A program made the translations under genes and the position numbers. DNA of 28,320 nt from a virus, in the IMG/VR virus record IMGVR_UViG_3300031673_000367, positions 1-28,320 of that record; one strand, 5' to 3'. The notes below the pieces were generated by a model. That model had not been told where the DNA came from, did not search any database, and saw only the letters and a program-made list of their open reading frames with translations. The stretch's first letter is position 1. Each line of letters starts with the position of its first letter. Below are positions 1-28,320 of the stretch, piece after piece.

Positions 1-1168
1 TGGCCGCCAAAGGCGATGATCCGACAGTGACGTTGAACCCTGGGATGTTGTCCACGCCGTGGGAAGGTGCGAACACGGTCCCGATGATACCAGAGCCCAA
101 AGCGCCGAACTTGTCAGACACAACGGCATAGTTGGTAGCATCGCTGAAAGTCAGAGTCAAGGTCTGCTGCTTGAGGCTCTGTCCATATGTGAACCCACCA
201 GCAACCGCGTTGCCGCCGCCCGGTGAATTGGTCGTGGACTGGATGATCTCAACCTTGGCCACAGTTGCGCTGAGCTGGGTCAGGGACTCGAAATGGTTGG
301 CCGGCCGGATGTCGGCTGCCCAACCGCCTGTCCAAAGGTCGGTGACCTTGATTTCATCGTTGCCGGTGTCGTCATTGATCGCGTTGACAAAGTATCGGCC
401 ATCGGTCGGGTCGCTGGACAGATTCTCCTTTTTGAGAACCAGAACGCCATCCAGGTATACCTCCATGCCATACTCTTCAGTGGGCTTCTCAATGCCGTCC
501 ATGATCTTGACAGCCAGATACTTCCCGGCATTGTCCAGCTCCAAGCTGAACTCCTTGCCGCTGCCGCTCGCATCGTTGTAGTCGGCCAACATCGTGGCGT
601 CAGAAACGACGGTGATCTTGCCAGCAACGTCATTGGACAGGATCAGGTATTGCTTCGTGGGCACGTCCTTGAGCTTCAGGTAGCCGCCGGCCCAATAGTT
701 TTTCAGCATGGTCAGGCCGGTGTCAAGCGTGGTCTCCTTCAGGTCAGTCGCCGTGGTGTCCCAGACGTTGACGTTGAATGCCCGCTTGCCGCCCCATCGG
801 CCGCCGTTTTTGGCTTCCACCTTCTGGACAGCGGTGCGCGGCAGTCGCCGGCTCATCAGGTACATGACAGAGTCCACTTCAGTGCCGTCCGTTACTCGAA
901 CAGGCCAGAACTCGCCAGCACCTTCACCGAGGTCAAAGAAGTCCAGCGCCGCGTCAGGGGCAAGCCAACCGTTGGTGATCCGGCCGCCCATCTTTTTGGC
1001 GAATGCCTTCTTGTTCGGGCAGAAATTCATCTTGCCGACTTCGCCGCGCTCATACACACCAACGTGCGTTGTCACGCCAAGGGGTGATTCCTGGATGGAC
1101 TTTTCAGCGTCCTTCTCAATGATCACCACACCGGCCCCACGTGAGGGTCCATACCTTCGTTGTGCCAT
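1..1168 (-). CDS. Contractile tail sheath protein (N-terminal part, runs off window)
   Basis: This is the first 389 residues of a tail sheath subunit, which polymerises around the tail tube and contracts to drive infection. The reading frame is open from the ATG at 1168 to the window edge. The start follows an AAAGGAG ribosome binding site six bases upstream. The N-terminus has the sheath pattern: a GAGVVIIEKD strand, then SPLGVTTHVGVYERGEVG, then the helix-loop region AALDFFDLGEGAGEFWPVRVTDG around residues 64-86. This 'fragile contact, then DFF..G.GAGE..VRVTDG' layout is characteristic of phage sheaths. A beta-rich stretch around residues 200-250 is probably the variable domain inserted in many sheaths. 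It lies 15 bases after the upstream gene, so it is probably cotranscribed. The sheath is what makes this a contractile-tail phage. The remaining C-terminal half lies outside the window. Confidence 0.88.
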   Translation of the reverse strand, partial: MAQRRYGPSRGAGVVIIEKDAEKSIQESPLGVTTHVGVYERGEVGKMNFCPNKKAFAKKMGGRITNGWLAPDAALDFFDLGEGAGEFWPVRVTDGTEVDSVMYLMSRRLPRTAVQKVEAKNGGRWGGKRAFNVNVWDTTATDLKETTLDTGLTMLKNYWAGGYLKLKDVPTKQYLILSNDVAGKITVVSDATMLADYNDASGSGKEFSLELDNAGKYLAVKIMDGIEKPTEEYGMEVYLDGVLVLKKENLSSDPTDGRYFVNAINDDTGNDEIKVTDLWTGGWAADIRPANHFESLTQLSATVAKVEIIQSTTNSPGGGNAVAGGFTYGQSLKQQTLTLTFSDATNYAVVSDKFGALGSGIIGTVFAPSHGVDNIPGFNVTVGSSPLAA

Positions 1169-1183
1169 CTCTTACTCCTTTGG

Positions 1184-2485
1184 TCAGGCTTTGCCTGATG
1201 TGAAGTTGACGTCCCCAGAGCTGACAAGGCCAGTGGTAGTTAAACCTGTTTCCTCATCACCCTCAACCCAATAATTGACGTCCATGACATCGAAGACCAT
1301 TCTTCGTTGCTTCAGGTCCGACAGGTTGGGGTTCATCGCATTGTCAAATTCTCTTGTTAAATTCAGGCTATATTCTTCATCCAGACCTTCACTCTTCAGT
1401 AATGGTGTCTGCCGGAATAGCCTCATCATGTCGCCATGAAGCGCAGCCATATCACGATTCTTGCCTGTGACGAGCCGCGCCGTGATTCTCAGTGTCATGC
1501 GATATGGAGCGTGGACCTTGTGAGCAGTCTTGTTCGCCCGGTCCCGAATGGCATCATACCCAGGCATCTGGGCGCTGTTCCGCTCATCGATGTCCTCCAG
1601 AATCACCGCTGGAATCTTATCAACAGCAGCATAGTCCTGGTGAACCATGATATCGCATCTCAACTTGTACGTGAATCTGATCCACATCCGCTTCCCGGCC
1701 GCCTGCACCGAAGTGAGCGTCAACGTCCTGGTGGACGTGTTGAATGCTGAATACAGATTCACTGTGTGATCAGGATCATCATCCTCATTGTATACGGCCA
1801 CAACGCCTTGGATGTCGAACGGGTCCACAGAGTATTCTTGTCTGGAGCCCATGACCATCGTGTCGGTGTCTGTCACCAATGGGAATGACCAATCTTTGGC
1901 CGGCCGGATGGTCTCAATCAGAGGCACCAGCGAGTTGAAAATCAGATCATACTCGAAATTGATGAAAGCATCCCACAGGACGCCCACAGCACGAACTCTT
2001 GGAGTCTGCGTTGGGTCGGTGGTCTTGAGGTTGATGATCACCTGAAGTCGCTTCGTGGCGATAGGGAAAGTGGCGATGTTGTCGCCAATCTCCTGCACGG
2101 TGTTCCACTCGCCGGCCGCTGGAACTGCCCAAGCTGAGCCACTCCACCACAGCTGTGTAGTCCCGTCAGCCGATAGCCTGAAGAGCACAGAGGTGCCAAC
2201 CGGCTCGCCCGTAGACCATGATTTCAAGCTTGACCAGTAATCGAATCCAACCCAGGCTTGAACAGCTTTGGGATTCCACAACCAAGTCTTGACGTACAGA
2301 TCATCATCTGTAGGGTACACGGCCGCTGATACGCCGTCCGGCTCATCCCACCCATTCTCATCTTTCAATTCGATGCACTGCGTTCTGGGATTCAGTCTGA
2401 CTTTGGTCGGGTCGCTGAACGTGAGCTTGGTCCGCTCGTCAGCAGTGAACTCGAATGTCTTGATGAGTTTGTAGGTGGTCTCCAT
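1184..2485 (-). CDS. Neck/tail-junction protein before the sheath, possible tail terminator
   Basis: The product is 433 residues and I do not recognise it with certainty. Its start codon directly abuts the stop of the tail completion gene (TAGATG), and it is followed 15 bases later by the sheath. That position usually belongs to the tail terminator, which caps the tube and sheath. The first roughly 260 residues look beta-rich, with many Trp and Tyr (WLWNPK, WVGFDYW, LWWSGSAW), as in a carbohydrate-binding or jelly-roll domain. The last roughly 160 residues read as a compact alpha/beta domain: a helix-rich part with RMTLRITARLV, then LFRQTPLLKSEGL and a strand ending in DVMDVNYWVEGDEE. The terminator role is inferred from gene order. 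The family-typical terminator is only about 150-200 residues, so this would be a terminator fused to an extra N-terminal domain. Confidence 0.6.
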   Translation of the reverse strand: METTYKLIKTFEFTADERTKLTFSDPTKVRLNPRTQCIELKDENGWDEPDGVSAAVYPTDDDLYVKTWLWNPKAVQAWVGFDYWSSLKSWSTGEPVGTSVLFRLSADGTTQLWWSGSAWAVPAAGEWNTVQEIGDNIATFPIATKRLQVIINLKTTDPTQTPRVRAVGVLWDAFINFEYDLIFNSLVPLIETIRPAKDWSFPLVTDTDTMVMGSRQEYSVDPFDIQGVVAVYNEDDDPDHTVNLYSAFNTSTRTLTLTSVQAAGKRMWIRFTYKLRCDIMVHQDYAAVDKIPAVILEDIDERNSAQMPGYDAIRDRANKTAHKVHAPYRMTLRITARLVTGKNRDMAALHGDMMRLFRQTPLLKSEGLDEEYSLNLTREFDNAMNPNLSDLKQRRMVFDVMDVNYWVEGDEETGLTTTGLVSSGDVNFTSGKA

Positions 2486-3070
2486 CTACTTGCCCACCTT
2501 TGTATCGCCAAAGATGGCGTCCTTGAATCCCTTTTCCCAACGCCTTCTGACTCTGGCTTGGACTTGTGGGCTTTCAATGACGCTCCGGATGAATGGCCGC
2601 CCTGGTATGTTGATCACCGATGGCGAGCCGCCCAAACCTTCCTTGGTTGGCGCTGGAGCGCCCTTTTTGATTGCTTCTGAGATGGCGATGGCGAACCACC
2701 TGCGCATCTTTGGTGTCACCTTGATTGCCACACCCTCGTGAAGCACTTCAGCGATGTTGACGCCTTTCAGCGACTTTTTGGCGCCGACATAAGCCTCAAA
2801 CGAGTTGATCATCTGGTGTGAGATGAACTTGACGAGGTCGTTGTGATCCACCAATGGCATCCCGCTGCCCTTCAGCAGTATCGTCAGCGGTGAGTTGGGC
2901 TCATACTTCCGGCCCTTGATCCTGTCCTTGATCTTGCGTATCACGTACATGCAGTTGTCGATGGTGGCCTTGCGGATGTGGAAGTCCAGATACCTCTTCA
3001 GCCGCGCCGGGTCGATGGTCTTTTCCCAAGCATCCCAGTCTCCAGTTAGTTTGACGGAAGATGAAGTCAT
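2486..3070 (-). CDS. Tail completion / virion morphogenesis protein (HK97 gp10 / gpS-like)
   Basis: This 194-residue protein fits the HK97 gp10-like and P2 gpS/Mu gpG-like tail completion group, which acts at the neck where tail joins head. The supporting pattern is a helical N-terminus with many basic residues (IRKIKDRIKGRKY), the SPLTILLKGSGMPLVDHNDL segment around residues 60-80, and a C-terminal helix with Arg/Lys clusters (VQARVRRRWEKGFKDA). In the family the corresponding segment reads roughly 'pLt..rKgs.~PL.dtG.L', here with DHNDL in place of the usual tG.L. The start overlaps the previous stop by one base (TAATG), with an AAGGTGAT ribosome binding site just upstream. It sits between the head-closure candidate and the protein before the sheath, as expected for a neck component. 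The family assignment is by motif and context; the exact subfamily is uncertain. Confidence 0.65.
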   Translation of the reverse strand: MTSSSVKLTGDWDAWEKTIDPARLKRYLDFHIRKATIDNCMYVIRKIKDRIKGRKYEPNSPLTILLKGSGMPLVDHNDLVKFISHQMINSFEAYVGAKKSLKGVNIAEVLHEGVAIKVTPKMRRWFAIAISEAIKKGAPAPTKEGLGGSPSVINIPGRPFIRSVIESPQVQARVRRRWEKGFKDAIFGDTKVGK

Positions 3071-3477
3071 TACAGATCACCTTCCTGCTGGTCTGGATTC
3101 CGGTCGCCCGCCCAGGCTTTCATCAGCGTAGCGCCGCCTTGGTCAGTGTAGTGTCCCATGTCCTCAAAGAACGTGATGAACATGTTCACTTCACGAGTCC
3201 CAATCTTGCGCACCCTGTCACCACGATTCAGGACCTTCCCGGCCGCCGCCAGGTCAGTGTGCCTGAAGAGCATGTAGCAGTTGTCCTTCTCTCTTGGGCC
3301 TGAGAAGTTTGGATCAGGTTTGCCGATGGTCTTCCACTTGATCTGTGCTACCAAGTTGATGATCACTTCGTGGGCCGCGCCGCCGATTGGCTCACGTGCT
3401 CTGTCATCGTAAATGGTAGCTGATCTGTCGATTTGTGCTATTTGCACAGGGATAGGGTGGATTAACCTTGGCTGCAT
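3070..3477 (-). CDS. Probable head-closure / head-tail stopper protein
   Basis: The product is 135 residues. It is probably the stopper-like neck protein that seals the connector after packaging. Visible features are a short N-terminal strand-rich segment (IPVQIAQIDRSATIYDDR), a central beta segment (INLVAQIKWK), the loop FSGPREKDNCYMLFRH and a strand pair around GDRVRKIGTREVNMFITFF. The C-terminus is short and acidic. Small, beta-barrel-like proteins in this position, directly after the gp6-like connector, are commonly head-closure proteins. Both ends overlap the neighbouring genes by one base (TAATG), so translation is probably coupled. I have no unambiguous motif for the family, so the role rests mostly on neighbourhood and size. 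Confidence 0.5.
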   Translation of the reverse strand: MQPRLIHPIPVQIAQIDRSATIYDDRAREPIGGAAHEVIINLVAQIKWKTIGKPDPNFSGPREKDNCYMLFRHTDLAAAGKVLNRGDRVRKIGTREVNMFITFFEDMGHYTDQGGATLMKAWAGDRNPDQQEGDL

Positions 3478-4457
3478 TACGACATCACCACGGGCTCACC
3501 CCAACCTCTGGGTGATGCTATACCGATTGGACGCCTGTACATCTTCAGGATGCGATCAACTTCCAGGTCGCCCGTGATTGAGCTGCCGCCGCTCGCCGCC
3601 GGGATGTCTGAATACTTCAGCTTGTGACCATCAGTCCACTCTTCCACAACCGGTCCCGCCGGTGAAGCGCCTGCGCTGGCTTCCGGACCAATCCTGGCTA
3701 TGACCAAACGGGTCACAGCATACTTGATCAGCTTCGGTGCGCATCCGTCCGGCTCGATGAATCCAAAGCTGCCTTCGATGATCTGGTTGCGGTAGCCTTT
3801 GGCGAATCGGAGTGCTTGAGAGCCGCCTGCCGACAGACGCTCAAAGAGGTCCATCGTGCTCGTGCGCTGGAGCTTGATTCTCGGATTGCGCCTGTCATCC
3901 GGGTCGAATCGGTTGTACACCACATAGCTCGCTGCGTCCAGAGCTTCTGTTTCACCATTGAGCTTCAGACTCGTGACGCTGATGATCGGAATCGACAGAA
4001 ACAGGATGTCTGTGTCGTTGCCGTCCAACTCCAGCGTGATGTCCTTGGGATAGAACCATTGGCCAGTTTGCTCGTTGACGAATGATTCCCAAATCTCGAT
4101 CAGCGCCAGCAGTCGCTCATCAGACGCCTGTGCAACGGTGACTCCTTCATCTCGGAAGTCCTGTATGCTGACGTAGTTGCCTGTGCCCTCGCCCTTGATG
4201 GCTTCCGACAGGCTGGACTCTGCTGAACTGACGCTGTTGAAGTAGGATGTCTTGTAATAGTAGGCTGGGTCACCGGCAATGTCGTCATACTCGTACACCG
4301 TTTGAAGCGCCACGAGCGTGATGCGCGTCCCCAGGCCAGTGATTTCAGTGTAGGTGCCGCTGATTCCGGCCGTGCTGCGGTAGACCTTGATTTCATCGAA
4401 CAAGGTCATCACGTTTGCCAGTTCTGAAACGTGTATTCGCAGTTTAATTGCGGCCAT
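3477..4457 (-). CDS. Head-tail connector (gp6-like adaptor) with N-terminal FN3-like domain
   Basis: This 326-residue protein appears to be two modules. Residues 1-90 look like a fibronectin type III domain: a strand with EIKVYRST, then YEYDDIAGDPAYYYKTSYFN, then SSAESSLSEAI, which is the usual 'Y.D.....Y.Y.V......~S..S' order. From about residue 95 the helical DFRDEGVTVAQASDERLLALI segment, the aromatic TGQWFYP, and the strand pattern through VTSLKLNGE match head-tail adaptor proteins of the HK97 gp6/SPP1 gp15 type, which form the ring under the portal. A Gly/Ser/Ala-rich loop and a short basic tail end the protein. The start is a TGATG overlap with the upstream gene, and GGAGG lies seven bases before it. 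An adaptor with an FN3 fusion is larger than the roughly 100-200 residues usual for the family. Confidence 0.7.
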   Translation of the reverse strand: MAAIKLRIHVSELANVMTLFDEIKVYRSTAGISGTYTEITGLGTRITLVALQTVYEYDDIAGDPAYYYKTSYFNSVSSAESSLSEAIKGEGTGNYVSIQDFRDEGVTVAQASDERLLALIEIWESFVNEQTGQWFYPKDITLELDGNDTDILFLSIPIISVTSLKLNGETEALDAASYVVYNRFDPDDRRNPRIKLQRTSTMDLFERLSAGGSQALRFAKGYRNQIIEGSFGFIEPDGCAPKLIKYAVTRLVIARIGPEASAGASPAGPVVEEWTDGHKLKYSDIPAASGGSSITGDLEVDRILKMYRRPIGIASPRGWGEPVVMS

Positions 4458-4927
4458 CAGTCAACCTCCGCGCTGATCATCTTCGGCCTGAGATTCATGG
4501 CTTGCTTCATCTCTGGCTTGAGACCGACCACCTGTATGATCTCTGGAAGCAGGTCACCCAACTCGCCTGCTGAGAACAGTTCCGGCCGAACATTGAAAGC
4601 CTGCTCGATGGCAGGGATCAGGACCTGGGCTGAGATGATCAGCGGAATGCCGCCTGACATCGCGCCGCCGCCCGTCTCATCTTCATAGTAGATGAACATC
4701 GTGTCGCCATCACGTGGCGCAAAGTTCATCGTGAAGGTGAGGTGATCAGACTCTTCAGTCCATCCGTCGCCATCAAAGTCGTGATCATCGCCGGTTGGGT
4801 CTAACAGCACACCATTGTGGAACACCCTGGTGGTTCCAGGGAGATAAGTGGATGGCGTTTTGAACTCTTTGTTCACGCCGTCCATGGTGCCGATAGCCGG
4901 CACCAATCTTGGTTGGCCCGCACTCAT
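4457..4927 (-). CDS. Virion-associated protein with a beta-domain shared with the 5115-5414 product
   Basis: The product is 156 residues. Residues 9-85 form a domain with the pattern G.mDGvN..F.T...Y.PGT.RVF.NGVLL, then an acidic loop and a final GD.MFIYYED strand. The protein encoded at 5115-5414 has the same pattern (GSIDGHNDTFQT, then LRVFWDGVLI), so the two are paralogues. This domain type is common in fibre- and baseplate-linked phage proteins and looks like a small beta-sandwich. The C-terminal 70 residues are different, with repeated leucine/proline phrases such as LIPAIEQAFNVRPEL and VVGLKPEMKQAMNLRPK, probably paired helices. No convincing ribosome binding site lies before the ATG. 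It is the first gene after a 187-base gap that carries promoter-like signals. The precise role is unknown. Confidence 0.6.
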   Translation of the reverse strand: MSAGQPRLVPAIGTMDGVNKEFKTPSTYLPGTTRVFHNGVLLDPTGDDHDFDGDGWTEESDHLTFTMNFAPRDGDTMFIYYEDETGGGAMSGGIPLIISAQVLIPAIEQAFNVRPELFSAGELGDLLPEIIQVVGLKPEMKQAMNLRPKMISAEVD

Positions 4928-5114
4928 GTGTTATTCAGTTGTCTTTTCCGTTCAGAATAATAGAATTGACATCGATTCTAATGTCATTCAACATCTGAAG
5001 TCTAGTGTAAAGTCATAAAATGTGTATAGGCAGCCTGCTGGGGTAGGTTATGCGGTGTGAAAATGGGAACAGTTTCGAGATGGCGTCTGGTAAACCAGCA
5101 CACATCCTGAAAAT
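4928..5114. promoter_or_regulatory. Intergenic control region before the connector operon
   Basis: This 187-base gap is more AT-rich than its surroundings. On the minus strand it has a -10-like TAGAAT (4975-4980) inside the 10-mer ACATTAGAAT, which recurs at 23870-23879. An ATGTGT element (plus reading) with GCAG next to it lies 39 bases upstream (5020-5025). A second -10-like TATTAT lies at 4957-4962, preceded by ATGACA with a 19-base spacer. A perfect inverted repeat TGACAT/ATGTCA with an 8-base loop spans 4967-4986 and covers the -10. A short CTGG/CCAG hairpin lies just after the stop of the upstream gene. The promoter is inferred from these signals only. Confidence 0.4.
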
Positions 5115-5414
5115 TCAGCCGTATCTCAAGCCGTATACTATGCCATATCCTTTCAGGATGGGGCTGGGATATGGTGAGTATCTTGCCGTGTACCAGACTT
5201 GTAGCTTGGTCCCGAGCGGTGGGATTTGCTTGAATCGGAACTGCTTGTTGTACAGCTCCACGAAGCCATCATCTAATTCACGCTTGATCAGAACGCCGTC
5301 CCAAAACACTCTCAAGTGTTCTGGTTCATAATCGAGTTGCGTTTGGAAGGTGTCATTGTGCCCATCGATGGAGCCTGTAGGCTTCTCCATCTTGACAGGG
5401 AATGCTGGCATCAA
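5115..5414 (-). CDS. Small fibre-type beta-domain protein
   Basis: This 99-residue protein consists almost entirely of the beta-domain found at the N-terminus of the 4457-4927 product. The shared pattern is G.iDG.N..F.T...Y.P...RVF..GVL, followed here by an acidic ELDDGFVELYNKQFRF strand pair and a GTKLQVWY edge strand. The last 20 residues are Tyr/Gly-rich. It overlaps the upstream hydrolase gene by four bases (ATGA), so it is translated from the same message. Two consecutive ATGs occur at the start; the first was taken because it forms the overlap. It ends a long run of coupled genes before the 4928-5114 gap. Function is unknown; a virion surface or fibre accessory role is inferred from the domain type. 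Confidence 0.6.
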   Translation of the reverse strand: MMPAFPVKMEKPTGSIDGHNDTFQTQLDYEPEHLRVFWDGVLIKRELDDGFVELYNKQFRFKQIPPLGTKLQVWYTARYSPYPSPILKGYGIVYGLRYG

Positions 5415-6028
5415 CCATACCTTGCCTTGGTGGCTGGCAAGATGAAGCGTGTTCTGAATTCTGTGGGCGTGTGAAGCAGAGCCTTCAGCAGATCAAGTGG
5501 ACTTGTGGATTCTGGGTCCATGCCTTTGATAGCCTGGTACCCTCCGTGGTCCAACGTCCTGATCACTGCTTCTGAACACATCAGCTTGGTCGGGTCGCTG
5601 AACTTGCCCCTGGCCGCCCGGCCGATGAACTTCTTCAGACCTACCATCACGGCAGCCCAATAGTCATATTCTGTGCCCAGGTATCCTGACACCCACTTGA
5701 GACTGCTTTCCAACTTTGGCCCAATCGGGTCCATCTCTGCGATGAGGATGTTTTTGGTTTTCCACCTGTCCCAAGGCACGTGTTCAAAGCCCCAAGATTC
5801 TGCCTGAAGGACCATTCGCCGCCCGAGTGAAACATCGTCATGAACGAGCAGGGCGTGACTTGGTGACGATGGAGTCATGAACCGGCCGCCAGATGCCCAC
5901 CTGATCATGCCTGACATGAACTTGTGCGTCGTGGAAAAGCAAATTGAGATGTGTTGGTGCTCTATGTGCTTACTGACGCCATTCCGTTTTTCATACGGCA
6001 GATGGCACATGGCGTCGTGGCGTCTCAT
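5411..6028 (-). CDS. Permuted NlpC/P60-like (papain-fold) hydrolase
   Basis: The product is 205 residues from the ATG at 6028, chosen because it forms an ATGA overlap with the stop of the membrane-protein gene upstream. A longer reading from 6076 would cut 50 bases into that gene. The sequence follows the circularly permuted papain-like NlpC/P60 layout: an ICFST strand (29-33), a helix MSGMIRW, a histidine in PSHALLVHD (His58), a VLQAESWGF strand (73-81), a Y-D-Y motif near 121, and the nucleophile-like cysteine in MCSEAVIRTL (Cys151). A late SPLDLLKALL helix is typical. Such proteins cleave peptidoglycan peptides or related amide bonds. In a phage this could be a lysis enzyme or a virion-borne cell-wall enzyme. 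No signal peptide is obvious. Activity is inferred from the residue pattern. Confidence 0.65.
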   Translation of the reverse strand: MRRHDAMCHLPYEKRNGVSKHIEHQHISICFSTTHKFMSGMIRWASGGRFMTPSSPSHALLVHDDVSLGRRMVLQAESWGFEHVPWDRWKTKNILIAEMDPIGPKLESSLKWVSGYLGTEYDYWAAVMVGLKKFIGRAARGKFSDPTKLMCSEAVIRTLDHGGYQAIKGMDPESTSPLDLLKALLHTPTEFRTRFILPATKARYG

Positions 6029-6315
6029 TTCTTCCGAGCCTTTGACCAACGAGCAACCAAAGCTCCGATCAACCACCCTGCCCCGTTGGACATCGGGTCA
6101 ACCAGCCAAGCGTTCAATGGATGCTCGATCACCACCCACGTGTCCTGATATGCCCTCTGAAGGAAGTGTTCAGGAATCTCCCAAGCGAATGAACACGCCA
6201 GCCACAATATGACGTGCACCCACCATTTAGGCTCCCACTTGGAGTGAATAGCCGATGCCAAAAAGATGAAGAACCCCATGTGTGGAAGAATCCACCAATC
6301 AAAAACAGGACTCAT
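6025..6315 (-). CDS. Small integral membrane protein, unknown role
   Basis: This 96-residue protein is rich in Trp and hydrophobic residues. Likely membrane segments are residues 7-23 (around LPHMGFFIFLASAI), 32-46 (VHVILWLACSFAW) and 78-90 (GAGWLIGALVARW), followed by a basic C-terminus (RWSKARKK). Between the second and third segments lies a conserved-looking stretch, EIPEHFLQR then IEHPLNAWLVDPMSN. This resembles the acidic/His loop of small DUF2585/VanZ-like membrane proteins, though I cannot confirm the family. It overlaps both neighbours by four bases, between a virion protein and the papain-fold hydrolase. A membrane protein beside a cell-wall hydrolase would suit a holin or lysis accessory, but polar residues in the loop and three segments are not decisive. 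Confidence 0.55.
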   Translation of the reverse strand: MSPVFDWWILPHMGFFIFLASAIHSKWEPKWWVHVILWLACSFAWEIPEHFLQRAYQDTWVVIEHPLNAWLVDPMSNGAGWLIGALVARWSKARKK

Positions 6316-7118
6316 GTGTACACAACTGCTCCATTCATTCTACCAACTTCAAGCTCCCAAGTCAGCTGCACGTTGTGCTCGCCGCCGTTGTTGTGAATCC
6401 TGCATTGCATTTGCCACTGCGGTGGGATGCGTGTCGGGTCGATGCCTGGGAATGTGACGTTCAAGTATCCGTCGCCGATGATGCCAACGTCCGCGACATA
6501 TGTGTGGACTGGAACGATGGCAGGGACCAGTTGACAGTTGCCGTCGCCTGCTGGAGCAGGAACGCAGACGCCCAAACCGGTGTCAGGATAGCTCCAATTC
6601 CAATATCCGCCGCTCTGTAACAGCGGCACAAAGGCATCAGCAGCCTCCAGATCAACGGTGTAGTCTCCATCGCCAGCCGCTGGAATCAGGATGCCAGACG
6701 GGTGGACGTTGCAGTTGCCGGAACCGGGTGTGGGCGTGATCACCGTGGCAGGAGCCACCAAACGGAATGTCACGAAGTCCCCAAAGACTGCGTTCAGATA
6801 CCACATCCCGCCGCCGCCCAACTCCACCCAATCATTGAATGACCACGATACCCAATCTGACAAGCCATCCACGGCGTGTGCCAATTGAAAGCGTGTGCCT
6901 TTGCCTAGACCATTGGCACGATCATCTGCACACCCTGCGATGTACAGGCGCGTGCCCAGCGTGTAAGCGCTGCTGCGCGTGAATCGCTTCTTATCTGTAG
7001 TTTTTGGCGTGGAATCTGCCATGATTGGATTGCCATCATCATCGACAGACGCCGTGGTGACCACTGCGCGCCCTTCGCTGTCCAACGCCGGTATCTGCCA
7101 CCCTGATTGCTCTGGCAT
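6312..7118 (-). CDS. Probable tail-fibre-associated structural protein
   Basis: The product is 268 residues and of unknown function. The first 60 residues resemble a short fibre-entry segment (a.d..G.avvt). The rest is beta-rich with Gly, Trp and aromatic residues. Two similar phrases stand out: GSGNCNVHPSGILIPAAGDGDYTVDL near 130-155 and a related GDGNC..VPAIVPVHTYVADVG near 190-215, suggesting an internal duplication of a small Cys-containing beta-unit. The C-terminal part has IGDGYLNVTF and the WQMQCRIHNNGGEHNVQLTWEL strands. It starts with a one-base overlap (TAATG) and follows two other fibre-region genes. A receptor-binding or fibre-tip accessory role is inferred from context only. Confidence 0.5.
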   Translation of the reverse strand: MPEQSGWQIPALDSEGRAVVTTASVDDDGNPIMADSTPKTTDKKRFTRSSAYTLGTRLYIAGCADDRANGLGKGTRFQLAHAVDGLSDWVSWSFNDWVELGGGGMWYLNAVFGDFVTFRLVAPATVITPTPGSGNCNVHPSGILIPAAGDGDYTVDLEAADAFVPLLQSGGYWNWSYPDTGLGVCVPAPAGDGNCQLVPAIVPVHTYVADVGIIGDGYLNVTFPGIDPTRIPPQWQMQCRIHNNGGEHNVQLTWELEVGRMNGAVVYT

Positions 7119-7600
7119 TATGCACCTACCTTCTTCATGATTCGCTTGTCTCCGTCAGTGACATAATTCCACACCTCAGGAGGTGACAGTGACGAGCCGT
7201 CAGGTAACAGTTGTGTGATCGTCTTGGACATCAGCGTCTTGTTGTTTGGTCCGCCGTATGTGTAGACCGTTTCTTCAACTGGGTGTGAGTACGAACCGCC
7301 GCCGTTGTCCGTCCCATACCACGTTTCCTTGTCGATGTCACCTCGATTGTTGTACTCAGCAACAAGGAAGTTGCGACTGGCCGAAACAAGCACCACGTGA
7401 GCTGCCACGACAGCGTTGACGACATCCACATCTGCTGGCGATGGTTCAGTCTCGAACACCAATGAGCAAGCGTCACTATTTGTGGTGATGTGTGAAAGCA
7501 CAGCTTCACAGGCGCTGGCCAATACCTGTTTCTGCAACAATGACGGTTGCAGCCCTCCGGAGAAATCATGCGTGATGGAATAATTCAATGTCGCGCTCAT
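7118..7600 (-). CDS. Fibre-operon protein of unknown function
   Basis: This 160-residue protein is not recognised. The N-terminal half looks alpha/beta, with LLQKQVLASACEAVLSHI followed by an ADVDVVNAVVAAHVVLVSAS helix. The C-terminal half has Tyr/Gly/Ser-rich strands (WYGTDNGGGSYSHP, TVYTYGGPNN) and a short basic end, RIMKKVGA. It overlaps the upstream fibre gene by one base (TGATG) and its own stop overlaps the next start in the same way, so the three are probably made together. It could be a fibre assembly partner or a small virion subunit. No enzymatic motif is visible. Confidence 0.5.
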   Translation of the reverse strand: MSATLNYSITHDFSGGLQPSLLQKQVLASACEAVLSHITTNSDACSLVFETEPSPADVDVVNAVVAAHVVLVSASRNFLVAEYNNRGDIDKETWYGTDNGGGSYSHPVEETVYTYGGPNNKTLMSKTITQLLPDGSSLSPPEVWNYVTDGDKRIMKKVGA

Positions 7601-8883
7601 CAGCTGACCCTCCAGATTTCAAGGCGTGCACGACGGATGTAGGCTGTGTCAGCACCACCGTCGTGATAATCAAGATCAATGTTGAGCACGCCGCTGCCTG
7701 TGTAGTAGTAAAAACCGCTGCGTGGGAACCACTGATCACTGCCCGCATCTGGAGCTTCCTCGTATCCGCTCATGATGGTCGTGGTGTCGTTCACCTGCAC
7801 CTGGGATACGAAGTCTGTCAAGCCGCTCTTGTGCCACTCATAGGACCACCCAATGCGATACTTCCCAGACGGAAGTGAACCAGTGGTGATGCGCAACTTC
7901 TGTTGGAATGTTCCACTGGTCGTGGATGACTCAGCGTCAGATGAGCCCTCTTGGGCATTGCTACCGAACACTTGAGGTGTGCCTGGCGGCACGTTCCACG
8001 TTCCATCTGCGCGCAAGAAGTTGGTTGAACCGCCGCCCAACTTTGGCAGCAGCCCGTGTTTGGACGTGTCAGCGTCCAGAGTCGTGATGTCTGTGGGCGC
8101 TGCTAGTTCATCCAGCTTGACCGCATCGCCGCCGCCGCTTTTGTGTGATGAAGCGTGTGACGTGGGAGTCCTGGCGTTGGTGTTGCGGGAGTCCGCATCA
8201 GTGACATATTTGTTGGTCTTGCTGGGTGTGCCTGATGTGCCGGCCAGGGCGAACACCTCGTCAGCGCTGGTAGTCTGTAGACCATCCGTCAAGATGACGA
8301 TGTGGCCATCGCTGGCGTGCACACGAGCAACAACGCCTATGTTTTGAATCTCGCCCGTAAATGGATCAACGTCAGGAGGTGGCCTGGATAATGCGCCTGC
8401 GGTGCCAAGCACCAACTGATCCGTGATTGACCACGCGCTGGTATCAACGCCAGTCAAACGACCAACTGCCAGAACAGTGCCATTGGCGTTGTTAGCAATC
8501 TCAGCGTTGACCACACCGATGGCAGGACGCTTATCAGGGTCTGCCTTATCCGCAAGGGCAACTGTGACACATTGTTCAGAATCGTTCCACCCGGTGGCAT
8601 AGACGCACTTGCACTTCAGCAATGCTGAGCCAGTTTCATTGCGCACCTGCAACTCAACCTTGTTGAGCAACGTCCCTGAACCGGCCGCCAACTCTATCCA
8701 AGTGATTGGGCTATACGAGCTGAGCACAAATAGCGTCTGTGAATCTTGTTGCCAAGCCACCTTGTACAAGTCTGATGCGGTGAAACCTGTAGCAGCAAGC
8801 CGGGCAGTATCATCGGCATAAACCCACGCGGCAATGGTATGGATTTCAGTGCTGTCCAGGTCTTTGTGTAGTCCGGTGGTCAT
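7600..8883 (-). CDS. Tail fibre / receptor-binding type protein
   Basis: The product is 427 residues with the modular look of a fibre. The N-terminal 220 residues are beta-rich and probably anchor the protein. Around residues 243-300 comes the Gly-rich linker typical of fibres: HASSHKSGGGD, then LGGGSTNFLRADGTW ahead of VPPGTP. This 'H..sH..GG.D', then 'G....FLraDGTW' arrangement is widespread at shaft-to-head transitions of tail fibres. The C-terminal 120 residues form a probable jelly-roll receptor-binding head (KYRIGWSYEWH, then SGVLNIDLDYHDG, then RRARLEIWRV). It overlaps the upstream small gene by four bases (ATGA). Host specificity cannot be read from the sequence. The role is well supported by motif; which end binds the virion is inferred. 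Confidence 0.75.
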   Translation of the reverse strand: MTTGLHKDLDSTEIHTIAAWVYADDTARLAATGFTASDLYKVAWQQDSQTLFVLSSYSPITWIELAAGSGTLLNKVELQVRNETGSALLKCKCVYATGWNDSEQCVTVALADKADPDKRPAIGVVNAEIANNANGTVLAVGRLTGVDTSAWSITDQLVLGTAGALSRPPPDVDPFTGEIQNIGVVARVHASDGHIVILTDGLQTTSADEVFALAGTSGTPSKTNKYVTDADSRNTNARTPTSHASSHKSGGGDAVKLDELAAPTDITTLDADTSKHGLLPKLGGGSTNFLRADGTWNVPPGTPQVFGSNAQEGSSDAESSTTSGTFQQKLRITTGSLPSGKYRIGWSYEWHKSGLTDFVSQVQVNDTTTIMSGYEEAPDAGSDQWFPRSGFYYYTGSGVLNIDLDYHDGGADTAYIRRARLEIWRVS

Positions 8884-9143
8884 TCGTTCACCTTGATCAC
8901 GACATCACCATCGTTATTGTAGATCATGCCGCCGTCAACTTTGAAAATTGTACGGCCCAAGAGCCCGCCGCCCAACCTTGGATCATAGATGCCGTCTTTG
9001 TCGTGGAACCGAAATGAGCCTTGGCCACCTCCCTGATCCACATACCGCATATCACCAGGAGCAACTGGATCACTTGTTTCAAGCTCCCAATTGATTTCAC
9101 TCTCTTGGAGTGCTCCTGGTCTGCGGTCTGGGGTTACTGACAT
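8880..9143 (-). CDS. Small fibre-module protein, unknown function
   Basis: This 87-residue protein begins 12 bases after the preceding stop, behind an AGAGG ribosome binding site at seven-base spacing. It has a polar N-terminus (TPDRRPGALQ), then SDPVAPGDMRYVD and GSFRFHDKDGIYDPRLGGG, and ends in an IFKVDGG..YNNDGDVVIKV strand pair. The middle phrase reads like a short conserved virion motif, but I cannot attach a named family. It overlaps the following fibre gene by four bases, which suggests the two products are made in fixed ratio and may assemble together, for example as a fibre base or adaptor. Confidence 0.5.
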   Translation of the reverse strand: MSVTPDRRPGALQESEINWELETSDPVAPGDMRYVDQGGGQGSFRFHDKDGIYDPRLGGGLLGRTIFKVDGGMIYNNDGDVVIKVNE

Positions 9144-9154
9144 CTAACATCCTC

Positions 9155-9727
9155 TCACGACTTTGTGCGAGCCGCCTTTTTCTGTGCGGCTTTCTTTTTC
9201 GCCGCCGGCTTGGCTGCTGAGATGGGTGTTACGCCACGCTCGCTTGTGCCCTCTGCTGTGGCGACAGCAGCCGGTGTATCCTCGCCAGCTCCGTTGCCTC
9301 TGCGCTCTCTGCGGGCATCTCGCTTGTCCTCGCGTGACTCATCTCGATCAGCTTTTGCCTTCTCCTTGTTGATCATGATCTGTGCTGATTTGATCTGTGC
9401 CTCGAACGTCTTGGCCTGGCCGTCCATCCGAGCAACGTCCAGCTCGTGATTGCGCCCCATCTGGGCCAGGGCTTGGCCGCATTGGTTCAGCTCCTTGATC
9501 ACGACCTTCCCGACATCCAAGTCAACTTCACCCTCGTCAATCACGCCTTGGAACTTCCTCATCTGCGAGATGACGTGCTCAGCCGATGCTTTGAAGCCTG
9601 CCGAAATGCCGCGCTTCATGTTGAGCTGCGCCTGCAATTCATCCAGTTGCTTCTGAGCGTCCAACTGCACCTCTGTGTAGGCCTGCACTTTGTGGGCCAT
9701 TTTCGAGTCGTGCATTTCCATGTCCAT
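9155..9727 (-). CDS. Coiled-coil protein with lysine/alanine-rich H1-like tail
   Basis: The product is 190 residues from the ATG at 9727, chosen for the AAGGAAGG ribosome binding site six bases upstream. A longer frame to 9787 would run through a perfect hairpin and encode a Pro/Arg-rich extension, so it was not used. Residues 8-125 are strongly helical with heptad-like spacing (QLDAQKQLDELQAQL; LDVARMDGQAKTFEAQIKSAQIMI). A charged segment, KADRDESREDKRDARRERR, follows. The last 20 residues have the composition of a histone H1 tail (KPAAKKKAAQKKAARTK). The tail should bind DNA or another polyanion. It follows the large fibre-like gene, so it may be a virion component that contacts packaged DNA, or a fibre assembly factor. 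The function is not known. Confidence 0.6.
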   Translation of the reverse strand: MDMEMHDSKMAHKVQAYTEVQLDAQKQLDELQAQLNMKRGISAGFKASAEHVISQMRKFQGVIDEGEVDLDVGKVVIKELNQCGQALAQMGRNHELDVARMDGQAKTFEAQIKSAQIMINKEKAKADRDESREDKRDARRERRGNGAGEDTPAAVATAEGTSERGVTPISAAKPAAKKKAAQKKAARTKS

Positions 9728-9756
9728 TCTTACCCTTCCTTCATGGTTAAGATACG

Positions 9757-9783
9757 CCCGGCCAGGTGGTGTGCCTGGCCGGG
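9757..9783. other. Perfect 10-bp hairpin between fibre-like gene and coiled-coil gene
   Basis: The arms CCCGGCCAGG and CCTGGCCGGG pair perfectly around a 7-base loop. The hairpin lies in the 70-base gap after the stop of the 752-residue-class fibre-like gene and just before the ribosome binding site of the next gene. There is no T-run on either strand, so it does not look like an ordinary intrinsic terminator. An mRNA stabiliser, processing site or partial terminator is possible. Confidence 0.55.
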
Positions 9784-9797
9784 GCATCAGTTGTTAC

Positions 9798-12050
9798 TTA
9801 GTTGCGTGGGATGGTCACACTGATGATGATGTCGCCCGTTTTGATCCCCTTGGGGAAGTCAAACTTCACATCACCACTTGCTGCGGTGTCTCCCACATAC
9901 ACATCGTTGTTTGTCGACCCATTGCCGCCGACAAGAAGTTCACCGTTCAGGAAGATGAGCTGCTCAACCGTCGATGGTGTGTTCATGTCGATGGGATAGT
10001 CCGCAATGCTCTGAACCGCGCCCGGCACGTTCACGTCCTGAGCATAGTTGGCCCCTGCGGTGAATACCTTGATGCCCATGTCGGCCAAGCCGCCGGCTTT
10101 CAAGATGGCCGCGCCCACTGATGTGAGCCCGCCGCCGAACATGGCAGCAATCGAGCCGCTGGTGCTGTCCGTGAGAGGCAGCGCCGTGTCTTCGGTGGTC
10201 GTGAACTTGACATCATCATCGGCGCTCAGAAGGATGTCGGCAGCGCCGGCCCCAGCATTGTTCGCTTCGATGGTCAAGGTCTTGGCGCCAGCGTCATTGG
10301 CGTTCATCGTGAAGGATGAGGTATCCGTCCCGGTGATGGCGATGGTCGTGCCATCCACCGTCACGCCCGCCGTGGCGTTGATGTCCACCTCAGCGTCAGA
10401 GGCCAACTGCATGCCGTTGGTTGCGGTGTCGAGGTCGATGATATTGGAAACGTTGTTCCTGCTTCCGATGGTCTCGACTTCGATGGCCTCAGCCAAACCG
10501 ATGGTCGCCAGCGTGGCGCTTTCACGCTCGATGTTGATCTGGTTGACCGCACCTCTGAAGTCAACGTCGCCGGTGAGTGATCCAGTCGTGGTCCCAACGT
10601 CAGTGCCCTGGGCCGCCTGAGCAACGATGTCCAGGCTTTCGATGGCTCCGGTGCTGAGATCATCCCAGGCCGTGGAGCCATCAGTGTTGACGTGGAGCTT
10701 GCCGTTGGTGTAGTCCAAGGCAATCGAGCCCTTGGCGCCAGTGATGGAGCCGTTGGGATCAGCGTCAACCACAAAGATGCCTGGCGCTCCGGTGTTGTCG
10801 TCCAGCCGAATCGCTTCAGCATTGGTCGTCAGAGCATCCATGTGCAGAGGAGCAAGCGGTGTCGCCGTCTGAAAACCGATTCGATTCTCAGAGCTGTCCA
10901 CGAACAGGTCATTGGTGTTCACGGCCAAGTCGCCAGCGTTGGTAACAATCGCCACACCAACGCCATCGATGGTGACCGCAGCGCCTGTGCTCGCAACCTT
11001 GAGAGCCGCCGCGCCCGCGTCAATCTGGCCGGAAGTGACGCCCACGTTGATCGTGGTGCCTGCCGTGTCCACCTTCACGCCCTGGCTGAAGTCAGCCGCA
11101 TTGACCGTGTTGATGTCCAGGTCATCCAGATTCATCTCGATGGTGTCACCGGCCGCCGCTGGGCTGATGCCCAACAGGGTCTTGCCGCCGGTGCTGTCCT
11201 CGAAAGTGAGGCTGGCATCATCGTTGATGCGCCACTCGGTGTTCGTTGTTTGCGTCGCAGGGGTCACACCCTGGTTGTCGATGGCGTTGTCCAGCGTCAC
11301 GTTCTGGCCGGCCGCTCCAAGGTCGATGCGGGTCTGATCCTGCAGGAAGTCCTGCTCAGTCCATGCATCGAGGTCTTCACGCTCAACCCACGACATGTTG
11401 ACCTTCGTGGTGGCGATGTCAGCGACAGGGCAGGCTTCCAGGTCGTCATAAGTCGCGTTGACGCGCACGAAGCTGACCTGGCAACGCTCTGGGGTGACGT
11501 CCGTGAACGCCGTCCCATCTGTGGCGCCCGACTCATGCTGAAGCAGGGCATACACGCGCTGGCCATCAGACGTGATCTCGTCACCGGTGTCGCCGTTCCA
11601 AACCAGAAGCATGTTCTTGGGCGAGATGGTGGTGGACCCAGCAACTTCATCCAAGGAGTGGGTGTTCCACGTCCCTGTGTGAAGCGCAGAGATCAACCCG
11701 CGCTGGCCGCCAGCGATAGCCTTGACCTTGCCTGCCGGAACATGCTGACTCGCAACGACCAGCTGCATCCAGTTCTGAGCGGCAGTGACCGTGATGTCGG
11801 TCAACAGGTCGACACGCCTCAGAGCAAGCTTGTCAGCGAAATTGGTACGTGCCGCCAGGTTGACGATGGTATCGTCAGGGGCAGCCTCCCAAGTGGTTTC
11901 TCCGGTGATGTCTGCGATTTGGGAGCAGATGTACCCGATGGTGTCCAGCAAATCAACCGCGTTGGCGTCGTGATCTGGGGGTGAAAGGTTATCTTGGATA
12001 CCGCTCCCTGGGGTGCGGACTCTTTCAGTTCTGATGTACGTGTTGGCCAT
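9798..12050 (-). CDS. Large fibre-like structural protein (head or tail fibre)
   Basis: The product is 750 residues from the ATG at 12050, which has AAGGAG at eight-base spacing. An upstream in-frame ATG at 12056 is only two bases from that site. The N-terminal 230 residues look globular. From about 235 the protein is built from short repeating beta phrases rich in Thr, Asp, Asn, Ala and Gly (for example INVGVTSGQIDAGAAALKVAS and VTVDGTTIAITGTDTSS), as in beta-helical or triple-stranded fibres. A phrase near 389-402, ENRIGFQTATPLAPLH, is close to the 'n.GIgt..P...Lh' motif of fibre shafts. A C-terminal beta cap ends in GDIIISVTIPRN. It lies only a few small genes after the capsid gene, so a head fibre is as plausible as a tail fibre. 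There is no enzymatic motif. Confidence 0.7.
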   Translation of the reverse strand: MANTYIRTERVRTPGSGIQDNLSPPDHDANAVDLLDTIGYICSQIADITGETTWEAAPDDTIVNLAARTNFADKLALRRVDLLTDITVTAAQNWMQLVVASQHVPAGKVKAIAGGQRGLISALHTGTWNTHSLDEVAGSTTISPKNMLLVWNGDTGDEITSDGQRVYALLQHESGATDGTAFTDVTPERCQVSFVRVNATYDDLEACPVADIATTKVNMSWVEREDLDAWTEQDFLQDQTRIDLGAAGQNVTLDNAIDNQGVTPATQTTNTEWRINDDASLTFEDSTGGKTLLGISPAAAGDTIEMNLDDLDINTVNAADFSQGVKVDTAGTTINVGVTSGQIDAGAAALKVASTGAAVTIDGVGVAIVTNAGDLAVNTNDLFVDSSENRIGFQTATPLAPLHMDALTTNAEAIRLDDNTGAPGIFVVDADPNGSITGAKGSIALDYTNGKLHVNTDGSTAWDDLSTGAIESLDIVAQAAQGTDVGTTTGSLTGDVDFRGAVNQINIERESATLATIGLAEAIEVETIGSRNNVSNIIDLDTATNGMQLASDAEVDINATAGVTVDGTTIAITGTDTSSFTMNANDAGAKTLTIEANNAGAGAADILLSADDDVKFTTTEDTALPLTDSTSGSIAAMFGGGLTSVGAAILKAGGLADMGIKVFTAGANYAQDVNVPGAVQSIADYPIDMNTPSTVEQLIFLNGELLVGGNGSTNNDVYVGDTAASGDVKFDFPKGIKTGDIIISVTIPRN

Positions 12051-12080
12051 GCTCATGTCTCCTTGTGGTTAGATCAAACT

Positions 12081-12485
12081 TCAAACCCGTCCTACGTGGC
12101 GTTGATACCCTGTCTTCACCACGTCATACCTGATCATCTTGGGCGTCCTGGTGTAATATGCCGTGATGGTCATACGGATGTTGTCCGCCTGACACACTAC
12201 TTGTTCGCCCAATTGCTTGGGATTGTCCTTGCCTTCTGTGACCAGGAGTCCCGCGCTGAATCGCCGTTGCCTGAACTTCTTTGGCAGTGGGAATGTGTGT
12301 AGCGTCTTGTTGTGTAACAACGCTATGCCGGTGATGCGCTGTTGAAACGAGTCGCTGGCACTCAATGAATCCCACTCTGCCCTTTGTTCGGCATCGCGCA
12401 ACTCAAAGGACATGGTTTGTCCGTCTGAGGTATGTACCTTGAGCATGAGCTTTGTGCCCTCTGTTGGCCAAGTAAACTCATTCAA
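12081..12485 (-). CDS. Hypothetical protein after the capsid genes
   Basis: This 134-residue protein is not recognised. It overlaps the upstream gene by four bases (ATGA). The N-terminal half has strand-like segments (KLMLKVHTSDGQTMSFELRD), then a helix with AEQRAEWDSL. The second half is basic with KKFRQRRFSAG and ends with strands around IRMTITAYYTRTPKMIRYDVV. The overall look is a small alpha/beta protein, and its gene sits between two capsid-proximal small genes and the large fibre-like gene. A virion minor component or an assembly factor for the fibre would fit, but no motif supports either. The next gene begins after 30 bases with its own ribosome binding site. Confidence 0.5.
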   Translation of the reverse strand: MNEFTWPTEGTKLMLKVHTSDGQTMSFELRDAEQRAEWDSLSASDSFQQRITGIALLHNKTLHTFPLPKKFRQRRFSAGLLVTEGKDNPKQLGEQVVCQADNIRMTITAYYTRTPKMIRYDVVKTGYQRHVGRV

Positions 12486-12862
12486 CCCTTGCGCCTGCGC
12501 TTGGTGGCTTTGCCTTTTGGCTTTGTTGCCTCAACACCTTCCGGCTTTGTCACAGGCTCCAGCTCAGGCGCTGGGTCTGCGTCAACCACTTCCGGCTCGA
12601 TGTGAACTGCGGCGATTGGTTCCTTGGTTTCAACTGCTGTGGTCACGGCTTCATCAGTCTTGATTTCTTCCAGGACAATTCTGAAGCTGCCGAGCCCTGA
12701 TTTTGGATTCTCCATCTGCCTACGGATGTGATCCGCTTCATCATCAGTGATCTCGATGGGGTTGTCCATCTGAAGATACAGCGAGCCGTCCTTGGAACGC
12801 TCGATGTCTCCTGGTACCTGAATTTGAAGCGGCACACCGCTTATTAGACGTGCCTGGTACAT
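12482..12862 (-). CDS. Hypothetical protein with disordered basic C-terminus
   Basis: This 126-residue protein starts at an ATG preceded by GAGGTG at suitable spacing. Residues 1-70 look folded (a short beta part around LISGVPLQIQVPGD, then an acidic helix DDEADHIRRQME). Residues 75-126 are probably disordered: Pro/Glu/Val-rich, then a basic end KPKGKATKRRRKG. The folded part is compatible with a small capsid-associated protein, and the basic tail suggests contact with DNA or an acidic partner. It lies two genes after the capsid gene, where decoration or minor head proteins are often found. No family is recognised. Confidence 0.5.
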   Translation of the reverse strand: MYQARLISGVPLQIQVPGDIERSKDGSLYLQMDNPIEITDDEADHIRRQMENPKSGLGSFRIVLEEIKTDEAVTTAVETKEPIAAVHIEPEVVDADPAPELEPVTKPEGVEATKPKGKATKRRRKG

Positions 12863-12922
12863 CGTCTCACCTCGTTTGTCAAGTCCCTTGTCCCAAGTGC
12901 AATGACGCTTGTGGACGCAGGC

Positions 12923-13318
12923 TTATTTATTCAACTGGACGTGAAAACTACCGTCCAGGTACAGCTCCTTCATGAGCTTGAGCCCTGTCACCATCACAGG
13001 AACATTGCGCCGAAAGGTCTGGCCCATAACAGTGTTCTGAGCGCCCGTGTGCAAAATGACCTGTGCTGATTTCGCTCCACCCAACATTGAGAAATCTTCA
13101 CCTTCAACTTCGTCATCCTCAACCGGTGCAGGAGGTGGTGCCGGCACGATGGCTTTCGGTTTTTCAACCTTAACCTCTGGTGCTGGTTCCACGACTGCTG
13201 CTACAACCGGCTCTGTCGGAGTTGGAGCTGAAGATGTCTTTTCGGCCGCCTCTGGCTTGGTAGCAGCATCCGCCACTACCTTTTTCTGAGGCGCTGCCTT
13301 CTTTTTCAAATTCGCCAT
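12923..13318 (-). CDS. Probable small head-associated protein, Ala/Pro-rich N-terminus
   Basis: This is a 131-residue protein from an ATG with a strong AGGAGG seven bases upstream. Residues 1-72 are low complexity: a basic start (LKKKAAPQKKV), then repeated Ala, Pro, Val and Glu (VVAAVVEPAPEVKVEKP; VPAPPPAPVEDDEVEGED). The last 55 residues form a small folded domain with SAQVILHTG, VMGQTFRRNVPVMVTG and a strand DGSFHVQLN. It is the first gene after the capsid gene and lies behind a probable promoter and hairpin, so its level can be set apart from the capsid protein. A capsid decoration or head-stabilising protein is a reasonable guess from position; no family is recognised. Confidence 0.55.
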   Translation of the reverse strand: MANLKKKAAPQKKVVADAATKPEAAEKTSSAPTPTEPVVAAVVEPAPEVKVEKPKAIVPAPPPAPVEDDEVEGEDFSMLGGAKSAQVILHTGAQNTVMGQTFRRNVPVMVTGLKLMKELYLDGSFHVQLNK

Positions 13319-13360
13319 CTCAGTTCCTCCTGATACTTATGTATAGTTTACTGCCTTTAC

Positions 13361-13389
13361 ATGGTATCAGTCTAGCCGGACGATGTCAA
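13361..13389 (-). promoter_or_regulatory. Sigma70-like promoter after the capsid gene
   Basis: On the minus strand a perfect TTGACA -35 (13384-13389) is followed by a 17-base spacer and TACCAT (13361-13366, four of six consensus bases). Transcription would start near 13354, about 35 bases before the ATG at 13318. The -35 lies in the loop of the hairpin at 13368-13406. Confidence 0.5.
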
Positions 13390-13406
13390 ACCGCCCGGCC
13401 AGACTG
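13368..13406 (-). terminator. Twelve-pair stem-loop after the capsid gene, no T-run
   Basis: In minus-strand RNA the arms CAGTCTGGCCGG and CCGGCTAGACTG pair over 12 positions with one G-U pair and a 15-base loop. In plus-strand RNA the same position would be an A-C mismatch, so the structure favours minus-strand transcripts. It starts 19 bases after the capsid stop codon. Without a T-run, full intrinsic termination is doubtful; attenuation or 3'-end protection of the abundant capsid message is more likely. Confidence 0.5.
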
Positions 13407-13424
13407 ATTAGAACATGTGTTGGC

Positions 13425-14633
13425 CTAGCTCAGAGCCGTCCCGACGTTGTAGCCATCGACCAGCGCGGTGTCCTCTTCCACGGCCACAGCCACCTTGGCG
13501 GTGATCGCGTACTGGTTGACGCGCTTGAAGATGTCACGAGCTTTCTCGATGCGGATGTCGCGACCCACGCCCACGATGAAATTCTGCCAGTGGGTGAGGA
13601 TGATGCGAGCCTTGCTCTGGTACGTGACCTTGACGGTCGCACCGGAACCGATGGCGCCACCGATACGGGTGACGGTGCCGTTGGCCTCATCCACCGAGTA
13701 ATCGGTGTTGAGGACGTATGGCGTGGTCGGAGTCTTGCCAAGCGCTGTCGGCAGGACCACGACATTGGTCACGGGCTTGTACAGCAACGCGCTGGGCGTG
13801 GTGCCGTCCGTGTTCATGACCACGTGCTGGACCACGGTGGGCTCCAAGGACAGGAGCGGAACCGGGATCAGGGGCACGCCATAGGGGCTGAGGGGCTGAG
13901 AGCTGCTGATGGCGCTGTCGCCCTTGGCAGTCGCTCTGCTCGCAACCTTCTCACGGTAGTTCTGCTCCAGCTCGGGAGCACAGAAGAAACGCAGACGGCC
14001 ACGATCACGCTTGAACTTGTTCGGCATCGCGTTCAGCATACGGCTGAAGATGGTGCTGTTCACGTTCTCATTGGCGATGTTCACCCGGTTGCCGGACTCG
14101 CCCTTGCGCAACCAACCATCGCCCAGGCCCATGAAGGCATCCTTGACATACTGGCTGTCGCTTCCGCCGTCCTTGTAGATGGACTCCAAGATGGCCGGTC
14201 CCAGGACGTTGCCGTTGATGTAGTATTCCTCCAGGTCGTTGGCGAAGACAGTGGCCATCATCTTCACGATGTGGTCTTCCACGCTCATCCCCTCAACGTT
14301 GATCTCGCTGAAGGTGTCGCTGATCTCGAACGGAACCATGACCTCAGCCGGCTGGAGGCTGACTTTGGACGTGGTCACGCCACGGCGCAGACCTGGATCA
14401 GCAGCTTCCGTCGCCGCAACGGCAACGCGCCCGCCAACACCGATTTTGTCGATGTTCAGCTGTTCGGGCTTGAACTTGATGGTGCGAGCGTTGTTGCGCA
14501 TCATTGTCTCGTCAAAGACGTAGTCAATGAACTTGTCAGCCTGCTCGGGATTCATTTTGCCTTGGGCAGCGATGGCGTCAGCGGTGATGACCGCCTTCTC
14601 TACCAGCTGTGCGTTCGACACTTGAGGTGCCAT
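13425..14633 (-). CDS. Major capsid protein, HK97-fold, with probable inserted beta-domain
   Basis: This 402-residue protein builds the head shell. The start has GGAGG seven bases upstream. The sequence order matches the PBSX XkdG-like/HK97-fold group: an N-terminal helical arm, then GGRVAVAATEAADPG (68-81), the E-loop-like strand segment SKVSLQPAEVMVPFEISDTF (89-108), the spine helix EDHIVKMMATVFANDLEEYYINGN (119-142), and a C-terminal P-domain/A-domain ending in HWQNFIVGVGRDIRIEKARD and TAKVAVAVEEDTALVDG. Between about residues 263 and 340 lies an extra strand-rich segment (LYKPVTNVVVLP, YVLNTDYSVDEANGTVTRI, ATVKVTYQS) that reads like a small Ig-like domain inserted in the core fold and probably exposed on the surface. 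It follows the protease and scaffold genes, the usual capsid order. Confidence 0.88.
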   Translation of the reverse strand: MAPQVSNAQLVEKAVITADAIAAQGKMNPEQADKFIDYVFDETMMRNNARTIKFKPEQLNIDKIGVGGRVAVAATEAADPGLRRGVTTSKVSLQPAEVMVPFEISDTFSEINVEGMSVEDHIVKMMATVFANDLEEYYINGNVLGPAILESIYKDGGSDSQYVKDAFMGLGDGWLRKGESGNRVNIANENVNSTIFSRMLNAMPNKFKRDRGRLRFFCAPELEQNYREKVASRATAKGDSAISSSQPLSPYGVPLIPVPLLSLEPTVVQHVVMNTDGTTPSALLYKPVTNVVVLPTALGKTPTTPYVLNTDYSVDEANGTVTRIGGAIGSGATVKVTYQSKARIILTHWQNFIVGVGRDIRIEKARDIFKRVNQYAITAKVAVAVEEDTALVDGYNVGTALS

Positions 14634-14656
14634 GATAATACCTCCACTTAGTTTGT

Positions 14657-14671
14657 CAACTCAAAGAGTTG
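14657..14671. repeat. Short perfect inverted repeat before the capsid gene
   Basis: The sequence CAACTC-3 bases-GAGTTG lies in the 81-base gap between scaffold stop and capsid start, about 25 bases before the start codon. It could fold in the capsid leader RNA or serve as a small operator. The stem is only six pairs, so it may have no function. Confidence 0.3.
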
Positions 14672-14714
14672 GGTTATGTTGTTTTGTGCTCATGCACGGT
14701 TACAGCTGGATGGT

Positions 14715-15860
14715 TTACACCACGCCAGACCAGAAAGAACCCTTGGTGCCGCCGCTCGCGTCGCCCTCGCCCGAGCCGTCACCGGCAGACTTGGAAACTT
14801 GAACGGTGCCCTCCACCTTTGCCACTCGCTCGCCGATGGCCTTCAGACCAGCGGTGATCTCGCCGACAGCCTTGGTCACCTCTTTGATGGCGTTGATCTC
14901 GTCATCGGTGGCGTCAGGCTCGGTGGTCGTGGCAGTTGCGATCACGGACTCCACAGCAGCCGCCGCGTCAACGACAGGCGCCACAGGGTCAGTGGTGGGG
15001 GTGACGGTGCCTTCGCCGCCCTCATCCTTTTCGGACTTCATCCAGGGCATCTTCTTGTCGCCCATGGCTTCCTTCAGCACCTTCATCGCCGAACTGAGGC
15101 TGGCGATGGCCGAAGTGAGTTGGCTCTTGCGCTTCGCGCTGAGAGCCGCGCCCGCTTTCTCCACCTCCACCGGGTTGGTGGTCGTGGCAGCTGCCGGAGC
15201 AGCCTTTTCAACCGGCTGGCCCTGGGCGGTGGCGAGCAGGTTGGTGATCGTGGTGACCGCATCCTTCAGGCCATCGGGCAGTCCCTCAGCGCCTTGAAGT
15301 GCCTTCGTGATCTCGGTGGCCCGCGCCAGGGCATCGTCACCCTTGGGCTGCGGAAGTGCCTTGGAGACTGCCTCCAACACCGCCTTGTTGACCACTTCCA
15401 TGAGCGCATCTCGGTCACCGAACAGCGCTTTGGCGTTTTCCAAAGCCTTGGTGACTTCCTGAGGCAGCTCGGGAGTGGTTGGCGTCTTGACTTCGGTTGC
15501 GGCCGCTTCGGTCGGCTTGGCGCCGCCCGTTGCTTTCTCAACCTGGGTCGTGACTGCCGTTGTTTCGGTGGTGGCTGCTGCGTTCACTTCGGGCTTGCCG
15601 CCACCGAGCTGTGCGTTGACCGCCGCTTCTGCGGCTTGGTCTTTGCCGATGCTCAGAGTATCCATTTTTACAACCTCCTGTTGCTTGGTGACCGGTGTGG
15701 TCAACTTGATGTCCGGTGACAGCAACTTGGCCGCCGGCTCATCTGGTTTGCTCGGCTTGGCGCCAAGTTTATCTTTCACGACCAAAAACGGTCGCTGGTT
15801 CGCTGGGGAATCAACCAGGTCAACTGATCTCACGAGCAGGTCTACAAGTCGCTTTATCAT
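14715..15860 (-). CDS. Capsid scaffold protein (long form)
   Basis: The 381-residue product starts at the ATG at 15860, which overlaps the stop of the protease gene (ATGA) and has GAGG eight bases upstream. The N-terminal segment RSVDLVDSPANQRPFLVVKD resembles the 'dlv..PAN...FlvvK' phrase found directly after XkdF-type proteases. From about residue 100 the protein is Ala/Thr/Val/Glu-rich and helical or disordered. The segment VEKAGAALSAKRKSQLTSAI followed by SLSSAMKVLKEAMGD is a typical scaffold phrase in this gene order, and a Gly/Ser-rich C-terminus follows. Scaffolds guide capsid assembly and are removed by the prohead protease. A second strong in-frame start inside the gene (ATG at 15665) would yield a 316-residue form lacking the first 65 residues. 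Confidence 0.7.
   Translation of the reverse strand: MIKRLVDLLVRSVDLVDSPANQRPFLVVKDKLGAKPSKPDEPAAKLLSPDIKLTTPVTKQQEVVKMDTLSIGKDQAAEAAVNAQLGGGKPEVNAAATTETTAVTTQVEKATGGAKPTEAAATEVKTPTTPELPQEVTKALENAKALFGDRDALMEVVNKAVLEAVSKALPQPKGDDALARATEITKALQGAEGLPDGLKDAVTTITNLLATAQGQPVEKAAPAAATTTNPVEVEKAGAALSAKRKSQLTSAIASLSSAMKVLKEAMGDKKMPWMKSEKDEGGEGTVTPTTDPVAPVVDAAAAVESVIATATTTEPDATDDEINAIKEVTKAVGEITAGLKAIGERVAKVEGTVQVSKSAGDGSGEGDASGGTKGSFWSGVV
15665..15679 (-). promoter_or_regulatory. Strong internal ribosome binding site and ATG within the scaffold gene
   Basis: AGGAGG (15674-15679) is placed eight bases before an in-frame ATG (complement of 15663-15665) inside the scaffold gene. This is a better site than the one at the gene's own start. 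Initiation here gives a 316-residue C-terminal form, like nested scaffold genes in other phages. Confidence 0.6.
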
Positions 15861-18613
15861 GCTGCTATCCTCGTTTCTTGGATCACCCTGGCGATGCCGC
15901 CGATGGAGAATCCGGTTACACGGCCAGTCTTGATGTCTTCCCACAGACCGTCGTGATCAACCCTCATCGCCATGACCCATGAACCAGCCCGCACACGCTT
16001 TCCGTTGACGGTCATATTCACAGGTGCGATGTAGCTTTCCATTATCCTCAGACCTTTTGGGAACTGTGGATAACGTCCTGATTTGCCGTGTTGAAAACCC
16101 TTCTGCTGGTAAAATTCCATGTACAGGTGGGCGGCACGCTTGATCGTGGCCTTGTCGATCACCTCTCCATGTGCATCTACTGCCTCTGGTTCCAACACAA
16201 CCCCATACACCATCCGCTCTTCAACGGCTGCCGCCTTCTCAACGATGATGGGCACGACCGTCTCATCATCATCAACAATTTGCGCCGCCTTGGCGACCTT
16301 TCCTTGGTCGTCATCTTCGTACTTGAAACCGATAGCGTCCAGAGCATCGAGTGTGTCGATGTTCCAGACCAACTGAGTGCCTTCAGCGTTCGCCAACTCA
16401 GTTTCGTATTGTTCTGAACTGCTCATGATATATGGACGCTGGTTGTATGTCGGCTTCCACATCCGCCAGAACTGCTGATCAGCCGGTGAATCGGCAGAAT
16501 CATAACGCAGCCTGGACACCCAACGTCCACTCATGTCCTTGTTCTTTTTGAAAAACAGGAAGTATTCATGAAACTCGGTTTTCTGACAACCGTAGATCAC
16601 GACACCTTCATCCACCAGCCTGAACTCAGACGCCTCGCCGGTGTGTGTCTCCGGATAAAACACTGGGCTGTCTGAGGTCGCCACATCCAACCAAGCGATG
16701 TTGTGCTTGGTTTTCTTCAGCGCGGTGATTGAATCGCCTTCCTCATATTGATTGAACTGGTCCCGCCGGATGGGCAGCAACTTCCCGTTCAAGGTTTGTA
16801 CCACCAACCCTGGCGTGTCCAGAGACCATCCCACGAGGTCGCCGGCCGGTGTCTCCATCCTCAGGTCCACGTGTACGGAACCGATGTTCACGATATTGGG
16901 CATAGCATCGCCCAACTCGGACAGGTCCGGCACAGAGGTGTCCATGAACTTGGCCACGGCTTCCAGAATCTTGTTTGGCTCGCAACCAGCCAACCGAACT
17001 TCCCTCTGGATGCTCTTCAGTGAGGCGGTGAGCCTGTGTAGTTTGTACTGGGACCATACAGCGTCCAACGTTACCTGGCCAGCAGGGCTGGTCTTATCGA
17101 CAGCGGCAAGCGCCGCTTTGATCTCGGCTTGCTCGGCCGGTGACCAAACGTCCTGGAAGTGGCGTTGAACCACAAACCGCCGTGTGATGGTCCCGGTCTG
17201 CTCGACCATGTATGGGTCCATGCTACAGTCCTTGGCGATGTGCGTTGGCGCCGTCTTGGGGATGCCGTCCATGAATGACTCTCCTGAAGTCGCTGGGTTG
17301 GCCTTCCCGCCGGCCGCCGTCGTGATTGACTTCGTGGTCTTCATCACGCCGATCACAGCCTTGACTCCGTCAGTCAATGAGATGGTACGGAATGAACCTG
17401 TCTTGAACAGGCCTGGCTCCTTCTGTCTGAGTCTGAATGAAGAGCCCGTCTCATCAACCTTGTTGTCCTTGAAGTTGTGCTCGACGGCCCACTTGGTCGC
17501 TTCGCCCTTCTTGAACTTGGACTTGTCGAAGATGATCGTTTGAATCGTTGTGGTCGCCTTGACAATACTCTCAAGATGTTTGGCCTCAACGGCCCGTTTG
17601 GACAGATCAGCAGGGATTTGATCGCCAAACGTCTTCAGAGTACTGCCTATCATTCCAGACAACGCAATACGCTCCTTGCGCGTCAGAACTCCCCACGTCA
17701 GAAGCCTGTCGGCTGTCCTTGTGAAGCTCTCGTGGATGCGTGACTCCAAAACGTCCCTGACGTTTGGAGCTTGCTTGAGCACATCTTCAACTGAGCTGGC
17801 CATGGCCATCAAAAGACTGTCTGGCAACTCCAACTCGATGTCGCGCTCAGATGACTTGGTCACCATGTAAGTAGCCGCGTTGAGAAACTCCTCATCGCGC
17901 TCCTCAGGATCAGATTGATCCCATTCAGTCGCCATGGCTTTGGTCAGGGCTTGCATCTCCTCATCGGCCAGCCCTTCCAGAACCTCGTCAACGCCCGCCG
18001 CCTCCAGCATCTTGTTCTTCTTGGCCCACTCGGGTGGCCACTCCTTGAATCCTACCACTTCGGCCAGCTGCCCATTCTTGGCAACTGCTTCCTGCGCCCA
18101 GCTCTTGTGTGACTCGCAAACCGGAACAACCGCCCGGCCGCCGGCCCAAACGAGTCCTGTGGTGGCCTTTTCCTTGCAACCTGATGCCATGCAAGTCTTT
18201 TTCCATGACGGCTTCCGATTCGCATCTTCAACCGTGGACAGGTCCGTCACATCCACAGTCCCGTCCGCCAATGAAGCTGGAATTGGCGGTGCCACCGTCC
18301 CGAGGTCTTTCATGAACGAAACTGCTTCCATGTGGTTGTTGCTCTTGAACCACTCAGCAGCATCTGCCACCCAATTCGGGTCCGGCATCACTTGATTGGC
18401 AAACATCGCCAGGTGTTCTTGGACAGCATCACTTCTCTGTGTGGCGCTCTTCTCATCCCAGTTGGCGTAGATGCCGGCCGCCTGGAGGTGTTGGAATGCC
18501 GCGTTGGCCCAATCCTTCCCGTCATTGAGAATGGGCGTGTTGATAGCTGCCTTCTCCACAGTTGTCTTCTGTGCTTCCATCATTGCCTTCACTTCGCTGC
18601 GTAGTCTTCGCAT
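15857..18613 (-). CDS. Multidomain prohead protease: XkdF-like C-terminus with central LigD phosphoesterase-like region
   Basis: The product is 918 residues from the ATG at 18613 (AAGGGG eight bases upstream; an in-frame GTG at 18622 touches that site and was not used). Residues 141-169 hold a possible zinc site, C-x4-C ... C-x2-H (CMASGC, then VPVCESH). Around 365-397 comes a small alpha/beta phrase, KSKFKKGEATKWAVEHNF then VDETGSSFRLRQ, common beside phage proteases. Residues about 457-725 resemble the LigD N-terminal 3'-phosphoesterase layout: VVQRHF, then HVDLRMET..G.L.GWSLDTPG, then TGEASEFRLVDEGVVIYG, FHEYFLFF and SGRWVSRL. Residues about 800-912 match XkdF/peptidase S78_2-like proteases (YGVVLEPEAVDAHGE, RIMESYIAPVN, GSWVMAMRVD, TGFSIGG). 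It probably matures the prohead. The role of the phosphoesterase-like part is unknown. Confidence 0.75.
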   Translation of the reverse strand: MRRLRSEVKAMMEAQKTTVEKAAINTPILNDGKDWANAAFQHLQAAGIYANWDEKSATQRSDAVQEHLAMFANQVMPDPNWVADAAEWFKSNNHMEAVSFMKDLGTVAPPIPASLADGTVDVTDLSTVEDANRKPSWKKTCMASGCKEKATTGLVWAGGRAVVPVCESHKSWAQEAVAKNGQLAEVVGFKEWPPEWAKKNKMLEAAGVDEVLEGLADEEMQALTKAMATEWDQSDPEERDEEFLNAATYMVTKSSERDIELELPDSLLMAMASSVEDVLKQAPNVRDVLESRIHESFTRTADRLLTWGVLTRKERIALSGMIGSTLKTFGDQIPADLSKRAVEAKHLESIVKATTTIQTIIFDKSKFKKGEATKWAVEHNFKDNKVDETGSSFRLRQKEPGLFKTGSFRTISLTDGVKAVIGVMKTTKSITTAAGGKANPATSGESFMDGIPKTAPTHIAKDCSMDPYMVEQTGTITRRFVVQRHFQDVWSPAEQAEIKAALAAVDKTSPAGQVTLDAVWSQYKLHRLTASLKSIQREVRLAGCEPNKILEAVAKFMDTSVPDLSELGDAMPNIVNIGSVHVDLRMETPAGDLVGWSLDTPGLVVQTLNGKLLPIRRDQFNQYEEGDSITALKKTKHNIAWLDVATSDSPVFYPETHTGEASEFRLVDEGVVIYGCQKTEFHEYFLFFKKNKDMSGRWVSRLRYDSADSPADQQFWRMWKPTYNQRPYIMSSSEQYETELANAEGTQLVWNIDTLDALDAIGFKYEDDDQGKVAKAAQIVDDDETVVPIIVEKAAAVEERMVYGVVLEPEAVDAHGEVIDKATIKRAAHLYMEFYQQKGFQHGKSGRYPQFPKGLRIMESYIAPVNMTVNGKRVRAGSWVMAMRVDHDGLWEDIKTGRVTGFSIGGIARVIQETRIAA

Positions 18614-18625
18614 CGTTTTCACCCC

Positions 18626-19597
18626 TTACACGGCATCAATCGTGCACCGGCATAAGTAATGATATGTGGGCAGGGCCATCCCGGCTTCTGCCATTGCTCC
18701 ACGTCCACGGCCGATCACGCTCAACGCTCCCTTGACGCCTTGCCATCCCGCAACAGACTTGTACTGTTCAGGCGATTTTGCCGACAGCACTCTGTCACGT
18801 TGGGCCGCGCCTTGTTCCACGGTGAACTCTTTACCGTCCATGGACTTACATATGGCACAGGTGCGCCTATCCATCACAGCGCTGATCCTGTACCTTTGGA
18901 TGTCCGCTTCTTGCATGCTTTCCAGATCAGCGAACACACGCGCCGTTGTTGCGGCGTGATTGGAGAGTCCGCCCCAGTACTGTTCCGGCCGGTGTGTGAA
19001 AATGCCCGGCACCTTGACTGGCGCTTTGGAACCTGTGCCCAAGCCATAGACTCGGTTGAGGTGTCCTTCAATCTCCTTGGCTGCTGCCCGTCTTGGCAAT
19101 CCCTGTTCGATCACCGTCTTGCGGACAGCTTCCGTGATTTGGCTGGACAGATGCTTCTGGTGGAAGTCCTTGATGTACCACTGATAGCTCTTGCCCAACC
19201 ACTTCTGCGTGCGCTTGTCAACCAGATTGAGGCTTGTCTTCAGGCCCAACGTCTTTGCTGCTCCGGATTTGGCAGCTGCGTACATTGCCGCTACTGCTGT
19301 CTCAATTTCCGGTGCCATAGCTGCGGCCATCGGTGCGCCCAACTCTTTTTCCAGACCGGCCATGAGTCGCGTCAGATCAGCTTCAGTGAATTTGGTCGTG
19401 CCACTGATGCCTTTCAACGCTTTTCTCACCGCCGCGCCCGCCCGGCCGTTGAACCGGGTGGTCAACACGCGCTGAAGGTCCACCACGTATGCTTCCATGG
19501 CAGACTTCGGACCAACCTTCAGAACTTGGACCAGCATGTGGTCGGCCATAGTGGCACAACCGCAGGCGTGATCACATATTTGAAGGTCGTGATTCAT
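18626..19597 (-). CDS. Minor head protein, SPP1 gp7 / Mu gpF-like
   Basis: This 323-residue protein is a head morphogenesis protein of the Mu F/SPP1 gp7 group, which associates with the portal and is ejected or kept in the head. The signature C-terminal module is clear: YRISAVMDRRTCAICKSMDG (236-255) with Cys247 and Cys250, and PTYHYLCRCTID (310-321) with His313, Cys316 and Cys318, the usual metal-binding-like set. The N-terminal region is a long Ala-rich helical segment (AMAPEIETAVAAMYAAAKSGA). The start overlaps the portal stop by four bases (ATGA). Two further Met codons (residues 17 and 21) could be used instead. It follows the portal gene, which is the normal order in this family. Confidence 0.85.
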   Translation of the reverse strand: MNHDLQICDHACGCATMADHMLVQVLKVGPKSAMEAYVVDLQRVLTTRFNGRAGAAVRKALKGISGTTKFTEADLTRLMAGLEKELGAPMAAAMAPEIETAVAAMYAAAKSGAAKTLGLKTSLNLVDKRTQKWLGKSYQWYIKDFHQKHLSSQITEAVRKTVIEQGLPRRAAAKEIEGHLNRVYGLGTGSKAPVKVPGIFTHRPEQYWGGLSNHAATTARVFADLESMQEADIQRYRISAVMDRRTCAICKSMDGKEFTVEQGAAQRDRVLSAKSPEQYKSVAGWQGVKGALSVIGRGRGAMAEAGMALPTYHYLCRCTIDAV

Positions 19598-21363
19598 TCT
19601 GCTATTGCCTCGCCTGATCCGCCCTCGCCATCAGAGCTGTCCTCATCCTCATCAGGCCAAGCTTCGTGGAGCCCGTCCCACATCTTGTCATATGCAGACT
19701 TGTACACCGCTTCCAGCGATGTGCGCATCTCCACGAGCTTCTCAACCTTCTCAACAGGGCTGAGATCAGCTTTGGTAACACCCTCTCCTGGCGTTGAGCT
19801 CAGAGCCGCCGCCGGATTGCCGGCATTCTTCATGGCTGTGGCAAGCTGGACGCTGAATGGGATGTTCGGGTCCAAACCAGTAACCTCGCCCAGATCACGA
19901 CTGAACACGTCAGACATTACCTCACGTGCGATTGCTGGCGTCATTCCGCCTGCTTTCTCAGCAGCTGCCATAAGCTTGACCAGCGTTTCATTATCAGTCG
20001 TGTCAGGTGTATTGGACTTGAATTGCCAATAGACCACACCGAGGTCGGGCAAGATCACCCTGTTCATGAAATTGTCGAACGTTGAACGCTCAGGATTGAA
20101 CACCTGTTCGTCTGTCAACACTTTTGCTACTTGTGCCGTTGCCCGATTGTAATCCTCGGTGGAGCCAGTAAAAATTGGGGGCAGTCTGAACGCCCCTTTG
20201 ATTTTCTTCCGGTTGTTGAGATCATACTGCTGGAACAATTCATCCTTATGCTGGACGTCAGTCAGCGGCTTGATCTCAAGCTTCATTGTGCCGGGATTCG
20301 CCACACCCTCGCCCACAGGCTCGGATTCCAGAATCAGGAATTGGCTGTAATTTTTCTTCCCAGCGATATGTGATTCAACGAACTCCTTGACGCGCCCGAT
20401 GGAGCCGTCAGTGAGCATCCCGTTGCTGACCAAGATGGCCATGCTCGGGATGTTGTTGTTTTCAAAAGTGAAATAGTTGATTTCTTCAGATGAGCGTGAT
20501 CCATACACCGAAAACAAGTTGCCGATGTAGCGTGGAAGCGCATATGGTGATCGTGGAGCCCAGACGCAAGGGAAGTAGATGCACTCATTGGCGCGGTGCC
20601 CCTTTTCCAAGGACTCATCTTTGACTTCGCCATCCCTGCTGTCGATGATCCTGGGGTCGCCGAAGTATTTGAACCACACGACTTTGTGGGCTCTGATCTG
20701 CGCCATCTTCCTGAACCGCTTGTACACGGTCCTGGTCTTCCACTTGAGTCCGCCACCTGCAACCTTGAAGAGCAGGTTTTGCTGCGTCTCAATCGGATCA
20801 GAATACTTGGACCAGCGGCATGTGTGTGAAGGGATCACATTGAAGCCCATCAACTCGCCGGCCGGATTCCTCAGAACCTCCCACCAAGCGCCGCCAGTTG
20901 CTTCCTGATCACGCCGCTTGCGCATGCGCAAATCGGTGAAGGCCAACTCTGGGTCTTCCACCGAGGCATAGTTGAAGAAGTTGTCAAGGATGATCTCCTC
21001 AACTTCCATCTGAGCCTTGGCCTTGGCATCCAGCTTTTCAACCTTGATGCGCGGAACAAACCTGTGGCCAAGGCCATCACAGTTCACTTCCATCGCAGCG
21101 ATGCATTGTCCCAACACCGTGTTGTTCTCCCAGAGCGTGGATAGCTCCAGAAGGTTGACGGGTGGCCTCACGATTCCGGCAGCAGCGCCCTCGCCATACA
21201 TGTCCTCAAACGGGTCCTCAACTTGCTTGGACTCGCCGGGTCGATCAATGGCATCCTTGTCGGCCTTGATGATTTGGACTCGCCCCACCATTCGGCCTGC
21301 ATCGGCCGCCGTGGCTGGACCAGCTTCAACCACCCTTATTTCAGGGCTGCCTTCGGTGGACAT
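19594..21363 (-). CDS. Portal protein (PBSX/SPP1-like)
   Basis: The 589-residue protein forms the ring through which DNA enters and leaves the head and on which terminase docks. Recognisable portal features are the helical LSTLWENNTVLGQCIAAMEVNCDGLG region (73-98), the YIGNLFSVYGSRSSEEINYFTFENNNIPSMAILVSNG segment (around 280-318), and the GAFRLPPIFTGSTEDYNRATAQVAK stem-helix motif (around 396-420), followed by an FDNFMNRVILPDLG helix. A long helical C-terminus ends in an acidic tail (DEDEDSSDGEGGSGEAIAE). Length is near the usual 450-600. It starts two bases after a small upstream gene and overlaps the Mu F-like gene. Placement between terminase and the minor head protein confirms the identity. 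Confidence 0.9.
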   Translation of the reverse strand: MSTEGSPEIRVVEAGPATAADAGRMVGRVQIIKADKDAIDRPGESKQVEDPFEDMYGEGAAAGIVRPPVNLLELSTLWENNTVLGQCIAAMEVNCDGLGHRFVPRIKVEKLDAKAKAQMEVEEIILDNFFNYASVEDPELAFTDLRMRKRRDQEATGGAWWEVLRNPAGELMGFNVIPSHTCRWSKYSDPIETQQNLLFKVAGGGLKWKTRTVYKRFRKMAQIRAHKVVWFKYFGDPRIIDSRDGEVKDESLEKGHRANECIYFPCVWAPRSPYALPRYIGNLFSVYGSRSSEEINYFTFENNNIPSMAILVSNGMLTDGSIGRVKEFVESHIAGKKNYSQFLILESEPVGEGVANPGTMKLEIKPLTDVQHKDELFQQYDLNNRKKIKGAFRLPPIFTGSTEDYNRATAQVAKVLTDEQVFNPERSTFDNFMNRVILPDLGVVYWQFKSNTPDTTDNETLVKLMAAAEKAGGMTPAIAREVMSDVFSRDLGEVTGLDPNIPFSVQLATAMKNAGNPAAALSSTPGEGVTKADLSPVEKVEKLVEMRTSLEAVYKSAYDKMWDGLHEAWPDEDEDSSDGEGGSGEAIAE

Positions 21364-21365
21364 GG

Positions 21366-21575
21366 TTAAATGCCCTCTGCGGACTCGACAGCCGCCTTGA
21401 CGGCTGCGTGAATGCCGGCCTCAGTTCTGGCCGGGTCCAACTCCACGGCCACTTCGCCGTTTTTTCTCATGGCGGTATCATCGCTGTCGTTGACCGTGTA
21501 GACGCACTTCATGGTGAGCCACTCGGTTGAATTGCCTTCGATGTACGCCGTCATTCTCTCGATTTGCTTTGCCAT
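21366..21575 (-). CDS. Small protein between terminase and portal
   Basis: This 69-residue protein overlaps the terminase stop by one base (TGATG), and the portal gene begins two bases after its own stop. It is acidic, with a strand-like first half (MTAYIEGNSTEWLTMKCVYTVND) and a short C-terminal Ala/Glu-rich helix (GIHAAVKAAVESAEG). Such a small coupled gene between terminase and portal is likely an assembly or packaging accessory. No family is recognised. Coding status is supported by tight coupling on both sides. Confidence 0.6.
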   Translation of the reverse strand: MAKQIERMTAYIEGNSTEWLTMKCVYTVNDSDDTAMRKNGEVAVELDPARTEAGIHAAVKAAVESAEGI

Positions 21576-23146
21576 CAGAATAACCCTGGTTCCTTTTCGC
21601 GCCGTTTCTTGACGCCACGTGTTGAAAGCGTTACCGCCATTTCAAACGCATCGAACAGATCATCCTCGCTGCCTTCCCTGAAGGCCACCATGTGATCGAT
21701 GAACTGCTTATGTGAGCGACTGATGCGCACCAACTTGGATTCAAAAATGGACGTGAGCTTCCAAGCTCTGGTGAGCTTGTCCAGCTTCGTGTATATGGGA
21801 ACAACCCTGCCATTGATGACAGGATACTTGTCCTTGAGATTCTGGAGCTGGGCCGCCTGATATGCTACTGCTTCAACGCCGGTCCTGATCGGGTCCTGCT
21901 CCAAGAACCGCTCGCCAATGATGACGGCCTGCTCATTGAAGCCAAATCGGCCCCAAACGAAGTCAACCAGGTACACGAGGTCTTTGTGCCTCGCTATGGT
22001 CACACTTGCGAATTTGTCAGCTGTTTTCTTGGTGCTGATCGCAAGGTCATTGGCCGTCCAGATATGGGCGTCAGCCGGGATGGTGTCATAGAAGATGTCT
22101 TCATGATCGAACCACTCAGGCTTGAACACCTCGCCGCGCATCGTTTCGATGTCACATTGGTACTGTGAATCAAAGATGGCCGGCCCTTGGTCCTTGCGCT
22201 TCTTCAAAAAGAACTCGATGCTGAACTTCTCAGACCATGGAGTGACGTACACCGGATGGCCATCTTCAGTCTCATCGATTTGAGTCAGCGCCGGAATGAC
22301 CTGGGTGTGGTCTTTCAGCTCCTTGTCCTTGAGGTGCCCATACAGGTCCTCAGGATGATACCGCGTACCGATGATGTGTCGCTCACCTCTGTGCTCCACG
22401 TCATCTGGCGGCTCAAGACAAGGGTCCAGAGTCTTGTAGTAGAACTTGTTGATGCGATCACGAAGCATCGCTGTGCGGCTGTTTTCCTCGTCCACCAAGT
22501 CATCGACCAGCTCTACATCATAGTGCTTGCCGACCACCGCGCCCTCGGAACCGAGTGCCGTGAAGTTGGATTCCTTCGTGTGGTGCTTCCGTTGGAGCAC
22601 GTTGATTTCGCGCTCATTCCAGACAACGGATGGATCATTCATGTTCGTTGGGGCAAACTCACCGAACAAAGTGATGAGCTGCTCATTGAACATGAGGTGG
22701 TGCTTGATTTCTTTCAGAATGGACTTGGCCTGATCATACGTTCTGGATGTGATCAGGATTCGCAGGTCAGGATTCTTGCAAATGTACCAGATGCCCTTGG
22801 CGACAGACAGAATCGTGGTCTTGCCCGCGCCTCGAAATACCAGCTGAAGGCTTTGCGGGTGGTGCTGCTGGTAGGCCAACAGTTGACGGTGGAGGTCTGT
22901 ACACTCCAACCCCAACACGTGCGTAGCCAGGATGTCAATTCGCCCGGCCAGGATAGCTTGCTTCAGCATACCATTGTATGCGTCATCAGCTTCCAGTATG
23001 TTGCCGGCCAGTTGCTCCTTGGTGAATGATCCGATCACCTTCCTGATTTTGGATACGTCAGGAGGCTTGGCCACGCGCTTCTTGCGCTTGAACCGGTCGC
23101 GCACCTCTTTGAGCGAGGTGGTGGTGGTGTCTTCAGTCAGGCTCAT
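21575..23146 (-). CDS. terL: Terminase large subunit (packaging ATPase-nuclease)
   Basis: The 523-residue motor protein drives DNA into the prohead and cuts concatemers. The ATPase part has a Walker A, FRGAGKTT (104-111, Lys109), preceded by the LQLVF strand; a Walker B, VELVDD (211-216); and the coupling-type phrase IIGTRYHPEDLYG (258-270). The nuclease part carries the three acidic residues expected of the RNase H-like fold: Asp367 in WTANDLAIST, Glu425 in TGVEAVAY, and Asp499 in DDLFDAFEMA. Length is close to the usual 450-600. The start overlaps the preceding stop by four bases (ATGA), and no independent ribosome binding site is seen. No clear small terminase is recognised in the window; one of the small genes upstream may hold that role. 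Confidence 0.93.
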   Translation of the reverse strand: MSLTEDTTTTSLKEVRDRFKRKKRVAKPPDVSKIRKVIGSFTKEQLAGNILEADDAYNGMLKQAILAGRIDILATHVLGLECTDLHRQLLAYQQHHPQSLQLVFRGAGKTTILSVAKGIWYICKNPDLRILITSRTYDQAKSILKEIKHHLMFNEQLITLFGEFAPTNMNDPSVVWNEREINVLQRKHHTKESNFTALGSEGAVVGKHYDVELVDDLVDEENSRTAMLRDRINKFYYKTLDPCLEPPDDVEHRGERHIIGTRYHPEDLYGHLKDKELKDHTQVIPALTQIDETEDGHPVYVTPWSEKFSIEFFLKKRKDQGPAIFDSQYQCDIETMRGEVFKPEWFDHEDIFYDTIPADAHIWTANDLAISTKKTADKFASVTIARHKDLVYLVDFVWGRFGFNEQAVIIGERFLEQDPIRTGVEAVAYQAAQLQNLKDKYPVINGRVVPIYTKLDKLTRAWKLTSIFESKLVRISRSHKQFIDHMVAFREGSEDDLFDAFEMAVTLSTRGVKKRREKEPGLF

Positions 23147-23568
23147 TGAACCCGAGTCTGGACAGCGCCTGCTACCATCAGGTGGACCTCAGCGCCTGCT
23201 CCCAGCGCATGTACCTTAAAGAAGGCAATGCGCTCATCGAGCTGCACCTTGATGGCCTTGTGCCCGGCATCACCTGCTTCCACAAGGATGTCGGCGATGA
23301 CGTCCTGCTCGAAAAATGCCCCTGAATAGTCATCGCCATCAGGAACAGCCGCCGGATTCCAAAACACTGGCCTGATGGTGGCCGTCTTGGTTCCAGCCGC
23401 CTTGAAATGGATGTCCAACCAAATGGACTCCCAACCCTTGGCGTTGACGCCCGCCGTCGCTTCCAGCGGCAGAACCGTGTCGGCAGCGGTGATCTTGCGT
23501 CTGTGTGTACCCCAAACAGGAAGTCTGGGCAGCTCGTGATTGAGCTTGAGTTCAGCCGGAACCGTCAT
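23143..23568 (-). CDS. Hypothetical beta-rich protein before terminase
   Basis: This 141-residue protein starts behind a near-perfect ribosome binding site (GGGAGGTGAT, five bases before the ATG). The sequence is strand-rich: KITAADTVLPLEATAG, SIWLDIHFKAAGTKTATIRPVFWNP, then KAIKVQLDERIAFFKVHALG and EVHLMVAGAV. It resembles a small jelly-roll or beta-sandwich and has no catalytic motif. The four-base overlap with terminase suggests fixed-ratio production with packaging proteins, but the strong start implies a high amount, more like a virion or decoration protein. It does not look like the usual helix-turn-helix small terminase. Confidence 0.55.
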   Translation of the reverse strand: MTVPAELKLNHELPRLPVWGTHRRKITAADTVLPLEATAGVNAKGWESIWLDIHFKAAGTKTATIRPVFWNPAAVPDGDDYSGAFFEQDVIADILVEAGDAGHKAIKVQLDERIAFFKVHALGAGAEVHLMVAGAVQTRVQ

Positions 23569-23579
23569 CGATCACCTCC

Positions 23580-23819
23580 CTATGCTTCGTATGAGGTGCC
23601 GAGCGCAGCCATGTCACAGGTGGCGGCATAGTCGGTGTCGTCCAACGCGGTGTTGGCCGCATCGGCATCGAGCTTTGCCGTCAGGGTAGCGATGGACGTT
23701 TTGGCCGCCGCCAGATCATCCACGATGCTGACCAGGACGTTTCTGAGATTGGCCTTGCCACTTGAGCTGGCGGAACCTTCACCGGCTTTGCCGAATGTTT
23801 TGCTGATCACAGCTGACAT
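23580..23819 (-). CDS. Small Ala-rich helical protein, unknown function
   Basis: The product is 79 residues from the ATG at 23819, chosen because AGGAGG lies seven bases before it. An in-frame TTG six bases earlier touches that site and was rejected. The N-terminus is flexible (KAGEGSASSSGKANLRN), followed by a long helix (VSIVDDLAAAKTSIATLTAKLDADAANT) and a short DDTDYAATCD end. Its gene is the first after a 244-base gap that contains promoter-like signals, and it leads the packaging operon. A small helical oligomer such as a head accessory is possible; no family is recognised. Confidence 0.6.
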   Translation of the reverse strand: MSAVISKTFGKAGEGSASSSGKANLRNVLVSIVDDLAAAKTSIATLTAKLDADAANTALDDTDYAATCDMAALGTSYEA

Positions 23820-24063
23820 TTTCAATCCTCCTAATTGTGTTGGGAGACATACTCTATCACGATGTCAGTATTCTAATGTACGTTATGTTTGAAAGGAAAG
23901 TCCTTTTTTGAAAGGATGTGTTAGCAGGCCAATCGTTCATACTTTTGATAGACACAAAATGTGTCGCTCCGAAAGAAGATGTAGCGGAATGGCTGGTAAA
24001 TGCTAATTCAGCCGCAATTCTGAAAAGATGTCGGCCCAGTAGAGTCTTTCAGGAGATAACAAA
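23820..24063. promoter_or_regulatory. Divergent control region between packaging operon and a plus-strand gene
   Basis: For the minus strand, TAGAAT (23870-23875) within ACATTAGAAT is a candidate -10, 51 bases before the ATG at 23819. ATGTGT with GCAGGCC beside it (plus reading, 23916-23921) lies 40 bases further upstream. Between them is a palindrome AAAGGA-AAG-TCCTTT (23892-23906), and the 9-mer TTTGAAAGG is repeated at 23888 and 23907. A 15-base palindrome GACACA-AAA-TGTGTC lies at 23951-23965. The plus-strand gene has AGGAG at 24051-24055. No convincing plus-strand -35/-10 pair was found. Confidence 0.4.
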
Positions 24064-24357
24064 ATGAGCAACGAGCACCTGAATCACGAACATGTGGCTG
24101 TGGCGAGCATCTTGGCCGCTTGCAAAACCATCCTGACTGATTGTGGGGACTTTGATTCCAAGGTCGTGTTGTCTGCGCGCCAACTTGAAACCTTGGGCTG
24201 TACAGCGCTGACGCTGGGCACGATTGTGCTGGGTTTGAAACGTCCGCCGGACAACTCATTCGAGGACAGAGCCCGAACTGAATTGGCCTTGGCTGCTATC
24301 GCCCGCCTTGCCCGCCTCTGCGACCGTTTGACGGAATCCGAGACATTGGACCTGTGA
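24064..24357 (+). CDS. Plus-strand small protein of unknown function
   Basis: This 97-residue protein is the only well-supported gene on the plus strand. The start has AGGAG at eight-base spacing. The sequence begins with a His-rich segment (NEHLNHEHVAVASILAACK), has a middle part SARQLETLGCTALTLGTIVLGL that could be a short helix pair, and ends in a helix AALAAIARLARLCDR-like stretch (residues 74-90) with a short acidic tail. It may form a small helical bundle. Its last 62 bases overlap the end of a minus-strand gene, so the two messages are complementary there. Its location, opposite to the virion genes and next to a regulatory region, would suit an early or regulatory gene. No DNA-binding motif is clear. 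Confidence 0.6.
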   Translation: MSNEHLNHEHVAVASILAACKTILTDCGDFDSKVVLSARQLETLGCTALTLGTIVLGLKRPPDNSFEDRARTELALAAIARLARLCDRLTESETLDL

Positions 24358-24649
24358 ACTCCAAGGCAAGCTCTTCGCCATCTTCAACTTTGCCTTGTGC
24401 GCCTTGGCCCATGATCTCATTGATCAAGAACACGCCAGTGTCCTCTTCACTCCCCTGCTCGTTCACTCGGTGAGCCTTTACCAAAGACACCACCGCCGGG
24501 AATCCGTCACCAGTCGACTTTTTGCGCCTGCGATAGCCGCGCTCAATCAGCATACGTGACTTCAACACAGCACGCTCTGCCAATTGAGTCAAGGACTCAA
24601 ACCCCATTATCACACTTTGATACAGTTCTGCTTCTTTTGTGTCACTCAT
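24296..24649 (-). CDS. Hypothetical protein, 3' end overlaps plus-strand gene
   Basis: This 117-residue protein overlaps the upstream gene by eight bases. The N-terminal half is helical (AELYQSVIMGFESLTQLAERAVLKSRML), followed by a basic stretch RGYRRRKKSTGDGFP and a strand-rich part (GVFLINEIMGQGAQG). The final 21 residues (from about FTGPMSRI) are translated from the antisense of the plus-strand gene and are Gly/Arg-rich, which suggests that the original end was further upstream or that the reading frame was extended after the plus gene arrived. A helical, basic small protein this close to terminase could be a small-terminase candidate, but nothing specific shows it. Confidence 0.5.
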   Translation of the reverse strand: MSDTKEAELYQSVIMGFESLTQLAERAVLKSRMLIERGYRRRKKSTGDGFPAVVSLVKAHRVNEQGSEEDTGVFLINEIMGQGAQGKVEDGEELALEFTGPMSRIPSNGRRGGQGGR

Positions 24650-24968
24650 CTCTATTCATCTTGACCAGGAATGCTAAGTTGGTGTCCACTTGCTTCAAGG
24701 TTGACTTGAAGTTCAAGACACTCTCCTGCACCACTTTTTCCTGACGTTCAAATGATTGTGCTGTGACGAAGTTTTGCTGGACCCATAGCTTCAGCTCTGA
24801 CGGACATTTGCCCCTGGACTGATTCACATCGTCCATGTTGCTTTTGAGCTTGGCCATATCGGCCGAACTCTGTGCCAATTCACGTTTGGCGAACCATACC
24901 ACCATCCCCAGCAGAACGCTGATGAACGATGATACGGCTGTCACTACATATGGAATCCAACTAGACAA
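24642..24968 (-). CDS. Membrane-anchored coiled-coil protein, TTG start
   Basis: This 108-residue protein uses a TTG start at 24968: the in-frame codon three before it is the stop of the upstream gene, and the next Met (residue 22) would cut through the membrane segment. Residues 4-27 form one hydrophobic segment (around IPYVVTAVSSFISVLLGMVVWF), followed by KRE and then a helix with coiled-coil character (SADMAKLKSNMDDVNQ; FERQEKVVQESVLNFKSTLKQVDTNLAFL). One membrane helix plus a coiled coil is the architecture of inner-membrane spanin-like and tape/holin accessory proteins, but no spanin-specific partner gene is seen. The ribosome binding site (GGAGG) is 13 bases away, longer than ideal. Confidence 0.5.
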   Translation of the reverse strand: MSSWIPYVVTAVSSFISVLLGMVVWFAKRELAQSSADMAKLKSNMDDVNQSRGKCPSELKLWVQQNFVTAQSFERQEKVVQESVLNFKSTLKQVDTNLAFLVKMNRDE

Positions 24969-24974
24969 TTCAGC

Positions 24975-25187
24975 TCACCATCCTCCACGCTGCTGAATTA
25001 CCTCGCTCACTTCTTTCCGCGCTTCGTGGGCAAGGTTCTTTACCAACTGGAGCCTTTTGCGAATGCGTGTTGCGCACGCCTTCTGTCCTGAACGGAACCT
25101 GCGCACATCGTCTTCCATCTCTGCCAGTGTGGCTTTGATCTTGTCGATTGTGCCCAATATTTCGCCCTCATTCTTTTCATCTGCCAT
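24975..25187 (-). CDS. Histone H1-like (Hc1-type) DNA-binding protein
   Basis: The 70-residue product starts behind AGGAG at seven-base spacing. The N-terminal part is an acidic helix (GTIDKIKATLAEMEDDVRRF), and the second half, ACATRIRKRLQLVKNLAHEARKEV, matches the conserved helix of bacterial histone H1-like Hc1 proteins, which has the pattern 'aGtRvRK.l..lk.lA.eiRkev'. Hc1-type proteins bind and compact DNA. The usual Lys/Ala-rich tail of Hc1 is absent here, and only a short QQRGGW end follows. In a phage this could organise phage DNA before packaging or change host nucleoid structure. The helix motif is seen; the function is inferred. Confidence 0.65.
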   Translation of the reverse strand: MADEKNEGEILGTIDKIKATLAEMEDDVRRFRSGQKACATRIRKRLQLVKNLAHEARKEVSEVIQQRGGW

Positions 25188-25190
25188 ATC

Positions 25191-25427
25191 TCATCTCCTG
25201 TCTTTGGCCAAAGCATCAAGGGCCACACTTGTGCCCTTCAGACGTTCAGCAATATCCTCAATCCCTATCAGCTCGCCAGCCGCGTCACATATTGCGTCTG
25301 CCGCTGGAGGATATGATTCAGCCATGGCAATCAAGCACTCTGTCAAGCCGCCTTCCACTTCCGGCTCTGCGTTATTCAGCAGCAAGTGTGCTTTCCCGTC
25401 CGGATAGACCAACAATGCTATGGTCAT
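25191..25427 (-). CDS. Small acidic hypothetical protein
   Basis: This 78-residue protein overlaps the upstream gene by four bases (ATGA) and the next gene begins three bases after its stop, behind AGGAGAT. It has strand-like segments ALLVYPDGKAHLLLNN, then a helix CLIAMAESYPPAADAICDAAGELIG and a short basic end. The composition is acidic. No motif is recognised; it may work with the neighbouring membrane or H1-like protein. Confidence 0.5.
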   Translation of the reverse strand: MTIALLVYPDGKAHLLLNNAEPEVEGGLTECLIAMAESYPPAADAICDAAGELIGIEDIAERLKGTSVALDALAKDRR

Positions 25428-25930
25428 TCCGCTGCCTTCTGTTCCAGCTGTTTCATTGAAGGCAGCTTCCGTGTCGGTGGTCTTTTGCTCCCTGACGCCG
25501 GCTGCTGTGGTTGTGGATCATCTGGCTTGTCCATGATCCGTTCCAATATCCGCTCCCTGACCGCTGTCTCTTGTCGACGTGAAGCTGTTGTGGCCGGCCT
25601 TGAAGACAACCCTGCTGCGAATCCTCCAAGGTATGACGACATCTTGTTTTCCAGAGCTTTGACCTTCCATGTACAACGCTTTTGGGTGTGGCCAAGCTCA
25701 TCATAAATCTTTTGGATGTCTGAAGACAACTGCTTGATTGTCTTGTCTGTAGCAACATGTGACGCTTTGGCTACAGGCTCTGGAGCCCGTCTGACGGCAA
25801 GCCAAATTGAAAGTCCTGTGGCGCCAAAGGCAGCCAACGCGGTGAGCGCCAGCCCTGTGCCCTTACAGTAATTCAGGAATTTGATTGAGCGTGGGGTCGC
25901 CGCCGTTGGTTCAACGGCACCGGTGTCCAT
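25424..25930 (-). CDS. Single-pass membrane protein with charged coiled-coil region
   Basis: This 168-residue protein has one clear membrane segment at about residues 24-47 (GTGLALTALAAFGATGLSIWLAV), followed by RRAPEP. A helical region from about 62 to 95 (IKQLSSDIQKIYDELGHTQKRCTWKVKALENK) looks like coiled coil, and the C-terminus is Pro/Arg/Lys-rich and probably disordered (DDPQPQQPASGSKRPPTRK). It starts three bases after the J-domain gene. The architecture fits a membrane-anchored accessory such as a spanin-like or superinfection-exclusion protein; there is no lipobox and no partner gene to decide. Unknown function. Confidence 0.55.
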   Translation of the reverse strand: MDTGAVEPTAATPRSIKFLNYCKGTGLALTALAAFGATGLSIWLAVRRAPEPVAKASHVATDKTIKQLSSDIQKIYDELGHTQKRCTWKVKALENKMSSYLGGFAAGLSSRPATTASRRQETAVRERILERIMDKPDDPQPQQPASGSKRPPTRKLPSMKQLEQKAAE

Positions 25931-25933
25931 GCG

Positions 25934-26284
25934 TTACCAAGCACCGGTTGTGGTGGTGGATGTGTTCCACATGCCTGAAGGGCTGCTGTAGAACCTTACG
26001 ATGATGGATGGCGTGACGGGTCGAATCGGCTCAGGCTTCAACGATTTCAAAATTGTGCGAGCCGCGTTGATGGCTTTCATCTGCTCTTCATCGCCACCGC
26101 GATCAGGATGGGCTTCCAGAGCCATCTTTTTGTAGCGTGAATCCAAGAATGCTTGGAATTGATCGACCAGCGCCTGTGCTTCGCCGAAACTCCTCACGCG
26201 ATTGGTCATATGGACCAATGCTCCAAAGTCGTCCAATGCTCCAAAGGTGACCAGAGCTGCGTGAATTTGAACAGGTATCTTCAT
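25934..26284 (-). CDS. J-domain (DnaJ-like) protein
   Basis: This 116-residue protein carries a short J-domain at about residues 36-82: a helix with EAQALVDQFQAFLDSRYKKMALE, the invariant HPD tripeptide (59-61) followed by RGGDEEQMKAINAARTIL. HPD is the contact site for DnaK-type chaperones, so the protein should recruit or stimulate host Hsp70. The N-terminal 35 residues (IHAALVTFGALDDFGALVHM) and the C-terminal part with SIIVRFYSSPSG are not DnaJ-like: no Gly/Phe-rich or zinc region follows. A good promoter is located about 25 bases upstream. Phage J-domain proteins are known from several groups; here it leads a cluster of small genes ahead of the packaging operon. Confidence 0.8.
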   Translation of the reverse strand: MKIPVQIHAALVTFGALDDFGALVHMTNRVRSFGEAQALVDQFQAFLDSRYKKMALEAHPDRGGDEEQMKAINAARTILKSLKPEPIRPVTPSIIVRFYSSPSGMWNTSTTTTGAW

Positions 26285-26308
26285 AATGTCCCGACTGTGG
26301 ATGCATAT

Positions 26309-26337
26309 AGTATACCCTGAAATAGCAAAACAGTTAA
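26309..26337 (-). promoter_or_regulatory. Sigma70-like promoter for the J-domain operon
   Basis: On the minus strand, TTAACT (26332-26337) and TATACT (26309-26314) are separated by exactly 17 bases. The -10 matches five of six consensus bases and the -35 four of six. The start codon at 26284 lies 25 bases downstream of the -10. No strong ribosome binding site is visible in this short leader. Confidence 0.6.
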
Positions 26338-26358
26338 GCGTGATCGAAGGAATGTGTT

Positions 26359-26499
26359 ATGTGCCGTGAAACCGTGCGATTGGTTTCCATCCTACCTTGG
26401 ATTACTTTATCCTACCTGAGCAGTGAGGTGGGTGATACCGAAGCTGATTTGTCAGTCTGGTCGATGGCCTGGTCGCACATCAGCCTTAACTTCACGTGA
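26359..26499 (+). CDS. Possible small plus-strand ORF in the gap
   Basis: A 46-codon frame on the plus strand starts at an ATG with AAGGA seven bases before it and runs to TGA at 26497-26499. The product would be MCRETVRLVS..., with a hydrophobic middle (ILPWITLSYL). It lies in the 234-base gap between the J-domain gene and its upstream neighbour. A pair of 9-bp direct repeats overlaps it, which argues for a regulatory rather than coding purpose. Weak support. Confidence 0.25.
   Translation: MCRETVRLVSILPWITLSYLSSEVGDTEADLSVWSMAWSHISLNFT
26389..26417. repeat. Paired 9-bp direct repeats, 20-bp period
   Basis: ATCCTACCT (plus reading) occurs at 26389-26397 and 26409-26417. The 20-base period puts both copies on the same face of the helix, as for cooperative regulator binding. 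They lie about 50-85 bases upstream of the J-domain promoter. Confidence 0.45.
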
Positions 26500-26518
26500 T
26501 CGCTGACTGAGCATATTG

Positions 26519-27022
26519 CTAAGCGCCTGATTTCTTAGTCTTAAACATTGCACGTATCTCTTCAAGTGTGCCTGTGCTGATCACCTGGCCAGTGGCAATC
26601 TCAACTTCCTGTACCTTGATGTGCTCCACCTTCACCTCGCCCGTATTGAACGCATGAATGTCAATCTTCGGCGGCACGGCCTGGGAGTGATCTGCTGGCT
26701 CTGCCTCCAGCAAAAGCACGGCCTGTCCTTGTCCAGAACGTTGCGCTTCAACCCAAAGCTTGACACTATCCAGTGCACGCTCTGTAAGTGATCCTCCTGA
26801 AACCGTGATAATCATTGAAGGATTGGGATCAACTGGATACATCACTTCTGGAGGTATGGGCGTGGTTGGACAGCATTCGAGCCCGCTCAAGTCTGTGGGC
26901 AGGTTCACCATCATGAGCATGCCTCCACACATAGGCATTTTGCAATTGGTGTCCATCGTGCAGCCTAAATTTGGCTCTGTGTAGATCAAACCGCATACAT
27001 TACAGCTCCATAGGTTCTTCAT
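26519..27022 (-). CDS. Zinc-ribbon-like hypothetical protein
   Basis: This 167-residue protein begins with a cysteine set like a rubredoxin or zinc-ribbon site: CNVCG at 7-11, further Cys at 21 and 27, and PMCGG at 30-34. Further Cys occur at about residues 50-51 (LECCPTT). The middle and end are alpha/beta, with ITVSGGSLTERALDSVKLWVEAQRSG, the strand QAVLLLEAEP, and TGEVKVEHIKVQEVEIATG. The C-terminus ends with a basic helix (LEEIRAMFKTKK). It could bind metal and nucleic acid or another protein. The start has only GGGAAG as a distant ribosome binding site. It follows a protein of unknown function and precedes the gap with the J-domain promoter. Confidence 0.55.
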   Translation of the reverse strand: MKNLWSCNVCGLIYTEPNLGCTMDTNCKMPMCGGMLMMVNLPTDLSGLECCPTTPIPPEVMYPVDPNPSMIITVSGGSLTERALDSVKLWVEAQRSGQGQAVLLLEAEPADHSQAVPPKIDIHAFNTGEVKVEHIKVQEVEIATGQVISTGTLEEIRAMFKTKKSGA

Positions 27023-27056
27023 GGCCAGAGCTTCCCGGCCCGAGCCGCAGCAATGT

Positions 27057-27707
27057 TCATAGCACCACCACCTGTAGTTCCACGGACACCGTCCATGTGT
27101 ATCTTAAATTCATATCAAGGTTGAAGGTGTGTCGCCCGCCTCTTAGCGGTGGCGTGAGCCAAGTCCACGATGCAACCTCTTGGACGCCAGGATGAACGCG
27201 CAACGTGCCCACAAGGTAACCAAGCGGTGAGCCGTCCACCAGCAACGTAAAACGCCCTTCATCGCGCTTGTTCGCTTGTGCATTGACCTTGACTGAGACT
27301 TGTGGCGTGGAGCCCTCGTGCACATCCAACTCCAACCCGCCACCGAAGATGGGCCCTGGGAATTGGATGTCTTTGGCCACGATGCTTTTGGTCTCACACC
27401 TCGGTGGCTTGATGTGGCTGAAGACATCGGCCGCTCTCATATCAATCTCAGCGTTCACGTCAGCAATGCGCTTCGCCGCCGGCTCAAAGATCAACTCTTC
27501 AGCCGCCCTGTTGAGAGCATCTTGAACGAATGGTATGAACACCTGTGGACCATACTGTCGTTGCTTCATGACGCTGAGCAACCGTGTCCGCTCTGAATCC
27601 AAATCCGCTTGGATGGCTTGTTCACGACGTTTCAGCATTGTGAGGAGCTTGACTCTGGCGTGCGAAATGGGCCGGAATCTGTTGCGTATTTCATCAAGTG
27701 TAGGCAA
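27057..27707 (-). CDS. Hypothetical protein with TTG start
   Basis: This 216-residue product is started by a TTG at 27707: AAGGAG is seven bases upstream, and the TTG is the first in-frame start. The N-terminal 110 residues are basic and helical with coiled-coil character (IRNRFRPISHARVKLLTML, EQAIQADLDSERTRLLSVMKQ, RIADVNAEIDMRAADVF). From about 120 the sequence is strand-rich (GGGLELDVHEGSTPQVSVKVNAQAN; GRFTLLVDGSPLGYLVGTLRV; HTFNLDMNLRYTWTVSVELQVV). The two-part architecture is compatible with a virion or fibre-tip protein, but its place ahead of the packaging genes does not confirm that. No known family is recognised. Confidence 0.55.
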   Translation of the reverse strand: MPTLDEIRNRFRPISHARVKLLTMLKRREQAIQADLDSERTRLLSVMKQRQYGPQVFIPFVQDALNRAAEELIFEPAAKRIADVNAEIDMRAADVFSHIKPPRCETKSIVAKDIQFPGPIFGGGLELDVHEGSTPQVSVKVNAQANKRDEGRFTLLVDGSPLGYLVGTLRVHPGVQEVASWTWLTPPLRGGRHTFNLDMNLRYTWTVSVELQVVVL

Positions 27708-27822
27708 CGTCTAACTCCTTGTATCTATTACATAATACCGTATATTGCTCGATGCACATTTTACACCCTCGGAACCTACCCTAAACGACAATAAACTGTG
27801 CAATTATCCGGGCAACTCCTGA
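27708..27822. promoter_or_regulatory. Intergenic leader, weak promoter signals
   Basis: This 115-base gap has AAGGAG (27715-27720) for the TTG-started gene, and an AT-rich centre with TATTAT and TAAAAT hexamers on the minus strand. None has a matching -35 at 16-18 bases. No terminator-like hairpin with a T-run follows the upstream gene. A weak or phage-specific promoter may exist here. Confidence 0.25.
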
Positions 27823-28203
27823 CTATTGCTCTAAAAGTGCACTCAACCTTCCTTCATCGAACACTTCCTTGAACGGCATTGTGTGATCCATGACGATGTA
27901 GCCCATCCTGACATTGCGCCCTGGTACGCTTCTCATCAAAGCGATGTATGCTTGCTCCGGTGTTCTGTGGGCGTAGCACATCAAGGTTGCCCACACCACG
28001 AGCTTTGGACACGGGTCCGTGATTGACAAATCACCTTCCACGAAATCATAGATTGGTTGCATGTCTGTAGCTTGGACGAATGCTTGAAAAAGCTGTGCTG
28101 CTTCCCGTTGTGCCAGCGCCATACGCTCCTGATGGTCTGAACTTGTCCTGGGAGGCTTCACATCGCCTTCCACTGCGATGAGATAACGCCTCATGGTTGT
28201 CAT
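27823..28203 (-). CDS. Hypothetical protein
   Basis: This is a 126-residue protein from the ATG at 28203, which overlaps the preceding stop (ATGA) and has GAGGAG a few bases upstream; a second ATG nine bases later (MRRYLIAVEG) is also possible. The N-terminus begins with a strand (RRYLIAVEGDV), then a helix (ERMALAQREAAQLFQAFVQA), then QPIYDFVEGDL and a hydrophobic KLVVWATLMCYA helix. The C-terminal half has VPGRNVRMGYIVMDH, then a short acidic tail. The start with RYLIAVEGD resembles a small alpha/beta protein; I recognise no family. It precedes a 115-base gap. Confidence 0.5.
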   Translation of the reverse strand: MTTMRRYLIAVEGDVKPPRTSSDHQERMALAQREAAQLFQAFVQATDMQPIYDFVEGDLSITDPCPKLVVWATLMCYAHRTPEQAYIALMRSVPGRNVRMGYIVMDHTMPFKEVFDEGRLSALLEQ

Positions 28204-28320
28204 TCTCTCCTCACATACACTTCCTGTGAGATGTGCTTCAAGCACTCGTCACAAACATAGACCCATTCACGCTTCAAGCCGGCCGCTTGGTCCACAAACA
28301 TCACAGCATCACGATAGGTC
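28200..28320 (-). CDS. C-terminal part of a zinc-knuckle-like small protein (runs off window)
   Basis: The open frame covers the last 39 residues of a gene that begins beyond the window, reading ...MFVDQAAGLKREWVYVCDECLKHISQEVY... with one C-x2-C pair. The end is basic (YVRRE). Its stop overlaps the next start by ATGA. One Cys pair alone cannot define a zinc site; the rest of the gene is outside the window. Confidence 0.5.
   Translation of the reverse strand, partial: TYRDAVMFVDQAAGLKREWVYVCDECLKHISQEVYVRRE

Follow-up and report, generated by a model that had tools for sequence, protein, structure and literature searches.

The question raised by this locus is whether a viral prohead protease carries a LigD-type 3'-phosphoesterase domain in the same chain and, if so, whether that domain still acts on DNA ends. 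The window, which is the whole stretch of viral DNA that was analysed, is 28,320 nucleotides long. On its minus strand, a frame is open from an ATG at 18613 to a stop at 15857-15859 and encodes 918 aa; a GTG at 18622 is a possible alternative start upstream of this ATG. The gene, two of its parts and the surrounding genes are listed below.

13425..14633, minus strand: virion structural protein (phrog_1623, 2.3e-71), probably the major capsid protein, judging from its position
14715..15860, minus strand: probable scaffold protein, assigned from position and composition only
15857..18613, minus strand: the whole gene, with an N-terminal extension, a LigD-type phosphoesterase-fold domain and an XkdF prohead protease, 918 aa (open frame, Pfam, AlphaFold2, Foldseek)
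15881..16237, minus strand: XkdF-type prohead protease domain (PF14550), residues 793-911
18107..18193, minus strand: zinc-like C-x4-C-x19-C-x2-H site, residues 141-169 (sequence)
18626..19597, minus strand: MuF-like minor head protein (PHROGs)
19594..21363, minus strand: portal protein (PHROGs, 4.7e-22)
21575..23146, minus strand: terminase large subunit (PHROGs, 2.3e-70)

A head-assembly cluster was present in every neighbourhood examined, namely those of the window, L014, L023, L011, L058 and ANMV-1, where the L numbers denote viral relatives. The original prediction had assigned the C-terminal part of the protein to an XkdF-like protease, and Pfam confirms this (PF14550 at residues 793-911, 5.4e-26), with a score of 91.5 bits against a cut-off of 24. 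H842 and S903 are invariant across 11 sequences in the alignment of relatives, and we infer that they are the catalytic residues of the domain. The model of the XkdF domain is of modest confidence (pLDDT 69) and its best PDB fold match, T4 gp21, is weak (probability 0.96, E=0.023), so the fold match serves to back the Pfam assignment. The cysteine and histidine pattern that had been noted near residues 141-169 is also present in the sequence, and a stretch related to this region was found in Gordonia phage portal proteins (E=5e-6).

Between these two parts lies the region in question, whose features are as follows.

16424..17218, minus strand: LigD 3'-phosphoesterase-fold domain with insertion, residues about 466-730 (AlphaFold2, Foldseek, family alignment, hhalign)
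17159..17176, minus strand: FVVQRH, residues 480-485, a strand with Q483 (LigD Gln40) and H485 (LigD His42) (alignment)
16895..17152, minus strand: helical insertion between the two metal-binding strands, about residues 488-573 (AlphaFold2 helices)
16859..16873, minus strand: HVDLR core, residues 581-585, with H581, D583 and R585 (LigD His48, Asp50 and Arg52) (family alignment)
16691..16705, minus strand: HNIAW, residues 637-641, with H637 and W641 at the LigD His84 and Tyr88 positions (hhalign register)
16565..16585, minus strand: QKTEFHE, residues 677-683, the family-specific QK-x3-HE motif (family conservation)

The segment with this domain was modelled by AlphaFold2 with a pLDDT of 85.6. 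In the Foldseek search, the only significant PDB matches of the model were 3p4h and 3p43, both archaeal LigD 3'-phosphoesterases, each with probability 1.00 and with TM-scores on the target of 0.76 and 0.68, respectively; the next match had a probability of 0.01. By this comparison, the predicted window domain belongs to the LigD_N fold. A structure search among viral models gave a single match, A0A516LT18, with probability 1.00 but poor superposition.

On the other hand, the window's own sequence had no LigD_N (PF13298) match in a search with the Pfam and LigD_N profiles, and no match in the PDB. When the PDB was searched with a 9-sequence profile, no real match was found; the best was cGAS, which at E about 0.5 was judged to be a chance match. 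It is the viral relatives that bridge the divergent domain of the window to LigD_N. Relative L058 aligns to PF13298 positions 2-105 (E=1.4e-5), which is under Pfam's curated cut-off, the best LigD_N score of a relative being 25.6 bits compared with the required 31.1. When profiles were compared by hhalign, the 19-member family matched ten viral LigD_N sequences with P=1.9e-8, the insertion-free members matched LigD with P=1.6e-11, and the insertion-bearing members matched the insertion-free ones with P=2.6e-40. Column-shuffled LigD alignments served as the chance control: the insertion-free and whole-family comparisons with LigD were far above it, while the insertion-bearing group alone was only modestly above it (41.0 against a shuffle maximum of 36.4). 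These results support a divergent LigD 3'-phosphoesterase fold for the modelled residues of about 466-730. The original prediction of a LigD_N-like region in the XkdF protein thus stands, since the model matches LigD phosphoesterases and not only portal or protease families, and the family profile agrees.

The family was built from a two-sequence alignment; a first viral scan with a single stretch of the domain gave no relatives, and none were found when bacterial and archaeal genomes were scanned with the family profile. By Pfam, the ORF that encodes the phosphoesterase-like domain also encodes an ATP-dependent DNA ligase in at least nine relatives and DNA methylases in several; ligase and methylases stand N-terminal to that domain. 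In L009, L024 and L055 the ligase lies in nearby separate ORFs. Ku, the partner in NHEJ, was found in 0 of the 14 viral records, many of which are fragments, and the host may have a Ku.

In the predicted structure, the active site is split in sequence by the helical insertion, in which about 85 residues part His485 from the H-x-D-x-R core (alignment and AlphaFold2 model). Five relatives (L024, L055, L058, L059 and ANMV-1) have a compact, insertion-free form, for example RYVAQHHIRGNSIHTDLRME in L024, and in the tree the insertion corresponds to one clade. The motif order first proposed for the region was recovered: HVDLRMET starts at residue 581, GEASEFRLVDEGVVIYG occupies residues 659-675 and GRWVSRL starts at 696, all on strands predicted by AlphaFold2 at residues 574-587, 663-678 and 696-703 (119-132, 208-223 and 241-248 of the modelled segment). 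The Mn2+ ligands of LigD, His42, His48 and Asp50 (PMC8656161), are matched in the alignment by H485, H581 and D583. The proposed H-x-D-x-R core of His581, Asp583 and Arg585 was placed correctly. It was also right that no histidine stands six residues ahead of His581, but the residue is not missing, its equivalent being His485 in FVVQRH. Both this active-site histidine and the DNA ligase in the same chain of relatives had been overlooked.

Two further LigD residues, the phosphate contacts His84 and Tyr88, are both required for LigD activity. The His84 position is occupied by Gln in most relatives and by His637 in the window protein, and the Tyr88 position by Trp in most members, including the window (W641). 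Such changes would be expected if the fold were repurposed and non-catalytic, serving the prohead protease as a module that binds DNA or scaffold, without any end repair. This is further favoured by the ligase distribution: no ligase was found in the window's 28 kb or in the records of L003, L008 and L011, yet the phosphoesterase domain still adjoins the protease there, and a possible ligase relic stands ahead of it in L008. Nevertheless, the metal triad is near-invariant over the 19 divergent members (H485 in 18, H581 and D583 in all 19), as is the arginine at the Arg52 position, which is kept in 17 and absent from L002 and ANMV-1. The QK-x3-HE motif adds new conserved residues (Q in 18/19, K in 19/19, H in 17/19 and E in 19/19), a pattern usual for active sites that have been maintained, and there are cases in which the domain stands beside a ligase and lacks an XkdF partner. 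We regard a non-catalytic fold as rather unlikely.

If the enzyme is active, it may still act on something other than simple DNA 3' ends, such as a modified base, an RNA end, a nucleotide or a protein-linked end. QK-x3-HE in place of the phosphate-binding pair of LigD would suggest another substrate, as would the systematic exchange of His84 for Gln and Tyr88 for Trp and the DNA-modifying enzymes in the same chain of relatives; the frequent linkage with ATP-dependent DNA ligase, however, points to DNA ends, and we think such a substrate improbable. Coincidental HxDxR and GRW motifs in a domain unrelated to LigD would fit the lack of a direct Pfam match for the window and of a PDB match with the 9-sequence profile, but this is very hard to believe when only LigD phosphoesterases are significant in the fold search, L058 matches Pfam, the insertion-free and whole-family profiles score well above the shuffles, and a ligase is the partner.

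The reading to which we give about an even chance is that the chain of LigD-fold phosphoesterase and prohead protease is an end-healing enzyme cargo, packaged in the head and cleaning 3' ends for a ligase. In this reading, a tailed virus would have extended its prohead protease N-terminally into a polyvalent, polyprotein-like chain. The protease part would draw the chain into the procapsid and, as the head matures, cleave both itself and its cargo, with the phosphoesterase part remaining beside the DNA in the head. Either in the head or once ejected, this part would clean 3' ends blocked by a 3'-phosphate or 3'-ribonucleotide, allowing a ligase to seal nicks or join ends; the ligase would come from the same chain in many relatives and, in the window virus, from elsewhere in the genome or from the host. 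Delivery or release in the course of head assembly is plausible, given the head-gene surroundings and the fusion to the protease. Weighing against the end-healing reading are the missing LigD_N match of the window, the His84 and Tyr88 changes, the loss of the arginine in L002 and ANMV-1, the small margin over the shuffles for the insertion-bearing group, and the lack of a ligase in the window and of Ku.

As the phosphoesterase fold is fused to the protease and relatives add ligase and methylases, these viruses may equip their particles with a kit for DNA repair and DNA protection. We propose tentatively, and with less confidence, that a Ku-independent, LigD-like kit of ligase, 3'-phosphoesterase with a rearranged active site and methylases is prohead-protease cargo, freed in the procapsid and delivered with the genome to mend and protect the incoming DNA. 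Some phages inject enzymes along with their DNA. If true, a LigD-type end-healing domain on a maturation protease, with ligase in many relatives, would add DNA-end repair to the possible virion contents, and the fusion would be a natural and directly testable example of cargo loading. The family also shows a compact active site tolerating about 85 inserted residues between metal ligands and exchanging residues that contact phosphate; this helps in understanding the LigD phosphoesterase superfamily.

When compared to the LigD phosphoesterase superfamily (PF13298; 3n9b, 3p43, 3p4h), the viral domain has in common the fold, the metal triad, the Arg52 and Gln40 positions and, in viral relatives, the association with ATP-dependent ligase. 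It differs by the insertion of about 85 residues, the Trp and (in most members) Gln exchanges, the new QK-x3-HE motif, the fusion to a prohead protease and scores under the Pfam cut-off. Neither a POL domain nor Ku was found with the viral proteins, and the same-chain ligase of LigD, the NHEJ ligase, is absent from the window protein and present in nine relatives. The C-terminal domain clearly belongs to XkdF (PF14550, Peptidase_S78_2), to which the window protein adds a long N-terminal stretch containing an enzyme-type domain. AJP62006.1 of the ANMV-1 virus, annotated as 'ATP-dependent DNA ligase' and encoded next to the portal gene, shares a nucleotidyltransferase-like region, the ATP-dependent ligase and the phosphoesterase-like domain, but has no XkdF domain, no insertion and Met at the Arg52 position.

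In the open-access literature, no relevant account was found of a prohead protease fused with either a ligase or a LigD phosphoesterase. Polyvalent proteins that end in assemblin-like peptidases, and are thought to be packaged, have already been described (PMC5512222); the term 'DNA ligase' is absent from the main text of that paper, and phosphoesterase passages in it deal with 2H and InPase domains, not LigD. A LigD-like end-repair module among polyvalent virion proteins appears to be undescribed. With the polyvalent proteins, the present family shares unrelated activities in one chain (here the phosphoesterase fold and XkdF), the head-gene context, methylase and InPase-type domains in viral relatives, and a C-terminal assemblin-like peptidase, here XkdF at residues 793-911 of 918 with a weak fold link to T4 gp21.

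One gene of the head cluster encodes both a prohead-type protease and a domain with the LigD 3'-phosphoesterase (PE) fold, with the metal triad of the latter conserved. The gene is located within a standard head cluster, which reads from right to left:

21575-23146, terminase large subunit (rightmost listed)
19594-21363, portal
18626-19597, MuF-like protein
15857-18613, minus strand, the PE/XkdF protein (918 aa)
14715-15860, probable scaffold
13425-14633, structural protein, probably the major capsid protein

The XkdF-like protease that the original prediction placed at the C-terminus was recovered as the sole Pfam match (residues 793-911, 5.4e-26). Also, the zinc-like C-x4-C...C-x2-H stretch at residues 141-169 (18107-18193) is similar to a portion of the portal proteins of Gordonia phages (E=5e-6), and therefore seems, by sequence likeness, to be a small domain common to head proteins.

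On sequence alone the window protein did not reach LigD_N (PF13298) in the Pfam and LigD_N searches, and therefore relatives were required. Among viral contigs, locus L002 is 38% identical to the window protein over 463 aligned positions; an alignment of these two sequences recovered nine loci, and larger alignments added more. ANMV-1 (L035, KP703175), a virus of uncultured archaea, came from searching the proteins of named phages. The residue census below covers 19 aligned members. A helical insertion is present in 14 of them; those without it (loci L024, L055, L058, L059 and ANMV-1) are more LigD-like, for example L058 (RFVAQHHWRGKSVHLDLRFEANDHLVGW), which matches positions 2-105 of the 107 in PF13298 (1.4e-5, 25.6 bits, below the curated 31.1).

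An AlphaFold2 model of residues 456-790, built from an alignment of 12 sequences (pLDDT 85.6, pTM 0.83), was compared with the PDB. Only LigD phosphoesterases were significant, both of them archaeal: 3p4h (E=1.7e-5, TM on target 0.76) and 3p43 (E=2.3e-5, TM on target 0.68), each with probability 1.00, the next match having 0.01. A predicted structure unrelated to LigD_N would have refuted the original prediction, which thus withstood the check it had set. The sole significant match among viral predicted structures, A0A516LT18 (BFVD, 827 aa), has probability 1.00 and poor overall superposition. Compared as profiles with an alignment of ten LigD_N sequences from viruses, the insertion-free members gave P=1.6e-11 (score 77.4; maximum of 80 shuffled controls 20.1) and all 19 members gave 1.9e-8. 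The insertion-bearing group matches the insertion-free group at 2.6e-40 and is weaker alone against LigD_N (2.9e-5, score 41.0, one shuffle at 36.4), so that the case for its members rests on this bridge and on the fold. The middle domain of the window protein is homologous to the LigD phosphoesterase and shares its fold.

In LigD the metal ligands are His42, His48 and Asp50, while Arg52, His84 and Tyr88 contact the phosphate and Gln40 supports the site (PMC8656161). The metal ligands align with H485, H581 and D583 of the window protein, and the remaining residues, in that order, with R585, H637, W641 and Q483. The first catalytic His, which the original prediction took to be absent, is present as H485. 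It precedes H581 by 96 residues, since an insertion of about 85 residues, for the most part helix in the model, separates the two strands that bear them. The triad is kept in 18/19, 19/19 and 19/19 members and the Arg in 17/19. At the His84 position only the window protein and L008 have His, the others mostly Gln; the Tyr88 position is mostly Trp, and a family-specific QK-x3-HE motif occupies residues 677-683 (K and E 19/19, Q 18/19, H 17/19). These residues are more in keeping with an enzyme that was kept, in altered form, than with one that has decayed, which is suggestive of activity and not proof of it. A repurposed, non-catalytic fold is an unlikely though serious alternative, and we regard an active enzyme on another substrate as improbable.

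In the maximum-likelihood tree, the split between the family and LigD has full support. When it is rooted on the side of LigD, the members with the insertion make up one clade (100/99) nested in a grade of members without it, as would be expected if the insertion was gained once. XkdF is in the same chain in most of this clade and in none of the insertion-free members.

Various enzymes precede the PE domain in the same ORF among the relatives. An ATP-dependent DNA ligase was matched by Pfam in L004, L006, L007, L014, L023, L049, L056, L058 and ANMV-1, and recognised by motif in L050; D12 adenine methylases occur in L006, L009, L014, L056 and L059, an InPase domain in L005, and a nucleotidyltransferase was found by motif. 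In L004 (1-7365) a single 2455-aa ORF carries five matched C5 cytosine methylase stretches, a nucleotidyltransferase-like region, DNA ligase, PE-like domain and XkdF, in order. L002:3915-7127 joins a ferritin-like domain (PF00210, 1.4e-12) just upstream of its PE-like domain and XkdF. The N-terminal region of L003:4462-7365 and L007:3145-7362, which has a DSGGF motif, resembles by eye a tRNA-guanine-transglycosylase/DpdA-type enzyme, with no Pfam match. The ligase is a separate ORF of the same cluster in L009, L024 and L055, while L008 and its near-copy L011 have a short, weak ligase C-terminal match just before the PE domain (E=8e-4; L052:8854-9033), possibly the relic of a lost ligase domain. 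No ligase was found within the 28 kb of the window, and Ku was found in 0 of 14 records. Some XkdF-bearing phage proteins, including phrog_1530 and phrog_14859, bear the label 'DNA methyltransferase' or 'RNA ligase'; such labels may come from similar fusions or be misannotations.

The PE gene has portal, MuF or capsid genes as its neighbours in all the relatives examined (L014, L023, L011, L058 and ANMV-1). In ANMV-1 (L035:1913-5800) the 'MutT-like phage hydrolase' gene scores as a portal protein (PF06381, 3.2e-22); the gene annotated 'ATP-dependent DNA ligase' bears a PE-like domain too. PMC5512222 gives a presumed role in virion assembly to the assemblin-like peptidases at the C-termini of polyvalent proteins, and presumes that such proteins enter the virion and are delivered along with the DNA. 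The protease part would bring the chain into the procapsid, cleavage would free the N-terminal parts, and the phosphoesterase would make 3' ends ready to be ligated, either inside the head or during entry; we judge the chances of this sequence of events as a whole to be evenly balanced.

Searches of open-access literature turned up no description of a LigD-type end-repair module in the polyvalent class, of the insertion in the active site or of the exchanged residues. The window domain falls below the curated cut-off of LigD_N and lacks Tyr88, and for these reasons it is not filed under PF13298; nor is the protein an NHEJ LigD. The features tested place it among the XkdF proteases and among the polyvalent-type proteins, a class that is already known.
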